Positions 1 to 64,000 of a stretch of DNA of 64,000 nucleotides are shown one piece after another. The notes beneath the pieces were generated by a model. The model had not been told where the DNA came from. It ran no database searches and saw nothing but the letters and a program-made list of their open reading frames with translations. Origin of the DNA: Prevotellaceae bacterium (GTDB lineage Bacteria > Bacteroidota > Bacteroidia > Bacteroidales > UBA932); assembly GCA_031266015.1 (NCBI GenBank), contig JAISBU010000004.1, forward strand, positions 62,001 through 126,000, read 5' to 3'. The position numbers and the translations under genes were made by a program. Within the stretch, counting starts at the first letter, position 1. The number at the start of each line of letters is the position of its first letter.

Positions 1-270
1 CATGTACTTGAGAGCCTCCTCGGTTTTGCCCTGCTTAAACAGCAGGTAGCCATAGTCTGCGTAGATACCGGGAGGAACCACGCCTCGCTTGCCGATAGGG
101 TTATCAATAATGTATTGGTAGGTTTTTGAAAGCGTAGCGGCATCTTTATCCGTCCCGGTTTTTACGTAGTCATACGTTGCCGCCTGATAGTTGCCCCAGT
201 TGTATAGCGTGGTGGGCGCACAGCTACTCAGCAGCAGCACGCAGCCTGCTATAAGCATGTTTTTTTTCAT
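1..270 (-). CDS. DUF4810 lipoprotein (partial, cut by window start)
   Basis: Only the N-terminal 90 codons are in the window. The protein opens with MKKNMLIAGC, a short lipoprotein signal with a lipobox ending in Cys, so it should be a lipid-anchored envelope protein. The following residues (TLYNWGNYQAATYDYVKTG, then a TPR-like stretch with YGYLLFKQGKTEEALKYM) match what I recall of the DUF4810 family. In other Gram-negative bacteria such proteins are encoded beside CsgG/HfaB and DUF799 (GNA1162) lipoproteins; CsgG is present two genes upstream here. Its ATG overlaps the stop of the preceding gene by 4 bp (ATGA), so the two are translationally coupled. Function is not established. Confidence 0.75.
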   Translation of the reverse strand, partial: MKKNMLIAGCVLLLSSCAPTTLYNWGNYQAATYDYVKTGTDKDAATLSKTYQYIIDNPIGKRGVVPPGIYADYGYLLFKQGKTEEALKYM

Positions 271-608
271 GGTAGTGTAATTTTTTTAGTTTCCTGATTG
301 CCAACAATAATATCTTTTTCGTAGAGCGCGTTACCGTCGGACACCACCTTTAAGTGGTGTCTGCCTTCCTTAATGACGTATACGTTGCCTCTGACCTTTA
401 GCTTTTCAATTTTATCGACTTTAGCGGGAAAGGCCGGGTTGTTGTCTACGTATACTTCTACACCTTGCTCGTATTTTGTGTCGCCGCCCTGTATGAACTG
501 CAGGTACGACTGGTTGTCCATGCCTCCGGTATGGGTTACGTTACCTACCTTGCAGCCGGTTAGCGAGCCGAACAGAAACGCTACTATGAGTATAATTTTT
601 GTTCTCAT
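267..608 (-). CDS. small lipoprotein, PEGA-like
   Basis: This is a 113-residue protein. I start it at MRTKIILIVAFLFGSLTGC because this gives a clean lipoprotein signal peptide with a lipobox (LTGC); the longer frame would put 16 unrelated residues before it. The mature part ends in a beta-rich segment with GRHHLKVVSDGNALYEKDI, which resembles the PEGA surface-layer-type repeat in which a short peptide is displayed on a small beta sandwich. It lies between CsgG and the DUF4810 lipoprotein, 4 bp after the first and overlapping the second, so all three form one operon. It is probably the small lipoprotein partner of that envelope complex. The PEGA assignment is by eye. Confidence 0.6.
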   Translation of the reverse strand: MRTKIILIVAFLFGSLTGCKVGNVTHTGGMDNQSYLQFIQGGDTKYEQGVEVYVDNNPAFPAKVDKIEKLKVRGNVYVIKEGRHHLKVVSDGNALYEKDIIVGNQETKKITLP

Positions 609-612
609 GGTT

Positions 613-1536
613 TTAGTTCTCTTCAATATAATAGTTTGACAGCTTATTTTCATCAATTTTCCCTTCGGTGAATTCTACTATCGAAAACTCAGCGTCGGGG
701 GTTCCCCCTGTGAGGGTGATCTTAATTTTTCCTACAGCTTTACCGGGCAGCTCCATCGTCATTCCGGTTTGCGGATTTTTCACTGATTTACCCTTCTCTT
801 TTACCGTAAAGATGTCACCTGCGCTAATCCCTTGACTGTTACCACCTGTAATGTAAGTAGCTCCTTCGTCAACGGTGAGGAAGTAGGCTTTCCATGGCCT
901 ATCCATGCAGTTGTTTATAATGTTCTCGGTAAGCTGCGAAATGGCCGCGGCAATGGCTTTGTCACTTAACGTAGCATCAAAATCAGCTGATCCGCCAAGC
1001 CCCAGCGTGGTCTTGGATTTTGTTTCAGCGTAACCTTTGGCTTCTTCAGAATATATTATTTGCCCGGTTGATACGTCAATAAGGCGCAAGCTAACGGCGG
1101 CCTCTACAGTTTGCGTTTTTGCATTTGAAAAAACTCCGGCATCCCCTGTATTTTTGCGACCATACTGAGTAATAGAGCCAATAATGATATAATCAGCGCC
1201 TATTTTTTTGTAATCGGTTTCCCCGCTTTGATTTTCACCCATTATCTTGTCCAAATCATTGCGTTCTAGCAGCAAAAATTTGCCTGTTGCAGCCAGCTTG
1301 GTCGATAAGATATCTAAGGCCTGCTTAGCCATTGGGTCATTTTCCTTATCGTAAAAAATACCTTTGCCATACTGTGTTTCATTTGAAAAACGAGCAATGG
1401 CGACTTTTCGTTTTAAGACTTTGCCCTTTTCGGAGCCCACCTGAAGCTGCGGCTCTATTTCAGTACGCTTATCTTGCGCGTTAGCTAAGAAGGATATACA
1501 AAATAAAGCAATGATGATGAGAAATTTATTAAACAT
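613..1536 (-). CDS. CsgG/HfaB family envelope protein
   Basis: This 307-residue protein starts at MFNKFLIIIALFCISFLANAQ, a type I signal peptide with no lipobox; the 10 residues upstream in the longer frame are not signal-like, so I chose the internal ATG. The body shows the CsgG pattern: RKVAIARFSNETQYGKG near the N-terminus, LLERNDLDKI in the middle, then IGADYIIIGSITQYGRK and AAVSLRLIDVSTGQIIYSEEAKG. CsgG proteins form outer-membrane pores for curli export, but this subfamily, encoded with DUF4810 lipoproteins, is better seen as an envelope-biogenesis or stress relative. No curli subunit genes are visible. It is the first gene of a three-gene operon that leaves the window on the left. Confidence 0.8.
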   Translation of the reverse strand: MFNKFLIIIALFCISFLANAQDKRTEIEPQLQVGSEKGKVLKRKVAIARFSNETQYGKGIFYDKENDPMAKQALDILSTKLAATGKFLLLERNDLDKIMGENQSGETDYKKIGADYIIIGSITQYGRKNTGDAGVFSNAKTQTVEAAVSLRLIDVSTGQIIYSEEAKGYAETKSKTTLGLGGSADFDATLSDKAIAAAISQLTENIINNCMDRPWKAYFLTVDEGATYITGGNSQGISAGDIFTVKEKGKSVKNPQTGMTMELPGKAVGKIKITLTGGTPDAEFSIVEFTEGKIDENKLSNYYIEEN

Positions 1537-1631
1537 GATGCTATAGGTATTAAAATTATTAGACAAAGATAGATAAAAAATAGAGTTTTTGCTAAAGGGT
1601 GTAAAAAAATCACTTTTGAGCTGTAGCGCCT

Positions 1632-2348
1632 CTAATTTTGAAGCTGTCGTAGATACTGCTGAATGGTATTTTCCAAGCCTAAATAAAGCGCGTCGCTTAT
1701 AAGCGCGTGGCCTATGGATGTTTCCAGCAGCTGCGGAATGTTTTGCGCAAAATACCTTAAATTTTCCAGGCTTAAATCATGTCCGGCGTTAATGCCCAAT
1801 CCCAGCTTTACCGCTTCCTCTGCCGCTAACACAAAGGGCGTAATGGCAACTTCTCGGTTCACTTCATAGTTGACGGCATAAGGCTCGGTGTAGAGTTCAA
1901 TGCGATCGGTACCTGTAGCTTTTGCGTGCTGCACCATTGCAACGTCCGGATCTACGAATATGGAGGAGCGAATACCCGCGTTCTTCAGCGCTGCTACGAT
2001 TTTCTTGAGAAAATCCCGGTGCTTTCGCGTGTTCCAACCAGCGTTGGATGTAATGGCATCGGGCGCATCGGGCACCAGCGTAACCTGGTGTGGGCGCACC
2101 TCCAAAACCAGCTTCATAAAATCTTCAGAAGGGTAGCCCTCTACATTCAACTCTGTTTTTACCGCCGGCTTCAAATCTCGCACATCCTGATAGCGAATGT
2201 GGCGCTCATCCGGCCTGGGATGTACGGTAATACCTTGTGCACCAAATCTTTCGCAGCTTATTGCAGCGTCAACTACGTTTGGCGTGCTACCTCCTCGCGC
2301 GTTGCGTATGGTGGCTATTTTGTTTATGTTTACGCTGAGCTTTGTCAT
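1632..2348 (-). CDS. pdxJ: pyridoxine 5'-phosphate synthase
   Basis: PdxJ condenses 1-deoxy-D-xylulose 5-phosphate with 3-amino-2-oxopropyl phosphate to give pyridoxine 5'-phosphate, the last committed step of DXP-dependent vitamin B6 synthesis in the cytoplasm. The 238 residues have family length. Family motifs are visible throughout: [17 protein letters not shown] at the start, [36 protein letters not shown], and [13 protein letters not shown] near the C-terminus. I start at [10 protein letters not shown], which matches the usual N-terminus; the longer frame adds 20 residues that do not. It is divergent from nadK, sharing an 82-bp promoter region. Confidence 0.95.
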
Positions 2349-2430
2349 TTTGCAGAAGTGAATATTTTTTGCGAAATTAGCATTTTTTTGAGAAACCATG
2401 CAATTCAATCGTTCAACCTAATTGAAAATA

Positions 2431-3297
2431 ATGAAAATAGCCATTTACAGCCGTTACGGCAACCCGAAGCAGGAGGGAGGGGTTATTCAAATCATAGATA
2501 AAATTCGAGAATATGCGGAAATCCTTGTGTACGAGCCGTTTTACCGTAATCTTTCGCCTCGCTTCAGCTTGCATTTGGAGGCGGGAGAGCTATTCAACAG
2601 CGCTGCCAGCCTTACCTCCGATGTGGTGTGCATGTTCAGCGTTGGGGGCGATGGCACCTTGCTGGAGGCCGCCTCGCTGGTTATGAACAATGAAATGCCT
2701 TTGGTGGGCATTAGTACCGGCCGCCTGGGTTTTTTGGCCGCCATTATGATGGCTGATGTTGACAAGGCGCTGGAGCTGATCCTGTCTAAAAATTTTGAAG
2801 TAGAGTATCGTGATTTGCTGCAGGTAGACGGTTGTCCGGGTGGGCCGCACTTCGCGCTCAACGATGTGTGCATACAAAAACGTGGCGCTGCCATTGCCGA
2901 AATTAAGGCTTACATCAACGATGAGTTCCTTTCTACCTACTGGGCGGATGGTCTAATTATCTCTACGCCAACAGGTTCTACAGCGTACTCGCTAAGCGCC
3001 GGAGGCCCTATTATTGCGCCTAACGCCAGATGTTTGGTGCTATCGCCCATTGCTCCGCATAACCTGAACATGCGGCCCATAGTAGTACCGGATGTTGCGA
3101 AGCTGGAGCTGGAAATGCATACCCGTACAGGTAGCGTAATCGTTGGGGTCGATAGCAAGTCGTTTGAGCTGCCTGTGAGCGCTAAGCTTAAGGTTCAGAA
3201 GGCCAGGCAGAAGGTGGGCTTTGTAAAGCTTCCTCACATGAGCTTTTACCAAACTCTACGTGAGAAGCTATTGTGGGGCTTAGACTCTAGAGGTTAG
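2431..3297 (+). CDS. nadK: NAD kinase
   Basis: NadK phosphorylates NAD+ to NADP+ using ATP or polyphosphate in the cytoplasm. The 288-residue protein carries the defining GGDGT motif (MFSVGGDGTLLEAAS, about residue 70), the STGRLGFLA loop and the STPTGSTAYSLSAGGPI segment that holds the second conserved glycine-rich patch. It begins MKIAIYSRYGNP; a TTG three codons upstream also reads in frame but the ATG at 2431 is preferred. It is divergently transcribed from pdxJ. Downstream is a gene-free gap before porG. Confidence 0.95.
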   Translation: MKIAIYSRYGNPKQEGGVIQIIDKIREYAEILVYEPFYRNLSPRFSLHLEAGELFNSAASLTSDVVCMFSVGGDGTLLEAASLVMNNEMPLVGISTGRLGFLAAIMMADVDKALELILSKNFEVEYRDLLQVDGCPGGPHFALNDVCIQKRGAAIAEIKAYINDEFLSTYWADGLIISTPTGSTAYSLSAGGPIIAPNARCLVLSPIAPHNLNMRPIVVPDVAKLELEMHTRTGSVIVGVDSKSFELPVSAKLKVQKARQKVGFVKLPHMSFYQTLREKLLWGLDSRG

Positions 3298-3768
3298 CTG
3301 GTTGTGGGCTGTTAAACCGGTATAGATTTTTTGTGTTCTTCGTTTCACTACCAATGAACGGGAATACATAAATAGCTAAAAATCAAGTATTTAATATGAT
3401 GAAAAAAGTGAATATCGGATATTGTACCATAAGCCCTCCGGCGTTATAGCAAATTTTAGTTGCACAAAAATCGCAGCCATAAATGTAACGATGGAGAGAA
3501 GTATGCTCAGCATCTCAAGCTATTTTTTGCCCTAATCCACCACACGTTATCTGTTTGATTTACAGGTTATTACTTATGATAAGTGTTGTGCCTCTCAACG
3601 CTTCAACATTTTAGCGGCTCAACATGTCAGCGTTTCAACCAACTCCGAAAGCTTGTTAATTCGGCGTACTTCCTCGTTATTATGTGTTAACACAATCTTC
3701 TCATTTTCGCCTGCTTTACGTATTTTTGCTAACTTTGTTTTTATGTACAAACTTGAGCTGCTGCTTAA
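3298..3768. other. gene-free interval with a 16-bp tandem repeat
   Basis: No convincing gene was found. Positions 3597-3644 hold three imperfect 16-bp repeats with the shared core gc-ttcaac/gctcaac (units 3597-3612, 3613-3628, 3629-3644). The right end carries a likely promoter for porG, with a TAACTTTG box at 3730-3737. Confidence 0.5.
3730..3737 (+). promoter_or_regulatory. TAnnTTTG -7 box ahead of porG-uppS-bamA-ompH
   Basis: TAACTTTG matches the Bacteroidota -7 consensus TAnnTTTG, about 30 bp before the porG start. The expected TTTG -33 element is not clear, only an AT-rich ttttcg about 20 bp upstream, so this is a moderate call. Confidence 0.4.
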
Positions 3769-4431
3769 ATGAAACACATCGCCTCCGGTTTACTTACAGG
3801 TTTGCTCCTTTACTTCTCGCCGGCGCTTCATGCCCAAGAGAAGCTATCGTTGGGCGGAATTGTGGGAATGACCAGCTACTATGGTGATTTTAACAGCCGA
3901 TATCCCATCTGCAGCCCCTCGTACATGGTAGGCGGGGTATTAAGGTATGCGTATTCCGACTACTATTCGCTTAGAGTGAATATGACTGGTGGCACGCTGC
4001 GCGGCAATACCAGCAGCATTAACGGCCAGCTTATGTCTCAAAATCTGGGACAGCAACCTGCTAATTTCAGCACCTTTTTCTTTAGCGCAGATGCCCGTAT
4101 AGAGGTTGGCTTTATGCCGTATGACGCGTACAGCGTAAATAGTCGCTTCAAGTTTTCGCCATACTACACCGTGGGGTTGGGAATGCTTTACGCCAGCGGT
4201 TCTCCAACATTGCAAGTTCCAATGGGATTCGGCGTGAAGTACAGGTTGGCGTATAGATTTACAGTTGGCGCCGAATGGATGTTTTGTAAGACTTTTACGG
4301 ATGATATAGACGGATGGGAAAATGTTTCTAACGCATCGGGTTCCATCAATAACAAGGATTGGCTTACCTACATAGGTATTCACATTACGTATCAAATTGC
4401 CGACAGGATTCTTTGCCCGTCGTACAAGTAG
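3769..4431 (+). CDS. porG: PorG-like outer-membrane beta-barrel of T9SS (DUF6089)
   Basis: This 220-residue protein has a signal peptide (MKHIASGLLTGLLLYFSPALHAQ) and an all-beta body rich in alternating aromatic residues (LSLGGIVGMTSYYGDFNSRY, YSDYYSLRVNMTGG, FSPYYTVGLGMLY, YRLAYRFTVGAEW), typical of a small outer-membrane barrel. It has the size and look of DUF6089. In Porphyromonas gingivalis the T9SS protein PorG (PG0189) belongs to this family and precedes uppS, omp85/bamA and two ompH genes; the same order occurs here. I infer that it is PorG and anchors the PorK-PorN ring to the outer membrane. The T9SS sorting domains of proteins elsewhere in the window fit this. Confidence 0.8.
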   Translation: MKHIASGLLTGLLLYFSPALHAQEKLSLGGIVGMTSYYGDFNSRYPICSPSYMVGGVLRYAYSDYYSLRVNMTGGTLRGNTSSINGQLMSQNLGQQPANFSTFFFSADARIEVGFMPYDAYSVNSRFKFSPYYTVGLGMLYASGSPTLQVPMGFGVKYRLAYRFTVGAEWMFCKTFTDDIDGWENVSNASGSINNKDWLTYIGIHITYQIADRILCPSYK

Positions 4432-4438
4432 CATTACT

Positions 4439-5155
4439 ATGCGGCAGGATAGAAATAGCGACATTCCGGTTCACGTAGCCATTGTAATGGATGGCAACGG
4501 TCGTTGGGCAAAATCCAAAGGCCTGCAGCGTGTCATGGGGCATCGTAATGCTGTTGAAGCTGTACGTGCGGCTACTGAAGCCGCGGCAGAGAACGGTGTG
4601 AAATACCTCACGCTATACGCTTTTTCTACCGAAAACTGGCAGCGCCCGAAAGAGGAGGTGGAGGCGCTTATGAGCCTGCTGGTAGATGCCGTTGAGAAGG
4701 AAGAGCCAAAGCTGCAGAAGAACAACGTGCGCTTGATTTCTATTGGCAATACGGAAGCCCTGCCAAAGGCGGTAGCCGAGAAATTTAATACGGTGGTGAA
4801 AGCCACATCAAAAAATACAGGACTCACTTTGGTAGTAGCGCTAAGCTACAGCGGTCGTTGGGAAATTACCGATGCTGCGAAGCGTATGTGCGAGGATGTT
4901 GCGAGCGGTAAGCTACGCGCATCCAACGTTACGGAGGAAAAGTTTGCCGGCTACTTACAGTCATCGGCTATACCGGATCCTGATTTATTTATTCGCACAG
5001 GCGGCGATTTACGTATAAGTAATTTTTTGTTGTGGCAAGCTGCATACGCTGAATTTTATTTCCCCAAAGTACTATGGCCTGACTTTAGGAAAGAACACTT
5101 CTTGGAGGCAATGGCAGAATTTAAAAAACGTGAGCGTCGGTTTGGTAAAGTGTAA
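4439..5155 (+). CDS. uppS: isoprenyl (undecaprenyl diphosphate) transferase
   Basis: UppS extends farnesyl diphosphate with cis-isoprene units to give undecaprenyl diphosphate, the lipid carrier for peptidoglycan and surface glycans. The 238-residue protein has the signature HVAIVMDGNGRWAK near the N-terminus, with the catalytic Asp in MDGNGR, then GHRNAVEAVRA, LTLYAFSTENWQRP, and DLFIRTGGDLRISNFLLWQ with AYAEFYF near the C-terminus. I start at MRQDRNSD, 7 bp after porG; the longer TTG frame overlaps porG. It is the second gene of the porG-uppS-bamA-ompH-ompH run. Confidence 0.95.
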   Translation: MRQDRNSDIPVHVAIVMDGNGRWAKSKGLQRVMGHRNAVEAVRAATEAAAENGVKYLTLYAFSTENWQRPKEEVEALMSLLVDAVEKEEPKLQKNNVRLISIGNTEALPKAVAEKFNTVVKATSKNTGLTLVVALSYSGRWEITDAAKRMCEDVASGKLRASNVTEEKFAGYLQSSAIPDPDLFIRTGGDLRISNFLLWQAAYAEFYFPKVLWPDFRKEHFLEAMAEFKKRERRFGKV

Positions 5156-5163
5156 AATCTAGA

Positions 5164-7761
5164 ATGAGCAAATTGAAATATATACTTGTTGTACTATCTG
5201 TATTCGCTGGCCTCGCTGCAATAGCGCAGTCAACCGTGAATGATGATTTGGACGAAGTAGACGGAGCGGCTGTTTCTGTGAGCAAAGATGTTGCAGATAT
5301 GCAGCAGGCACAGGACACCACCAGCCAGGAGGAGGTAGACACTGAAAATCAGGCTGTTATAGTAGACTATGCAGCGCCAAAAAAGTATGTAATTGCCGAC
5401 ATTAGCGTATCCGGAGTAAAGTATTCCAACACAGACCAAATCATTGGTCTATCCGGCCTATCGGTGGGTGATACCATTGCAATTCCAGGTGAGAGCATTT
5501 CACAGGCCATGAAAAAGTTGTGGACATTCGGTATGTTTTCGGACGTTAAGGTAAACTCGAAAAAAGTAGCTGGCGATAAGATTTACCTCGATATTTACCT
5601 GCAGGAAAGAGCGCGTATTCTTAGCTACAGCATTGAAGGTATAAAGAAAGGAGACAGGGAAGATTTACAAAACGTGCTTACGATTAAGCGTGGCTCTGAG
5701 TATTCAGCTTATTTGCGCACCGGCGCCGTTAATACCATAAAGAAATTTTACTACGAGAAAGGATTCCGTAACGTGACGGTAGATGTTGTGGTAAACAAAG
5801 ACTCAACGCTGGCAAATGGCGTGCGCCTGCTTTTTGTGGTTGACAAAAAAGGTAAGGTGCGTGTGAAAGAAATTGAGTTTGAGGGAAACAAAGCAGTAAA
5901 ACCATCGCAACTGCGTGGCGCCATGAAGGAGATACACCGTCGGCGCTGGTATACCTTCTTTTGGTCGTCAAAGTACATTGATGATAAGCTGGCCGAGGAT
6001 AAGGCAAAAATTTTAGAGTACTACAACGAGCGTGGTTACCGTGATGCCCGTATACTGAGCGACTCCGTGTGGGTAATTAATGGTAAGCATGTCGGTATCA
6101 AGTTTAAAATGTACGAAGGGCACAAGTACTACTACCGAAATCTAACGTGGGTAGGCAACTCACGCTACCCCTCGGATATGTTGACGGATATTATGCGTAT
6201 TCGCAAAGGCGACATTTACGATAAGGTAACCATGGAGAAGCGCCTGCTAACAGAGGATAACTCTGTTACCACCATGTACATGGACGACGGCTACCTGTTC
6301 TTCAACGTACAGCCCGTGGAGGTTAGGGTAGAGGGCGATTCTGTAGATATAGAGATGCGCATTTACGAAGGTAAGCAAGCTACCGTAAGCAACATTTACA
6401 TACAAGGTAACTCCAAGACCAACGAACACGTTATCCGTCGTGAGCTGTTCATTCGTCCGGGCGATTTGTTTAGCAAAACTCAGATAGTTCGCTCTATTCG
6501 TGACCTTGCTCAAATGGGACACTTTGACCCGGAGAAGTTGGACGCGAAGCCGACTCCAAACCCGGCAGATGAAACGGTAGATCTTACCTTTGTGGTGGAG
6601 GAAAAACCCAACGACCAGCTGGAGCTTTCCGGAGGTTGGGGAGCCGGTATGTTCGTGGGTACTGTTGGCGTTAAGCTGGCCAACTTTTCTACCCGCCGTA
6701 TGTTTGACAAGGATGGCTGGAGGCCACTGCCTACGGGCGATAACCAAACCCTTACACTGCGCGGACAAACCAACGGTTCCTACTATAAGGCCATAAGTAC
6801 CTCTTTTACAGAGCCTTGGCTGGGTGGTCGCAAGCCTATTTCATTGACTACATCGGCATACTATACCAACCAAAACAACAGTATGTCATTCTACCAATCG
6901 GGTACCAGCACTATGGAAGTAGTTGGCTTATCAGTGGGTATTGGGCAGCGCCTTAAGTGGCCGGATAACTACTTTACGCTGTACAACTCTGTAGATTTGC
7001 AACGCTACATTCTGGACAATTGGACGAGTCAATTCATATTCAGCGATGGTGCCTCGAACAACTTCAGCTTCAAAATTGTACTTGGCCGAAATTCTACCGA
7101 CCAGCCTATTTATCCGCGTCGAGGTTCGGAATTTTCGTTAGGTCTACAAATTACGCCGCCATACTCGCTGTTCAGTAGTAAAGACTACTCGGATCCGGAT
7201 ATGAAGGATAGCGAGCGCTACAAGTGGATTGAGTACCACAAGTGGACGTTCCGTACAGCTTGGTTTACCTCAATTGTGGGTAACTTGGTATTCGCGCTTA
7301 AGGCGCAATTCGGCTACTTAGGCTATTTCAATTCGGCCTTAGGCTATTCACCATTCGAAGGTTTTACGCTGGGTGGTGACGGTATGTCCGGTTATAACTT
7401 GTATGGAGTGGAAACCATTGGGCTGCGTGGCTACCAGAACGGTGCCCTTACGGCGTACAGCAACGGTGCGCAAATTGCCAACGTGTACGATAAGTATACG
7501 GTAGAGCTGCGTTACCCGTTTGTGCTTTCGCCGCAATCAACCATATACGGCTTGGCTTTTTTTGAGGCCGGTAACTCTTGGTCAGATTTGAGCTCATTCT
7601 CTCCATTCTCTGTAAAACGCTCTGCAGGCGTGGGTATTCGGTTGATGCTTCCGATGATTGGTCTGCTGGGTGTTGACTTTGGTTACGGCTTTGATAAGGT
7701 GCAGGGCGCTTCAAAGGCCAACGGTTGGGAGCCGCACTTTATTATTGGTATGCCATTCTAA
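5164..7761 (+). CDS. bamA: outer-membrane assembly factor BamA
   Basis: BamA is the core of the barrel-assembly machine that folds outer-membrane proteins. The 865-residue protein has a signal peptide (ending AAIAQ), an acidic, low-complexity linker to about residue 75, then five POTRA-type repeats to roughly residue 450 (for example VRVKEIEFEGNKAVKPSQL and ATVSNIYIQGNSKTNEHVI), and a 16-strand Omp85 barrel ending in a C-terminal Phe (FIIGMPF). The family's VRGY-like lid-lock motif appears as GLRGYQNG late in the barrel. The acidic N-terminal linker is seen in Bacteroidota BamA. It starts 8 bp after uppS and is followed by two periplasmic chaperones, a fitting functional unit. Confidence 0.95.
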   Translation: MSKLKYILVVLSVFAGLAAIAQSTVNDDLDEVDGAAVSVSKDVADMQQAQDTTSQEEVDTENQAVIVDYAAPKKYVIADISVSGVKYSNTDQIIGLSGLSVGDTIAIPGESISQAMKKLWTFGMFSDVKVNSKKVAGDKIYLDIYLQERARILSYSIEGIKKGDREDLQNVLTIKRGSEYSAYLRTGAVNTIKKFYYEKGFRNVTVDVVVNKDSTLANGVRLLFVVDKKGKVRVKEIEFEGNKAVKPSQLRGAMKEIHRRRWYTFFWSSKYIDDKLAEDKAKILEYYNERGYRDARILSDSVWVINGKHVGIKFKMYEGHKYYYRNLTWVGNSRYPSDMLTDIMRIRKGDIYDKVTMEKRLLTEDNSVTTMYMDDGYLFFNVQPVEVRVEGDSVDIEMRIYEGKQATVSNIYIQGNSKTNEHVIRRELFIRPGDLFSKTQIVRSIRDLAQMGHFDPEKLDAKPTPNPADETVDLTFVVEEKPNDQLELSGGWGAGMFVGTVGVKLANFSTRRMFDKDGWRPLPTGDNQTLTLRGQTNGSYYKAISTSFTEPWLGGRKPISLTTSAYYTNQNNSMSFYQSGTSTMEVVGLSVGIGQRLKWPDNYFTLYNSVDLQRYILDNWTSQFIFSDGASNNFSFKIVLGRNSTDQPIYPRRGSEFSLGLQITPPYSLFSSKDYSDPDMKDSERYKWIEYHKWTFRTAWFTSIVGNLVFALKAQFGYLGYFNSALGYSPFEGFTLGGDGMSGYNLYGVETIGLRGYQNGALTAYSNGAQIANVYDKYTVELRYPFVLSPQSTIYGLAFFEAGNSWSDLSSFSPFSVKRSAGVGIRLMLPMIGLLGVDFGYGFDKVQGASKANGWEPHFIIGMPF

Positions 7762-7828
7762 AAAGAGTTGAAGAGCTGAACGGCTGATGTTGTTTTATCG
7801 CAGTTAACCATTAAACAGTTGATTATCA

Positions 7829-8338
7829 ATGAAAAAAATACTACTCATAGCAATAGCGCTGGTGCTGGGAGCAAGCGCTGTACAAGCTCAAAAATACGCT
7901 ATTGTAGACTCAGAGTACATTCTGAGAAAAATGCCTAAGTACAAGTCTGCACAAGAGCAGGTAGATAAGGCCTCGGCACAATATCAAAAAGAGGTGGACG
8001 ACACCTATAAAGATGTTGATGATATGTATCGCACCTACCAGGCGGAAAAGGTATTGTTGACTGACGATATGAAGCGCAAGCGTGAAGAAACGATTATTGA
8101 TAAGGAAAAGGCTGCTAAAGAATTGCAACGCAAGTACTTTGGCCCGGATGGCGCGCTGTTTAAAAAGCGTGAGGAGCTGCTGAAGCCCGTACAGGATCAG
8201 CTTTACAACGCCATTAAGGACGTAGCAGCGGAGGGCGGCTACGCGGTCATATTCGACTCGGCCAACAACCCTTCGCTCATATACATCAGCCCTCGCTACG
8301 ATAAGAGCGATGATGTACTTAAACGATTAGGACTATAA
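7829..8338 (+). CDS. OmpH/Skp family periplasmic chaperone (first copy)
   Basis: This 169-residue protein has a signal peptide (MKKILLIAIALVLGASAVQAQ) followed by the OmpH pattern: KYAIVDSEYILRKMPKYKSA, a long charged coiled coil (about residues 45-125), and a C-terminal beta part with GGYAVIFDSANNPSLIYISP. Skp/OmpH trimers hold unfolded outer-membrane proteins in the periplasm and hand them to BamA, encoded 67 bp upstream. The next gene is a second member of the family; paired ompH genes behind bamA are usual in this phylum. Confidence 0.9.
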   Translation: MKKILLIAIALVLGASAVQAQKYAIVDSEYILRKMPKYKSAQEQVDKASAQYQKEVDDTYKDVDDMYRTYQAEKVLLTDDMKRKREETIIDKEKAAKELQRKYFGPDGALFKKREELLKPVQDQLYNAIKDVAAEGGYAVIFDSANNPSLIYISPRYDKSDDVLKRLGL

Positions 8339-8383
8339 AAATTATTATTGTACTTTTGTTTTTTCAGAACTCAAAATTTATTT

Positions 8384-8923
8384 ATGAAGAAAGTATTACT
8401 AGTTGCCGCCGCAGTGGTTACTACCCTTAGCGCCAGCGCCCAAGGTTTTAAATTCGGACATGTCAATGGAGCCGAGGTGGTTGCACTTATGCCTGAGCGT
8501 GACTCGGCCGAGGCTAAATTTTTAGCCTATGTAAAGGACTTGGAAGAGCAAGTTGAGCTTATGCAGGTAGAGTACAACAACAAGCTGCAAACCTACCAGC
8601 AAAAAGCAAAAGGCTGGTCAGATGCCATTCGTGAGGCTAAAGAAAAAGAGCTTCAAGACCTTGCTCAACGCGTACAAGAGTTTCAGGCCACCGCTCAGCA
8701 AGATTTGCAAAAGCGTCAGTCAGAGCTGCTTAGACCTGTAATTGAGAAGGCCGCTAATGCTGTAAAAAAGGTGGGTAAAGATAATGGTTTTACCTACATT
8801 TTCGACGTGAGCAACGCCGCTGTGGCATACTGGGATGCCGCTGCCAGCGTAGACATCATGGACTTGGTAAAAAAAGAGCTGAATATTACTAAAGCGGCTC
8901 CCGCTCCGGCTAAGGCGAAATAA
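8384..8923 (+). CDS. OmpH/Skp family periplasmic chaperone (second copy)
   Basis: This is a 179-residue paralogue of the preceding gene. I start at MKKVLLVAAAVVTTLSASAQ, a clean signal peptide, rather than at an upstream TTG in frame. The mature protein has FKFGHVNGAEVVALMPERDSA, a central coiled coil rich in Glu, Gln and Lys, and a C-terminal NGFTYIFDVSNAAVAYWD strand pair. It ends in an Ala/Pro/Lys-rich tail (AAPAPAKAK). It is likely a subunit of Skp-like holdases serving BamA. It lies 45 bp after the first copy and a hairpin follows its stop. Confidence 0.9.
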   Translation: MKKVLLVAAAVVTTLSASAQGFKFGHVNGAEVVALMPERDSAEAKFLAYVKDLEEQVELMQVEYNNKLQTYQQKAKGWSDAIREAKEKELQDLAQRVQEFQATAQQDLQKRQSELLRPVIEKAANAVKKVGKDNGFTYIFDVSNAAVAYWDAAASVDIMDLVKKELNITKAAPAPAKAK

Positions 8924-8944
8924 TTACTCATGTTAGCGAACAAA

Positions 8945-8974
8945 CAGAGGTCGCCGTTTGCTCGGCGGCCTCTG
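8945..8974 (+). terminator. hairpin at end of porG-bamA-ompH operon
   Basis: The arms cagaggtcgccg and cggcggcctctg pair over 12 bp with one G-T wobble and a 6-nt loop. No long T-run follows, so termination is likely but not certain. Confidence 0.45.
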
Positions 8975-9072
8975 CTGATTTAGAAGGGAGGGGAATTATT
9001 CTTGTTAATTAAATTCACCTCACTACACTTTGTATTTTTTCTACTTTTGCTCTCGATAAACCAATTTATTCA

Positions 9073-10269
9073 ATGGAACAATACCTATCACATCGGCTGC
9101 AAAGCCTTTCAGAGTCGGCAACGCTGGCTATGAACCAAAAGACCAAAGATTTGCAAGCGCAAGGTCTTGATATTGTTAATCTTACGGCAGGAGAGCCGGA
9201 TTTCTTTACGCCTGACCATATAAAAACGGCGGCTAAAGAGGCGGTAGATAAAAACTACTCGTTTTACACCCCTGTTGATGGCTATATGGACCTGCGCAAG
9301 GCCATTGCAGACAAGCTAAAGCGTGAAAACAGCTTAGATTATAAGCCTGAGCAAATTTCCGTAGCCAACGGCGCTAAGCATTCACTGGCCAACGCTATTA
9401 TGAGCTTGGTAGACGAGGGCGATGAGGCTATTATTCCGGCGCCATACTGGGTTAGCTACTCGGAACTTGTGAAGCTGGCCGGAGGTAAGAGCGTAATTGT
9501 AAAAACCGGCATTGATAATGGCTTTAAAATGACTGCCGGGCAGCTTGAGAAGGCCATTACTCCAAAGACCAAAATGTTGATTCTATGCTCGCCCTCAAAT
9601 CCAACCGGTAGCGTGTATAACAGGGAAGAACTTAAGGCTTTGGCAGATGTTATTGCCAAGTATGATCGTATTTTCGTAATTTCTGACGAAATATACGAGC
9701 ACATCAGCTATGTGGGTAAGCACGAAAGCATCGCTCAATTTCCTAATGTAAAAGATAAAGTGGTGCTAATCAATGGAGTGTCCAAGGCTTTTGCCATGAC
9801 CGGATACCGTATTGGCTACCTTGCTGCTCCATTGTGGATTACCAAGGCATGCTCTAAGCTACAGGGGCAATTTACCTCAAACCCATCCAGCATTGCACAG
9901 CGTGCGGCTATAGCGGCGCTGGCGCAGGATAATACACCAACAAAAGAAATGGTGGTTGCCTTCAAACGCCGTCGTGATTTGGTTATGAGCTGGTTAAAGC
10001 AGATGCCCGGCGTTAGGTGCAACACCCCTGAAGGAGCGTTCTACGTATTCCCCGACATCAGCTCATTCTTTGGTAAAAGTAACGGCATCCTAACCATTAA
10101 GAATGACATGGATATGTGCTTGTACTTGTTGGATAAAGCCTTGGTTTCAGGCGTTCCCGGTGACGCATTCGGTGAGCCGACCTGTATTCGCCTTTCGTAT
10201 GCTACCTCTGACGCCAACCTGGAAAAAGCCATGAGGTGCATGAAAGAGGCGTTGGTAAAGTTGAGGTAA
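9073..10269 (+). CDS. aspartate/aromatic aminotransferase, class I
   Basis: This 398-residue PLP enzyme is of the AspC/AAT-I gamma type. It shows NLTAGEPDFFTPDHIK at the N-terminus, ANGAKHSLANA (the PLP phosphate-binding turn), SPSNPTGSVY (the NPTG motif), VISDEIYEHISY (the Asp that binds the pyridine nitrogen), and INGVSKAFAMTGYRIGY, with the Schiff-base Lys in SKAFAMTG. The late FPDIS and IRLSYATS segment holds the Arg that binds the substrate carboxylate. It most likely interconverts aspartate and 2-oxoglutarate with oxaloacetate and glutamate, though broader specificity is common. It is monocistronic, with a bidirectional hairpin terminator shared with nadE. Confidence 0.92.
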   Translation: MEQYLSHRLQSLSESATLAMNQKTKDLQAQGLDIVNLTAGEPDFFTPDHIKTAAKEAVDKNYSFYTPVDGYMDLRKAIADKLKRENSLDYKPEQISVANGAKHSLANAIMSLVDEGDEAIIPAPYWVSYSELVKLAGGKSVIVKTGIDNGFKMTAGQLEKAITPKTKMLILCSPSNPTGSVYNREELKALADVIAKYDRIFVISDEIYEHISYVGKHESIAQFPNVKDKVVLINGVSKAFAMTGYRIGYLAAPLWITKACSKLQGQFTSNPSSIAQRAAIAALAQDNTPTKEMVVAFKRRRDLVMSWLKQMPGVRCNTPEGAFYVFPDISSFFGKSNGILTIKNDMDMCLYLLDKALVSGVPGDAFGEPTCIRLSYATSDANLEKAMRCMKEALVKLR

Positions 10270-10294
10270 TATCCTCATTTTCAGCGTATAAACA

Positions 10295-10331
10295 ACAGAA
10301 CGCCGCGAAGTATTTCGCGGCGTTCTGTTTT
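10295..10331. terminator. bidirectional terminator between aminotransferase and nadE
   Basis: Perfect 15-bp arms, 10295-10309 and 10314-10328, with a 4-nt loop and a T-run on the plus side. It lies between two converging genes. Confidence 0.75.
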
Positions 10332-10348
10332 GAGGAGATTTTCCTTGC

Positions 10349-11167
10349 CTATACAATCCTTTCCCTAAGTACATTATACGGATTTTGTCGCTTAAACTCT
10401 GAGTTTAAGTAACGTTTAATAACAGGATGATTTATAAGCGCTTCATCTCGCTTGCCATCTACAATATACTGCTGTAAAAGATGGTCAACCTCCATGTAAG
10501 TAGCGGCATTCAGCTGCTCCAAGTCGCTGCTGGTGGTGCCAAGGCCGTCTGTGGGTACAGCGTCAATGCAACGTTGCAAGGCTACTTCTTGTTCCAAAAA
10601 TACCAAATCGTTATTTATCAGCCACTTAGCGCACTCGTAGACCTCTGTTTTCCACAGGCCAATGATAGGAGCGTAGTCGCCAACATCACCATGTAAAGTC
10701 CAGAAACCTAGCATTAGCTCGGTTAGGTTGTCGGTACTGAGCACCATTCCGCCATGTTTTTGAGCAAGATTATAGAGATAAATCATTCTTAATCTTGCTT
10801 TTATGTTACCTAACCTAATGCGATGGTTTAACTCTTGCAAGTTGGCGCTATTATCCTCCTCAATGGCTGATTTTACGCTATGGTACAAATCCGTAAGGTC
10901 AACATCCTTATAATCAGCGCTAAAACTTGCTCCAACAAGCTTTGCCCGACTACCCTCATCCGGCTTGTTGGTTTCTATCTGGATAAATCGGCCAATCAGC
11001 TGTACCCCAAGTTTTTGACAAACAGGATAGGCTAGGGCCGTGACTAATGCCGAGTCTATACCTCCCGATTGTCCTACCACTAATGCCTTTAGCTTGCTGG
11101 CATTGAGGTAGTTCGTCATTTCTTCTCGAATCTTTTTTACGGTGTACTCCGGGTTAAATTGCTTCAT
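10349..11167 (-). CDS. nadE: NH3-dependent NAD+ synthetase
   Basis: NadE amidates nicotinic acid adenine dinucleotide to NAD+. The 272-residue protein is the short, ammonia-using form with no glutaminase domain. The PP-loop is visible as VVGQSGGIDSALV, near residue 45, and later motifs include STDNLTELMLGFWTLHGDVGDYAPI and EVYECAKWL. I start at MKQFNPEYTVKKI because this matches the family N-terminus; the longer frame overlaps queA. It lies 41 bp downstream of queA on the same strand and is probably co-transcribed with it. Confidence 0.93.
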   Translation of the reverse strand: MKQFNPEYTVKKIREEMTNYLNASKLKALVVGQSGGIDSALVTALAYPVCQKLGVQLIGRFIQIETNKPDEGSRAKLVGASFSADYKDVDLTDLYHSVKSAIEEDNSANLQELNHRIRLGNIKARLRMIYLYNLAQKHGGMVLSTDNLTELMLGFWTLHGDVGDYAPIIGLWKTEVYECAKWLINNDLVFLEQEVALQRCIDAVPTDGLGTTSSDLEQLNAATYMEVDHLLQQYIVDGKRDEALINHPVIKRYLNSEFKRQNPYNVLRERIV

Positions 11168-11208
11168 TATCAAAATATTAAGTGTGATGGCTTTGTTGTT
11201 GCTTTGTG

Positions 11209-12444
11209 TCAACTTTGTTGTTTGTCAGCTGGAGGAACCATAATTAAAGAGCTGTCACCATAGCTTAAAAAACGAAAATCGTTTCGTAGAGCATAATCAT
11301 AAATATCCTTCCATTTATTTCCTACAACGGCGCTCACGAGCAGCAAAAGTGTACTTCGTGGTTGATGGAAATTTGTGACAATACCGTTAATAACCTTTAA
11401 CCTGCATGGTGGGGCTATCATAATCTGCGTAGCCGCCAATATTTCTTTTAAATTATTATTTTCCAAATAATTAATTAAAGTATCAAAGACGAGTAGGGCA
11501 GGGTATTTTTGGCTCAAAATTTCCATTGCATATGGCTCCCATTGTCCTATATGAGTATCCGGTAAGTTAGTTGTCAGTAGCTTAATTCCTATATAGTAGA
11601 CGCTTTCCAAGGTACGTACAGTGGTGGTACCCACTGCAACTACCTTACCCAGGTGGTTTCGAATGTTTTTTAACGTTTGTAAACTTATTGAAAAATGCTC
11701 GGCGTGCATTTCGTGTGCGCCCACGGTCTCGGTTCTCACCGGCTTAAAAGTTCCTGCACCTATGTGAAGCGTTACTTCATCAGTCTGTATATTTTTTGCT
11801 GATAGTGAGGTTATTACATCTGGTGTGAAGTGTAGACCTGCCGTTGGCGCGGCTACAGAACCATTGTACTTTGAGTAAAGGGTTTGATACTGCTCATTAT
11901 CAGAATCTTGCGGCTCTCTATTTAAATACGGCGGAATGGGAATTGCACCGCAAAACTCCAAAACTTCGACAAAAGAAAGATCCGGACAAGACCACGAGAA
12001 CGAAACTACAACGCTGCCTTCGTGAGCTGCTAACTTCTTTGCGGATAAGGTATAAGATTTATCGTTGTAGATAAAACTTAAGCTCAGCTCAACTTCTTTC
12101 CAGCGCTTGAGATTGCCTACGATACAACGCCAGGTGCAACCGTTTTTTGCTCCAAGCGACAAGGTGTAATCTGTTGGTTCATAGGGTTCTAAGCAAAGGA
12201 TCTCTATTTCAGCTCCGGTAGCGCGCTTGAACTTTAGCCTTGCGCGTATTACCCTGGTGTTATTGAAAACCAGCAGAGAGCCTTCGGAAATATGTTGGCC
12301 GAGGTTGCTAAAAACATCTTCGGATATGTCTCCATCTTTGTATATCAGCAGCTTAGACGAATCCCGTTTTGCTAACGGAAATTTTGCAATGCGCTCGTCG
12401 GGCAATGGATAGCTGTAGTCTGCTATTTTTATTTTAGGAAGCAT
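11209..12444 (-). CDS. queA: S-adenosylmethionine:tRNA ribosyltransferase-isomerase
   Basis: QueA transfers and isomerises the ribosyl part of SAM onto 7-aminomethyl-7-deazaguanine at tRNA position 34 to give epoxyqueuosine. The 411-residue protein has YPLPDERIAKFPLAKRDSSK at the start, LLVFNNTRVIRARL, then SVAAPTAGLHFT and HIGAGTFKPVRTETVGAHEMHAE, and ends with TNFHQPRSTLLLLVSA and RFLSYGDSSLI. It is longer than the E. coli enzyme (356 aa), as seen in other Bacteroidota. The promoter region is shared with the divergent Smr gene; a minus-strand TACCTTTG box lies at 12569-12576. Confidence 0.95.
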   Translation of the reverse strand: MLPKIKIADYSYPLPDERIAKFPLAKRDSSKLLIYKDGDISEDVFSNLGQHISEGSLLVFNNTRVIRARLKFKRATGAEIEILCLEPYEPTDYTLSLGAKNGCTWRCIVGNLKRWKEVELSLSFIYNDKSYTLSAKKLAAHEGSVVVSFSWSCPDLSFVEVLEFCGAIPIPPYLNREPQDSDNEQYQTLYSKYNGSVAAPTAGLHFTPDVITSLSAKNIQTDEVTLHIGAGTFKPVRTETVGAHEMHAEHFSISLQTLKNIRNHLGKVVAVGTTTVRTLESVYYIGIKLLTTNLPDTHIGQWEPYAMEILSQKYPALLVFDTLINYLENNNLKEILAATQIMIAPPCRLKVINGIVTNFHQPRSTLLLLVSAVVGNKWKDIYDYALRNDFRFLSYGDSSLIMVPPADKQQS

Positions 12445-12568
12445 TTTCTCTCATAACTTCATCATTGTGAGCGTAGTAATCTCTCAATTTAGGGATGAGA
12501 TTAGCTCCGCTGAACTCCACTTCGTTCCGGGTGCTATGCTCATTCCTCCTCACACGGACGGGCAACGG

Positions 12569-12620
12569 CAAAGGTACGATAAATAAACTTACCACGAGGG
12601 TGAAATTTGTCGTATCTTTG
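12569..12620. promoter_or_regulatory. divergent -7 boxes for queA and the Smr gene
   Basis: TACCTTTG on the minus strand (12569-12576) faces queA, and TATCTTTG on the plus strand (12613-12620) faces the Smr gene. Both fit TAnnTTTG. No good TTTG -33 partner was found for either. Confidence 0.4.
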
Positions 12621-12638
12621 CCGTCTAGAATTATTTTT

Positions 12639-13706
12639 ATGACATGCAAAGCTGGCGATAAGGTTAGGTTCCTGAACAGTACGGGCAACGGCACGATTAC
12701 TCGCATTGAGGGGAGAACTGTTTTTGTTGAAGATGAGGATGGCTTCGAAATCCCTTATCTGACCTCAGATATAGTGGTAGTTAATGATGTAAAGGAGGCT
12801 ACTAACTTTCCTGCGCATACTACCGCTTTTCAATCCAAAGATGCTCCGGTAGAAATATCAAAAGAGCAGGTTACTCAGCAAGAATCTGATAAACAGGTGG
12901 TTACTTACGATGAGCAGGGCGAGGACTACGAAATCCTGATTGCCTTTTTGCCTCCGCAAAACGAGAAAACCCAGCTGTATTTCCTCAACGACAGCACCTA
13001 TCAAGTGTACTACAGCATTGGTTTTGGCGCACGTACAAGCAAGGTGGCTCCCTTGGCTTCGGGGCATTTGGAGGCCGATAGCAAGGGGTTGGTCAAGACG
13101 CTGTTTTTGAGTGAATTGAGAGATGTAAAGACGCTAAGGGTAGAGGTAATGCTATTTAAAAATATAGAGCACGCGCCTGTAAGCGTTGATCCGGTTTATC
13201 TGGAGTTGAATCCCATTAAATTTTTCAAGGTGGGAGCGTTTAAGGAAAATGACTTCTTTGAGGATAATGCTTTGATTTACAGTTTGATATCTAACAAAGA
13301 AGATAGTACGAAGAAGGCACGTGAGGCGATTGATAGCATAAGCCCTGAGGAGATCCAGGAGGCTATGATGAGCAAGAACGATGTACCGTCCGCCGCAAAG
13401 CCTAACCATCGTAAGCTGCAGAGTGAGATAGAGGAGGTAGATCTGCATGCCGAAGTTTTAATTCCCAACCATGAGGGTATGGGCGCCGGAGAAATTTTTG
13501 AGCGGCAAATGGCCAAGTTTATCGCCGTACTTGAAAATGCGCTCGAGAGCGGGCAGAGGGGACGCATTGTGTTTATACATGGTATTGGCAGCGGTAAGCT
13601 CAAGCAGGAGTTGTGCAACGTGCTTACCCGTAGCTACAAGGAGCTGCACTTTCAGGATGCTTCATATAAGGAGTACGGCTACGGTGCAACAATGGTATTT
13701 TTATAA
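12639..13706 (+). CDS. DUF2027 and Smr domain protein
   Basis: This 355-residue protein has two recognisable parts. Residues 1-60 (AGDKVRFLNSTGNGTITRIE) look like the small beta domain at the start of DUF2027 proteins. The C-terminal 80 residues form an Smr domain: EVDLHAEVLIPNHEGM, with the family's LDLHG-like start, and GRIVFIHGIGSGKLKQEL, matching the conserved HGxGxG turn. Smr domains are nucleases or nucleic-acid binders; in Bacteroidota this fusion has unknown substrate, and links to ribosome rescue or mismatch repair are only by family. I start at MTCKAGDKVRFLN; the longer frame adds unrelated residues. It is divergent from queA and is followed by rnpB. Confidence 0.85.
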   Translation: MTCKAGDKVRFLNSTGNGTITRIEGRTVFVEDEDGFEIPYLTSDIVVVNDVKEATNFPAHTTAFQSKDAPVEISKEQVTQQESDKQVVTYDEQGEDYEILIAFLPPQNEKTQLYFLNDSTYQVYYSIGFGARTSKVAPLASGHLEADSKGLVKTLFLSELRDVKTLRVEVMLFKNIEHAPVSVDPVYLELNPIKFFKVGAFKENDFFEDNALIYSLISNKEDSTKKAREAIDSISPEEIQEAMMSKNDVPSAAKPNHRKLQSEIEEVDLHAEVLIPNHEGMGAGEIFERQMAKFIAVLENALESGQRGRIVFIHGIGSGKLKQELCNVLTRSYKELHFQDASYKEYGYGATMVFL

Positions 13707-13746
13707 GGTTCATGGCTCTCAATTTCGTAGCTGTGAATTGTTTTTT

Positions 13747-14097
13747 CCGGTAAGGTGTTCTACCGCTGCTGCTTTGCAGGAGAGGAAAGTCCGGGCAAGA
13801 CAGAGCGCCACGCTACCTAACGGGTAGATGTTCGTAAGGGCATGTAAAGCGTAACAGAGAATAACCGCCTTGTAGCAACGTGTTGCAGGCAAGGTAAGGG
13901 TGAAAAGGCGAGGTAAGAGCTCACCGCGACAATGGCAACATTGATCGGCAGCACGCACCGTGGCTTGCAAGACCGCGTACACCGGCGTTTGAGGGTTGCT
14001 CGTCCGATGCCGGGGGGTAGGTTGCTTGAGCGTTGCAGTGATGCAGCGCCTAGATAAATGGTAGAACCTGACAGAACCCGGCTTATAGCCTTACCGG
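13747..14097 (+). ncRNA. rnpB: RNase P RNA, bacterial type A
   Basis: This is the catalytic RNA that trims 5' leaders from tRNA precursors. The 5' part carries the near-universal gaggaaagtccgggc segment (P4 and J3/4 region, around 13782), and the 3' part the matching gacagaacccggcttatag (around 14070). The P1 helix closes the molecule: ccggtaagg at 13747-13755 pairs with ccttaccgg at 14089-14097. A T-run follows at once. About 351 nt, the usual length. It lies 40 bp after the Smr gene on the same strand. Confidence 0.93.
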
Positions 14098-14106
14098 ATT
14101 TTTTTC

Positions 14107-14148
14107 AACATGTCGTAGAGTGCGCTATTTCGCACTCTACGACATGTT
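14107..14148. terminator. 18-bp perfect hairpin after rnpB
   Basis: The arms 14107-14124 and 14131-14148 pair perfectly (aacatgtcgtagagtgcg and its complement) around a 6-nt loop. It follows the T-run after rnpB by only a few bases and may be a backup terminator or a separate repeat. Confidence 0.5.
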
Positions 14149-14193
14149 TGTTATGATTATCCGCATACCGCTACTAACCGGCAAGCTCAACTG

Positions 14194-14250
14194 TCATGCT
14201 TTGCTGTTTCACAAAGAAATACGTTGTGACAACCTTTGCGAGGCTTTTTG
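14194..14250 (+). repeat. dispersed CTTTG-type repeat, copy 1
   Basis: The stretch acaaagaaatac, gttgtga, then cctttgcgaggctt reappears in inverted orientation at 37941-38010. It resembles the short dispersed ctttgcg/ctttgtg-type repeats I recall from Bacteroidota genomes. Confidence 0.55.
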
Positions 14251-14979
14251 AGAGGGTAGAGAGCCGCTTTTTTTCTGCACAAAAAAACAAATAATCCGGG
14301 TTACTGATGTAACCAAATCTGAAATTTTGTCAGCGCAATAGTATACATTTGTAGAATATTATTGTTCACATATAGATAATGTTACACATGTGATATGCAT
14401 ATACACTTGTAGTGCAAGATACCACTTTTCCGAGTTACAGATTAAAATAAGTATATTTTATAATATTATAAATCAGTTATTTATATAATTTATATTTTGT
14501 ATTACTTTAAGTATAATATCCTGATTTGTGTGAGTTGGTGGTTATAATTTGTAGTAATACTCTTATTTATATACATTAATATGTTGTAAATCTGTATTTT
14601 ATTTGATTTACATTAAGTATTACACCGGGTAAGCTGTTGCTATCCTTTAATAATCGTAAATCAACTGGCTATAAGTTAAGCAAATAGGCTATTATGACAA
14701 TTTTAGATATATTTCACCCTACTTGCTCTCTCTATGCCGTTCATTTGTATAGTTTTCATGTGCTACATTAAGCGTAAAGCGTTGATAGCAGGCGCTTGTT
14801 TAGACTTCTTGAGCGTATGATCTTACCTGTTTGAATTCAGGTATACTTTACTGGCTTATAATGATTAATTTGTTTATTGTAATGGTGTTATATGATTTTT
14901 GTCTTTTTTAGCCTAAAATGCGATGAGAATATGGGATATTTAAGGCTGTTGAAAGAGTAACCACAGCTGTAGGCAGATT

Positions 14980-15027
14980 AGTGATGTTACACTTGTATCC
15001 ACGAATGGATACAAGTGTAACATCACT
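14980..15027. repeat. perfect 22-bp inverted repeat
   Basis: The arms 14980-15001 and 15006-15027 are exact complements with a 4-nt loop (cgaa). It lies upstream of the XRE gene and its promoter. It could be an operator, a terminator or a protein-bound cruciform. Confidence 0.8.
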
Positions 15028-15162
15028 TGATTTACGTTTGTATTTGATTTTTTGCTACATTTGTATCATCTAAAAACAGGCCTGTTTTTAGGTTGTTTGG
15101 GGAGCAAATGAGGTACAAGCTCATGACTCTTGTATTTCTTCAAAATTTGACAAAAGCTGTAA

Positions 15163-15573
15163 ATGAAAGATAGAATCCCTCAATTTTTGGCTGCGGAAAG
15201 GCTTACTACTACCACTCTTGCCGATAAGCTAGGCGTACAGCGTTCGGGAATTTCTCATATTCTTTCCGGACGTAATAAGCCCAGCTTCGATTTTATTGAA
15301 AAAATGCTGCTGATTTTTCCCCGCTTAAGCGCCGATTGGCTTATTACAGGCAACGGAAGCATGTATAAAGATAATGGCGGTCATACCCCTCAACCGACCA
15401 ACAACACGCTATTTGAAGCTGAACCTGCGGTCGCTCCCAAGCAAGCGCCTGCAAAAGAATATGAGCCTGTTAAACCGGAAAAGACTGTTGTACAGGCACT
15501 CATACAAGAAAAAGAGGTGGAGCAGGTAGCCATTTTCTACACCGATAATACGGTAAAAGTGTATAAGCCATAA
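15163..15573 (+). CDS. XRE-family HTH transcriptional regulator
   Basis: This 136-residue protein has an N-terminal helix-turn-helix of the Cro/CI type: TTLADKLGVQRSGISHILSG (about residues 17-37) is a textbook XRE HTH, followed by RNKPSFDFIEKMLLIFPRLSADWLITG, common in Bacteroidota regulators of this size. The middle is Pro/Ala/Lys-rich and likely flexible, and the last 25 residues (VEQVAIFYTDNTVKVYKP) form a small conserved beta tail. The target is unknown; nearby palindromes at 14980-15027 are candidates. The gene is alone, with about 1 kb of gene-free DNA upstream. Confidence 0.8.
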   Translation: MKDRIPQFLAAERLTTTTLADKLGVQRSGISHILSGRNKPSFDFIEKMLLIFPRLSADWLITGNGSMYKDNGGHTPQPTNNTLFEAEPAVAPKQAPAKEYEPVKPEKTVVQALIQEKEVEQVAIFYTDNTVKVYKP

Positions 15574-15580
15574 AGAACAA

Positions 15581-15625
15581 GGAACAAGGATTTCAGGAAC
15601 AAGGACAAGACAAAGAAGTAGTCTT
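15581..15625 (+). repeat. 45-bp inverted repeat flanking pyrD, left copy
   Basis: It matches the reverse complement of 16780-16824 at 43 of 45 positions. Flanking sequence on both sides is built from related aaagaacaagga blocks and can fold back on itself (15573-15660). Confidence 0.85.
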
Positions 15626-15711
15626 TTGCCCTTGTAGTCTTTGTTCTTTGTTCCTTCTTCCGTAAATAATGCGTATATTTGTTATGGTTCACTTAAGAGC
15701 CGGCTCATTTT

Positions 15712-16812
15712 ATGTATCGCTTTCTACGTCCTATTTTCTTTTTATTTTCCCCCGAAGCTGTACACGGTATCGTAATGGTCATGCTGCGTACTATGGGACA
15801 TATTCCCGGCGCAAAATGGCTGTTGGGCAAATGCCTTACCGTAAAGAGCGATAAGCTCCATGTTAACGTATTGGGTATAGATTTCCCCAACCCGGTGGGG
15901 CTTGCCGCCGGATTTGATAAGAATGCTGTAGCCATAAGGGAAATAGCCGCCCTGGGGTTTGGCTTTGTTGAGATTGGCTCTGTGACACCTGTAGCGCAGT
16001 TCGGCAACCCTAAGCCTCGCTGCTTTAGACTATCGCAGGATAAGGCCATTATTAACCGTATGGGCTTCAACAACAATGGCGTTGACGCGGTGGCAAATTT
16101 GCTTAGCTATCGTAAGGCCGGACAAATTATTGGCGGAAATATTGGAAAAAATACGCTAACCTCCAACGGTAAGGCGGCGGATGATTACCTCAGCTGCTTT
16201 ATTTCATTGTACGATGTGGTAGATTACTTTGTGGTAAACGTCAGCTGCCCTAACGTTAGCAACCTTCGAGAGCTGCAAGATCATAGCCAGCTGACCGAGA
16301 TTGTACAGAAGCTTACGGCGCACCGGGCGGCGCAAAACCACTACAAAGCTATTCTGCTGAAAGTATCGCCGGATATTTCTTTCGAGCAGGTCGACGTTAT
16401 GCTAGCGGTTATCGGTAATCACGGCCTGGACGGCATTGTGGCTACTAATACCACCACTTCCCGCGGGGGATTAACCACCCGGCATCAAGAGGTTGAAGCT
16501 ATTGGAAATGGCGGTTTGAGCGGCGCACCGCTTACCGCACGTTCTTTGGATATGGTAAAATATATTTCTGCAAAGACCGGTGGAAAGCTGCCGATTATTG
16601 GCGTGGGCGGTATTATGTCGGTGGAGGATGCTTTGAATATGCTTAACGCCGGAGCTTCGCTCATTCAGGTGTACACCGGCTTTATCTACAATGGGCCGGG
16701 ATTTGTAAAAAAGATTTGTAGGGCAATTCTGAACAAAGAACAAGGACAAAAAGAGCAAAGAACAAGGATTAAAGGAACAAAGACTACTTCTTTGTCTTGT
16801 CCTTGTTCTTGA
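15712..16812 (+). CDS. pyrD: dihydroorotate dehydrogenase (quinone), class 2
   Basis: PyrD oxidises dihydroorotate to orotate in pyrimidine synthesis and passes electrons to membrane quinone. The 366-residue protein is of class 2: an N-terminal membrane-associating helix (MYRFLRPIFFLFSPEAVHGI), then the FMN barrel with FPNPVGLAAGFDKNA, GFVEIGSVTP, RMGFNNNG, NVSCPNVSNLRELQ with the catalytic Ser region, LKVSPDIS, GIVATNTTTSR, GGLSGAPL and IIGVGGIMS. The last two dozen residues (from NKEQGQKEQRT) are low-complexity and lie inside a repeat element, so the true ancestral end was probably shortly after ICRAIL. The gene is enclosed by the inverted repeat pair. Confidence 0.93.
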   Translation: MYRFLRPIFFLFSPEAVHGIVMVMLRTMGHIPGAKWLLGKCLTVKSDKLHVNVLGIDFPNPVGLAAGFDKNAVAIREIAALGFGFVEIGSVTPVAQFGNPKPRCFRLSQDKAIINRMGFNNNGVDAVANLLSYRKAGQIIGGNIGKNTLTSNGKAADDYLSCFISLYDVVDYFVVNVSCPNVSNLRELQDHSQLTEIVQKLTAHRAAQNHYKAILLKVSPDISFEQVDVMLAVIGNHGLDGIVATNTTTSRGGLTTRHQEVEAIGNGGLSGAPLTARSLDMVKYISAKTGGKLPIIGVGGIMSVEDALNMLNAGASLIQVYTGFIYNGPGFVKKICRAILNKEQGQKEQRTRIKGTKTTSLSCPCS

Positions 16813-16824
16813 AATCCTTGCTCC
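16780..16824 (-). repeat. 45-bp inverted repeat flanking pyrD, right copy
   Basis: Inverted partner of 15581-15625 (43 of 45 identical). It overlaps the 3' end and stop codon of pyrD. The related aaagaacaagga blocks extend upstream to about 16732. Confidence 0.85.
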
Positions 16825-16836
16825 TTTCTGAAAATA

Positions 16837-16870
16837 AAAAAAACCTTAGCTGAACCAGTTAGGTTTTTTT
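16837..16870 (+). terminator. pyrD terminator
   Basis: An A-rich left arm ending aaacct pairs with aggttttttt on the right, enclosing a ctg-aac-cag mini-stem. The T-run on the plus strand fits intrinsic termination. Confidence 0.6.
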
Positions 16871-17042
16871 ACTACTTTTACTCCGATATTGACACTAATT
16901 CGCCCTTTATCCTCATATTTGAGCGCGATCAGCGCGGAAAACCGTGTACTTTGTCCTCCGCTGAGAAAACACCCGCGGTGAGAAAGGCCCATGGAGCAAA
17001 ATCCAAAGCGCATTATCCCTTAAATAGTTAGTTGAAAATGAA

Positions 17043-17074
17043 CAACGCCGCCCGCAACTCTGCGGGCGGCGTTG
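17043..17074 (-). terminator. nagB terminator hairpin
   Basis: Perfect 14-bp GC-rich arms (17043-17056 and 17061-17074) with a 4-nt loop, 22 bp past the nagB stop. The tract after it on the minus strand is only moderately T-rich. Confidence 0.6.
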
Positions 17075-17095
17075 CGTTTGTAGAGGAAAATATTG

Positions 17096-17908
17096 CTAGC
17101 TCAGTAGCGTTTGAGGATCCGGATTTTTGCCTTCAATATCTTTAAAATAATTCACGATTCCAACCCTCAGCTCCACGGTAGCGGCATCATCGCAAACTAT
17201 AATGCCCTTTGGGTGCAGCTGCAACGCGCTAATAGCCCACATGTGGGTTACGCTGCCCTCTACAGCTGCTTGCAGTGCGCGTGACTTATTGTGCCCACTT
17301 ACCAGGATAAGCACTTCTTGTGAATCCAGGATGGTTCCAACTCCAACGGTTAGCGAGGTTTTTGGTACCTTATTCAAATCGTTATCAAAGAAGCGTGAGT
17401 TGGCAATAATGGTATCTTGGGTCAGCGTCTTTATACGTGTACGTGAAGCAAATGACGAGCCCGGTTCGTTGAACGCAATATGTCCGTCGGGACCAATGCC
17501 GCCCATGAACAGGTGAATTTGTCCGTAGCTTTTAATCTTTGCCTCATAGCGGGCACACTCTGCGTCCAGGTCAGGAGCATTGCCGTTAAGTATGTTTACG
17601 TTTTCCTTTTTTACATCCACATGGCCAAAGAAGTTAGTCCACATGAAGCTGTGGAAGCTTTGCGGATGGGTTTCGGCCAGGCCTACATACTCGTCCATGT
17701 TGAAGGTAACAACGTTTGCAAAAGATACCTGTCCCGCTTTGTGTAGCTTTATAAGCTCCTTGTAGGTTCCAAGAGGGGTAGAACCGGTGGGCAAGCCCAA
17801 AACGAAAGGCTTATCCTGCGTGGGCTTAAAAGCCTTGATTTTTGCCGCAATGTAAGCAGCCGCCCATTGCGCTATTTGTTCGGATGAGGGCTGAATAATC
17901 AATCTCAT
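17096..17908 (-). CDS. nagB: glucosamine-6-phosphate deaminase
   Basis: NagB converts glucosamine 6-phosphate to fructose 6-phosphate and ammonia, linking amino-sugar use to glycolysis. The 270-residue protein has family length and motifs: [16 protein letters not shown] near residue 40, [12 protein letters not shown] with the catalytic Asp, [14 protein letters not shown], and [20 protein letters not shown] with the catalytic His in [20 protein letters not shown] and [10 protein letters not shown] follow as usual. It is upstream of the DUF4954 gene's stop on the same strand, separated by 146 bp; the two may respond to the same sugar-nucleotide demand, but this is inference. Confidence 0.95.
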
Positions 17909-18054
17909 AAGCTACTTGTTTTTATGGTGTTAAGCGTATTATATTCAGCTATTACAATGATTTCCGAAAATGAAAGCTGCAGCTGAAGCGATTGTATATA
18001 ACTACTTATAAAACAACGACTTAAATAATTAAAGGGTGAAAATGCAAATTGTCT

Positions 18055-20049
18055 CTACTCCTTAATCTTTTTCATTCTCTCTATCATGTTGTTACCCAGG
18101 CCCGTTTTACGGGCAATGTGGCTGGTAACCTCGGCAACGAAGGCGTTTGCTTCAAATGGCCCACGTACTTGTTCAAAATCCAGCTGCTTGTCCTCCTCGT
18201 CCCCGTCAACTCCAAAGCCAGTCATGGCGCTGAGCGTAAACTCCTTTTTCGCATCGGCGTACAGCATTTCATCCAGCTCAACTACGCTGTTTTTCCAAAG
18301 CTCTACACACTTTATAACATCTTCTGCCGTAAAGTTTTCCGGCATTTTGCCGTAGCTGTAGCGTAGCAGCTTGGCGGCCCAAGTCCACTCGTAATCGTAG
18401 TAGCTTTTATGCGCCAGCTCAAAACGCTCCAGTACATCCTTTAGCGTAGCCAGCGTGCCGTTTTCTATATCATCAAGTAAGCGGGTAATCTCGGTTTGGG
18501 GGGCAATCATGCCCGAAATGTCCATCCACTCGCCAAGTCCTACCTGCGAATCGGGTTGTAGCGCGCAGCGTATATCTTTACTGGTTTTGAGTGATTGCGC
18601 TTTTTCCAGCCTGCTAATGAGAGAGTTGCCTAAAAACTTGGTGATACCCATTTCGTACAGCTTGATACCTCTCGTAAGAGCGCCACGCCTGATTAGCGTG
18701 CTGTGGTAAGAGTAAAACTCAGAGGTTTGTCCGGAGTGCTGCTCCAATCTTAGCAAAAGGTTTCGTCCCTTTACCATTTTGTGGATAGTGAAGGGGCTCA
18801 GCAGGTTAAAGTTAATGAGGTCTCGTTTTTGTGGAGCCTTGCGTGTGTCGCGCTTAGGCCACTTTTGAGCATCACGAACGGTACCTACGCTGCGCAGGTT
18901 AACCCCCGGCGCCAAAAAACTTTGGTTATCATGCTCAATAAGATACGAAAATGGTAGCGCAGAAGTGTCGGAATTTCTGTCGTGACGCCCCATAACTACC
19001 GTAAATGCACCAATTTTGGCAGGCCATAACAGGTAGGAATCGCTGGCGGTTTTACAGCCGCGCTCAAGCACCCCCTGGTGTATGGGCCCCAGCTTGTACA
19101 TGTGGTTGCTTTGGTTGGAACCGCTACCCGCATTGAAGAATGAGTAGGCAGCGGCAATAAGCAGGGTAGACTTGTGGTGGGTTACCGTGAATGGCCCGGC
19201 AAATATGGAACAGGCTTCGCCGTGAAAACCCACGCTATTAGCAAAAAACAGCGAATTTTCAGCGGAGTACATTTTGCCCAGCCGGCAGCCTTGTCCTACA
19301 AAACAGTGATCTATAATGACGCTGTCTGCAATTTTGGAGCCTTCGGCAGCTATAAAATGTGAGGCTATAACGCCTTGCCCAACGTAGGTAGGATCTTCGG
19401 GACAGCTGTTTATGGTGCCGTCGCCCAGCTTGTACACGCCGTTGATAACGCAGCTGTCTTTAAACACCATGTTGCGGAGCGTACGGCTATTGGTAATATG
19501 CACGTTCTTACCCACATAGCCCATGGTAGAAGATTGCGCCTCAGCGTATTCATCGATTAGCTTGAACAATTGCTTTATTACCTCGGGACGATGCCTATAC
19601 AAGGCTATAATGTATGCCACCTGGGCCGATAGCTCATTGTATATGGGCACCTCACGGCCACCCATTTCATTGATAACGTTAACCCGAACTCCATTACCAA
19701 AGCTGCATTTTCCTTCGGTTACCAGAATATCAACGTTCTCAATAACGCTATCCTCATCCACTACATAGCTGGCAATACTGCTGCATATATTGTTGATATA
19801 CACATTATTACGAATATCACAATTATGTATGTTGGCATTTGAGATGCCGGTATTGCGCCGGAGGCCGCCGGGTAAAGTGATGGTTTTGGTGAACTTTCCC
19901 AGCTTAACCTGTCCCGAGAAGTTAACGTTGTGTATGTGAAGAGGTGAAAAATCCGAAGCAACTTCTATGGCGCCCCAATCTGCACAACGGCAGTATTGTT
20001 TTTCGAGGGTGAGAATCTCGTCAGCGGTAAGCTTTCTGTATGAGCCCAT
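18055..20049 (-). CDS. DUF4954 family protein (left-handed beta-helix)
   Basis: This 664-residue protein is recognised as DUF4954, a family common in Bacteroidota. The first 400 residues contain many short hexapeptide-like turns (VGQGVIASHFIAAEGSKIA, IIDHCFVGQGCRLG), the mark of a left-handed beta-helix as in acyl- and nucleotidyl-transferases. A middle block (GPIHQGVLERGCKTASDSYLLWPAKIG) is the most conserved-looking, and the last 200 residues are helical. I see no signal peptide, so it should be cytoplasmic. A sugar-nucleotide or acyl transferase-like role is plausible, but the function is unknown. A minus-strand TACTTTTG box at 20090-20097 may be its promoter. Confidence 0.8.
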   Translation of the reverse strand: MGSYRKLTADEILTLEKQYCRCADWGAIEVASDFSPLHIHNVNFSGQVKLGKFTKTITLPGGLRRNTGISNANIHNCDIRNNVYINNICSSIASYVVDEDSVIENVDILVTEGKCSFGNGVRVNVINEMGGREVPIYNELSAQVAYIIALYRHRPEVIKQLFKLIDEYAEAQSSTMGYVGKNVHITNSRTLRNMVFKDSCVINGVYKLGDGTINSCPEDPTYVGQGVIASHFIAAEGSKIADSVIIDHCFVGQGCRLGKMYSAENSLFFANSVGFHGEACSIFAGPFTVTHHKSTLLIAAAYSFFNAGSGSNQSNHMYKLGPIHQGVLERGCKTASDSYLLWPAKIGAFTVVMGRHDRNSDTSALPFSYLIEHDNQSFLAPGVNLRSVGTVRDAQKWPKRDTRKAPQKRDLINFNLLSPFTIHKMVKGRNLLLRLEQHSGQTSEFYSYHSTLIRRGALTRGIKLYEMGITKFLGNSLISRLEKAQSLKTSKDIRCALQPDSQVGLGEWMDISGMIAPQTEITRLLDDIENGTLATLKDVLERFELAHKSYYDYEWTWAAKLLRYSYGKMPENFTAEDVIKCVELWKNSVVELDEMLYADAKKEFTLSAMTGFGVDGDEEDKQLDFEQVRGPFEANAFVAEVTSHIARKTGLGNNMIERMKKIKE

Positions 20050-20197
20050 AATCGAATATTAATATTATCGAGCGTGGTACGCTATTTTACAAAAGTAGCA
20101 AAAAATGGCTTGTAGACCGAGTAGTGTTGATAAAAATAGAAGGCAATGCTGCGATGCTGCATTACTTTTGCGTAAAGGTAGCGGCAATCAACAAGTA

Positions 20198-20857
20198 TTA
20201 GGTCAATTTTACGGCTCTCACCATGTGCCGTTTTCCTCCGGCGCCCGGTAACCGTTTTACGGTAAATCCTGCGGTTCGCAAAGCCTGCTTAACTAAACCT
20301 TTGGATGAATATGTAACTAATAAACCACTTGTTATCAATGAATTATATATTAAGGTGAATAAGCCTTCCGTCCATAATTCGGGTTGGGTATTGCAGGAGA
20401 ACGCATCAAAGTAAACCACATTAAACAGCTTTAATGGTTTGTATAAAGTGGCATCCTGTCGTATTTTTCTTACTGTAAAATAAGGAGTTATGGCAACTTC
20501 CTCGTTCCACGGGCAGGAATGCAGCTGCAAGAAAAGGCCGTTTTCTACCCCTAATTGTTGTGTAAAGTTGAGGGTAGATGCGGATTCCAGAGAAATAGGG
20601 TAGAGCTCAACCGTTTCGTAGTAGACTGTTTTCCCTGTTTTTTGAGCCTCCAAAAGGGTTAGTAAGGCATTCAATCCGGTACCAAAGCCTACCTCGTAAA
20701 CGTTTACATGTGAACTACTTATCTGCTGAAATCCGGCACCGATAAATACGTGTAAGGATTCCATAACGGCGCCGCGCTCGGAGTGATATAATTCGTCAAA
20801 TGGCTCATTTTTAATGGTATGCGAGCCATCGGCGGTTATAATGTTACTTGCTGCCAT
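20198..20857 (-). CDS. mnmD: tRNA 5-methylaminomethyl-2-thiouridine methyltransferase (MnmD)
   Basis: MnmD methylates the wobble uridine aminomethyl group (nm5s2U to mnm5s2U) in certain tRNAs using SAM. The 219-residue protein equals the N-terminal half of E. coli MnmC and lacks the FAD oxidase half, as is usual in Bacteroidota. Visible motifs: GFGTGLNALLTLLEA (SAM-binding, near residue 55), VVYFDAFSCNTQPELW (family DAF motif), LVTYSSKG and LPGAGGKRHMVRA at the C-terminus. Its start overlaps the end of truA by 14 bp, so two tRNA-modification genes are coupled. Confidence 0.9.
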   Translation of the reverse strand: MAASNIITADGSHTIKNEPFDELYHSERGAVMESLHVFIGAGFQQISSSHVNVYEVGFGTGLNALLTLLEAQKTGKTVYYETVELYPISLESASTLNFTQQLGVENGLFLQLHSCPWNEEVAITPYFTVRKIRQDATLYKPLKLFNVVYFDAFSCNTQPELWTEGLFTLIYNSLITSGLLVTYSSKGLVKQALRTAGFTVKRLPGAGGKRHMVRAVKLT

Positions 20858-21590
20858 ACGCTACCTCCCATAAAAACAGCCCACGTGCAGGCGCCGACGC
20901 CACAGCGCTACAGCGTTTTTTTTGCTCCATAATGTTTTTAAAATCGTCAAGCGTAAGCTTACCACGGCCAACGTCCAGAAGCGCTCCTACAATGGCGCGA
21001 ACCATATTTCGCAGGAATCTGCTTGCGGATATGGTAAAAATGATCGTGCTATTTTCCTCATTTACAGACCAATATGCCTCAGTAACATGACAGTCATTAT
21101 TGGTAACATCGGAATGCAGCTTAGCGAAGCTTGTAAAGTCGGTTTGCTGCAAAAGCATGGCAGATGCAGCGTTCATAGCGTCTAAGTTGAGCGGAAAATG
21201 TACAAATACGGCAAATTCCTGTAAAAAAGGATTCCTGGCAGCTGTAATGAAGTATTTGTAGGTACGCGATGTGGCGTCGAATCTGGCATGAGCCTCGGGA
21301 TTTACCTCGTAAAGCTCATAAACGGATACGTCATGAGGCAAGATTCGGTTGAGCTTGGCAATGGCGCCGCCGGTATCAGGAATGTTTTTGTCAGCGTCAA
21401 AATGCGCCACGTATTTACGGGCATGTACGCCGGTATCTGTACGACCGCAGCCAAGCGCATCAACATCATGCCCAAGCAGCAAGCTTAGCGCCCGGTTAAC
21501 TTCTGCCTGAACAGTATGAGCATTGGGCTGCAGCTGCCAGCCATGAAAGTGCGTCCCTTTATATGAAAATCCTAAGAAATACCGCGACAT
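20844..21590 (-). CDS. truA: tRNA pseudouridine(38-40) synthase
   Basis: TruA makes pseudouridine at positions 38-40 of the tRNA anticodon arm. The 248-residue protein starts at MSRYFLGFSYKGTHFHGWQ; the longer frame's 21 extra residues do not fit the family. The catalytic Asp lies in GCGRTDTGVHARKYVAHFD, near residue 50, and later motifs include RFDATSRTYKYFI and FLRNMVRAIVGALLDVG. It is the first gene of a truA-mnmD pair. Its upstream side, 21591-21838, is the left border of the accessory island. Confidence 0.94.
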   Translation of the reverse strand: MSRYFLGFSYKGTHFHGWQLQPNAHTVQAEVNRALSLLLGHDVDALGCGRTDTGVHARKYVAHFDADKNIPDTGGAIAKLNRILPHDVSVYELYEVNPEAHARFDATSRTYKYFITAARNPFLQEFAVFVHFPLNLDAMNAASAMLLQQTDFTSFAKLHSDVTNNDCHVTEAYWSVNEENSTIIFTISASRFLRNMVRAIVGALLDVGRGKLTLDDFKNIMEQKKRCSAVASAPARGLFLWEVAYGSK

Positions 21591-21775
21591 TGAGGCTGTT
21601 TTGCGTAAATATTTAAGATAATAATTTCTTACAAAGCATGTTTTGATTATCAATGAGAAAGAAACTATATTGTTTGATAATGTACTTGCATTATGTTAAA
21701 TAACTTAGCTAAAAATTTATTTCTTTTTCGAAGGGTAGGGGATTTTTTAATTCAATTTTTTATCGGGCGGCAAAA

Positions 21776-21826
21776 AGCACACTCTTTTGCAAGTTTTGGT
21801 TTGCGCGAATTGCAAATGTGTGTGCT
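21776..21826. repeat. hairpin-forming element at left edge of the island
   Basis: agcacac...ttgcaa (21776-21792) pairs imperfectly with ttgcaa...gtgtgct (21810-21826), 14 of 17 positions. Its core, 21782-21807, matches 28165-28190 at the right edge in direct orientation, 23 of 26 bases. Confidence 0.75.
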
Positions 21827-21838
21827 TGTGTGGTGGCT

Positions 21839-22888
21839 CTACACTTCTTCTTCGTAATAGATTTTGTAATATTTTCGTCCGTCTTTGTCAATGCCTTGCT
21901 CTATCAACTCTCTGTTTCCGTGTATGTAAATGTGAAAGTTTTTGTCCAATTTTAAAACACTTTTAAAAACTCTCGCTTGTTTCTTTACTGCTTGTGCCGA
22001 AATTTCAAAATTGTCAGCCAATTCAATTTCGTTTTCTTCTCTAAATGTTTCGTCAAACTGACGGAAAGATTTAATTACATTTTTGTCGCCAAAAACTTCT
22101 TTTTCAAATTCTTGCTTGTCAAAAGTTTCGTGTTTTTTGAAATAATCAACTGAACGATTTAACAAATCAATCTTGTCGGTTTTTGTTACTTCAAATTCTT
22201 CGTCAAGTTGTTTGGTTACAAAATTTTTGGTAATACCTAAAAAGTCTTTTGTGAAATGATACTCATTCTTGGTCGGCTTAATATTTAAGAAAAAATCTTT
22301 CCAATACTGTGCTTCCATTGATTTATTAGACTTATCAATGACACAAATTTTATAGCCTTTTTCTTTTTCTGTATTAAAAATCAAACAACCTTTATCAAGT
22401 TTTTCAACGTTTATGCCGTCTTCATAATTCAAAACGAATTTGTTTGATTTCTTGTTTAAATTTAAAAATGGTTGTCTGTTCTCTGATTTGAAAATACCTA
22501 ACACATTTACCAATTTGTCATCAATACTGACATTTGAAAATGTAGCCACAAACAAATCTCCTGACTTTATTTGTGGGTGTAATGATATTTCGTACAAATG
22601 TTTGGCGATGCTTTTGCTTAACTCTTGAACTTTGTCGTTTTCTGAAAATATATCGGTTGAAAACTGATACAAAGGATTTAGTTTAAAATCATCATTAGAA
22701 AATGTAAAAGTATAGTATTCTTCCATTTCCGAAAACGGATACAAAAAATACTTAATCAACAATTCCCGTAATCTTAAATCGTCAGTTTCAAGTAGAGAAT
22801 TTGACAGGATAATGTCATCGCCATTGGTTTTATTTCCAACCTGATGTGCAATTACACTTTTTATATTGCAATTTGTAAAGTCTAACAT
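21839..22888 (-). CDS. nucleoid-associated protein, NA37 family (second, Bacteroidota-type)
   Basis: This 349-residue protein resembles the Bacteroidota branch of the NA37/NdpA (YejK) nucleoid-associated family. Supporting features are the N-terminal VIAHQVGNKTNGDDIILSN, the central GDLFVATFSNVSIDDKLVNV and LGIFKSENRQPFL segments, KGCLIFNTEKEKGYKICVID, and the C-terminal FHIYIHGNRELIEQGIDKDG with KYYKIYYEEE. NA37 proteins bind the nucleoid in E. coli, yet their biochemical role is unclear. The gene is the last of the six-gene island operon, 3 bp after the RelA/SpoT gene. Low GC like its neighbours in the island. It is only distantly similar to the other NA37 protein here. Confidence 0.8.
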   Translation of the reverse strand: MLDFTNCNIKSVIAHQVGNKTNGDDIILSNSLLETDDLRLRELLIKYFLYPFSEMEEYYTFTFSNDDFKLNPLYQFSTDIFSENDKVQELSKSIAKHLYEISLHPQIKSGDLFVATFSNVSIDDKLVNVLGIFKSENRQPFLNLNKKSNKFVLNYEDGINVEKLDKGCLIFNTEKEKGYKICVIDKSNKSMEAQYWKDFFLNIKPTKNEYHFTKDFLGITKNFVTKQLDEEFEVTKTDKIDLLNRSVDYFKKHETFDKQEFEKEVFGDKNVIKSFRQFDETFREENEIELADNFEISAQAVKKQARVFKSVLKLDKNFHIYIHGNRELIEQGIDKDGRKYYKIYYEEEV

Positions 22889-22891
22889 ATT

Positions 22892-23875
22892 CTATAATTC
22901 GTTTCCCCAAAGGGTTTTTATTTGTTCAAGGTCGTCATCGTCAAAATCATTTGCCCAATTATCTTTTATAGTGAAAGGGTGATTTTGCAACATATACCAA
23001 ACTAAAAATATCTCTGGTTGTGAAAGAGATAAAATCTCGTAAAATCGGTTTCTATTATCATTGTAAATACGTTGTATTTTTTGTTCATTGGTAACAATAA
23101 AACTTTCAATACTATTGATTAGTTGTTGCTTTGCATTATCGTCAGTTTCAAAATAATTAAGTATTGTATTTATATCTAATAATGATATTTCTCTATCATA
23201 ATCGGTTTTCGCAAACTTGTAAAATTTACCCTCAAGTTTTCTTAACAAAGTATAGGTAATATTTTCTTGATGCTCTTTCAATGCCTTATTTACGCTTGAA
23301 AATTCGTCATCAGCAAGTTCATATAGAGAAAGTAAGCGATACACTTTTCTTTTTAGTTTGTCGGGCAAATCTGTTTCTCTTTTATACGATAGAGAATGGG
23401 CAGTGTTAGACCAAGCGTGTTGATTTAAAGTTCGTACTTGAATTTCAAAAATAAAATCTTCAAAAGTCGCGTGTCGTTTAAACTCTGTTACTGTACATTT
23501 TATTTTAGCATCATAATGATTAGAAACATAATCAAGTCTATTGAAATCCAAATTGTCTTTTTTATGTTCTACACTAATAACAACAAAATTTTCATTTATG
23601 AATTTTTCTACAATGCCTAAATCTTCTTGAAAAGTGCAGATAATCCGAATGCCTAACTTATCTTTTAAATGCTGATATGAATACTCTTTCTCGGCTTGTT
23701 TCTTTCTTACTTTTTTGATGATGCTTACTAATTCCTTTGTTCTGTATTGGACTTCGGGCAATAGTTCATAATCCGTGATTTTGTTCTTAATAAAAGAACT
23801 TACGATTTTTCCTAAATCTTCGTATTTAGGTTGGTCGTCTTTCCACAAATCAACTATTTCCTGAACATTTGCCAT
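22892..23875 (-). CDS. RelA/SpoT-type nucleotidyltransferase
   Basis: This 327-residue protein has a stand-alone RelA/SpoT synthetase fold in residues about 35-165: YRTKELVSIIKKVRKK (substrate Arg/Lys helix), LKDKLGIRIICTF (the catalytic Asp just ahead of GIRI, near residue 70), RLDYVSNHYDAKIKC in place of the usual GYRSLH loop, and FEIQVRTLNQHAWSNTAHSLSYK (near 145). There is no HD hydrolase, TGS or ACT domain. The C-terminal 150 residues are helical and not recognised. It could make alarmones ((p)ppGpp or ppApp) or, like toxSAS/CapRel relatives, modify tRNA ends. It starts directly after the stop of the upstream NA37 gene and ends 3 bp before the next NA37 gene. Confidence 0.85.
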   Translation of the reverse strand: MANVQEIVDLWKDDQPKYEDLGKIVSSFIKNKITDYELLPEVQYRTKELVSIIKKVRKKQAEKEYSYQHLKDKLGIRIICTFQEDLGIVEKFINENFVVISVEHKKDNLDFNRLDYVSNHYDAKIKCTVTEFKRHATFEDFIFEIQVRTLNQHAWSNTAHSLSYKRETDLPDKLKRKVYRLLSLYELADDEFSSVNKALKEHQENITYTLLRKLEGKFYKFAKTDYDREISLLDINTILNYFETDDNAKQQLINSIESFIVTNEQKIQRIYNDNRNRFYEILSLSQPEIFLVWYMLQNHPFTIKDNWANDFDDDDLEQIKTLWGNEL

Positions 23876-24916
23876 TTAGCGTACACTTTTCACTTTTGAA
23901 ACAATTTCAGCCTTAGTTGTTCCGTCATTCAGAGGTTCTAATTTTACATTTTTTTCAAAACTTCCTTTTTTACCAACTATTGCAATGTCATTGGCAAATG
24001 TCATTGTTATAGTTTTAATTTTATTGTCAATGTAAGTATTGTCTTTGGGAAATTCTGACATTCTAAACTTCTTATCTTTTAGATAATTGTTGTATGTGTC
24101 TTTATCCTGTGTTTCCAAATAGTCATCGGCAAATTCTTTGGCGCTGATTTTTTGAGTGTTCTTCTGCAAATAAGAATTTAGGTCTTGTGTATATTTTGCT
24201 CGTTTAATAGGGTCATCAAAAGTTTGAATAAATGTCGTAGTGTAATCGTAAAACTTCTTCGTAGTCGTTTTAGGATTTTCAAGTGGAACACAACCCAAAA
24301 ACTTTTCAATAAACCACGTTGTTACAACTTTTTTAGTTTTAGGGTCTATCTGCAAATCAGCCGTACTTCCGTCATATTTGATTTTGAACGAAGATTTATC
24401 AACGAATAAACCAACTTTATAGATTTTTGTTTTTTTAGTAAGCATCAAATCTTTTACGTCTTTGATGTTAAATGATTTTGTTTTAGGGTCTAATTCTAAT
24501 TGTGCCCCTTCGTCTCTTTCAAGTTTTATGATAATACAAGTGTTTTTGTTGTTTATTTTTCCTGATATAATAACTAAAATTCCTGACACATTTTGTCCGT
24601 CTTGTATCTCAAATAAATACTTAGCCATCAATTTAGATTGCCCAACCAAATCATTGCCGTCAGAACTGATTATTTGGTTAATGTAAGTAGAAACAGGCGA
24701 TGTGTTGTCTGGATTATAACACACAAGTAATTCTTTATTGCTTTGCAATGATTGAACAACTTTTTCTTTAAAGAATGTTCTTAATCCGTCAGGAAGAGAA
24801 CTTTCTTGTTCGCTGTATTGCGGCTCAACTGAAAAATCTCCCTTTCTATGTTTGGGAATACTATGAACAATAATATTTTCAATCGTTATTGTGCTGGTGT
24901 CAAGTTTTGCTGCCAT
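23876..24916 (-). CDS. nucleoid-associated protein, NA37 family (first)
   Basis: This 346-residue protein carries the NA37/NdpA pattern: ITIENIIVHSIPKHRKGD at the start, PQYSEQESSLPDGLRTFFKE, LVGQSKLMAKYLFEIQDGQN, ILVIISGKINNKNTCIIIKL with ERDEGAQLELD, TKIYKVGLFVDKSSF, and TWFIEKFLGCV. The late part (SAKEFADDYLETQD) is charged and helical. It is closer to the general NA37 form than the second copy. It starts 19 bp after the methyltransferase and abuts the RelA/SpoT gene without a gap, so it is likely co-translated with it. What an NA37 protein does next to restriction genes is not known. Confidence 0.8.
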   Translation of the reverse strand: MAAKLDTSTITIENIIVHSIPKHRKGDFSVEPQYSEQESSLPDGLRTFFKEKVVQSLQSNKELLVCYNPDNTSPVSTYINQIISSDGNDLVGQSKLMAKYLFEIQDGQNVSGILVIISGKINNKNTCIIIKLERDEGAQLELDPKTKSFNIKDVKDLMLTKKTKIYKVGLFVDKSSFKIKYDGSTADLQIDPKTKKVVTTWFIEKFLGCVPLENPKTTTKKFYDYTTTFIQTFDDPIKRAKYTQDLNSYLQKNTQKISAKEFADDYLETQDKDTYNNYLKDKKFRMSEFPKDNTYIDNKIKTITMTFANDIAIVGKKGSFEKNVKLEPLNDGTTKAEIVSKVKSVR

Positions 24917-24935
24917 ATTTAATTGATGTTTTTAT

Positions 24936-26726
24936 TCAAGCATTTTGCACTTTATATTTTACTTTCTTTTCTTCAAAAAGCCGTAATTGAGGTTTTTCTG
25001 GTATCTGATAGGCTCCGTTACCGTTTATTCTGCTTTCCGTCATTCCTGTCGTTCGTGCTGCTGCTGTTACTTCGCCCCAACTGATGAAATAATCTTCAAA
25101 ATATTCAAGCGGGAATTTACTTAATTCTTTTACTTCTTCTTTTGTCGGAATATGTCCAAGCTGCTTTGAAATGTTCTTTATTTCAAGTTGCAAAACTTTT
25201 TTACTCACTTCATACTTCTGTTTCTTTAATCGCTCAACAGGGCTGTTTTTTGCTTTTGGCTTGTCATTACCCACTTTTCTGAACGGGTCAAGTCCGTCTG
25301 TTAATTCAATATGTCGTTGAGTAGTTATATTATGGTAATACTCTGAAAGTTCAATCCCCACATATTTTCTGTTTAGTTGTTGTGCTGTCAAAGTCGTTGT
25401 TCCTGCTCCGTTGAATGGGTCTAAAACAAATTCGCCTTCGTTTGTGAAAAGGGAAATTAAACGATACATAAACATTGGCGGAAGTTGACAAGGGTGGTCA
25501 ACCCTGCGACTATTATGTTTTAAACGATGAACGTCATACCAAACATTTGACACAAACTCGCTATCCTCAATTTTTAAGCATTTGCGTTTTGTCATACAAT
25601 TTTGTCGTATGCAGTAATTTTCTTTAAGCGTATTGTTTGCTTGTTGCTCTAATATTGAATTTGTGTTTCTTTCAATCGCAGGCAACGTTCTTGGTTTTCC
25701 TTTGCTGAAACAAAGAATGGAATAATGTGCAGGCATTATCATTCTAACAGGCATTGATAACCCTTCCCAAACAATCCAATCCTGATAATCTAAAATCGTA
25801 TTCAGATGCTTGAAATGCCTGATACACCATTGCGGAATATTTAAAACCGCTAATGTTCTGCCCGGTTTTAAAACTCTCGCCAATTCGCTCAACCATTGGT
25901 CGCACCAATCAAAGTATTCCTGAATATCAATGCCGTCATTCCAACTTTCGTATTTCTTTTTCAAGTTGTATGGCGGGTCTGCAAAACAAAAATCAATACT
26001 GTCGTCAGGAATTGCTTTTAGTTGTTCAATACAATCGCCATTCAACAAAACAGAATTGTCGGAATAGAAATTTTCCGAAACGGAAAATTTCAGAAATGTA
26101 TGTTTTTTATTTAGCGGTTTGTAAAACGCTCTTTGGTCGTAAACATTAAGTTGTTTGTATTCGGAAACACCAAACAAATCAGCCAAACGATTTTCAATTT
26201 CTTGCGGATATTCGTCAAAGTTTACAGTTATATCACGCCAAACGTCCGACATTAAAGTTCCAAATTCGTGATACAAATGTTTTTTTCCGCCATAATCTTT
26301 TGTTGTCTTATCGCAACAAGGGCAATATGTATAGCCAATGCGGGTTTTAGTGTGTTTTAAACTTTGCTTGTATTTGGTAAATACAAGCAAAGCCGAATGT
26401 TCCTCTGTCAAATATTCTTCGTGAACGATTGGATTTTCAAGCTTTACAGCAATCCAAAGTTTCAAATGAATGTCATTACTTAGCTGTGAACAAAAATCGG
26501 TTGCAAAAATTGGCGAAGCCAAAACCGCTATTATAGCGTTCTTGTCGGCTGAATGAAAAAATTTATTTAGTTCTAAATACAATTTCTCTTTGCGAGGAAC
26601 TGCTTCAAGAGATTGGTAATAGGGGAGAATGATAAATTCTACATTTTCCGAAACGGATTTTGTTTCGGAAAATTTTCCGTCAATCTTTTCGACCTTTAAC
26701 CGTGTAGCATTTTCGCTTTGGTGCAT
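24936..26726 (-). CDS. DNA methyltransferase, beta-class, with decayed N-terminal copy
   Basis: This 596-residue protein contains a complete amino-methyltransferase (N6-adenine or N4-cytosine) in residues about 225-460. Motif IV, ADPPYNLKKKYESWND (DPPY at 250), precedes motif I, FVLDPFNGAGTTTLTAQQL (near 436), the beta-class order. Residues 30-200 look like a degenerate second domain: ALLVFTKYKQ and SDVWRDI (near 161) echo SILCFSKGKPR and SNVWYDV (near 394) of the catalytic half, but no DPPY or motif I is seen; CPCC at 135-138 suggests a metal site. The C-terminal 100 residues (GHIPTKEEVKELSKFPLEY) resemble an HNH-associated DNA-binding repeat. It lies 3 bp after the endonuclease gene and should protect host DNA. 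Confidence 0.88.
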   Translation of the reverse strand: MHQSENATRLKVEKIDGKFSETKSVSENVEFIILPYYQSLEAVPRKEKLYLELNKFFHSADKNAIIAVLASPIFATDFCSQLSNDIHLKLWIAVKLENPIVHEEYLTEEHSALLVFTKYKQSLKHTKTRIGYTYCPCCDKTTKDYGGKKHLYHEFGTLMSDVWRDITVNFDEYPQEIENRLADLFGVSEYKQLNVYDQRAFYKPLNKKHTFLKFSVSENFYSDNSVLLNGDCIEQLKAIPDDSIDFCFADPPYNLKKKYESWNDGIDIQEYFDWCDQWLSELARVLKPGRTLAVLNIPQWCIRHFKHLNTILDYQDWIVWEGLSMPVRMIMPAHYSILCFSKGKPRTLPAIERNTNSILEQQANNTLKENYCIRQNCMTKRKCLKIEDSEFVSNVWYDVHRLKHNSRRVDHPCQLPPMFMYRLISLFTNEGEFVLDPFNGAGTTTLTAQQLNRKYVGIELSEYYHNITTQRHIELTDGLDPFRKVGNDKPKAKNSPVERLKKQKYEVSKKVLQLEIKNISKQLGHIPTKEEVKELSKFPLEYFEDYFISWGEVTAAARTTGMTESRINGNGAYQIPEKPQLRLFEEKKVKYKVQNA

Positions 26727-26729
26727 AAC

Positions 26730-27743
26730 TTATTTGTCTAAGGTTAATAAGAATTTAGACAGCTTTTCAAGTTCGCTGTCTTTGAAAGTAACTGTGCAAT
26801 CGCTGAATTGGCAAATAGCTTTTAGTGCAGAACTTCTCTCGAAATTTCCTGCACCGTCAATGATGTAAGCGATTTTATGCCCTGCTTTTTTGAGTTGATT
26901 TTGTCTGTCTTGTGCTTGACCTGCTTTACGTTCTATTGTGCTGTTAGTCGTAACCTGAAAACTTACTTCAATGGCACAATATTTTCCTTTAGGCGATTTG
27001 GCAACAATATCGTAAGAAAGCGGTGTTCGTTGATTTTGGCTTATGTTCGGAATTTGCTTTTTCCTGAAATCCCACTTTGGAAGTCGTTCCTGTAAAAAAT
27101 TAACTACATATTTTTGAGCAAGGTTGCCTAATGAATTTGCTGTTGCACCGCCTGTAATTCGGCTAACCCAAATGTAGCGTTGCCTTACAAAAGTGTCTAA
27201 TTCTTTTTTGTGTCCGATAAGTGTCCCGATGTTACATTTTTCTAAAATATCATTGGGAATATTGTTGGCAGTAGAGGAACCTCCAAACAAAATTAAGTTG
27301 ATAATATCTTCAATAACAAGTGTAAGATTTTCAACTTTTGAAAGTCCGACACCATCAACTTTTAAGTGTGTATTATTCCAAGTTTTTTTGCCTGAAAGAG
27401 TTTGAAATTCGTAGTCATAATTTTTCCCATTCCAAGAAAAATCCATTGTGTTATTCTCAAACACTTTTGGAAGTTCTGTTTTAAATCTCATCAATTTCTC
27501 TCCGCCAATATCGGAAAGTACCATAAGGTGTTTCAAGAAAAGGTTTGCAGAAAGTTGTTTTGAATTGGCTAAAACTTTTTTCCAAGCGAAAGGTTCTGCG
27601 TCTGCAATGTTTAGCAAGCTGATAAACTTATCCTGTGTTTCAATCAGTTTTGGAATAATGCTAGAATTGCGTTCCATTTCGGCAATTCTTTCAGGCCAAA
27701 ACTTTAATGCATTTACTTCTAAATCTTCTATTTTTCTTGTCAT
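26730..27743 (-). CDS. type II restriction endonuclease (PD-(D/E)XK-like)
   Basis: I read this 337-residue protein as the restriction partner of the adjacent methyltransferase. A nuclease core is visible near the C-terminus: PLSYDIVAKSP (D245), then CAIEVSFQVTTNSTIERKAG (E259, S261, Q263), then GHKIAYIIDGAGNFERSSAL. The D-x13-E spacing with a non-Lys third residue fits a PD-(D/E)XK variant, and the arrangement IEVxF, then a strand ending IDGxG, recalls the DpnII/MboI group. The N-terminal 200 residues are not recognised and probably carry DNA recognition. Its ATG overlaps the HTH gene's stop (ATGA). Recognition sequence cannot be read from here. Confidence 0.75.
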   Translation of the reverse strand: MTRKIEDLEVNALKFWPERIAEMERNSSIIPKLIETQDKFISLLNIADAEPFAWKKVLANSKQLSANLFLKHLMVLSDIGGEKLMRFKTELPKVFENNTMDFSWNGKNYDYEFQTLSGKKTWNNTHLKVDGVGLSKVENLTLVIEDIINLILFGGSSTANNIPNDILEKCNIGTLIGHKKELDTFVRQRYIWVSRITGGATANSLGNLAQKYVVNFLQERLPKWDFRKKQIPNISQNQRTPLSYDIVAKSPKGKYCAIEVSFQVTTNSTIERKAGQAQDRQNQLKKAGHKIAYIIDGAGNFERSSALKAICQFSDCTVTFKDSELEKLSKFLLTLDK

Positions 27744-28072
27744 TTGCTGTTCTTAGTTAAGTATTTTATTTTTTCTTCTGCCACTTTCAAAATTTCAATT
27801 CCGTTTTCTTCTTCAAGAAGTTGATAGGTGATTTTGTCACTTAAATATTTAATTTTTAACTCTGCTTTATCAATATTAAATATCTTAGATATTCCTTCAA
27901 TAATTTGCTCGTTAGCATTTCGCTCATTCTTTTCTATTTTGCTTAGGGTAGAAGTGTCAATGTCTAATGCAGCAGCGATTTTCCTCAATGGAAGATTAAC
28001 ATTTTCCCGAAGTGTTCTGATATATTCTCCAAATGATATTTTTTCTACTGTTGACATTTTCTGCTTTGGCAT
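27740..28072 (-). CDS. XRE-family HTH, controller-protein-like
   Basis: This 110-residue protein has an N-terminal Cro/CI-type HTH: FGEYIRTLRENVNLPLRKIA, then AALDIDTSTLSKIEKNERNA, ending in IFNIDKAELKIKYLSDKI and a short Lys-rich tail. Small HTH proteins directly ahead of a type II endonuclease are often C proteins that delay endonuclease expression until methylation is complete. A promoter with TAATTTTG at 28081-28088 predicts transcription starting near 28075, so the start is either MPKQK (28072, nearly leaderless) or MSTVEK (28057). The longer frame runs into the flanking palindrome and is rejected. First gene of the six-gene operon. Confidence 0.8.
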   Translation of the reverse strand: MPKQKMSTVEKISFGEYIRTLRENVNLPLRKIAAALDIDTSTLSKIEKNERNANEQIIEGISKIFNIDKAELKIKYLSDKITYQLLEEENGIEILKVAEEKIKYLTKNSK

Positions 28073-28080
28073 TATTTGTC

Positions 28081-28111
28081 CAAAATTAGCAAACTGTTTT
28101 TGTTTACCAAA
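28081..28111 (-). promoter_or_regulatory. promoter of the island operon
   Basis: On the minus strand TTTG (28108-28111), exactly 19 bp of spacer, and TAATTTTG (28081-28088) match the Bacteroidota vegetative promoter (TTTG, 19-21 bp, TAnnTTTG). It lies 9 bp ahead of the first HTH codon. Confidence 0.65.
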
Positions 28112-28160
28112 ATTTTTAGTAGGATTTTGTTGTTGTCTGGCTGGAAGCGTTAGCAAAATT

Positions 28161-28220
28161 GCAGCTCTTTTGCAAGCTTTGGCTTGTGCGTGGGCTTCGT
28201 GCGGCTTGCAAAAGAGCTGC
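28161..28220. repeat. 16-bp perfect hairpin at right edge of the island
   Basis: gcagctcttttgcaag (28161-28176) pairs exactly with 28205-28220. Its core, 28165-28190, is the direct-repeat partner of 21782-21807 at the left edge. It lies upstream of the operon promoter. Confidence 0.85.
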
Positions 28221-28491
28221 AAGTGCGTGGGAAAAAGAAATAAATTTTTGCAGAGCCTGTAGCGTGGGTGCAGCGGCTTTACACATAATGACTAATTATA
28301 GGAAAAAATATCGGGCTGGCTTCGTGCGGTTGGTGTACGTGGGCTTTTATTTAGGCGAAGCCCGCAGCGAAAATGAACGTTGGGAATTGTGCGGTTGCAT
28401 TTTGCCCTATAATTTATATTATATTAAATAGGATAACTCGTAGAACCCCAAGCTGTAACGATTTGGCGTGTAAAAAAAATGTCAAAGAACA
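28221..28491. other. gene-free interval with a second long hairpin
   Basis: aattatagg at 28293-28301 and cctataatt at about 28406-28414 bracket a GC-richer stretch with further short palindromes (ggcttttatttaggcgaagcc). No gene is seen; the frames that cross it are repetitive. It may be part of the island's boundary. Confidence 0.5.
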
Positions 28492-29451
28492 TTACAAAAG
28501 TTTTTTAAACCTAAAAATAAGCAAAGTTAAGGCAACGCTAAGTACCATGAAGATTATAGCAAACGGATAGCCCCAGACCCACTCCAACTCCGGCATAACC
28601 TTGAAGTTCATACCGTATATGCTGCCGATAAGCGTTGGCGGCATAAAAATCAGCGAGGCAACGGTGAATACTTTGATGACTTTATTTTGCTCCAAAGAAA
28701 TAAGACCCATTACGGTATTCTGCAGGAATTCCAGACGCTCAAAAGCAAAGTCGGCGTGGCTAACCAGCGATCCGGTGTCCTTAATCATAATGTTGAGCTT
28801 AGGATTGGTATCGCGCGGAAAACGGTCGCTTTTGAGGATGCTGCTGAGCATGCGCTGCTTATCAATGATGCTTTCGCGCATGAGCATGGTATTTTCCTGT
28901 AATCGATTAATGGTCAACAGCAACTCGCTGTCTAAGTGTGAGTTGTAATTCTCTACGGATTGACGGTTGATAACGGCAATTTCCTTTGCCAACATTTCCA
29001 CCATATCCGCGTCAATGTCAATGCGGTTCTCAAGTATGGACACCATAACGTGGAAACAGGTCGGATACACCCTGAAGTTGGCGTATAGCTTACGAATAGT
29101 TTCGCTGAACGCGCGCAATCCTATGGGGCGAACGGTAACCAGCACTCCCTCGCACAAAATAAACGACACCTGCTCGGAGTTAAGCGCATTTTCGGCAGGT
29201 GCAATCATGAACGAGGTATTGGCGTATAGCGCACTCTCGTCCTCAAAGTAGCGAGAGCTGCTCTCAATTTCTTCCGCCTGTTGCCGGGTTTGCAAGCTTA
29301 TGCTCAGGAAGTCTTCAATGGTTTTGCGCTCGATCTCATCCGGCGCCATCATGTCAATCCACAACACCTCATCGTAGCCCAAATCGCTGAGCAACTTTAG
29401 GTCGGTGCTGTTGATTACACGATTGTTGTCTTTTATGTAGTAGTTTACCAT
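28492..29451 (-). CDS. corA: CorA-type magnesium/cobalt transporter
   Basis: CorA forms a pentameric inner-membrane channel for Mg2+ and related ions. The 319-residue protein has a long cytoplasmic N-terminal domain with coiled-coil helices and two C-terminal membrane segments: VIKVFTVASLIFMPPTLIGS followed by the family signature YGMNF, then the second segment (YPFAIIFMVLSVALTLLIF) and a short basic tail. The GMN motif is intact. Length and topology are normal. It stands just right of the accessory island, with the same orientation as the island genes but ordinary GC. Confidence 0.92.
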   Translation of the reverse strand: MVNYYIKDNNRVINSTDLKLLSDLGYDEVLWIDMMAPDEIERKTIEDFLSISLQTRQQAEEIESSSRYFEDESALYANTSFMIAPAENALNSEQVSFILCEGVLVTVRPIGLRAFSETIRKLYANFRVYPTCFHVMVSILENRIDIDADMVEMLAKEIAVINRQSVENYNSHLDSELLLTINRLQENTMLMRESIIDKQRMLSSILKSDRFPRDTNPKLNIMIKDTGSLVSHADFAFERLEFLQNTVMGLISLEQNKVIKVFTVASLIFMPPTLIGSIYGMNFKVMPELEWVWGYPFAIIFMVLSVALTLLIFRFKKLL

Positions 29452-29527
29452 TTTTAGTAGATTTTCGTTGGGATGAATGTTTTCGAAGCAAGTCTACGTT
29501 GGCTTTGTTCAGCCGGCTACCGTGCAT

Positions 29528-30274
29528 TTACGGTTGGTATTCCGCAGGTAGCTTACTTAAAAACAGCTTCATCCCTTCCCTTTTTCTATCATCAAGCCGG
29601 TAGCTGATGTTGTTCCTGAGATAGTAGGCTACATCTACTCCGTTATACTTCAACTTTTGCTCCTCTATAACGGTGTTTATACGCTGAATACCAAAGTGTA
29701 ATGATTTACTCAGCTGGTCAATGGCCTCTTCGGAAACTCCCGCTCGGGCTACCCAAGCGGCAAATACAAAAGGCAAGCCGGTGTGAGCAATCCATGTTTC
29801 GGCAAGATCATACGTATAGGCAAATTTTTGCGCCAGGCCAAAGGTTTTATCGCCAATGAGCACGTAGCCTGTGTTGGATAGCGCCGTAGAAGGAGCGCTA
29901 ACCAGGGGGGTGAACGTTGGGGTTATTCTCCAATACTCCTTGGCTAGCACCCGTATCAGCTGCACCGAGGTGCGGGAGTGGCCATCCAGGTAAATGGTCT
30001 GTAAATCCTCTACGGGAGAGTTGGAAAACAGGCAAACGGTGGCTACCGAAGCAACGGCGCCTATACAGTAATCGGTAATAATCTGGTAGTGAGGGATATG
30101 TGGAATGGCGACAACGGGAGTAAGCGCTATGTCAACCTCACCCGTGAGCAGCTTTTGGGCGCATATGGCAGGAACATCCAACGAAAGATGAAGACTGTTG
30201 TGCGGCGATTGCTGCAATCCGTACACAAAAGGCGCGGCGTTCAAGTAGGACACCGCCGAAACGTTTACCTGCAT
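29528..30274 (-). CDS. mqnA: chorismate dehydratase (futalosine menaquinone pathway)
   Basis: MqnA removes water from chorismate to give 3-enolpyruvylbenzoate, the first step of the futalosine route to menaquinone. The 248-residue protein starts VNVSAVSYLNAAPFVYGL, the usual periplasmic-binding-like opening, and contains GEVDIALTPVVAIPH, YLDGHSRTSVQLIRVLAKEY and GYVLIGDKTFGL. I start at MQVNVSAVSYLN; the longer frame has 46 unrelated residues. No other mqn gene is in view. It is divergent from purB. A minus-strand TAAATTTG box at 30364-30371 may serve it. Confidence 0.88.
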   Translation of the reverse strand: MQVNVSAVSYLNAAPFVYGLQQSPHNSLHLSLDVPAICAQKLLTGEVDIALTPVVAIPHIPHYQIITDYCIGAVASVATVCLFSNSPVEDLQTIYLDGHSRTSVQLIRVLAKEYWRITPTFTPLVSAPSTALSNTGYVLIGDKTFGLAQKFAYTYDLAETWIAHTGLPFVFAAWVARAGVSEEAIDQLSKSLHFGIQRINTVIEEQKLKYNGVDVAYYLRNNISYRLDDRKREGMKLFLSKLPAEYQP

Positions 30275-30622
30275 GGTTGTTCGGCTCTTGACTAAATGGT
30301 TAAACTTATCCCGATGGCATAATTTCCGTATTGTAATCCTCGACAGGGTTTGCTTTTCGGATACAAATTTAGAAAATTTTTTGCTTAAAAATTCCGTGTT
30401 CGAGAAAAACACTTAAGTCGCAAGTAGCCAGCGAGAGGTATAGCAATTGTTAAGGATTTGTTGATTAGTTTTTTATGAAAGCAGAATTTTGCGAGCTATT
30501 TTTGTATGAAAGTTGTCATTGTAAGCTTGCAGAATTACCTGTGCGTATATTATCCTGAACTTATCGATGAGTGCGATGAGAAAAAACCCGTAATATCCTC
30601 ATTATTAAACTATTAATTTTGT
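30275..30622. other. intergenic region between divergent mqnA and purB
   Basis: No gene. It holds a candidate mqnA promoter box (30364-30371, minus) and a TAATTTTG box (30614-30621, plus) that ends one base before the purB ATG. Confidence 0.5.
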
Positions 30623-31966
30623 ATGAACCTCTCCCCTCTTACCGCCATATCGCCTGTAGATGGCCGCTATCGCAGGCAAACGCAGGAGCTGGCCGCATAC
30701 TTTTCTGAGTACGCGCTCATTCGGTATAGAGTACAGGTTGAAGTAGAGTATTTTATCGCGCTGTGTGAGCTTCCTCTTCCGCAGCTGGAAGAGGTCAATG
30801 CTACCCTTTTCCCGAAGCTACGTGCTATATATGAGCAATTTACCGAACAGGATGCTCTACAAGTAAAAGAGGTAGAGAAGACTACCAACCACGATGTCAA
30901 AGCGGTAGAGTACTTTCTGAAGCGGCGATTTACCGATTTGGAAATGCAGCAATGGCTAGAGTTTATTCACTTTGGGCTAACATCGCAGGACATAAATAAT
31001 ACCGCTACCCCATTGAGCCTTAAGCTGGCGCTGGAGCAGCGGTACTACCCTGTTTACAATACTTTGGTTCAAACGCTTAACGAGTATGCCGAGGCTTGGA
31101 AAAATATTCCAATGTTGGCACGTACTCACGGTCAGCCGGCCTCTCCTACTCGTTTAGGTAAGGAGGTTAAAGTTTTTATTGAACGATTACACGTTCAAAT
31201 GCAGCAGCTCAGGCAAATACCTTTCTCGGCAAAGTTTGGCGGAGCTACAGGGAACTTCAACGCTCACAAAGTTGCTTATCCTCAGGTAGATTGGATAAAG
31301 TTTGCCAATAATTTGGTGGATAATAAGTTAGGTTTGAGCCGCTCGCAAACTACTACCCAAATTGAGCACTACGACAACCTGGCGGCTATCTTTGATGCCT
31401 TAAAGCGCATCAACACCATCTTGATTGACCTTAGTCGTGATGTGTGGACGTATATTTCCATGGGTTATTTCAAGCAAAAGATTAAGTCCGGAGAGGTTGG
31501 ATCATCTGCCATGCCGCACAAGGTAAACCCTATAGATTTTGAGAATGCTGAGGGTAACTTAGGTATTGCTAACGCCCTGCTGGAGCACTTGGCGGCTAAA
31601 CTTCCTATCTCCCGCTTACAAAGAGACTTAACTGATAGCACAGCGCTGCGCAACGTGGGAGTGCCCATGGCGCATACTGCAATTGCCTTTGCATCACTGC
31701 AAAAAGGCTTAGGTAAGCTTATTGTAGATGAGCAGGCCATTGCAGCAGAGCTGGATAACAACTGGGCGGTGGTTGCCGAGGGTGTACAAACCATCCTTCG
31801 CAGAGAGGGTTATCCGCAACCCTATGAGGCATTAAAGGCGCTGACACGTACCCATCAGCATATTACACAACAATCTATGTTAGAGTTTATTAATTCACTT
31901 AGTGTAAATGAAAACATTAAGGCTGAGCTAAGGACGTTGAGTCCGAATTTATATACGGGCTACTAA
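30623..31966 (+). CDS. purB: adenylosuccinate lyase
   Basis: PurB acts twice in purine synthesis, releasing fumarate from SAICAR and from adenylosuccinate. The 447-residue protein shows ISPVDGRYRRQTQEL at the N-terminus, EKTTNHDVKAVEYFL, FGLTSQDINNTATPL (catalytic His/Ser region), LARTHGQPASPTRLGKE, and the fumarase-family signature GSSAMPHKVNPIDFENAEGN with the flexible catalytic Ser. Length matches the E. coli-type enzyme (456 aa). It is probably monocistronic. Confidence 0.95.
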   Translation: MNLSPLTAISPVDGRYRRQTQELAAYFSEYALIRYRVQVEVEYFIALCELPLPQLEEVNATLFPKLRAIYEQFTEQDALQVKEVEKTTNHDVKAVEYFLKRRFTDLEMQQWLEFIHFGLTSQDINNTATPLSLKLALEQRYYPVYNTLVQTLNEYAEAWKNIPMLARTHGQPASPTRLGKEVKVFIERLHVQMQQLRQIPFSAKFGGATGNFNAHKVAYPQVDWIKFANNLVDNKLGLSRSQTTTQIEHYDNLAAIFDALKRINTILIDLSRDVWTYISMGYFKQKIKSGEVGSSAMPHKVNPIDFENAEGNLGIANALLEHLAAKLPISRLQRDLTDSTALRNVGVPMAHTAIAFASLQKGLGKLIVDEQAIAAELDNNWAVVAEGVQTILRREGYPQPYEALKALTRTHQHITQQSMLEFINSLSVNENIKAELRTLSPNLYTGY

Positions 31967-32051
31967 AAGAAATTTATTGTTTAACAAGTAAAAACTATTG
32001 CGCATTCGAATACCCTAGGGTGAATGGTAAAAATTTTAAACCCTTCGTTTT

Positions 32052-33014
32052 GTGTCCAGCATACAGTATCCTTACGTTACCGCATCTCCGGAGATGTTGA
32101 GCTTAGCCGCTCTTTTGCCGGAGCTACCCGTAGCGCCATCAGAGCCAACGCCACCGGCGCTTCAACAACGATTGCAGCCTGATTTTACAACGCTGCCAAT
32201 GTTTGACAGAATCGGTTACAGGCAGTATTTATTAAGTGGTCGAATTTGTAAAAAGGCATACTTTTTACGACAAAAGAAGCTCTTTGATTACAGACATTTT
32301 GCGCACGACGTGGTAGATTACTGTCAGGCGTTAAGCTACTATCGTATGCAGCATATGGCCTACGAAGAAGAGGTGCGGCGGCGTACTACTCCGGATAAGG
32401 TGGAGCGCTGTCGGAAAAAGGCGCTGAAAATGCTGCTGAAAAATGCTAAAAAACCGGTATTTACCGAAGGTGCTAAGCAACGAAAGCGTGGCGTGTCGGA
32501 GCGGCACTTTCAGGAGCTGCTGGAGAAAAAATTTAAAGGAAAAATATTCGGCGACCTGGTGTTTATGGGCGAAAACAATATGTTTTATCCCGACTACGTT
32601 TACTGGGATAAGCGGCTGAATCTGGTGATTGACATAGAGGTGGACGAACCCTATGTTAGCTTTTCCGGGCGCCCTATTCACTACATTGATCCACAGCGTG
32701 GTAGTGTGGATGCCCGTAGGGATAAGCAAATTATAGGTTTGCAATGGATGGTGTTACGTTTTGCCGAACGGCAAATATTTGAGCAGCCCACAGAGTGCTT
32801 AAGGTATGTGGAGGAGCTGGTGGCGCAAATTGCTACAAAGCTGACATTTGATTTTGATAACATTGGAATAGTAAAAAAAATAGAAAAATGGGGCAAGGAA
32901 GATGCGCTTCGTATGGTGCAGGAATACTACAGAGCCTCTTATATGCCGCAAGAATTACAAGTTTACATCAAAGCGAGACATGCGAGCAAAAAGTATACGG
33001 CAGGTCTTGCCTAG
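32052..33014 (+). CDS. DUF559/Vsr-like nuclease-fold protein, first of two paralogues
   Basis: This 320-residue protein starts with GTG; the start is backed by its neighbour, whose N-terminus lines up (YPYVTASPE here, YPYIVAATR there). A PD-(D/E)XK-like core is visible: MFYPDYVYWDKRLNLVIDIE (D181, E196), D198 and Pro-Tyr following, then DARRDKQIIGLQWMVLRFAE at 220-240, resembling the GWxVLRF strand of DUF559 and Vsr proteins. KQRKRGVSERHFQELLEKKF precedes the core. The N-terminal third is Pro/Leu-rich. I do not recognise a named family. It sits 86 bp after purB and could be a DNA-end or mismatch nuclease, but that is inference. Confidence 0.65.
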   Translation: MSSIQYPYVTASPEMLSLAALLPELPVAPSEPTPPALQQRLQPDFTTLPMFDRIGYRQYLLSGRICKKAYFLRQKKLFDYRHFAHDVVDYCQALSYYRMQHMAYEEEVRRRTTPDKVERCRKKALKMLLKNAKKPVFTEGAKQRKRGVSERHFQELLEKKFKGKIFGDLVFMGENNMFYPDYVYWDKRLNLVIDIEVDEPYVSFSGRPIHYIDPQRGSVDARRDKQIIGLQWMVLRFAERQIFEQPTECLRYVEELVAQIATKLTFDFDNIGIVKKIEKWGKEDALRMVQEYYRASYMPQELQVYIKARHASKKYTAGLA

Positions 33015-33097
33015 CGCTTCTTTGACTAAATAACCGGAATAATCGCTCTACCTTTTGTATTAACCAGTGCTACATGCTGCTGCAACAGTAACGTAAC

Positions 33098-33910
33098 ATG
33101 AAAACAAGAAGCTACCCTTACATTGTGGCCGCAACGCGGCTACTCAACACAGCCAACCTGCAACCGGAGCTCCCTACCCCACCCGAACATCCTAATCATC
33201 TTAGTATCAAGGATGTAGAGAAAGGGAAAACCTCCGTGGATTACGAACAGGAGCTGGCATTTTTTCAAATTCAACAGGAGGAATACGAGCTGGAGCTGCA
33301 TGAGCTGCTCTCCAGGGTGAATGTGAAACACTACCGACAAACCGCTCGACTAGAGCTGCTTCAGCGCGCTCCTAAGCCATTGTCGGCCGCAGGACATGTT
33401 CAGCGTAAGCGTGGCGCCTCAGAGAGCTTTTTCTGCGATATTCTTAAAAAAAAATTCGCGGAAAAGATACTCACTAACGTGTTCTTTGTGAAGCACAACA
33501 GCGTATTTTATCCCGATTTTCTCTACTGGGATCCGGATTCAAACCTTACCATTGATATAGAAATCGATGAACCCTATGTGGGCTACTCGGGGCACGCCAT
33601 TCACCACCTGAGCAGCCGCACCTGCACCTCTGTTGATGATGAGCGCGATGCCGCCATAGCCTCTAAGCTATGGGTGGTGGTGCGTTTTGCCGAAGAGCAG
33701 ATCTTCAATCATCCTGCGGCTTGCGCTGAGTACATCGCTCGGCTGGCAAAAAGCATAATCAACAACCTAAGCTTGAATTTTACTACACAGCTTGTTCCCC
33801 GTGTACAAAAATGGACGGAGGAAGAAGCTGCTGAAATGGCGCGTCTCAGGTACAGAAACCAATACGTCCCAAACAACCTGCAAGGTCTGATCAGGATTCG
33901 AGAGGTGTAA
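33098..33910 (+). CDS. DUF559/Vsr-like nuclease-fold protein, second paralogue
   Basis: This 270-residue protein is clearly related to the gene before it and 50 residues shorter, mostly in the N-terminal linker. Shared blocks: HVQRKRGASESFFCDILKKK, VFYPDFLYWDPDSNLTIDIE (D140, E155), DEPYVGYSGHAIHHL, DDERDAAIASKLWVVVRFAE and the C-terminal tail with RYRNQYVPNNLQ. All putative catalytic acidic residues are kept, so both copies may be active. The pair points to a tandem duplication with the N-terminus trimmed or lost in this copy. No partner genes suggest a pathway. Function unknown. Confidence 0.65.
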   Translation: MKTRSYPYIVAATRLLNTANLQPELPTPPEHPNHLSIKDVEKGKTSVDYEQELAFFQIQQEEYELELHELLSRVNVKHYRQTARLELLQRAPKPLSAAGHVQRKRGASESFFCDILKKKFAEKILTNVFFVKHNSVFYPDFLYWDPDSNLTIDIEIDEPYVGYSGHAIHHLSSRTCTSVDDERDAAIASKLWVVVRFAEEQIFNHPAACAEYIARLAKSIINNLSLNFTTQLVPRVQKWTEEEAAEMARLRYRNQYVPNNLQGLIRIREV

Positions 33911-34069
33911 ATGAGGCGTATAAACTAGCGCCTCCCCATACGCATGAGCGTGCTTCATCTCGCTCAGCATTTACATATGTATCGTGCTTTCCCAAGCCGG
34001 TAGCTCAGCTAAAAAACACAATTGAAGAACAAGAATCCATATTTTATTATATTTTTGCAGTCTATAAAA

Positions 34070-34109
34070 TTTCGTGTGCGCACACGTAGTTCTGTGTGCG
34101 CACACGAAA
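34070..34109. promoter_or_regulatory. 16-bp inverted repeat made of two palindromes, ahead of pectate lyase
   Basis: The arms 34070-34085 and 34094-34109 pair perfectly around an 8-nt loop, and each arm itself contains the palindrome gtgtgcgcacac. Two such palindromes spaced about two helical turns apart look like a dimer-dimer operator. It is 40 bp before the pectate lyase start. Confidence 0.6.
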
Positions 34110-34148
34110 CGGTGAAATTTTAAATTTTTCGGTAGAGCATAACACCAA

Positions 34149-37088
34149 ATGGCAAGATTCATTTTACTGCTGGCAACAACTCTTCTTCTGGCAAACACCT
34201 CGCATCTTTATGCGCAAGACAAATGCTCTCCCGTAGGTTGGGGCGCTGTGGGTAGCAACGTCACAGGAGGAGGAAGCGCAACTCCCGTGCTGGTTACAAC
34301 TTATGATGGCTTGAAGCAGCAGCTTACATCTTCCAGCGCGGCCGTAATATACATGCAGGGCGAAATTACTATCCCCCCCGGAGGGCGCATCACTATTCAG
34401 TACCCCAATAAAACGCTCATAGGATTACCTAGCTCAAGGCTAATATCAACCGACTATACCGCCAATGGCTCTGGAATTTTTTACATAAAAAATTGCAGCA
34501 ACATCATTTTACGAAACCTGACCTTTGAAGGGCCGGGTGCATACGATACCGACGGATACGACCACCTCTGCATAGACAACGTTACCTACTGCTGGGTTGA
34601 CCATTGCGATTTTCAGGACGGAGTGGACGGAAATTTTGACATAAAAAATAAAAGCAACTACGTATCTGTTACCTGGTGCAGATTCCGCTACTTGAAAGTG
34701 CCTATTTCCGGAGGTTCCGGCGGAGCTGCGGATCACCGGTTTACCAACCTCATAGGTTCATCTGACGATGCCACCGCCGATGCGGGAAAGCTGAAAACAA
34801 CCTTTCAGTACTGCTGGTGGGACGAGGGTTGCGTAGAGCGTATGCCCCGTATCCGCTACGGGCAGATCCATCTGGTAAACAACCTGTTTTCCAGCACGGT
34901 TGCCAAGTACTGCATCCGTGCCGCGTATAAGGCTGACGTTTACGTTGATAAAAATGCTTTTGTAAGCGTGAAAAATCCGGTTACCAACAACAGCAGCAAT
35001 GAATTTCACTGTACATACCTAAATAACTATACTTCAGGTACTTCTGGCAGTGATACCCATAATAAAATAGCTGCGTTAAGCGGATACTCAGGAGAAGCGC
35101 AGTGGAACCCATACGGCACAACCGGATATGTTATTGATACTATCCCTGCCTCGCTGGTACAGGCAGCCGTAAGCAGCGAATCTTGCGGTGCAGGAGCCAC
35201 ATTAACCATCACAGGCAGCGCTGCAGCAACCTACGCCATAGCCTGCGGAGGCGCCACGTCCACAACGCTAGCTGCTCCCACCGCCGCCTTTGTGCGAAAT
35301 GATACGCAGGCTACCATATCATGGAATGCCATAGACAGCGCCAGTGGGTACAAGGTAAAAGTATGCGGCAATACCAAAGACAGCAGCGTATTTTGGAATT
35401 TCAGCAGCTACAGCGCTGTTAAAATCACATCCAGCACTACACTAAGCAGCGATTTGTCCATAGTAAGTAGCGGAAAAGAGGTTGCCATTGCAGCAGCAAC
35501 AGGCACAGGCACCTATGAAGGGCAAACCATAACCAAGATGTGCAAATTTGCCGGCGCAGGCTCCACAACAGATTGTGCACTTAAGCTTACTTTGCCCGGC
35601 GCCGGAGTATTAACCGTATACAGCAATGCTAAAGATAATAACCGCATATTGGCAGTAAGCGATGGAACCTCTGTTATCTCCGATGGAACATCCACCAATA
35701 CCAGCGTAACTACAATCTCTGCTGCAGGCGATTACTATATTTATTCTGCCGGCAGTGGTATGGAAATATATCTGCTGCAATTTACAACAGGGGGCTCATC
35801 ATGTGTTGAAACTCCTGTTGCAGGAACCATGTACACTGCCAACAACCTAAGCACAGACGAAAGCTACTCTTTTTACGTACAGGCCATAGGTAATGGAGAA
35901 AATATCCTCACAAGTGAATACGCTTTGGCTACAGAAACAGCCAGCGGTATAGGTGCAAGCGTTTCTCTTACAAGCGCAGCTACAACCACCAACCAAAATG
36001 TATACGTCAGCAAAAGCATTACAAACATAAAATACAGCTACACCGGAACAGCCTCCATTACATGGACGGGTACAGGCGGCAGCAATGTTGCTCCAAATGG
36101 CATAACTACAAATAATACAGATGGTTACATTATAATCAGCGGTACGCCATCGGCTACCGGTAATTACTCATATACCATTACTGTAGCCGCTATTGGCGCA
36201 GGAACTCCTGCAAGCGCCAACGCATCCGGAAGTCTTACCGTTACCGATGTGCCTGTAAATGCAAGCATTACTTTGGCCTCCGGTAGCAGCGCTTCGCCAA
36301 GCGTGCAGGTCGGTGACGCGCTTTCAATAAGCTACAGCTATGAAGGTACTTTTAATGCTATAAGCTGGACCGGCAGCAGCGCTACCCTTCCTGATGGTCT
36401 AGCGGTGAGCGCCAGCGTACAAAATCGTGTAACTATCAGCGGAACGCCAACCACTATTGGCACGTATAGCTATTTAATTAGCATAAACGGACTTTATGGC
36501 GGAAGCAATACCACAGCAAGCGGCACAATAACCGTGACTGCTGTTCCGGCGCCACCGGTACTCAGCGCCGATGCTACTTTGTCTAGTCTAACCACTTCGC
36601 CGCATGGCAGCTTGTTCCCAACGTTTAACGCAGACTCAACCAGCTACACCATGAATGTGGGCAATACGATCGCAGCTATAACCATAATTGCCATAGCAAA
36701 CCATGATAGCGCGACAGCTAGCGGTGACGGAGCCAAGAACCTGTCCGTAGGAAGTAACCCGTTTACCATTACCGTAAGAGCAGAAAACGGCGCTACCAAA
36801 GATTATGCATTAACCATTACTAGAGCCGCAGAAACGGTCACCTCCGTTGAATCCAGCAGGCTTGCGGAGTTGAAGGTGTACCCAAATCCAGCTGCAACAG
36901 AAGTAACCGTTGAGCATGAAGCTTGGAGCAGTGAGAGCAAAGTTGAAGTATACAACATAGCAGAGGGGGTCTTAGTGAAAGTACAAGGAGTAGCAGGAAC
37001 GACCACTACCGTTAACGTATCCGGATTGCCACAAGGTAGCTACCTTATCAAGCTTGGTAAGAAAAAAGCACGCTTTATGAAGCTTTAA
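34149..37088 (+). CDS. secreted pectate lyase (PL1-like) with T9SS sorting domain
   Basis: This 979-residue protein has a signal peptide (MARFILLLATTLLLANTSHLYAQ), then a parallel beta-helix pectate lyase domain to about residue 330: CWVDHCDFQDGVDGNFDIKN (near 150, calcium-site Asp) and CVERMPRIRYGQIHLVNNLF (near 231, catalytic Arg), as in polysaccharide lyase family 1. From about 376 an FN3 domain begins (TISWNAIDSASGYKVKVCGN), is interrupted at about 407-549 by a beta-rich insert, then resumes (LSTDESYSFYVQAIGNGE). Two Ig-like repeats, a cadherin-like sandwich and a type A T9SS C-terminal domain (LKVYPNPAATEVTV) follow. It should be released or held at the surface by T9SS and cleave pectate. 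Confidence 0.88.
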   Translation: MARFILLLATTLLLANTSHLYAQDKCSPVGWGAVGSNVTGGGSATPVLVTTYDGLKQQLTSSSAAVIYMQGEITIPPGGRITIQYPNKTLIGLPSSRLISTDYTANGSGIFYIKNCSNIILRNLTFEGPGAYDTDGYDHLCIDNVTYCWVDHCDFQDGVDGNFDIKNKSNYVSVTWCRFRYLKVPISGGSGGAADHRFTNLIGSSDDATADAGKLKTTFQYCWWDEGCVERMPRIRYGQIHLVNNLFSSTVAKYCIRAAYKADVYVDKNAFVSVKNPVTNNSSNEFHCTYLNNYTSGTSGSDTHNKIAALSGYSGEAQWNPYGTTGYVIDTIPASLVQAAVSSESCGAGATLTITGSAAATYAIACGGATSTTLAAPTAAFVRNDTQATISWNAIDSASGYKVKVCGNTKDSSVFWNFSSYSAVKITSSTTLSSDLSIVSSGKEVAIAAATGTGTYEGQTITKMCKFAGAGSTTDCALKLTLPGAGVLTVYSNAKDNNRILAVSDGTSVISDGTSTNTSVTTISAAGDYYIYSAGSGMEIYLLQFTTGGSSCVETPVAGTMYTANNLSTDESYSFYVQAIGNGENILTSEYALATETASGIGASVSLTSAATTTNQNVYVSKSITNIKYSYTGTASITWTGTGGSNVAPNGITTNNTDGYIIISGTPSATGNYSYTITVAAIGAGTPASANASGSLTVTDVPVNASITLASGSSASPSVQVGDALSISYSYEGTFNAISWTGSSATLPDGLAVSASVQNRVTISGTPTTIGTYSYLISINGLYGGSNTTASGTITVTAVPAPPVLSADATLSSLTTSPHGSLFPTFNADSTSYTMNVGNTIAAITIIAIANHDSATASGDGAKNLSVGSNPFTITVRAENGATKDYALTITRAAETVTSVESSRLAELKVYPNPAATEVTVEHEAWSSESKVEVYNIAEGVLVKVQGVAGTTTTVNVSGLPQGSYLIKLGKKKARFMKL

Positions 37089-37094
37089 AAATAC

Positions 37095-37156
37095 AAGCGC
37101 TCTAAAAATAAATCGGCAGGAATGAATTTTCCCGCCGATTTACTTTTAGAGCGCTT
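37095..37156. terminator. bidirectional terminator between pectate lyase and ferritin
   Basis: 23-bp arms (37095-37117 and 37134-37156) pair with a single mismatch and a 16-nt loop, between converging genes. Confidence 0.7.
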
Positions 37157-37163
37157 AGAAATT

Positions 37164-37676
37164 CTACAAGCGGACTTTCTTCAGCTCCTCCTTCATACGA
37201 TCAATATCGGTAATGAAGTCTTCGATGTCATTCTCATGCTCCAGCTCCTCACCCAAAATGGTAGTAGCCATAGCATGGGTGTTGTGGTCAATGCCATTGG
37301 TAAAGTCGGCAATCTCCTTGTAGCGTTGAATTGCGCAACGCTCGCCACGAAGATTTTGCTCCAAAATAACCTCAATATATGAATCTTCAGGAGCCTCATA
37401 TTTACAACGTGCCAGCTTTGGCCACTCCATAGGCGACAGCACAGGAGTGCCGCCTAGCTGAATAATACGGTCTGCTACCAACACTGCATGGTTCAACTCC
37501 TGAGTAGCATGCAAAAGCAGCTCCGGTTCAATCTCGCTACGCATAGGACCTTCCATAATACGAGCGCCAATCCAGTACTGATAGTAGGCCAACCACTCTT
37601 CGGACAATGCAGCATTGAGCATATCAATGAGCTTTTTCACGTCCAAATTCAAAATTTCTACGCCTTTCTTTCCCAT
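37164..37676 (-). CDS. ferritin-like Dps-family protein (DPSL type)
   Basis: This 170-residue four-helix-bundle protein carries a di-iron pattern: ALSEEWLAYYQYWIGA (first helix Glu), LLLHATQELNHAVLVADRI with ExxH, EVILEQNLRGERCAIQRYKE, and ILGEELEHENDIEDFI with ExxxH-like residues. Two cysteines (LARCKYE and GERCAIQRY, about 24 apart) fit the Dps-like/thioferritin branch described in Bacteroides fragilis and Sulfolobus, which stores iron and protects DNA under peroxide stress. Short helix tails make a typical Dps less likely. It is probably oxidative-stress induced; no OxyR site was identified. Confidence 0.75.
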   Translation of the reverse strand: MGKKGVEILNLDVKKLIDMLNAALSEEWLAYYQYWIGARIMEGPMRSEIEPELLLHATQELNHAVLVADRIIQLGGTPVLSPMEWPKLARCKYEAPEDSYIEVILEQNLRGERCAIQRYKEIADFTNGIDHNTHAMATTILGEELEHENDIEDFITDIDRMKEELKKVRL

Positions 37677-38107
37677 AATTTTAAGTTTTTAGAGGGTTAA
37701 AAAAATCTTATCACTTATCATCAAACATTTACAATTACAAATTTATAAAAATAATCAAAGCATTGTATTCAACGTCAAAATCATGTCATAATTTCATTAA
37801 ACATCTCATAAACAGGACATTATTTCAGAACAAGAAGCCAATTCTTTGACAATTTGACACATTTTTTATTCTGGCAAGGAAATTGATAAAGAAGATAGAG
37901 GGATAAAAAATGGTAATGATACATCTATTTACACTAAAGTTTAACCACTAAGCCTCGCAAAGGCTTTCACAACGTAACACGAAGTATTTCTTTGCCAAGC
38001 TTTGTGACATGGGCTTTTAAAAACATGAGTATATTGTTACCAAAAAAAATTATCGCTTTACCTACTTATATTGCCGTAGGGCAAGTTGTAAATCGTACTT
38101 TTGAGCT
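37677..38107. other. gene-free region with a CTTTG-type repeat and the clpB promoter
   Basis: No gene. 37941-38010 is an inverted copy of the repeat at 14194-14250. Near its right end lies a TACTTTTG box (38096-38103) with ATTG 22 bp upstream. Confidence 0.6.
37941..38010 (-). repeat. dispersed CTTTG-type repeat, copy 2
   Basis: Read on the minus strand it gives caaagaaatac, ttcgtgttacgttgtga, aagcctttgcgaggctt and agtggttaa. The first copy lacks the ttcgtgtta part. Confidence 0.6.
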
Positions 38108-40696
38108 ATGAACCTGAACACTTTTACCATTAAGGCGCAGGAAGTAATGCAGCAGGCCATTACCATTGCGCAGGGCTACGGACACCAGGCGGTGGACACG
38201 GCCCACATCCTTAAAGCCGGCCTGGTAGATGCCGAAAGCATCGTCAGCTTTATCCTTCGCAAGCTTGACGTAAACCCCGATGCTTTGCAGGCTGAAGCCG
38301 ACAAAATACTTGCCGCTTACCCCAAGGTAAGCGGCGGAAATCCTTACCTGAGCAATGAGGCTAATACCGCTATTCAGCGCGCGCAAGCGGCTGCCAAAGA
38401 AATGGGCGATGAGTTTGTAGCCGTAGAGCACCTGCTTTTGGGGCTGCTCGCGGCAGGTGGTAACACGGCGAAGCTGCTAAAGGAAAGCGGAATTAACGAA
38501 AAGGACTTAAAAGCCGCCATTAATGAGCTGCGCAAAGGTGCGAAGGTAAACAGTCAAACTGCAGAGGATACCTACAACGCACTCAACCGTTTTGCCATTA
38601 ACCTGAATGAGCAAGCCCGTACAGGTAAGCTGGATCCGGTTATTGGCCGCGATGATGAGATACGCCGGGTACTTCAAATACTGTCGCGCAGAACAAAAAA
38701 CAACCCGATTCTTATAGGTGAACCCGGTGTGGGCAAAACCGCCATTGCCGAGGGTATTGCGCATCGTATTGTGAGCGGCGACGTTCCCGAAAACCTGAAA
38801 TCCAAGCTGATTTACTCGCTTGATATGGGAGCGCTTATTGCAGGAGCAAAATACAAAGGCGAGTTTGAGGAACGCTTAAAATCCGTTGTAAATGAGGTAG
38901 TTAAATCCAATGGCGACATCATTCTATTTATAGACGAAATTCACACCTTGGTGGGCGCCGGTAAGAGTGAGGGCGCCATGGATGCCGCCAACATTCTTAA
39001 GCCGGCATTGGCTCGTGGGGACTTGCGCGCCGTAGGCGCCACGACCCTGGATGAGTACCAGAAATATTTTGAAAAGGATAAGGCGCTGGAGCGTCGTTTC
39101 CAAACCGTTATGGTGAATGAGCCCTCCCCTGCCGACGCTATTTCTATTTTACGTGGACTGAAGGAGCGCTACGAAAATCACCACCGCGTACGTATCAAAG
39201 ACGACGCTATTATTGCGGCGGTTGAGCTCAGCAACAGATACATTACCGCACGTTTCTTGCCCGACAAGGCCATTGACCTTATTGACGAAGCGGCAAGCAA
39301 GCTTCGCTTGGAGATGAACTCTGTCCCCGAAAATATTGACGACCTCAACCGTAAGCTGCGTCAGCTGGAAATTGAGCGCGAGGCCATCAAGCGTGAAGGT
39401 GATACCAAAAAAGCAGAGGAGCTGAGCAAGGAAATTGCCGGCTACAGCGAGCAGCGTGATAAGCTGAATGCTCAATGGCAGGAAGAAAAGGATGTTATCG
39501 ATAAAATCCAGAAGAATAAGCAGAACATTGAAGATTACAAGCTGCAGGCGGAAGCCGCCGAGCGCCAAGGCAACTACGGTCTGGTGGCGGAGCTGCGCTA
39601 CGGCAAAATTCGTGAGGCAGAAGCTGAAATTGAGAAGCTAACCAGGTTCAAGGAAGAGCACAAGAGCGAATTTCCACTTGTAAATGAGGAAGTTAACCCT
39701 GAAGATATTGCAGAGGTCGTAGCGAAATGGACAGGTATTCCCGTTACAAAAATGCTGCAAAGCGAGCGCGAAAAATTGCTACACCTTGAGCAGGATTTGC
39801 ACAAGCGAGTGGTAGGCCAGAACGAGGCAATAGAAGCGGTAGCAAACGCCGTACGCCGCAGCCGCGCGGGGTTGCAGGATGTGAAGCGCCCGGTTGGCTC
39901 CTTCATATTTTTAGGTACAACCGGCGTGGGTAAAACAGAGCTGGCAAAAGCGTTGGCAGAATACTTGTTCAACGACGAAAATCTGATGACCCGTATAGAC
40001 ATGAGCGAATACCAGGAATCTCACTCCGTGTCGCGCCTTATTGGAGCGCCTCCCGGATACGTGGGCTACGATGAGGGCGGACAGCTGACCGAAGCCGTAC
40101 GGCGTAAGCCCTACTCTGTAATTCTGCTGGATGAGATTGAAAAGGCACATGCCGATGTGTTCAACATTTTGCTGCAAGTGCTGGACGACGGACGGCTTAC
40201 GGACAACAAGGGGCGCACCGTAGACTTCAAGAATACCATTATTATCATGACCTCCAACGTGGGGTCGGGCATCATTATGGAGAGCATGGAGCAGCTCACA
40301 GAGAAGAATCGTGAGCGTACGCTGGAGCGCACAAAAATGGAGGTGCTGGACTTGCTTAAGCAAACCGTACGCCCCGAGTTCCTGAACCGTGTGGACGAAA
40401 TCATTATGTTTACCCCGCTCACCAGGGATGACGTTAGGGATATTGTAAAAATACAGCTCGGGCAAATACAAAAAATGCTCGCGGAAAGTGGCGTTCGCAT
40501 ATCGCTTAGCGACTACGCCATGAGCTGGATGGTGGAGCAGGGTTACGATCCTGTTTACGGAGCCCGCCCTGTAAAGCGTGCGCTGCAAAAGGAGTTGGTA
40601 AATGAGCTGGCAAAGCAGCTGCTCGCAGGCGCTATTAACAAAGAAAAAGAAGTCATTGTAGACTACTTTGGAGAAGGCTTGGTGTTCAGAAACTAG
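38108..40696 (+). CDS. clpB: ATP-dependent disaggregase ClpB
   Basis: ClpB is a hexameric Hsp100 that pulls proteins out of aggregates together with DnaK. The 862-residue protein has a Clp_N domain (residues 1-150), the first AAA+ module with [20 protein letters not shown] and [13 protein letters not shown], the middle coiled-coil propeller (about 410-520), and the second AAA+ module with [31 protein letters not shown] and the C-terminal D2 small domain. It has the M-domain, so it is ClpB and not ClpA/ClpC. A TACTTTTG box ends 5 bp before the ATG, which would make the mRNA nearly leaderless from that site. Confidence 0.95.
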
Positions 40697-40747
40697 CTAT
40701 CTGAATTTTTTAATAAATGGCAGATAAACAGTGCATCCCATCCAAAA

Positions 40748-40771
40748 AAGGGCTACCCATGGGTAGCCCTT
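40748..40771 (+). terminator. clpB terminator hairpin
   Basis: A 24-bp perfect palindrome (aagggctaccc and its complement around at). It follows clpB by about 50 bp. Confidence 0.6.
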
Positions 40772-40814
40772 GTACATTCGACCGGCAAATGCAATCAAAT
40801 CGCATACTAAACTT

Positions 40815-41171
40815 TTACGAATCAGCGAACTTAACTTGACGCTGCCAAACACTCATTATTTGGTGGCAGGTACAAGAGTGAGATCCACGAAGCTGGACTG
40901 ACATCAATTCTTCTGCAGTTGACCCATATTTTCCATCTGCTATACTTGGTATTACTCTTAGCGCAGAGGCGAGCAGCGGACCAGCTGAGTAAGCTATCTG
41001 TTGTTGTTCAATCTTTACGTTTGCGTTTCTCACCCTATCAAATTGTTCTTCAGCAAACTTTGCAGCCCTAGCAGCTGCCTGTTGAACTTGCTCATTTTTA
41101 ACTTGTTGCAATAATTTATCCAGGCCGTCTTGTAAGTCTACTCTAATATCAGCCACTAGCTTATCAGTCAA
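40815..41171 (-). CDS. hypothetical protein, 118 aa
   Basis: I do not recognise this. The first 75 residues (DLQDGLDKLLQQVKNEQVQQ, then AAARAAKFAEEQFDRVRNA) are amphipathic, Ala/Gln/Lys-rich and probably a coiled coil; the remainder has two close cysteines (SHSCTCHQIM) and a C-terminal Trp-containing tail. No signal peptide or membrane span. Codon use looks ordinary for the window. It is convergent with clpB and is flanked on its 5' side by a gene-free region with folded repeats. Confidence 0.5.
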   Translation of the reverse strand: MTDKLVADIRVDLQDGLDKLLQQVKNEQVQQAAARAAKFAEEQFDRVRNANVKIEQQQIAYSAGPLLASALRVIPSIADGKYGSTAEELMSVQLRGSHSCTCHQIMSVWQRQVKFADS

Positions 41172-41252
41172 TTTTCTTTTGTCATCTGGCGCTGTAGTGT
41201 TAGCTAAATAAGATTATATTTAGTTGTGATTAAGTTTTATGCTACAAGCCGA

Positions 41253-41345
41253 CATCAAAACGACGCTGCTGTGCATTAGCAGCTTTGCAAATCACATAAG
41301 CAATGCACCTATGGAGCAGCTGCTTGCCATAGGTGGATTTTGATG
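41253..41345. repeat. three-stem folded element
   Basis: Outer stem catcaaaa (41253-41260) with ttttgatg (41338-41345). Inside, gtgcatt (41271-41277) pairs with aatgcac (41302-41308), and cacctatgg (41306-41314) pairs with ccataggtg (41327-41335), the last two sharing a few bases so they may be alternatives. Confidence 0.6.
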
Positions 41346-41618
41346 CAAGTATGCAAAAGTAGTAAAAAACAAATAGAAAAACATTTCAGAACACTTCGTT
41401 GTTCATTTTAACAAATTAGATGAAAAATTGGATAAGTAGGCATTATTTTGCCTGCGCATTAATTTTACTAAGAGCTTAAATGAGTTCCCTTTATAAATTC
41501 AGCGTATATTTGTACCTGAAAAATGTACAAAATTTTATACTTTTTGCCTATGGATAAGTAAAGCGTAGTTGATACGCGCATTTTAAACATAACAGGAAAA
41601 AGCGTTAGCTTATATTTT

Positions 41619-41737
41619 GGTTCTTGAAACTTCGCAACTTTCAATAGCTACCAAGAGTATAGTGATAGCGCTCACGCATTGTTGCGTGGGCTATATTCAT
41701 TATTTGGTAGCAAGGTATTGCGAAGACCTCAAGAACC
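41619..41737. repeat. 119-nt imperfect long hairpin
   Basis: Matching blocks occur in order on both arms: ggttcttga, cttcgcaa, gctaccaa, atag, cacgca, around a ttgt loop. Arms of about 58 nt. It could be a MITE or a structured RNA. Confidence 0.7.
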
Positions 41738-41855
41738 AGTAAGGAAGTGTACCCACGCTTTTTCTATGTGCGCGTACGAGGTAACTTAAGGGTATAACCA
41801 ATTAAAAATGAGGTAATTACGGTAATTACCGAAGAATAGAACCAAAAAACATTAC

Positions 41856-42932
41856 ATGCCCATGCTACCAGCCATCAATGAAAACTTATCCAAAAGGATA
41901 AGCTCGCTGCGTTTTTTGCTTATTGTCTTTGTCGTTTTCGCACACAACAACCCAACAACAGTAAACTTTGCTAACGGAACAGAAACATACGATATTCCCA
42001 GCTACGTAAATGTGGTAAGGAGATTAATTTCAGAAATCAGAACTACCATTCCCCTGTTTTTTCTCCTATCAGGATTCCTGTTGTACGCAAAGGAAACAAA
42101 GCTTACTACCGTGCTGAAGAAAAAAAGCCGAACCATACTGTTGCCCTATCTTTTGTGGAATGCGCTGACCATACTATTCTACTACATTGCGCAAAGCTTT
42201 AGCTTCACAGAGCCGTATTTTGCTACTAACATTGTGCGGAATTTTACGATAATGGATTATGTTGGGGCATTTACCGGAAAAGCGGGTATTTATGCTGAGC
42301 ATGGCGGTACGCCAATAGCATATCCACTTTGGTTTTTAAGAGATTTATTTATCCTTAACCTGGCATTTATCGGAATAAAAAAGCTGGTTGATAAATTTCC
42401 GTTGGGAACTTTGATGTTGTTTGTCATTTTATGGATAGGCAGCATAGATATTTACGTAGTGTCGCCTGAGGCGCTGCTGTTTTTTACGTTAGGCTACTAC
42501 GCCGTAAAGTACTCGCTGGACATTAGAAAGCTGGACAGCCTAAAAATGTACGATATTGTAGCGCTATATGCAATAACAATAGTAATTGAGCTGTTTTTCA
42601 AGGAAAGCGTACCTGTTATTCATAACCTTAACATTGTAATAGGAAGCATTTTCTTCCTAAAGTTGACGCAATACTTTGTAAGCAGCCAAAAAGTATTCGG
42701 TAAGCTATTGTGGTTAGAAGGCTATGCGTTTTGGGTGTATGTGGCTCATGCAATACCGTTGTCAATTATGACAAAGCTGAGCGTAAAAATAATTCCCATG
42801 CACGACGGTTGGCTGCTCCTGCAATACTTTGGAGTAAGTATTACTGCGGTAGTCATACTTGTAGCAATGGGTGCAGCGGTAAAAAAATTATTTCCAAAAA
42901 CGTATACAGTACTAACCAGCGGAAGAACGTAA
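41856..42932 (+). CDS. acyltransferase 3 family membrane protein
   Basis: This 358-residue integral membrane protein has the acyltransferase-3 layout: an N-terminal ISSLRFLLIVFVVFAHNNP with the conserved early His (the catalytic R/H motif), then LFFLLSGFLLYAKE, RTILLPYLLWNALTILFYY, YPLWFLRDLFILNLAFIGI, and several more hydrophobic segments, about ten in all. Such enzymes move acetyl or other acyl groups onto cell-surface sugars at the inner membrane. The substrate cannot be told from sequence; no glycan cluster is adjacent. It may have been acquired, as it stands next to repeat elements. Confidence 0.85.
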   Translation: MPMLPAINENLSKRISSLRFLLIVFVVFAHNNPTTVNFANGTETYDIPSYVNVVRRLISEIRTTIPLFFLLSGFLLYAKETKLTTVLKKKSRTILLPYLLWNALTILFYYIAQSFSFTEPYFATNIVRNFTIMDYVGAFTGKAGIYAEHGGTPIAYPLWFLRDLFILNLAFIGIKKLVDKFPLGTLMLFVILWIGSIDIYVVSPEALLFFTLGYYAVKYSLDIRKLDSLKMYDIVALYAITIVIELFFKESVPVIHNLNIVIGSIFFLKLTQYFVSSQKVFGKLLWLEGYAFWVYVAHAIPLSIMTKLSVKIIPMHDGWLLLQYFGVSITAVVILVAMGAAVKKLFPKTYTVLTSGRT

Positions 42933-42953
42933 AGAATTATTTACAATTTATCC

Positions 42954-43006
42954 GTGCGTATGGGCTGTCATGCTTCGACAGGCTCAGGATGACAGCGCAT
43001 ACGCAC
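42954..43006. repeat. REP-like palindrome (cttcgacaggctcagg type)
   Basis: 18-bp arms, 42954-42971 and 42989-43006, pair with one mismatch (gtgcgtatgggctgtcat). The loop holds gcttcgacaggctcagg, a sequence I know as a dispersed palindromic repeat in many bacteria. Confidence 0.75.
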
Positions 43007-43118
43007 CAGTCAACTGACAATCGTCATTTTCCTCATTTATTTCATTTTCTCAAGAAAAATCATTACTTTTGCCCTGCATTTTAGAAAACCAAATCAAAAA
43101 AAATAAGCGTTAGTAAAA

Positions 43119-43814
43119 ATGGCGAAGCACAAGGCATCTACCGGCGACAACAATCTGGAGCACATCGAGGAAACCTTAACCCGTGCCGAATTATTCATAG
43201 AAAAGCATCAAAAAAACCTGCTTTACGGCGGCCTGGCGTTGCTTATTTTGGTGGGCGGCTATTTTGCATACAAGTACTGGTACCGGCTGCCTTTGGAAGA
43301 AGAGGCTCAATCACAAATGTTTGTGGCTGTGCAAAGCTTTGAAAAAGACTCTTTGCAAACAGCGCTTAACGGCGATGGAACCAACCTGGGTTTGCTTGAA
43401 GTAGCCGATCGCTACAGCGGCACAGCGGCGGGCAACCTTGCCAGCTACTACGCAGGAGTTGCCTACCTGCACTTGGGTCAGTACGAAGATGCCATCAGCT
43501 ACCTGGAGAAATTCAGCGGCCACGGACTCATTGGCAAAGCGCTGGCTATTGGCAACATTGGCGATGCATACAGCGAGCTGGGCAGCTTAGATAAGGCCGT
43601 AGCTTACTACAAAAAGGCTGCCGGCGCCAACGCCAACCAAATGACCTCTCCCCGCTTCCTGGTGAAGGCCGGAGTGGTTTACGAAAAGCTGGAAGACTAC
43701 AAATCAGCGTTGGCCGTATATCAACAGCTGCAAAAGGATTACCCTACCACAACCGAGGGACGCGACGCTGAAAAGTACATCACCCGGGTTCAGGTAAAAA
43801 TGGAGCAACGCTAA
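43119..43814 (+). CDS. membrane-anchored TPR protein
   Basis: This 231-residue protein has a cytoplasmic N-terminus, one membrane span (LLYGGLALLILVGGYFAYKY, about residues 34-53) and a tetratricopeptide domain: LASYYAGVAYLHLGQYEDAI, AIGNIGDAYSELGSLDKAVA and AGVVYEKLEDYKSALAVYQQ are TPR helices pairs. The layout resembles YfgM/ancillary SecYEG chaperones in other bacteria, and the N-terminal helix could contact a membrane complex. It is upstream of ribH, with a hairpin between the two. Confidence 0.8.
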   Translation: MAKHKASTGDNNLEHIEETLTRAELFIEKHQKNLLYGGLALLILVGGYFAYKYWYRLPLEEEAQSQMFVAVQSFEKDSLQTALNGDGTNLGLLEVADRYSGTAAGNLASYYAGVAYLHLGQYEDAISYLEKFSGHGLIGKALAIGNIGDAYSELGSLDKAVAYYKKAAGANANQMTSPRFLVKAGVVYEKLEDYKSALAVYQQLQKDYPTTTEGRDAEKYITRVQVKMEQR

Positions 43815-43852
43815 AATTGCTGTAGTAAACACCGCTTGTGCGAAGCGCTAAG

Positions 43853-43890
43853 ACCAAGACAAGCATTCCCAAGTCTTGGTTTTTTGTTTT
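43853..43890 (+). terminator. hairpin plus T-tract between TPR gene and ribH
   Basis: accaagac (43853-43860) pairs with gtcttggt (43873-43880), followed by tttttgtttt. It ends about 20 bp before the ribH ATG, so it may terminate the TPR message or act as an attenuator. Confidence 0.6.
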
Positions 43891-43909
43891 AACTAAAAAA
43901 GAGAACACC

Positions 43910-44398
43910 ATGTCATCAGCAGATCACAACCTGTCGGCATTCCAGGGTAGCGATGTACCATCCGGCAAGGATATGCGCTTTGGAATTGTTGTAAGCGAAT
44001 GGAGCCTGGAGGTAACCAAAGCGTTGTTAAACGGAGCTTTAAACACGCTGCTAAAGCACGATGTAAAAGAAGACCACATCTTGATAAAGTGGGTTCCCGG
44101 CAGCTACGAGCTTCCGCTGGCCGCACAACTTATAGCCGAAAATGAGAAGGTTAACGCCGTAATCTGCCTGGGTTGCGTTATACAAGGCGAAACCCGTCAC
44201 TTTGACTTCATTTGCAACGCTGTTTCCCAGGGTATCATGAACCTGAATTTGGACTACAATATGCCTTTTATTTTCGGCGTATTAACCCCGAATGACCAGC
44301 AGCAAGCGCTGGAGCGTGCCGGAGGCAAATACGGCAATAAAGGCGATGAAGCAGCCATTACCGCATTAAAAATGGCAGCGCTGCAAAAAACAATTTAG
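43910..44398 (+). CDS. ribH: 6,7-dimethyl-8-ribityllumazine synthase
   Basis: RibH joins 5-amino-6-ribitylaminouracil with 3,4-dihydroxy-2-butanone 4-phosphate, the step before riboflavin. The 162-residue protein has MRFGIVVSEWSLEVTKALLN, WVPGSYELPLAAQLI (the substrate-binding PGxxE loop), AVICLGCVIQGETRHFDFIC with the catalytic His, and FGVLTPNDQQQALERAGG. I start at MSSADHNLSAFQ; the extra 24 residues in the longer frame cross the terminator hairpin. Other riboflavin genes are not in view. No FMN riboswitch was recognised upstream. Confidence 0.94.
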   Translation: MSSADHNLSAFQGSDVPSGKDMRFGIVVSEWSLEVTKALLNGALNTLLKHDVKEDHILIKWVPGSYELPLAAQLIAENEKVNAVICLGCVIQGETRHFDFICNAVSQGIMNLNLDYNMPFIFGVLTPNDQQQALERAGGKYGNKGDEAAITALKMAALQKTI

Positions 44399-44421
44399 CT
44401 TTCCACTCTCCACTTACTACT

Positions 44422-45144
44422 ATGGGACGCGCGTTTGAATACCGTAAAGCAAGAAAAATGAAACGTTGGGGCAACATGTCCCGCACTTTTACCCGCTTGG
44501 GAAAAGAAATAACCATTGCCGCCAAAAGCAGTGGTACCGATCCTGAAAATAACCCCCGTTTGCGGGCGCTGATACAAAATGCCCGTGCCGAAAATATGCC
44601 AAAAGATAACATTGACCGTGCTATCAAACGTGCTGTAGAAAAAGATCAGGGAGACTACAAGGAAATTACCTACGAAGGATACGGCCCGTTTGGCATTGCC
44701 ATTGTGATTGATACCGCCACCGACAACCCAACCCGCACGGTAGCCAACATCCGCAGCTACTTCAGCAAGCATGGCGGCTCGTTGGGAACCTCGGGCAGCT
44801 TAGATTTTATGTTTGACCGCAAGAGCGTACTCCGTGTAAAACCAAAAACCGGCGCAGACATTGAAGAGCTGGAGCTGGAGCTGATTGACTATGGCGTTGA
44901 TGAGCTTTTTGCCGATGAAAACGAGTGGATTATTTACGGCAGCTATGAAAGTTACGGCGGCATTCAAAAGTATTTGGAAAGCAACGGCTTCGAAATCATT
45001 AGCAGCGGGTTTGAGCGCATCCCTACCGATACCAAGGAGCTGGCTTCCGACCAGCAAGCCACGCTGGAAAAGTTGATTGAGAAATTTGAGGACGACGATG
45101 ACATACAAAGCGTATGGCACAACATGAAAGAAGATGCGGAGTAA
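44422..45144 (+). CDS. yebC: YebC/PmpR (TACO1) family protein
   Basis: This 240-residue protein is a full-length YebC family member: MGRAFEYRKARKMKRWGNMS, FTRLGKEITIAAKSSGTDPE, RLRALIQNARAENMPKDNID, YEGYGPFGIAIVIDTATDN and VRVKP-like later strands. Proteins of this family were long annotated as transcription regulators (PmpR); newer work on relatives, including mitochondrial TACO1, points to helping ribosomes through proline stretches. The fold has three domains, and all appear present. It begins 23 bp after ribH and may be co-transcribed. Confidence 0.92.
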   Translation: MGRAFEYRKARKMKRWGNMSRTFTRLGKEITIAAKSSGTDPENNPRLRALIQNARAENMPKDNIDRAIKRAVEKDQGDYKEITYEGYGPFGIAIVIDTATDNPTRTVANIRSYFSKHGGSLGTSGSLDFMFDRKSVLRVKPKTGADIEELELELIDYGVDELFADENEWIIYGSYESYGGIQKYLESNGFEIISSGFERIPTDTKELASDQQATLEKLIEKFEDDDDIQSVWHNMKEDAE

Positions 45145-45289
45145 TTTTTCTGCATCACCAGTGATATAAGCTTATTGTGTCGACATAACTAAAGGCTAAG
45201 ACAACGGTATCTTTTGTAGTATGACTACACGGCGTGCTCTTCAAAACCGGAACTACAGCCTTCAACAAAGTATTGCAACTAGTTGGTTG

Positions 45290-45913
45290 TCAAATGTTTA
45301 GCCTTTCCTTGGCAAACGCCTTTATAAATTTGGCCGTTTCCTCCAGGCCAATTGCTGAGGTGTTCAGGCATAAATGGTAGGAGGCAGCGGCCCCCCACGC
45401 CTTACCGCTATAGTAGCTGTAGTAGCCGGCGCGCTTTCTATCAACGTGCTCCAGTAGTTCTTTGGCCTTGGCCGCGGTAACCTTCTCGGCGGCTACGATT
45501 CGGCTTATGCGATCCGCCTCATGGGCGCAAAGAAAAATATTGAGGCTACGAGGATGCTCGCGCAGCACGTAATCGGCGCAGCGGCCAATAAATATGCACG
45601 ACCGCTTTGCAGCCTGCTCCCGGATTACATCGCTTTGAATCTGAAATAGCGAATCATTCTCCAGCAAGTTATCGCTATAAAAACCATCGTTGACAAAGTT
45701 GGAAAAGCCCGCCCAAAAGCTACCGAGAAAATTGAAGCGAGCCTTTTCATCGGCACGTTCAAAGAACTCCTTACCAAGGCCGCTCTCCTTTGATGCCAGC
45801 TGAATAAGCTCCTTGTCGTAGTATCCAATGCCAAGCTCTTTTGCCAGCAGCTGCCCTATTACACGGCCGCCGCTACCCAGCTGGCGCCCAATGTTGATGA
45901 CGTAGTTTTCCAT
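45290..45913 (-). CDS. cytidylate kinase-like family protein
   Basis: This 207-residue P-loop kinase starts MENYVINIGRQLGSGGRVIG, with a Walker A variant in GRQLGSGG, then YYDKELIQLASKESGLGKEF, SCIFIGRCADYVLREHP and AYHLCLNTSAIGLE. It matches the Cytidylate_kin2 group, distinct from the housekeeping Cmk and often next to MATE transporters in Bacteroidota and Firmicutes. Its substrate is not certain. I choose the ATG at 45913; a TTG three codons upstream is possible. It starts 12 bp after the end of the MATE gene, so they form an operon. Confidence 0.82.
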   Translation of the reverse strand: MENYVINIGRQLGSGGRVIGQLLAKELGIGYYDKELIQLASKESGLGKEFFERADEKARFNFLGSFWAGFSNFVNDGFYSDNLLENDSLFQIQSDVIREQAAKRSCIFIGRCADYVLREHPRSLNIFLCAHEADRISRIVAAEKVTAAKAKELLEHVDRKRAGYYSYYSGKAWGAAASYHLCLNTSAIGLEETAKFIKAFAKERLNI

Positions 45914-45925
45914 ACCATTCAAAAT

Positions 45926-47296
45926 TTATGCAACAGAACCGGCGCTACCTGCCGCCTTGAACCGTCTATATTGCGCCGCTAACATTATTGCGGTCAAAAC
46001 CGCCGCTATTACATCCGACATGGGCATGCTTAGCCAAATGCCGGAGGTTCCCCAAAACCTCGGTAAAATAGTAAGCAGCGGGATAAGGCAAATTACCTGT
46101 CGGGTAAGCGACAAGAATATGGCCTTTTTTGCCATGCCTATGCTCTGGAAGAACGTGGTTACCACCATCTGAAATCCCACTACCGGAAAGGACATAAACA
46201 CAAACCGCATGCCAACCACGGCAAGGCTGGTAAGCTCTTCGTCCGTTGTAAAAATAGAGGCCACCGCATGCGGAAATAGCTCCACAATAGCCATTCCGCT
46301 TGCCATAACCATGGTGGCCACCAGAATTGATCTGCGCAGAACCGCATCTACACGGCTATATAAGCCGGCGCCGTAGTTGTATCCTGCAATGGGCTGCAAA
46401 CCCTGGTTAAGCCCCATCACCACCATTACAAACAAAAAAGCCACACGGTTTACAATGCCGTAAGCGCCCACCGCCAAATCGCCCCCGTAGCGAATAAGTC
46501 CTTGATTGATAATGATAACAATTACACAAGCCGCAGCGTTCATCAAAAAAGGAGAAAGTCCAATGGCGAATATGTTGCTGGTAATATCCTTTTTAAGCTT
46601 AAAAATACCCTTGCGAAAATGAATAAAGCTGCCCTTACCGTTGAAAAAGCGAAGCTGCCACAAGAGCATCGCCACCTGCGAAATAATAGTGGCCGTGGCG
46701 CTTCCGCGAATTCCCCAGCCAAAACCGAAGATAAACAACGGGTTCAGCGCCAGGTTGATTATCACCGTAAAAATGGTAGCATACATAGATTTCTGCGGAT
46801 GCCCGGCCGAGCGCAGCAAAGCATTCAATCCCAAATACATATGCGTAACCACGTTGCCAAAAAGGATAATGGTCATAAAATCATAAGCGTACGGCAACGT
46901 ATGCTCGCTGGCGCCAAAAAAGTACAAAATGGGCTCGAGAAATATTTGCGCTACAATGGCAAATGATATACCAATTATCAGATTCAACACCAGCACATTA
47001 CCCAAAATATGGTTGGCCGTGTCGTAATCCTTTTGCCCCAACCTCAACGATAAAAGTGCGGCGCCGCCCACGCCCACCAAAGCGCCAAAGGCAGCGGCCA
47101 AGTTCATTAGGGGAAAACAAATAGCCAATCCGGCCAGCGCCAAAGAACCCACGCCATGACCAATAAAAATGCTATCGGTAATGTTGTACAGCGAAGAGGC
47201 CGTCATTGCAATAATGGCCGGAATAGCGTACTGCGTAAGGAGTTTTCCGATAGGCTCGGTTCCTAAAACCAGAGGTGCAGCTTCTTTTTTCGTCAT
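45926..47296 (-). CDS. MATE family efflux transporter
   Basis: This 456-residue protein has the 12-segment architecture of MATE multidrug and toxin extruders, in two repeated halves. The first segment block (EPIGKLLTQYAIPAIIAMTA, SLYNITDSIFIGHGVGSLAL) and its echo in the second half (GIVNRVAFLFVMVVMGLNQG, GLQPIAGYNYGAGLYSRVD) are typical, the latter including the conserved QPxxGYNYGA. It is likely a Na+ or H+ antiporter that exports cationic drugs or metabolites. First gene of the pair with the cytidylate-kinase-like protein. Confidence 0.92.
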   Translation of the reverse strand: MTKKEAAPLVLGTEPIGKLLTQYAIPAIIAMTASSLYNITDSIFIGHGVGSLALAGLAICFPLMNLAAAFGALVGVGGAALLSLRLGQKDYDTANHILGNVLVLNLIIGISFAIVAQIFLEPILYFFGASEHTLPYAYDFMTIILFGNVVTHMYLGLNALLRSAGHPQKSMYATIFTVIINLALNPLFIFGFGWGIRGSATATIISQVAMLLWQLRFFNGKGSFIHFRKGIFKLKKDITSNIFAIGLSPFLMNAAACVIVIIINQGLIRYGGDLAVGAYGIVNRVAFLFVMVVMGLNQGLQPIAGYNYGAGLYSRVDAVLRRSILVATMVMASGMAIVELFPHAVASIFTTDEELTSLAVVGMRFVFMSFPVVGFQMVVTTFFQSIGMAKKAIFLSLTRQVICLIPLLTILPRFWGTSGIWLSMPMSDVIAAVLTAIMLAAQYRRFKAAGSAGSVA

Positions 47297-47645
47297 TTAC
47301 GTGCTAAAAAATCTTCCATGTTGCCGCTCACCGGCGGTAAATTTTGACTAACTTTTCTTATGATACTAGCTGGCCGAATAGTAATCCCACGCAGCCTTTG
47401 CCACAGAGGCAATTATTTTACTGTTACCCTCGTCACTCTCCTGGAGTTCATAACATATACAGCTTAATGGCCACACCCACCGTTGCCTGCTTATTCGCAA
47501 CAAGCTCCTCAATCTGCCGCTATAAATTGTTGCTCTTGCAAGAGCCGAACGTTATTGTCAAAATTAAAACACTGAAAATCCTCATCATCACATTCATTAT
47601 TAATGTTTTAACTCTTATTTTCGGCTAACAATTGTAGCAAAAGCT
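47297..47645. other. gene-free interval between MATE and murI
   Basis: A 94-codon plus-strand frame crosses it, but it has no recognisable feature and I do not annotate it. The sequence contains the promoter side of the MATE gene and nothing else I can name. Confidence 0.4.
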
Positions 47646-48428
47646 CTATGGCATCTGCCCATACTTTGCTCCCACCAGCGGCACATGTTGCTCTTGCATC
47701 ATACGCAGCCCCTCTACATTTCCTGAGGAGTAAAACAAATATTCCACCTTACCCTCCACAGCCGACAGTAACCCTTTTTGCTCCATAAGACGCTTAGTCT
47801 GAGCAGCTACCGCCGGAGTTGGATTTACAATATCCATCCTTCCCTGCGTAATTTTCTCTATGGCTTTCTGCAAAAACGGATAGTGCGTACATCCCAAAAC
47901 CAGCTCGTCTACGCCATCTTCAAGCATAGGTTGTAAATATATACGTAGCAGATTTTCAACTTCTTCCGATTCCGCCTTACCCTCTTCTACCAGCTCCACC
48001 AAACCGGCTCCTACCACAGCATATACCTTAACATCAGCAGCATAGCGCTCTTTGGTTTGGTTAAACAGCCGCCCCTTCACAGTTCCGGCCGTAGCTAGTA
48101 TGCCAATTCGCTTTGTATGAGAGTGCTGAGCGGCAGGCTTAACGGCCGGCTCCATGCCCACAAAAGGTACATCCGGATAGCGCACGCGCAGCTCATCAAT
48201 AGCGGCAGAAGTCGCTGTATTACAGGCTACTATGATAATATTACAACCCTTATCCAACAGAAAATCAACTACATGAATCGACAAGCGCAACACCTCCCCG
48301 GCAGCTTTTGTGCCGTAAGGACAATTTGCGGTGTCCGCCACGTAGCAAGTGTTCCTGTTCGGAAGCAGCTTTACCACCTCTTTCAGAACAGAAAGTCCCC
48401 CAACTCCCGAATCAAAAATTCCAATCAT
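47646..48428 (-). CDS. murI: glutamate racemase
   Basis: MurI makes D-glutamate for peptidoglycan. The 260-residue protein has IGIFDSGVGGLSVLKEV at the start (catalytic Asp), YVADTANCPYGTKAAGE, IIIVACNTATSAAIDEL with the first catalytic Cys, VPFVGMEPAVKPAAQ, and LVLGCTHYPFLQKAI with the second catalytic Cys and His. Length is normal. It appears monocistronic; a minus-strand TAATTTTG box lies at 48466-48473. Confidence 0.95.
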   Translation of the reverse strand: MIGIFDSGVGGLSVLKEVVKLLPNRNTCYVADTANCPYGTKAAGEVLRLSIHVVDFLLDKGCNIIIVACNTATSAAIDELRVRYPDVPFVGMEPAVKPAAQHSHTKRIGILATAGTVKGRLFNQTKERYAADVKVYAVVGAGLVELVEEGKAESEEVENLLRIYLQPMLEDGVDELVLGCTHYPFLQKAIEKITQGRMDIVNPTPAVAAQTKRLMEQKGLLSAVEGKVEYLFYSSGNVEGLRMMQEQHVPLVGAKYGQMP

Positions 48429-48959
48429 AGCTCCCTTTTCTCAACCACGCTACAAGCTAGGTTTACAAAATTAAAATAGCATTAAAAGCCTTGCTACACA
48501 AGTTGTTATTGTCATCTGTTCTTTTATGGTTTACGGTAAAAATCCTGAGAAATTTTTTCCTGCCCGGGCGTACACATACAAAAAGCGCTACTATAGCTAA
48601 AAAAGAAGTAAATACTTTCATAATCTTCAAAAATAAGTTAGTTCAACGTAGAATTTCTAGAAATTAACGTTGACAGGCATTAAAACATTGATTATGAGAA
48701 AATTGATAATTTAACGGATAATTTATCAACACAAAACAGTTAATATATTCATAATTATAAATTACATAAAACTATACCATACCCAAAACGCCAAACTGTC
48801 ATAATAAATCACTGTAAATAATGGTATTACACATTATAAAGTTGGAATATCCATAAAAAAACAGCGTTTAACGGTTGTATAGCCTCTCCAAACCCGCTAT
48901 ATTTGCCTGTTGTTACGCAATAAAAACAAGCTGAAACGGCTCAACCGCACCACAAATTT
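48429..48959. other. AT-rich intergenic region between divergent murI and rsmE
   Basis: No gene. It contains a near-perfect palindrome (tcaacgt at 48643-48649 pairing with acgttga at 48667-48673 around aatttctagaaatt) and the rsmE promoter. Confidence 0.5.
48874..48905 (+). promoter_or_regulatory. rsmE promoter
   Basis: GTTG at 48874-48877, a 20-bp spacer, and TATATTTG at 48898-48905 fit the Bacteroidota promoter, about 55 bp ahead of the start codon. Confidence 0.55.
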
Positions 48960-49670
48960 ATGCATCTTTTTTACACCCCCGACATATCCGGTCAAACTTA
49001 TACGCTCAACGAAGAAGAATCTAAACACTGCGTGCGGGTTCTTCGCTTAGCCAAAGGAGCCACCATTTGCCTTATTGACGGCCGGGGAAACCTCTACACA
49101 GCGCAAATAGCTGATGCACAATACAAAAGATGCATCGTAAGCATCACAGACGTACAGCGCGAGTACGGCAAGCGCCAATGCTACCTGCACATGGCCGTAG
49201 CGCCCACCAAAAACATGGAGCGCTACGAATGGTTTCTGGAAAAGGCCACCGAAATCGGGGTAGATGAAATTACGCCGCTTTTATGCGAACATTCTGAACG
49301 CAAGGTGGTTAAGGACGAACGCTCGGAAAAAGTGGTTACAGCAGCGGTCAAGCAGTCCGTCAAAGCCTACCATCCGCTTTTGCACCCCATAACATCCTTC
49401 AAACAGCTTGTACAACAACCTTTTAGCGGATCAAAGTTCATAGCCCATTGTTTCGAATCTCCTCAAAAACAGCCACTTAAAACGCTGCTAAGCGGCAAGA
49501 TACAATCCGCGCTGGTTTTGGTCGGTCCGGAGGGCGATTTCAGCCCGGAAGAGGTAGATTTTGCCAAGCAGCATGGCTTTGTAGAGGTAAGCCTCGGCTC
49601 CAGCCGCCTGCGTACAGAAACCGCTGGAGTGGCGGCCTGTCACACCGTCAACCTGCTGCAAGAGGAGTAA
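48960..49670 (+). CDS. rsmE: 16S rRNA m3U1498 methyltransferase
   Basis: RsmE methylates N3 of U1498 in 16S rRNA. The 236-residue SPOUT protein has an N-terminal PUA-like part (YTLNEEESKHCVRVLRLAKG), a middle with AVAPTKNMERYEWFLEKATE and GVDEITPLLCEHSERKVVK, and a C-terminal trefoil knot with LVLVGPEGDFSPEEVDFA and VSLGSSRLRTETAGVAACHT. All signature pieces are there. A hairpin terminator follows. Confidence 0.95.
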   Translation: MHLFYTPDISGQTYTLNEEESKHCVRVLRLAKGATICLIDGRGNLYTAQIADAQYKRCIVSITDVQREYGKRQCYLHMAVAPTKNMERYEWFLEKATEIGVDEITPLLCEHSERKVVKDERSEKVVTAAVKQSVKAYHPLLHPITSFKQLVQQPFSGSKFIAHCFESPQKQPLKTLLSGKIQSALVLVGPEGDFSPEEVDFAKQHGFVEVSLGSSRLRTETAGVAACHTVNLLQEE

Positions 49671-49711
49671 AGCCCTCCCCATAGTCATGGCAGGCACACC
49701 CTACAAAACAA

Positions 49712-49750
49712 CAACGCAAGCCCAGTTGAGCTTGCGTTGCCGCTCTTTTT
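49712..49750 (+). terminator. rsmE terminator
   Basis: caacgcaagc (49712-49721) pairs with gcttgcgttg (49730-49739), followed by ccgctcttttt. Intrinsic terminator shape. Confidence 0.65.
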
Positions 49751-49776
49751 AATTATCTATAAATCAAATAATTACT

Positions 49777-50382
49777 TTATGCCACGTAGGATAGCATCTC
49801 CAGCTTCTGCGACTCCGAAGCCTCCTTTGCCATCATTTTTTGCAGGTTGTTCAGCGCGTAGCGCATACGCCCAAGAGCCGTATTGATACCAATCCCCAAA
49901 TGCTCTCCTATCTCCTTGAAACTCAAACTCATATAGTAGCGTAGCACCACCACCTCCCGCTGCTCTTCGGGTAGCTGGCATATAAACCGACGCAACAAAC
50001 CCGCTTGCTTATCCTCCGCCTCCCGCTGTTGAACGTTAGCGCCCCGCTCAGCGGTGCGGCTCAGCAAGCTCCGCTCATACTCGCTACCCATAATCATTCC
50101 GTTAGTACGCAGATTACGGTAGTAGTCAATCACCACGTTGTGCGCCACGCGCATAATCCACGCCGAGAACTTACCGGTATCCTTATACTGGTGGCGCTTT
50201 ATCTTAACCATAGACTTGATGCAAGTCTCCTGAAAAACATCATCAGCCACATCGCGTTTCTTCACAATGCTGAGAATGTATCCGTACACCTTTTTACGAT
50301 AGCGCTCCAGCAGCACGCCAATGGCCTCGGAGCTGCCAGCCCTATAGAGCCGGATCAGCTTAGTATCATCGTAACTTACCAT
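49777..50382 (-). CDS. ECF sigma factor (first of two)
   Basis: This 201-residue protein is an extracytoplasmic-function sigma-70: region 2 has VYGYILSIVKKRDVADDVFQ, then ETCIKSMVKI and GKFSAWIMRVAHNVVIDYYR; region 4 has RFICQLPEEQREVVVLRYYM, SLSFKEIGEHLGIGINTALG with the HTH. It lacks regions 1.1 and 3 as expected. No anti-sigma gene is beside it. It is similar to the sigma factor at 51259-51846, including the linker Asp/Glu stretch; the two probably arose by duplication. Target promoters are unknown. Confidence 0.9.
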   Translation of the reverse strand: MVSYDDTKLIRLYRAGSSEAIGVLLERYRKKVYGYILSIVKKRDVADDVFQETCIKSMVKIKRHQYKDTGKFSAWIMRVAHNVVIDYYRNLRTNGMIMGSEYERSLLSRTAERGANVQQREAEDKQAGLLRRFICQLPEEQREVVVLRYYMSLSFKEIGEHLGIGINTALGRMRYALNNLQKMMAKEASESQKLEMLSYVA

Positions 50383-50613
50383 AAATTCTACTTTTAGGTT
50401 TAGTTAAAGCTAACTATAACTTACTATAGCTAGCTACAGCTATTTTTATTTGATAAAAGTAGAAAAAAAATTTCTATAAAAAAAATGTTTTCAACAGGTT
50501 ATGAACATGATAAATCTTTAGGATGTTAGCTGAAATAGGCGCTAAAAATATTATAAGCTACTACTTAACAGGAATTTAGCTGCAAAATACAGGCATAAAA
50601 ATACCACAAAAAG

Positions 50614-50656
50614 AAAAATGCCCAAGCATGTTTTTTAACACACTTAGGCATTTTTT
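50614..50656 (-). terminator. hairpin terminator ahead of the first ECF gene
   Basis: aaaaatgcc/ggcattttt arms (50614-50655) with internal aagcatg/cacttag partial pairing. It has T-runs on both strands and follows the small gene at 50682-50870. Confidence 0.6.
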
Positions 50657-50681
50657 CTTATTAGCTCTAGCTAGCTTGTAC

Positions 50682-50870
50682 TTACTTAACTAAGCTCATT
50701 AGCTTATCCACAACAGCGTCATCTACATCAACTTCCCACCCTGCAAAGGCTTTATCCAAAAAAGCCTTATCCTCCAGCTCTGAAGAACTACCGTCGCACA
50801 AGTCTACAAGCGACTCCCGCTCTTGGTTATGGAAATTTTGATAAAAGTAAGAGTAGTAAAAAAGACCCAT
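50682..50870 (-). CDS. small hypothetical protein, 62 aa
   Basis: I start it at MGLFYYSYFYQNFHNQERES because the longer frame upstream has no coherent pattern. The C-terminal 35 residues (DKAFLDKAFAGWEVDVDDAV, then VDKLMSLVK) are strongly acidic and amphipathic and look like a conserved protein tail. It lies between two ECF sigma genes on the same strand and could be a regulator of one, but nothing proves this. Terminated by the hairpin at 50614-50656. Confidence 0.4.
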   Translation of the reverse strand: MGLFYYSYFYQNFHNQERESLVDLCDGSSSELEDKAFLDKAFAGWEVDVDDAVVDKLMSLVK

Positions 50871-51258
50871 AGGCAAATTTTCATTTAAGCTTTGCACGCT
50901 ACAACCTTTTTCGCGTGCTGTTTCTCTTGAAACGCAAAATACGCTCCATATATTGCACCCTTCTGTAATATAATTGCGCTTTAGGCTCAAAGATGAGTAC
51001 AATTTTCAAATCGAAAAAATCATAGAACGCGCCTACTCGCCTTTACTCAATAAGGGTTTAAACGATGTCCATAGCTTCTAAACCGGACACCGGTGATAAA
51101 TTATAAATAATAAATCGATAAGTTCAGCATGATAATATTCTGAGTGTCAATTATTTACAAAAGCAAAAGGAGCTCATTAACGTGAACTTCTTTGCCCCAC
51201 AACACCCATGAAGGTTAGCTACAACACATAACCCTCACAAAACCTAACATCCTATTTT
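50871..51258. other. intergenic region upstream of small gene
   Basis: Nothing recognised apart from the promoter side of the small gene. An in-frame extension of that gene crosses part of it but has no sign of coding. Confidence 0.4.
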
Positions 51259-51846
51259 TTACGCCTCCAGCACCATGTTGTGCTCCTCCGCCAGCCTACG
51301 CATGTTCAATACAGCGTAGCGCATACGACCAAGCGCGGTGTTAATGTTGATGTCCAGCTTATCGGCAATTTCCTTGAAGCTCAGCTCTAGGTAGTGGCGC
51401 ATAACCACAATTTCACGCTGCTCTGCCGGAAGCCTATCTATAAGCGTACGCACATCTCTGCGAATCTCAAAGTTCACAGACTGCTCTTCTACATTAAGGT
51501 CGGAGAAATCCGAACCGGAAATAGTTGCCCAATCAGTGGTATCGCCGCTCACGGTATTATTCTGACGCTGACCACGGAAGTAGTCAATAGTCATGTTGTG
51601 CGCAATACGCGACACCCATGGCATGAACTTGCCGTTATCCTCGTAGCGACCCTCCTTCAGCGAGCGCATAACCTTAATGAAGGTTTCCTGAAAAATGTCA
51701 TCGGCAATATCCTTATGCTTTACCAGCATAAGGAGGTACGAGTACACTTTTTTACGGTACCTGCTCAGTAAGATATTAAATGCTTCGGAATTACCCTCCA
51801 CGAATCGTTGAATCAACTCGTTATCGCTCAAACATTTTGTATCCAT
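51259..51846 (-). CDS. ECF sigma factor (second of two)
   Basis: This 195-residue sigma-70 is a paralogue of the one at 49777-50382. Region 2: VYSYLLMLVKHKDIADDIFQ, ETFIKVMRSLKEGRYEDNGK, WVSRIAHNMTIDYFRGQ; region 4: LIDRLPAEQREIVVMRHYLE and LSFKEIADKLDININTALGR. Between them is a polar linker. As in its relative, no anti-sigma is adjacent. It is divergent from uvrA. Stress-type control is likely but not shown. Confidence 0.9.
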   Translation of the reverse strand: MDTKCLSDNELIQRFVEGNSEAFNILLSRYRKKVYSYLLMLVKHKDIADDIFQETFIKVMRSLKEGRYEDNGKFMPWVSRIAHNMTIDYFRGQRQNNTVSGDTTDWATISGSDFSDLNVEEQSVNFEIRRDVRTLIDRLPAEQREIVVMRHYLELSFKEIADKLDININTALGRMRYAVLNMRRLAEEHNMVLEA

Positions 51847-52132
51847 TTTTCCCGAATTTTAAAATTTAGGGTAGAAATGCTACATAGGCCACTACAATGT
51901 TGGTTTAGAGTAAATGTTTAAACGATAGGCGCTTAGAGATTTTTGTAGGTAAAAATACTTTGCTTCTATGGTTACAAATGTAGGACATAATTTTTCTTTT
52001 TCCAAATTTTTTTGGAGCAATTTTGAAGTACCTTTGTAGCCCGGCTGAAAAAGAGGGAAAAAGAACACGGCGTAACACCGTTGTTGCTCGCTCCTCGCAA
52101 TAACAGCACAGCCGGCAACTGATACTTGATAC

Positions 52133-54979
52133 ATGGAATCGCAATTTATTGATATTAAGGGAGCCAGGGTTCACAACCTAAAGAATATAGAGGTCAGCAT
52201 ACCCCGTAATAAGCTGGTGGTAATCACCGGATTGTCGGGTTCCGGAAAAAGCACGCTGGCTTTTGACACGCTTTTTGCGGAGGGACAGCGTCGCTACGTG
52301 GAGAGCCTGTCGGCATACGCCAGGCAGTTTTTGGGACGTATGAACAAGCCTGAGGTAGACAGCATTTTAGGAATCCCGCCCGCCATTGCCATTGAGCAAA
52401 AGGTAAATACCCGCAACCCGCGCTCTACGGTTGGAACCTCCACCGAAATTTACGATTACATCAAGCTGCTTTTTGCCCGCATAGGGCATACCTGCTCTCC
52501 CGTTTCGGGTAACGAGGTTAAGGCGCACAGCGTAGACGATGTAGTAAAATACATTGCCTCTTTGCCCGAGGGTACACGAAGCATGATGCTGGTTCCCCTG
52601 TTCCTGTCCGAAGGTATGGGGCTGATTGAAAAGCTGACGCTGCTGGTACAGGAAGGTTTTTCTCGTATTTGCATTCCTAGTCAGGAGGATAAAAATGAGC
52701 TGGTAGTGGTTGATGTGGAGGACTTTTTGAAGGATATGCCCAAAAAGACCCCAGCGGAATTTAAGCAGGACATTTTTGTTGTAGTAGACCGCCTAAGCGC
52801 CGCCGCTGACGAAGATTCGTTATCCCGTTACGGCGACTCGGCGCAAACCGCTTTTAGCGAAGGCCGGGGGCAGATGGTAGCTACCGGCTACCCTGCCAAG
52901 ATAGCTAAGAACGGGCAGCCGGAAGGGAAGCATTTCAGCAATCGCTTTGAGCTTGACGGCATAACGTTTGAGCTGCCTTCGGAGCACCTGTTCAGCTTCA
53001 ACAACCCGTTGGGCGCATGTCCCCGTTGCGAAGGATATGGCCGTATTGTGGGCATTGACGAAGATTTGGTGGTGCCCGACAAAACAAAATCTGTGTACGA
53101 TGAGGCCGTTGCCTGCTGGAAAGGAGAGCAAATGAGCTGGTTCAAAGAGCAGTTTATTAAGCAAGCCGCAAAGGTCGACTTCCCTATTCACAAGCCTTAC
53201 CTGGAGCTAAAGCCTGAGCAGAAAAAGTTCCTGTGGCAAGGTAAAGGCACGTATGGCGGATTAAAAGCCTTTTTTGCGGAGCTGGAGGCTAACCGGTACA
53301 AGATTCAATACCGCGTAATGCTGGCTCGCTATACGGGCAAAACAACTTGCCCCGAATGTGAGGGTACCCGCCTGCGTAAGGAGGCGCTTTACGTAAAGGT
53401 TGGCGGCAAAGATATTAGCCAGCTGGTAAAATATTCGGTGGATGATTTGGGCGCTTTCTTCACTAACCTGCACCTGGACGAGCACGAATTGGAAATCGCA
53501 AGCCGTACGCTTACCGAAATCAAGAATCGCTTACAGTTTTTACAGGATGTAGGCCTTGGCTACCTTACGCTCAACCGGTTGAGCAATACGCTCAGCGGGG
53601 GCGAAAGTCAACGTATTAACCTGGCCACCTCGCTGGGAAGCAGCCTGGTGGGTTCGCTATACATTTTGGACGAGCCCAGCATTGGCCTGCATCCCCGTGA
53701 TACGGGACGATTGGTTAAGGTGCTGAAGCAGCTGCGCGACCTTGGCAATACGGTAGTGGTGGTAGAGCATGAGGAGGAAATAATGCGGGCTGCCGACGAA
53801 ATTATCGACATGGGGCCGCTTGCCGGACGTCATGGCGGAGAGGTGGTGTTTCAAGGTGCAGCGCCGGATAGAAGCCAAAAAATTGATAAGAATAAAAGCC
53901 TGACAATCAAGTATTTATCTGGACAAGAGAAAATTGAAATTCCCCGTACACGTCGTAAGCTGAGCAGCTACATCGAGGTAGTTGGAGCAAGGGAGCACAA
54001 CTTGAAAAATGTCAACGTAAAGTTCCCGCTGGGGGGGATAGTTGCCGTTACGGGGGTGAGCGGATCCGGAAAATCATCCCTGGTAAAAGGGATTCTCTAC
54101 CCTGCCCTCAACCGGATAATCAACCTTACGGGAATTGAAAAGCCCGGCGTACACGAAAAGCTGCAAGGAGATATTAAGCGCATAAAGAACGTGGAAATGG
54201 TGGATCAAAATCCCATTGGCCGCAGCAGCCGCAGCAATCCGGTTACCTACATTAAGGCTTACGATGATATCCGGAAGCTGTATGCCGACCAACCCTACGC
54301 CAAGCAGTGCGGCTACACCCCATCGCATTTTTCTTTCAACATTGACGGCGGGCGTTGTGACGAGTGTCAGGGCGATGGTTTTATTACCGTAGAAATGCAG
54401 TTTATGGCAAACGTCACTTTGGTATGTGAAACCTGTGGCGGCAAGCGATTTAAGCCTGATTTACTGGAGGTTAAGTATAAGGGTTACAGCATTAGCGATG
54501 TGCTGGAGTTTACCGTAAATCAAGCAATAGAGTTTTTTGAAGCGCAAAGCGATAGCGTAGCAAAGAAGATTGCCGAGCGTTTGCGTCCTTTGCAAAATGT
54601 GGGTCTAGGCTACATTAAGCTGGGGCAAAGCAGCAGTACGCTATCGGGCGGAGAAAGTCAACGGGTAAAGCTGGCCTCGTTCCTCACACGAGAGAATACT
54701 CCCGATCCGCTGCTGTTTATTTTTGACGAACCAACAACCGGACTTCACTTTCATGACATAAAGAAGCTGCTGGAGGTGTTTAATGCGCTTATAGACCGTG
54801 GACATTCGGTAGTAGTAGTGGAGCATAACATGGAGGTAGTAAAGAGCGCCGACTGGGTTATTGATCTTGGCCCCGAAGGTGGCGAGGCGGGAGGTTTCCT
54901 ATGCTTTAGCGGTACTCCCGAAGAGCTGGCCAAGCATAAGGAGCTGCATACGGGAAGGTATTTATCCGAAAAGTTGTAA
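52133..54979 (+). CDS. uvrA: excinuclease ABC subunit A
   Basis: UvrA is the damage-sensing ATPase of nucleotide excision repair, loading UvrB. The 948-residue protein has two ABC modules: [20 protein letters not shown] (first Walker A) with [20 protein letters not shown] and [14 protein letters not shown]; and [20 protein letters not shown] (second) with [20 protein letters not shown] and [20 protein letters not shown]. Zinc-binding [22 protein letters not shown] and [20 protein letters not shown] motifs are present. Full-length. A single gene with a long leader; no LexA box was identified. Confidence 0.96.
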
Positions 54980-55202
54980 GCAAAGATAACGCCGCCTTAA
55001 CCATTTGGCAATCAGTTGTATATAAAAACTAATAAGTCCACAGGTATGTTTATCCATGGATTTATTTTAGTCTTAACTTAAGCAAAATCCGTACTATCGT
55101 ATACGCAACTTTCCTCAAGTACAGCAGGTACGGAATGACAGCTGACGATGCTTACCGCCGCCAGCGCCATAATAGCAAATATGAGGAAACCTTGCACAAG
55201 GG

Positions 55203-55763
55203 TTACCTTTTACTCAGCTCTATGGTAATAGGCTCTGTACGTGGGGATTGGTTAATAATCTGAATTACCCCTATAAGCGAAACCGACAGCTTATTTCCGG
55301 TAACTCCAAATACCGTAATGCTTCCGCCAACTCCATGGTATGGCCTTCCATCTATGGTGCAGTATGGCGTACCGGTCATGGTAAGAGTACCCAAAGAGCC
55401 TATTTGCGTAACCTGATTTGAAGCAACATTAAAGGCTGTACCTTTTACTGTGCTGGATGTTCCGCCAACCCATACAGGTCCGTTCACTTCTGTCAAATCT
55501 TTGGTGGTGAAAACGATGTCTAACAATACCGCAAGGGAGTCAAAGGTTTGTTGTCCGGCGTCAATAATGACAACGCTGTCGCTCAGGCTCACTGCTACGT
55601 TAACATTTTTGTTAACCTGGCTACCAATGGTAACCGTTCCCACGTAACTGCCAACCAAGGTATCCGCAGGTGTAGGAGTAGAGGGTTTATCATCAGAACA
55701 AGCGCCGGCAAATAAGGCTACTCCGGCAAAAAAGCCAATCAGTGATTTCAGGTTAGTTTTCAT
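55203..55763 (-). CDS. secreted lipoprotein, calycin-like
   Basis: This 186-residue protein has a lipoprotein signal (MKTNLKSLIGFFAGVALFAG, then AC), followed by an acidic/Pro-rich linker (SDDKPSTPTPADT), which in Bacteroidota often promotes surface export. The rest, GSYVGTVTIGSQVNKNVNVA to ITIELSKR, is an all-beta barrel-like pattern close to the calycin-type lipoproteins of this phylum. Role unknown. It is followed by trpS on the same strand upstream side at 33 bp, possibly an operon. Confidence 0.75.
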   Translation of the reverse strand: MKTNLKSLIGFFAGVALFAGACSDDKPSTPTPADTLVGSYVGTVTIGSQVNKNVNVAVSLSDSVVIIDAGQQTFDSLAVLLDIVFTTKDLTEVNGPVWVGGTSSTVKGTAFNVASNQVTQIGSLGTLTMTGTPYCTIDGRPYHGVGGSITVFGVTGNKLSVSLIGVIQIINQSPRTEPITIELSKR

Positions 55764-55796
55764 AGACTTTGCTCAAAAAAAAATTACATCAAAACA

Positions 55797-56780
55797 CTAT
55801 AGTAGTTTGAATCCCATTATTTTTTTCATTTCCACAAGGTTCTTAGCCGCGCTTTCACGTGCTTTTTCGGCTCCTATTTTTCGCACCTTGTACAGGTATT
55901 GCCCGTCTTTCGTTATGTCCAATATGCGCTCACGAATCGGCAGGGTAACTTTGCAAATATCGTCAGCCAGCTGATTTTTCATATCGCCGTAGCGAATGGC
56001 GCCCGCTGCGTAGGCTTCTTTATAGTGATTGACCACTTCGGGGGTTGACACTACATTCAAAATGGCAAACAGGTTTTTTACGGGTTCGCTCATTTCGTCG
56101 GACTTCTCTCCTGTATCTGTCACCGCTTTCTTAACCTTTTTACGAATGGTAGCCTCATCGTCCATCAGGTAAAGGCCGTTACCCTCACTCTTTCCCATTT
56201 TTCCGCTTCCGTCCAATCCCGGAATTTTGATAAGCTCGCTGCCAAAGTTGTAGGCATCCGGCTCCGGGAAGAAGGGAGTATTGTACATATTGTTGAAACG
56301 ACGGGCGTACACTCTTGTCATCTCCAAGTGCTGCTCCTGGTCTTTGCCCACGGGTACTTTGGTAGCCTTGTGGATGAGAATATCTACGGCCATAAGTACG
56401 GGGTAGGTGAGCAATCCCGCGTTTACGTTATGTGGATGCTTACGCACTTTTTCCTTGAATGATGCTGTGCGCTCCAGCTCTCCTATGTAGGCCAGCATAT
56501 TCAGCAATACGTACATTTCAGAGACTTCGGGAATGTCGCTCTGCACAAAAATGGTGGCTTTCTCCGGATCTAATCCCGATGCCAAATACTCTGCCAGCAC
56601 CTGCTGTACATTTCCGTGCAAATTCTCTGCCGTAGGATGTGTGGTAAGCGAGTGCAAATCTGCAATAAAGAAGAGGCAACGGTTGCTCTCCTGCATTTTT
56701 ATAAAGTTCTTGAGCGCTCCATAGTAGTTACCCAAGTGCAAATTTCCTGTTGAACGTATGCCGCTAACGACTGTTTCCAT
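55797..56780 (-). CDS. trpS: tryptophanyl-tRNA synthetase
   Basis: TrpS charges tRNA-Trp. The 327-residue protein has the class I signatures STGNLHLGNYYGALKNF (HIGH-like HLGN) and GKMGKSEGNGLYLMDDEAT (KMSKS-like KMGKS), plus MLAYIGELERTASFKEK, LLTYPVLMAVDILIH and VPVGKDQEQHLEM between. I start at METVVSGIRSTGNLH; the longer frame adds 25 residues unlike the family. Bacterial length is usual (about 330). It lies upstream of the lipoprotein on the same strand. Confidence 0.95.
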   Translation of the reverse strand: METVVSGIRSTGNLHLGNYYGALKNFIKMQESNRCLFFIADLHSLTTHPTAENLHGNVQQVLAEYLASGLDPEKATIFVQSDIPEVSEMYVLLNMLAYIGELERTASFKEKVRKHPHNVNAGLLTYPVLMAVDILIHKATKVPVGKDQEQHLEMTRVYARRFNNMYNTPFFPEPDAYNFGSELIKIPGLDGSGKMGKSEGNGLYLMDDEATIRKKVKKAVTDTGEKSDEMSEPVKNLFAILNVVSTPEVVNHYKEAYAAGAIRYGDMKNQLADDICKVTLPIRERILDITKDGQYLYKVRKIGAEKARESAAKNLVEMKKIMGFKLL

Positions 56781-56922
56781 TGAATAATTAATAGTTGAGA
56801 ATGGATAATTGATAAAAAATATATAATTTAACCTAAGCCTGTTTTTTTGCTTCAATAGTCTGTTTTATAGGTTATTGAAGTTTTTAATTTGTATTTTTAT
56901 ACCTTCCTAAGGATGCCATAAC

Positions 56923-57557
56923 TTGGTAAAATATGTACTTTTGCGATACAAATGTGATACAAAATTTACCGCCAAGAAAGCCCGCTTCTCCCTCGTTTAC
57001 AACCACCGCGTCAGGAAGCTGGCGGCCACTGAAAAAGCCCCCATTCACGTGGAGGTGTACTTCTCGCGCACGGTGCGCAGCCACGTGGATACCAACGTGG
57101 CGGTGGAGTTCTGCTACTGGAACGCCAGGGCAAAGGTACTCAAAAAAACTCACCCGAACTACATCGTGCTGTACCAAATGCTCAAGCAGACGGTGGACAG
57201 CCTTGAAAAGTTTGAGCTGTCGCTGATTAACCGGGGGCGGGAGGGCAAGGGGAAGCGCGTAGTCCATTGTAGAGAAGTACCTAAGGCTGTACCCCGACCA
57301 GCCCACCGTTTTCCCGCCCGAAACCCGCAGCGCGCTGGACTACTACCTCAAGCAGGTGGCCAAAAAGGTGGGCGTTGAGCGCAATCTCTTTTTTCACATG
57401 CGCGGCACACCTGCGAGTGCTGGCGGACATCAGCGCCAACCCCTGCCTGATAATGGACATTATAGGGCATAATTCTAATAAAACCTCCATGATTTACATC
57501 CACAGCTTGAGCGAGCGGGTGAAGAGGCAGCTGCAAAGCTTGACGTGGAAGTGGTAG
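56923..57557 (+). pseudogene. broken tyrosine recombinase (phage-type integrase)
   Basis: The first frame (56923-57378) begins with an integrase arm-binding segment: FTAKKARFSLVYNHRVRKLA and EKAPIHVEVYFSR, then HPNYIVLYQMLKQTVDSL. About position 57268 the reading switches to another frame, with KKVGVERNLFFHM, and the last frame (57375-57557) ends with the conserved catalytic stretch ISANPCLIMDIIGHNSNKTS and MIYIHSLSERVKRQLQSL, the GH and Tyr parts of the C-terminal domain. The intermediate Arg/HxxR region is disrupted. At least two frameshifts exist, so I read it as dead. It marks an old mobile element next to the surface-protein cluster. Confidence 0.85.
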
Positions 57558-57972
57558 GGTTACGGTAGCGATTTTTTGCCCAACCACTACGAAAAGCAAG
57601 TTCCACATTGCCTCTCCATCGCGAAAAGCAGCCCATTTTTGAAAATGAGCTGCTTTTACCTTGCTCAAGGGCTGCCTGCGCCTATGTTTCGCTATACGCC
57701 GCCTGCTTTTCCCTACCCACCTTGTAAAAGCAACCACCCTAAAGTCTGCTGAACAGCATGATGCTGAAATACTGTTTGAAAATCAGCTGTTTAGTGGATT
57801 AAGCATCAGCTAAAGTGTTAAATATCACGGCAAAAAGGTAGGCGCTATTGCTATAACGACCGCCAATAGCTACTTTTATCATCTGGAAGCACGCTAAAAT
57901 TACGGCGTAAAGCAGCTAAATGTCGTAGGTAGCGCTACACTTCAAGTGTCGTAAACGTGTAAACTTAGGGCT
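57558..57972. other. gene-free interval after the integrase remnant
   Basis: Contains a hairpin (aaaagcagc... at 57624-57657 with its complement) and little else. It lies between the broken integrase and the first surface-protein gene. Confidence 0.5.
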
Positions 57973-59571
57973 ATGCGGCACAAAAAACTTTTCCTCATTC
58001 TCCTTTGCCTGTCAGCGGCAACTCCTACCCCTGCGCAGTGTCCGCGCAGCATTACCCTGCTGGGCGGCGCTACCGTTTGTGCGCTTGGCAGCAGCGGACA
58101 GGTGCGGCTGGCTACTGCTGTGGGCGTTCGGGTGGAGTGCTGGAGCTACAGCAGCAACGCCCTGTTCAGCGAGCAGACGGACGACTACGCCGCCAAAACT
58201 TCCTACTACCCGTACAGCAACCTTACGCAGCCGCGCTACTTTCGCGTGCGCTACTACGACAGCGTGTGCAACGTTACGGCGACCAGCGGCGTAGCTGAAA
58301 TCAAGGTAGATGCCGTTTCGGTGGCGGATAGCGTAGGCGGCGCTGCCGAGCACTGCTTGGGGCAGGCCAACGGAACGCTGACGCTATCGGGCAGCACGAG
58401 CAGCGTACAGGGTTGGCAACAGCGCGAGGAAAATGAAGCATGGCAGAATATTGCGCAAACCAGCACCAGCTTGAGCTACGCTAACCTAACCAGCAGCACC
58501 TACTACCGTAGCGTAGTAAAGAATGGCGTATGCCCTGCTGCTACCACCGACAGCGTACTTGTTACCGTCAACCCCCTTCCACAAGCACAATTCACGGTTC
58601 CCGACGTATGCCTGAGCGAGGCAAGCCGCTTTACTGACGCTTCTACGGTGAGCAGCGGCTACCTCGTGAGCCACGAGTGGAACTTCGGCAACGGCGCCAC
58701 CTCCACCGCCACCAACCCGCAGCACACCTACCTCGACCCCATTACCTACGCGGTAACGCTCAAGGTTACCAGCAGCAAGGGCTGCACGCACCAGGTGCAG
58801 CGGGAAACGAAAGTACACGTGCTTCCAAAAGCTGACTTTGCGGCCAGCCACGTGTGCGTGGGCAAGCCTAGCGTATTTACCAGCCTGTCCAGCGTGGCTT
58901 CGGGTGAGAATTTGCTGCACACGTGGAGGTTTAACGATGAAGCTACCGCCAACCTCAAAAATCCCACCCACACCTTTGCCGCTGACGGTAGCCAGCAAGT
59001 GTGGCTATGGGTGCAGAGCGAGCTGGGCGGGTGTAAAGATTCCGTAGAAAAAACGGTGGGCGTGTATCCGCTGCCGTTAGCCTACGCCGGGCGCGACACC
59101 ACCGTAGAGCTAGGGTACAGCGTGGAGTTAAGCGCCAGTGGCGGTATTTTTTACAGCTGGCTAACCGCGCCTGGCATAGCCACCACTGACGTTGGCAACC
59201 CCGTAGTAGCGCCCACCACCGCCACGCAGTACGTGGTGCGGGTGGAAGACGAGCACGGCTGCGTAGCCTACGACAGCGTAACGGTGCGCGTAAGGGACAC
59301 GCAGCGCGTAACACCCTCCACCATTATTACCCCTGACGGCAACGGCGAGAACGATACGTGGGTGGTACGCAACATTGAACATTACCCTAACGCACGGGTG
59401 CGCGTGCTGGACGCGCGGGGCGCGGTGGTGCTCGACCGCACCGGCTACAAAAACGACTGGGACGTTCGCAACAGCAACGGCGATACGCTGCCCGGCGGCA
59501 CCTACTACTACATCATTACGTTTGGCGATACGGGAAAGCTATACAAAGGAGCGATTACCGTGCTAAGGTAA
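57973..59571 (+). CDS. PKD-domain surface protein with CHU_C (T9SS type B) C-terminus
   Basis: This 532-residue protein has a signal peptide (MRHKKLFLILLCLSAATPTPAQ) and several beta modules. Residues 25-200 hold Ig-like repeats with paired Cys; two PKD domains begin at about 201 (AQFTVPDVCLSEASRFTDAS, with SHEWNFGNGA) and 286 (ADFAASHVCVGKPSVFTSLS); another Ig-like part follows at 366; residues 446-532 are the gliding-motility-associated C-terminal domain (TIITPDGNGENDTWVVRNIE, then GGTYYYIITFGDTGKLYKGA). The last signals T9SS export of the type B kind, and the protein should be held at the cell surface. Likely adhesin or scaffold. First in a run of four same-strand genes. Confidence 0.85.
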   Translation: MRHKKLFLILLCLSAATPTPAQCPRSITLLGGATVCALGSSGQVRLATAVGVRVECWSYSSNALFSEQTDDYAAKTSYYPYSNLTQPRYFRVRYYDSVCNVTATSGVAEIKVDAVSVADSVGGAAEHCLGQANGTLTLSGSTSSVQGWQQREENEAWQNIAQTSTSLSYANLTSSTYYRSVVKNGVCPAATTDSVLVTVNPLPQAQFTVPDVCLSEASRFTDASTVSSGYLVSHEWNFGNGATSTATNPQHTYLDPITYAVTLKVTSSKGCTHQVQRETKVHVLPKADFAASHVCVGKPSVFTSLSSVASGENLLHTWRFNDEATANLKNPTHTFAADGSQQVWLWVQSELGGCKDSVEKTVGVYPLPLAYAGRDTTVELGYSVELSASGGIFYSWLTAPGIATTDVGNPVVAPTTATQYVVRVEDEHGCVAYDSVTVRVRDTQRVTPSTIITPDGNGENDTWVVRNIEHYPNARVRVLDARGAVVLDRTGYKNDWDVRNSNGDTLPGGTYYYIITFGDTGKLYKGAITVLR

Positions 59572-59597
59572 GGCTTAACCCGTAAACTTAAAAAGTT

Positions 59598-60500
59598 ATG
59601 AAAATGAAATGCTTGACTTGTAAAATTGTTGTGGCGGTGGTGGTGCTGCTGGTTTCCGCCCTATGCCACAGCGCCTACGCCCAGGTGGGCATTAACACCA
59701 CCACCCCCGACAGCACTGCGCTGCTGGATATTCACTTTAGCGGCACAGGGCAGGTCGGGGTTTTATTTCCAAATGTGGTTGATAGCCTACGAAAAGCGAA
59801 GAAGCCCAACGTAAGCGATGGCATGGTGGTGTTTGACCGCAAGCGGAAAATGTTCTACTACTACGATGACCACTTGAAGGAGTGGGTAGCCATGACCCCC
59901 TTCGGAGCGGTACATGACGACAACGAGCTCATCGACATTCGTCCACAGAACAGCGAGGTGAACACCCTAAACATGAGCCTTGGGCTGCCCGCTGGCGAAA
60001 CTGCCACCGCTAAGCTGGACGTGAACGGCAGCGTGAGGGTGCGGAAAAACATGAAGGTAGAGGGCAGCGACACCATACAGCAAAGCTTAGCTGTAAACGG
60101 CGCAGCTACGCTAAAGCAAAGCTTACAAGTTAACGGAAATACAACGCTACAGCAGAACTTGCAGGTAGCTGGTAGCACAACGCTGCAAAATCCAACCACT
60201 ATAAATAGCACGCTGACGGTAAACAGCAGCATTAACGCTAAAAACGATACGGTAGCGGCTAAAACATTTGTGGGCTATGGCATAACCCCTGTGGGCGGAA
60301 TCATGATGTGGTCGGGGAGTACAGCCGACTTTGACGCTTCGGGAAATGGGAAAGCCAGCACAAAAATGGACGGTTGGGCGTTGTGCAACGGCGCTAATGG
60401 AACACCTAACCTGAAAGGGCGGTTTATAGTAGGCTACAATCCTGACGAGGTAGACTACAATGAGATAAAAAAACTGGAGGTGCAAAACAAGTATCCCTAA
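59598..60500 (+). CDS. collar-domain fibre-like surface protein, 5' part of shifted frame
   Basis: This 300-codon frame starts with a signal peptide (MKMKCLTCKIVVAVVVLLVSALCHSAYAQ region) and a head resembling Bacteroidota head-of-fibre modules (GINTTTPDSTALLDIHFSGT, MVVFDRKRKMFYYYDDHLKE). Residues 150-215 are short repeats (LQVNGNTTLQQNLQVAGSTT) typical of a beta-helical stalk. At 230-290 a phage-collar segment begins: VGGIMMWSGSTADFDASGNG, WALCNGANGTPNLKGRFIVG. It then hits a stop in IKKLEVQNKYP. The collar normally goes on to a QMPRHSH and PPYYVLAF ending, which lies in another frame (60512-60724); see that entry. The break falls on an A7 run at 60467-60473. Confidence 0.8.
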   Translation: MKMKCLTCKIVVAVVVLLVSALCHSAYAQVGINTTTPDSTALLDIHFSGTGQVGVLFPNVVDSLRKAKKPNVSDGMVVFDRKRKMFYYYDDHLKEWVAMTPFGAVHDDNELIDIRPQNSEVNTLNMSLGLPAGETATAKLDVNGSVRVRKNMKVEGSDTIQQSLAVNGAATLKQSLQVNGNTTLQQNLQVAGSTTLQNPTTINSTLTVNSSINAKNDTVAAKTFVGYGITPVGGIMMWSGSTADFDASGNGKASTKMDGWALCNGANGTPNLKGRFIVGYNPDEVDYNEIKKLEVQNKYP

Positions 60501-60511
60501 CAGGTTACCAA

Positions 60512-60724
60512 ATGCCAAGACACTCTCACTTTTCATTAAAAGTAAATGGTGATGATGATGCATCGGGAAATTACTATTTAAGCAGTACAAGAACGCTTGA
60601 TAGCCCTGATGGAGTAACGGAACCTAAAGGCACTGAAGGAAGAACAGGTTGGTCTGGCGACGGCCAGCCCCACGAAAACCGCCCACCCTACTATGTTTTG
60701 GCCTTTATCATGCGCGTACAGTAA
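60512..60724 (+). CDS. collar-domain continuation, -1 frame after A7 run
   Basis: The frame contains QMPRHSHFSLKVNGDDDASG-type sequence and ends PHENRPPYYVLAFIMRVQ, the canonical end of a phage-tail collar domain. Reading at A7 (60467-60473, codons ata aaa aaa ctg) shifted by -1 gives EIKKTGGAKQVSLTGYQMPR, joining the two halves without a stop. So the gene is 59598-60724 when the shift occurs. Either the sequence lost one A, the gene is decaying, or slippage is used. Without the shift this part has no start codon of its own before MPRHSHF. Confidence 0.75.
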   Translation: MPRHSHFSLKVNGDDDASGNYYLSSTRTLDSPDGVTEPKGTEGRTGWSGDGQPHENRPPYYVLAFIMRVQ

Positions 60725-60732
60725 GTTTTACT

Positions 60733-62751
60733 ATGAATACAAAACCCTTTTTCATACCACTACTTTTTGCCCTTTGCAGCCTTTCCGTCCAGGCCCAGCA
60801 GCGGGTGGCGGTAGGCATGGGCGGCAGCGCCGCTGCCCCTCAGGTCATGCTTAAATTCGTTGACGAGAAGGTCATTTTCCCCGAAGGCGTTACCGTTTAC
60901 CGCAGCGCTGACGGACAGCAGTGGCAGAGGCTGACGGATAAGCCGCTGAAAATGGGCAGCTACACGCCCACGCAGGCGGAGCTCAAGGCGGACAGCCTGC
61001 TACCGCAGTACCTCGACATGGCCGCCTCGCTGAAGAGCAGCCCACAAGAGGGCGCAGCGCTGCTGGTGGCCATGCTCAAGGCCTTGGAGAGCCTGCCCTT
61101 TGCCCGGTACCTGGGCATTGCATACATAGACGGACAGGTAGAAAATGGACAAACCTACTATTATAAAGTTTGCCGCATGGTAAAAGGCGCAGAGCAGCAG
61201 CTGGAGGTTACCGCTCCCGTAACCATGGCTCCCTTTACCCCCACTGCCCCGCCCGACAGCGTGAAGCTAAACGCCAAAGACGGCGTGGTAACCGTAACGT
61301 GGAAGCCCAACCCCCTGCGCTTCTGGGGGGTCAACGTGTACCGCAGTTCCTCGGTGGATACCGCCTACCGGCAGGTCAATGAGCTGCCCCTAGTGGCCTC
61401 CACCCGCCCGGGGCCTGACGGCAGGGAGGGCTACGCCTCTGAATTTTACGCCGATGCCACCGTTAACAACGCCATGGTGTACCGCTACCGCATAGCGGGT
61501 ATTGATTTTTTCGGCAGACCAACGCAGCTGAGCGAGCCCATAGAGGCGCGCCCACTGGACAAAACGCCGCCCCTCTTCCCCGACAAGGTGCAGGGTGAGG
61601 TAGACAAGCTGCTGGTCAACCTCACGTGGGACAACCATTTGCAGAGCGATGACATGTGGGGCTACTACGTGTACCGCGGCGCCTCGTACTACCAGCCCTT
61701 TGCGCGGGTGAGCGCGCTGCTGCCCGCCACAGCTAACGCCTACACCGATACCGTTGCGGAGTCCGGCAGCTACTACTACTACGTAGCCGCCGTTGACTTT
61801 GCCGAGAACGAGGGCAAGTCCACCAAAATATCGGTGGAAGTTCCCGATGTTTTTCCGCCTGCCAAGCCACGTGTAGCCAGCGTGGTGGCGGATTCAGGGG
61901 TCATCACCGTGCGCTGGCACCGCAACACCGAAAAGGACTTAGCGGGCTACCAGCTGTACCGCGCCGCCAACGGCGCAGGCTCCTCCGCCTACGTACCCAT
62001 CAACCCCAAGCCGCTGACCGATACCGTCTTTACGGACAAGCTGCCCTTTGTGGCGAAAAACTTTTTCTACTACCGCCTCCACGCCATAGACCATGCCCAC
62101 AACCGCAGCGAGCCTGCCGATGTGGTGTACGCGCGTATGCCCGATGTGGTCGCCCCGCAGCAGCCTTTTATCAAGGAAGTAAAACAGGAGGGCAGCACGT
62201 TAGTAGTAGAGTGGCTCCCCAACACCGATGACGACCTGATGGGCTACCACGTGCGCCGCTTTGAGGCTGACAAAGAGCCTGCCAGCGCAGCGCAGGTGAA
62301 CGCCTCGCTGCTGGGCAGGCAAGCGTTCCGCTTCACCGACCGCTTCCTCTCGCCCAACGTGCTGTACAAGTACTACCTTACCGCCGTGGACAGCAGCGGC
62401 AACGCCTCCGTTCCATCGGGCTACTACGGCGCGCAACTATCCAGGGACGAGGGGGAAAGCGTAGGCGTGGGGCAGCTCAAGGCGAAGTACAACGCCCGAA
62501 AAAAGGCGGTGGAGCTGACGTGGGAGATAACTGAGGACAACGCAGCGGGCTACAGGGGCTGCGTGGTGTACCGCCGCGCAGCCGATGGAGCATTTACGCC
62601 GCTCAACGGGCTGGAAAAAATCTTGAAATATAAGGACAGCTCCGTAACCCCCGGCGAGCGGTACGGCTACCAAATACGCACCTACACGGAGGGCGGACAC
62701 AACGCCCGCTCGCTGACGGTGGAGGTGGTAGTGCCGGAAAAGAAAAAGTAG
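60733..62751 (+). CDS. secreted FN3-repeat protein
   Basis: This 672-residue protein has a signal peptide (MNTKPFFIPLLFALCSLSVQAQ) and no T9SS sorting domain. It is made of five or more fibronectin type III-like repeats, each with an AxxVTWxxN-like strand and YxVYRxxxxxxxY pair: TVTWKPNPLRFWGVNVYRSS, LTWDNHLQSDDMWGYYVYRG, TVRWHRNTEKDLAGYQLYRA, VEWLPNTDDDLMGYHVRRFE and LTWEITEDNAAGYRGCVVYR. Such proteins are typical of Bacteroidota surface clusters, where they may scaffold fibres. I start at MNTKPFF because it gives the signal peptide. It begins 9 bp after the collar gene. Confidence 0.85.
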   Translation: MNTKPFFIPLLFALCSLSVQAQQRVAVGMGGSAAAPQVMLKFVDEKVIFPEGVTVYRSADGQQWQRLTDKPLKMGSYTPTQAELKADSLLPQYLDMAASLKSSPQEGAALLVAMLKALESLPFARYLGIAYIDGQVENGQTYYYKVCRMVKGAEQQLEVTAPVTMAPFTPTAPPDSVKLNAKDGVVTVTWKPNPLRFWGVNVYRSSSVDTAYRQVNELPLVASTRPGPDGREGYASEFYADATVNNAMVYRYRIAGIDFFGRPTQLSEPIEARPLDKTPPLFPDKVQGEVDKLLVNLTWDNHLQSDDMWGYYVYRGASYYQPFARVSALLPATANAYTDTVAESGSYYYYVAAVDFAENEGKSTKISVEVPDVFPPAKPRVASVVADSGVITVRWHRNTEKDLAGYQLYRAANGAGSSAYVPINPKPLTDTVFTDKLPFVAKNFFYYRLHAIDHAHNRSEPADVVYARMPDVVAPQQPFIKEVKQEGSTLVVEWLPNTDDDLMGYHVRRFEADKEPASAAQVNASLLGRQAFRFTDRFLSPNVLYKYYLTAVDSSGNASVPSGYYGAQLSRDEGESVGVGQLKAKYNARKKAVELTWEITEDNAAGYRGCVVYRRAADGAFTPLNGLEKILKYKDSSVTPGERYGYQIRTYTEGGHNARSLTVEVVVPEKKK

Positions 62752-62772
62752 ACTATTTTTTTGCTAAACAAA

Positions 62773-64000
62773 ATGCGTAATTTACTACACGTAGCAAGGC
62801 GCTTAGCCATAGCGCTAACCTTAACAGCTGTCTACACGCTCACCGCTGTAGCGCAAACCTCCACCATGCTGTACAGCAACGGTACTGTTTTTATCACCAA
62901 AAATGCTACCCTGTTTGTAAAGGGGGACGTGGTAAACAACAGCGCCGACAACCTCAACCTGCATAACGTCGGCAAGCTGTACCTCACGGGCGACCTGGTT
63001 AACCAGGCAGGCGTGCTGTTTCAAAGTTCGTCCAGCGGCACGGACACCATTAGCGAGCAGCGGGCAGACGGAAGCGGTATTGTAGACACCATCTCGCATA
63101 AGGTAGCCGCAGGAGCCGTTTACTTTGTGGGATGCGACACGCAGCGCATTATACAGCGCACCCCCTCCAAGGGCATACTGTTCAACGATATTTACCACCG
63201 CAGCCACCTGTCCATAGCGGGCGGTAAGCTTAACGTGGTGGGCGGCGTTCACTTCAATGGCACGCACCACATTTTTAACGGGGGCAACGATATTTGCCTG
63301 TTTGAGGTAGACAGCGTTAACCATGACTTGTGCCGCGGCTACCTGAGCGGCGAGCGCAACAGCTCGCGCCTGTACGGCAGCGGCAAGCTGCGCGCCATTG
63401 CCAACACCGATAGCCTCTGGTGGCAGCTGGATAGCTTGGGTCTTAGCGGGCTGCCGAAGGAGGCAAAATCTATCCGTGTGGTGCGCGGCGACAGCGTTAT
63501 TGCCGATGCCGCCGACGGCAGCCTTGCTCGGTACTACGACATCATCCCTACGTTCAGCATTGACAGCGTGAACAGCGTTAACCTTACCATAAAATACTTC
63601 CCCAGCCATTACGTAGGGCGAGAGAGCATAAACCAATCCGCCTTTGCGCTGTTTTCCATCAACCCCAACGACCCCAGCCCCACCCGCTACTACCAGCCCA
63701 TAGCCGGCACGGTAGATTTGGCTAAGCAAACCGTTACGGGAAAAAACGTTACTATTCTCCGAGATGTTGTCCTTCCCCAAGATACCGCTACCCGCTTTAC
63801 CATTGCCAGCACGGACTGCAAGAACCCGCCGCAGGTTGATTTGGGCAGCGATGTTGACGTATGCTACGATAAAACGGTTACGCTCAACGCTACACCTACC
63901 AACTACGATAACGCGGGGCGCGGACTTTACGCCTACACCTGGAGCAACGGCGCAAGGGACAGCGCGCAAACGCTGGACTCACTCACGCATAAGCCCAACC
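62773..64000 (+). CDS. large surface protein, N-terminal part (cut by window end)
   Basis: Frame open from the ATG at 62773 to the window end (409 codons). The start gives MRNLLHVARRLAIALTLTAV, a signal peptide ending AVAQ. The next 150 residues (NATLFVKGDVVNNSADNLNL, then NVGKLYLTGDLVNQAG) are adhesin-like repeats, and the last region (VDLGSDVDVCYDKTVTLNAT) starts an Ig-like module with the VCYD motif seen before CHU_C domains. A T9SS signal may follow outside the window. It begins 22 bp after the FN3 gene and continues the surface cluster. Confidence 0.75.
   Translation, partial: MRNLLHVARRLAIALTLTAVYTLTAVAQTSTMLYSNGTVFITKNATLFVKGDVVNNSADNLNLHNVGKLYLTGDLVNQAGVLFQSSSSGTDTISEQRADGSGIVDTISHKVAAGAVYFVGCDTQRIIQRTPSKGILFNDIYHRSHLSIAGGKLNVVGGVHFNGTHHIFNGGNDICLFEVDSVNHDLCRGYLSGERNSSRLYGSGKLRAIANTDSLWWQLDSLGLSGLPKEAKSIRVVRGDSVIADAADGSLARYYDIIPTFSIDSVNSVNLTIKYFPSHYVGRESINQSAFALFSINPNDPSPTRYYQPIAGTVDLAKQTVTGKNVTILRDVVLPQDTATRFTIASTDCKNPPQVDLGSDVDVCYDKTVTLNATPTNYDNAGRGLYAYTWSNGARDSAQTLDSLTHKPN

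What the first reader, a model, noticed from the sequence alone, without database searches (positions are those of the whole stretch)
21839..28072. Six-gene island operon joining restriction-modification to NA37-RelA/SpoT-NA37
Seen: six minus-strand genes (HTH, endonuclease, methyltransferase, NA37, RelA/SpoT nucleotidyltransferase, second NA37) with a 4-bp overlap or gaps of 3, 19, 0 and 3 bp, one clear promoter, and AT-rich composition unlike both flanks. Known: C-R-M order is standard for type II systems, RelA/SpoT-fold enzymes of the toxSAS/CapRel kind act in phage defence, and NA37 proteins bind the nucleoid. Inference: the last three genes form a second line of defence that fires when restriction fails, with NA37 proteins sensing nucleoid damage or restraining the RelA/SpoT enzyme. 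I know of no described system with this composition.
Basis: partly seen in the sequence, partly recalled or inferred. Interest (0 to 1): 0.85.

Follow-up and report, generated by a model that had tools for sequence, protein, structure and literature searches.

The report
Mobile two-gene alarmone-synthetase/nucleoid-protein module
The stretch holds an ordinary restriction-modification set joined to a widespread but apparently undescribed gene pair, a nucleoid-type protein (NA37) plus an alarmone-synthetase-type enzyme, that travels on prophages, plasmids and islands in many bacterial phyla and probably acts in conflicts between phages or mobile elements and their hosts.

Summary
In detail: all six genes, gaps and the AT-rich island (33% GC against 46%) are there.

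The conserved unit is neither the six genes nor the triplet. It is the pair NA37a (23876-24916) plus RelA/SpoT-type enzyme "RSH" (22892-23875). In 80 genome loci fetched with the RSH profile, every testable full-length RSH (54 of 54) has NA37a immediately upstream; none of 25 short synthetases does. In IMG/VR viral contigs the count is 52 of 52. Partner distances correlate (r = 0.92). The pair occurs in Bacteroidota, Pseudomonadota, Actinomycetota, Bacillota and others. All catalytic residues are kept; the C-terminal helical domain matches nothing in the PDB.

The second NA37 (NA37b) follows in 8 of 9 close relatives, acquired at least twice. Elsewhere the third slot holds a SLATT/DUF4231 2TM protein (E. 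coli, Klebsiella, Vibrio) or a 3-4TM protein (Streptomyces). The BanI-like R-M occurs without the pair in four other genomes of the order, so that link is local.

Most likely: a phage- or MGE-conflict module, NA37a as DNA-associated gate, RSH making a pyrophosphorylated nucleotide. No function was tested. One E. coli unit with a YejK domain is reported anti-phage (PMC13092281); whether it is this pair is unknown.

The parts
27740..28072 (-). XRE-type HTH (controller-like) gene of the R-M set
   Evidence: Pfam HTH_3 1.4e-9; PADLOC Control_protein 1.9e-7
26730..27743 (-). BanI-like type II restriction endonuclease
   Evidence: PF24447 RE_BanI 7.7e-129; PADLOC REase_II 2e-84
24936..26726 (-). N6/N4-type DNA methyltransferase with weak C-terminal HNH_repeat match
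   Evidence: PF01555 9e-46; 57-76% identical MTases beside the REase in 4 other genomes of the order
23876..24916 (-). NA37a: nucleoid-protein homologue, obligate upstream partner of the RSH (core of the module)
   Evidence: PF04245 6.2e-19; phrog_1974 3.2e-41; model pLDDT 84.5, only significant PDB match YejK 9be2; adjacency in 54/54 and 52/52 testable loci
22892..23875 (-). RSH: RelQ/RelP-like alarmone-synthetase domain (1-205) plus family-specific helical C-terminal domain (206-327)
   Evidence: PF04607 4.7e-17; phrog_32462 6.6e-19 over 6-320; model pLDDT 90.8; nearest folds 5dec/5ded; catalytic residues invariant in 44 sequences
21839..22888 (-). NA37b: second NA37 protein, of the stand-alone NA37 branch; third gene of the Bacteroidota version
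   Evidence: PF04245 5.4e-35; present in 8 of 9 loci of the clade, window included; tree
28081..28111 (-). Candidate Bacteroidota-type promoter TTTG-N19-TAATTTTG
   Evidence: exact pattern match, position directly before the HTH ATG
21711..21729 (+). Left end: 19-bp inverted repeat AAAAATTTATTTCTTTTTC
   Evidence: only the two island ends in the whole genome
28231..28249 (-). Right end: same 19 bp in inverse orientation

Best explanation
The island carries two separable modules: a BanI-like restriction-modification set, and a mobile conflict module whose core is the NA37a-RSH pair. Most likely NA37a, a YejK-fold protein, holds the RSH silent at or near DNA. A disturbance such as phage DNA takeover or nucleoid change releases it, and the RSH then transfers pyrophosphate to a nucleotide (an alarmone of the (p)ppGpp/(p)ppApp type). 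This stops growth directly or signals to a third gene: a 2TM SLATT pore in gammaproteobacteria, a 3-4TM protein in Streptomyces, NA37b here. Shown: the genes, obligate pairing, overlapping reading frames, joint inheritance, intact active site, YejK fold, prophage/plasmid/island location, exchangeable third gene. Inferred: gating by NA37a, the chemical product, the trigger, and defence as the purpose.
For: Pairing is all-or-none: 54/54 testable full-length RSHs in genome contigs have NA37a upstream, 0/25 short synthetases do; viral contigs 52/52. NA37a-RSH distance matrices correlate, r = 0.92, and 0.90 without the triplet clade, p = 1e-4. Stop/start overlaps of 1-8 bp are typical. Active-site residues R45, K47, S51, D72, R77, H120, E144, Q146, R148, H160, Y164, K165 are invariant and aligned with YjbM/RelQ. 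The C-terminal domain is conserved (Q286, W307, G324) but has no PDB match. Mobility: viral contigs, beside replication-initiation, Q-like antiterminator, DnaB, endolysin and repressor genes; plasmids; E. coli islands at tRNA-Thr with integrase. Third gene: SLATT/DUF4231 2TM in Klebsiella, E. coli, Vibrio, Pseudoalteromonas, Oceanospirillum; overlapping 3-4TM gene in all 7 Streptomyces chromosomal loci. Aravind's group predicted SLATT to be nucleotide-responsive pore effectors (PMC7159879). Adjacent defence genes: type IIG and pAgo, GmrSD. A YejK-domain E. coli unit protected against phage (PMC13092281).
Against: Most pairs have no membrane or other third gene, so the signalling reading is not general. 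Defence neighbours were not shown to be enriched: the PADLOC scan gave more model families beside pairs than beside control synthetases (299 against 19) but does not give counts per protein, and no listed model hit more than two. The pair often lies among phage regulatory and replication genes, which fits a phage-lifecycle role as well. The text of PMC13092281 does not say what accompanies the YejK domain. No activity, interaction or toxicity was measured.
Confidence: 0.5

Rival explanations
1. The pair is a type II toxin-antitoxin module of the toxSAS kind: NA37a (first gene) is the antitoxin and DNA-binding autoregulator, RSH (second gene) the toxin; it stabilises the mobile element, and any phage protection is a by-product.
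For: Antitoxin-first order, 1-8 bp overlaps and carriage on plasmids and viral contigs; synthetase without hydrolase domain; toxSAS are established toxins (PMC11782079, PMC11559606).
Against: Partner is ~346 aa and of the YejK fold, unlike the small pZFD/PAD1/D27 antitoxins of toxSAS; two papers on toxin-antitoxin networks that include toxSAS do not mention NA37. The RSH profile scores RelQ/RelP (73-85 bits) well above CapRel (42 bits). Third genes with membrane segments are not typical of plain TA pairs.
Confidence: 0.25
2. The pair is a regulator of mobile-element life: NA37a counters host silencing or changes DNA topology, and RSH adjusts host nucleotide pools to favour phage replication or element transfer; it is not defence.
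For: Neighbours in viral contigs are replication-initiation and antitermination genes. The NA37 protein NdpA2 of ICE PAPI-1 raises transfer together with TprA (PMC8565334). E. coli YejK inhibits gyrase and Topo IV (stated in PMC10053502).
Against: Also found in chromosomal islands, plasmids and next to R-M, pAgo and SLATT genes. NdpA2 is 97% identical to the chromosomal NdpA, so not shown to be of the NA37a branch.
Confidence: 0.18
3. The six genes form one purpose-built operon in which the triplet backs up restriction.
For: Uninterrupted minus-strand run with one candidate promoter; triplet directly behind a type IIG enzyme in a second genome (L058/L072) and directly before a GmrSD-type enzyme in a third (L075).
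Against: R-M without triplet in 4 of 4 other BanI-like loci of the order. Triplet or pair without adjacent R-M in nearly all other loci.
Confidence: 0.07

Closest known systems
toxSAS toxin-antitoxin and immunity enzymes (FaRel2-ATfaRel2, CapRel)
   Same: RelA/SpoT synthetase domain without hydrolase; two-gene or fused regulator; mobile; CapRel is anti-phage
   Different: Regulator is a ~350-aa YejK-fold protein, not a pZFD/PAD1/Panacea antitoxin; synthetase domain nearer RelQ/RelP than CapRel; C-terminal domain all-helical without match to CapRel's antitoxin domain
Small alarmone synthetases RelQ (YjbM) and RelP (YwaC)
   Same: Fold and catalytic residues of residues 1-205
   Different: About 120 extra C-terminal residues, obligate NA37 partner, accessory mobile distribution
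NA37 family: E. coli YejK, NdpA, StaR
   Same: Pfam family above cut-off; NA37a model matches YejK 9be2
   Different: NA37a is separated from the stand-alone NA37 branch by a long supported branch (2.3 changes per column, support 97) and is tied to an RSH
YejK-domain anti-phage unit of the DefensePredictor study (PMC13092281)
   Same: NA37/YejK domain implicated in phage defence in E. coli
   Different: Composition of that unit is not given in the held text; may or may not be the SLATT-NA37-RSH operon seen here in E. coli
Nucleotide-signalling immune systems with SLATT or TM effectors (CBASS-like; Burroughs/Aravind prediction)
   Same: A nucleotide-making enzyme beside a 2TM SLATT protein in a subset of loci
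   Different: No cyclase; most pairs, and the window's version, lack a membrane effector
Type II R-M of the BanI kind
   Same: HTH-R-M order, REase family match
   Different: Methyltransferase is of the N6/N4 class; from memory M.BanI is a 5-methylcytosine enzyme

Membership tests
toxSAS toxin-antitoxin | RelA/SpoT synthetase domain without hydrolase domain | tested here: met
toxSAS toxin-antitoxin | Catalytic residues kept | tested here: met
   invariant in 44 sequences, aligned to YjbM
toxSAS toxin-antitoxin | Partner of a known toxSAS antitoxin class (pZFD/ATfaRel2, PAD1-Panacea, D27) | tested here: not met
   partner is NA37/YejK fold; NA37 absent from the main text of the two antitoxin-network papers
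toxSAS toxin-antitoxin | Toxic alone and neutralised by the partner; tRNA or (pp)pApp product | not testable with these tools
   needs experiment
CapRel | C-terminal pseudo-zinc-finger antitoxin domain | tested here: not met
   residues 206-327 are all-helical; CapRel matched with poor superposition (ranks 42-43) and by sequence only at profile positions 29-166
NA37 (PF04245) | Match above Pfam gathering cut-off | tested here: met
   NA37a 69 bits, NA37b 121.8 bits, cut-off 24.6
NA37 (PF04245) | YejK fold | tested here: met
   NA37a: 9be2, E 7e-10, only match below 0.001; TM only 0.40. NA37b not modelled
NA37 (PF04245) | Nucleoid association | not testable with these tools
   needs experiment
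Type II restriction-modification (BanI-like) | REase and MTase genes adjacent | tested here: met
   REase-MTase pair conserved in 4 other genomes
Type II restriction-modification (BanI-like) | GGYRCC specificity | not testable with these tools
   needs experiment
SLATT/TM-effector nucleotide signalling | Membrane effector next to the synthetase | tested here: not met
   not met in the window (no TM gene found beside the pair); met in a subset of relatives

The most novel reading that the evidence does not exclude
NA37a-RSH is a new class of nucleotide-signalling immunity or MGE-conflict system: a DNA-bound YejK-like protein gates an alarmone-type synthetase whose product drives exchangeable third components (SLATT 2TM pores, 3-4TM proteins, NA37b), spread over several phyla by prophages, plasmids and islands.
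Probability: 0.33. Interest if true: 0.85.

Novelty: new variant of a known kind. Interest (0 to 1): 0.66.

Why it matters
If right, it adds a new way of controlling RelA/SpoT-type enzymes in phage-host conflict (a nucleoid-protein partner instead of a small antitoxin). It gives NA37 proteins, otherwise known as nucleoid and topoisomerase regulators, a role as a dedicated partner. It also makes testable whether alarmone-like nucleotides open SLATT membrane effectors. The pair exists in E. coli as a compact three-gene operon, so the experiment is simple.

Tried and rejected
Single-sequence scan of genome contigs found nothing; a profile with divergent pairs was needed. Joint six-gene system: rejected as a conserved unit. 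Empty site through the truA-corA junction: neighbouring genes are not kept in relatives, so no clean empty site. Defence-island enrichment by PADLOC neighbour tallies: inconclusive. Isolated phage genomes (INPHARED): no convincing full-length pair found with two RSH queries, only IMG/VR contigs, so most carriers are probably prophages. The NA37 tree contained a wrongly framed L070 row; I read the tree without that row. Burroughs 2015 and the 2020 toxSAS paper are not held, so an earlier mention of the pair there cannot be excluded.
Full report
Observation. The six genes lie where stated, with the stated overlaps and gaps. Pfam confirms each name. The island is 33% GC against 46% for its surroundings and is the only segment of its size in bases 1-57000 that low. 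A Bacteroidota-type promoter match sits just before the HTH start, though such a match is not rare by chance. The island ends carry a perfect 19-bp inverted repeat, seen nowhere else in the genome, as expected of a mobile segment. No integrase or transposase gene was seen inside it.

What is conserved. I searched 393 genomes of the order with an RSH profile. Besides the window, one genome (G048, the same locus as L072) holds the whole triplet with 81, 68 and 71% identity, directly behind a type IIG restriction enzyme. Two more (G331, G381) hold only an NA37-RSH pair, one directly behind a pAgo gene. Plasmids of Ochrobactrum, Klebsiella and Streptomyces hold the pair too. A scan of 84,980 species genomes gave 80 loci. 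Those whose RSH matches the profile in full length always have NA37a immediately upstream: 54 of 54 where the contig reaches far enough (in L120 the contig begins about 90 bases before the RSH). The 25 loci with only the synthetase domain never do. The sample was drawn with one active-site motif, so frequencies among all RSHs are not implied. The all-or-none split does not depend on that.

Joint inheritance. Pairwise distances of the two partners correlate at r = 0.92, and 0.90 without the Bacteroidota clade, p = 1e-4. Gene overlaps of 1-8 bp are common (larger values there reflect upstream alternative starts). Full-length RSHs form one group in the tree apart from the contig-edge case.

Mobility. 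Of 56 IMG/VR viral contigs found with the RSH profile, 52 carry the pair. Two of the others start at the contig edge and two hold short synthetases. In twelve of these loci the neighbours match phage replication-initiation, Q-like antiterminator, DnaB, endolysin, repressor and portal families. The window's NA37a and RSH match PHROG families of unknown function over nearly their whole length, phrog_1974 and phrog_32462. In E. coli the pair is rare (4 of 5,426 genomes at this DNA sensitivity) and sits in islands beside tRNA-Thr, with an integrase gene that is disrupted in one strain.

Third gene. NA37b follows the pair in seven of eight nearest relatives (L070, L071, L072, L074-L077; not Flavobacterium soli L073) and in the window. 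NA37b belongs to the stand-alone NA37 branch, far from NA37a. Six NA37b sequences form one clade (100), while that of L077 groups with stand-alone NA37s (100), so the slot was filled at least twice. In gammaproteobacteria the slot upstream holds a 2TM protein matching DUF4231/SLATT (weak to moderate Pfam scores). In all seven Streptomyces chromosomal loci a 3-4TM gene overlaps the RSH stop (by a simple hydropathy rule one of them shows only two segments). Many pairs have no third gene.

Enzyme. The model of the RSH is confident (pLDDT 90.8). Residues 1-205 match RelQ/RelP structures best. R45, K47, S51, D72, R77, H120, E144, Q146, R148, H160, Y164 and K165 are invariant in 44 sequences, and the motifs align with YjbM. 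Activity is therefore expected; the acceptor (GDP/GTP, ADP/ATP or tRNA) is not known. By profile score the domain is nearer RelQ/RelP than CapRel. Residues 206-327 form a conserved helical domain without PDB match; it is the natural candidate for NA37a contact (inference). NA37a has the YejK fold and a basic pI of 9.0, whereas NA37b (5.4) and RSH (5.5) are acidic.

R-M part. REase-MTase pairs 57-80% identical to the window's occur in four other genomes of the order with no NA37 or RSH in the fetched flanks; two of these contigs are short, so distant linkage is not excluded there. The join of R-M and triplet is therefore local. Still, three of nine triplet-clade loci have a restriction enzyme within operon distance (window, L072, and GmrSD in L075).

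Interpretation. A two-gene module that is always together, keeps its active site, is mobile across phyla and sits in viral contigs, plasmids and islands is best read as a conflict module (phage defence, superinfection or element competition). SLATT proteins were predicted to be nucleotide-responsive pores (stated in PMC7159879), which suggests that the RSH product can be a signal. A YejK-domain unit from E. coli protected against phage (PMC13092281), but the held text does not say what else the unit contains. TA and phage-lifecycle readings remain open. Ten literature searches found no description of the NA37-RSH pair, but most subscription papers are not held.

Noticed in passing
window 21711-21807 and 28159-28249: Island ends share a perfect 19-bp inverted repeat and a related 26-bp stretch (88%); the right end also holds a 19-bp perfect hairpin (28159-28177/28204-28222).
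   Followed up: partly
window 57000-64000: GC rises from about 46% to 51-61%, unlike the rest of the window; cause not examined.
   Followed up: no
L060 3-1430: Prokaryotic Argonaute gene (cut by the contig end) directly upstream of an NA37-RSH pair.
   Followed up: partly
L152 9145-11719 and L150 7785-10335: E. coli islands at tRNA-Thr/proA carry SLATT or DUF4231 - NA37 - RSH operons; L152 also has DprA-like and RecQ-like genes nearby.
   Followed up: partly
L087, L104, L121, L129 immediately downstream of the RSH: Streptomyces pairs are followed by an overlapping ~209-aa protein with 3-4 predicted TM segments; two scanned against Pfam and one against the PDB gave no match.
   Followed up: partly
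L123 7989-8975: RSH of the Gallionellaceae pair is split into two reading frames while its NA37a is intact.
   Followed up: no
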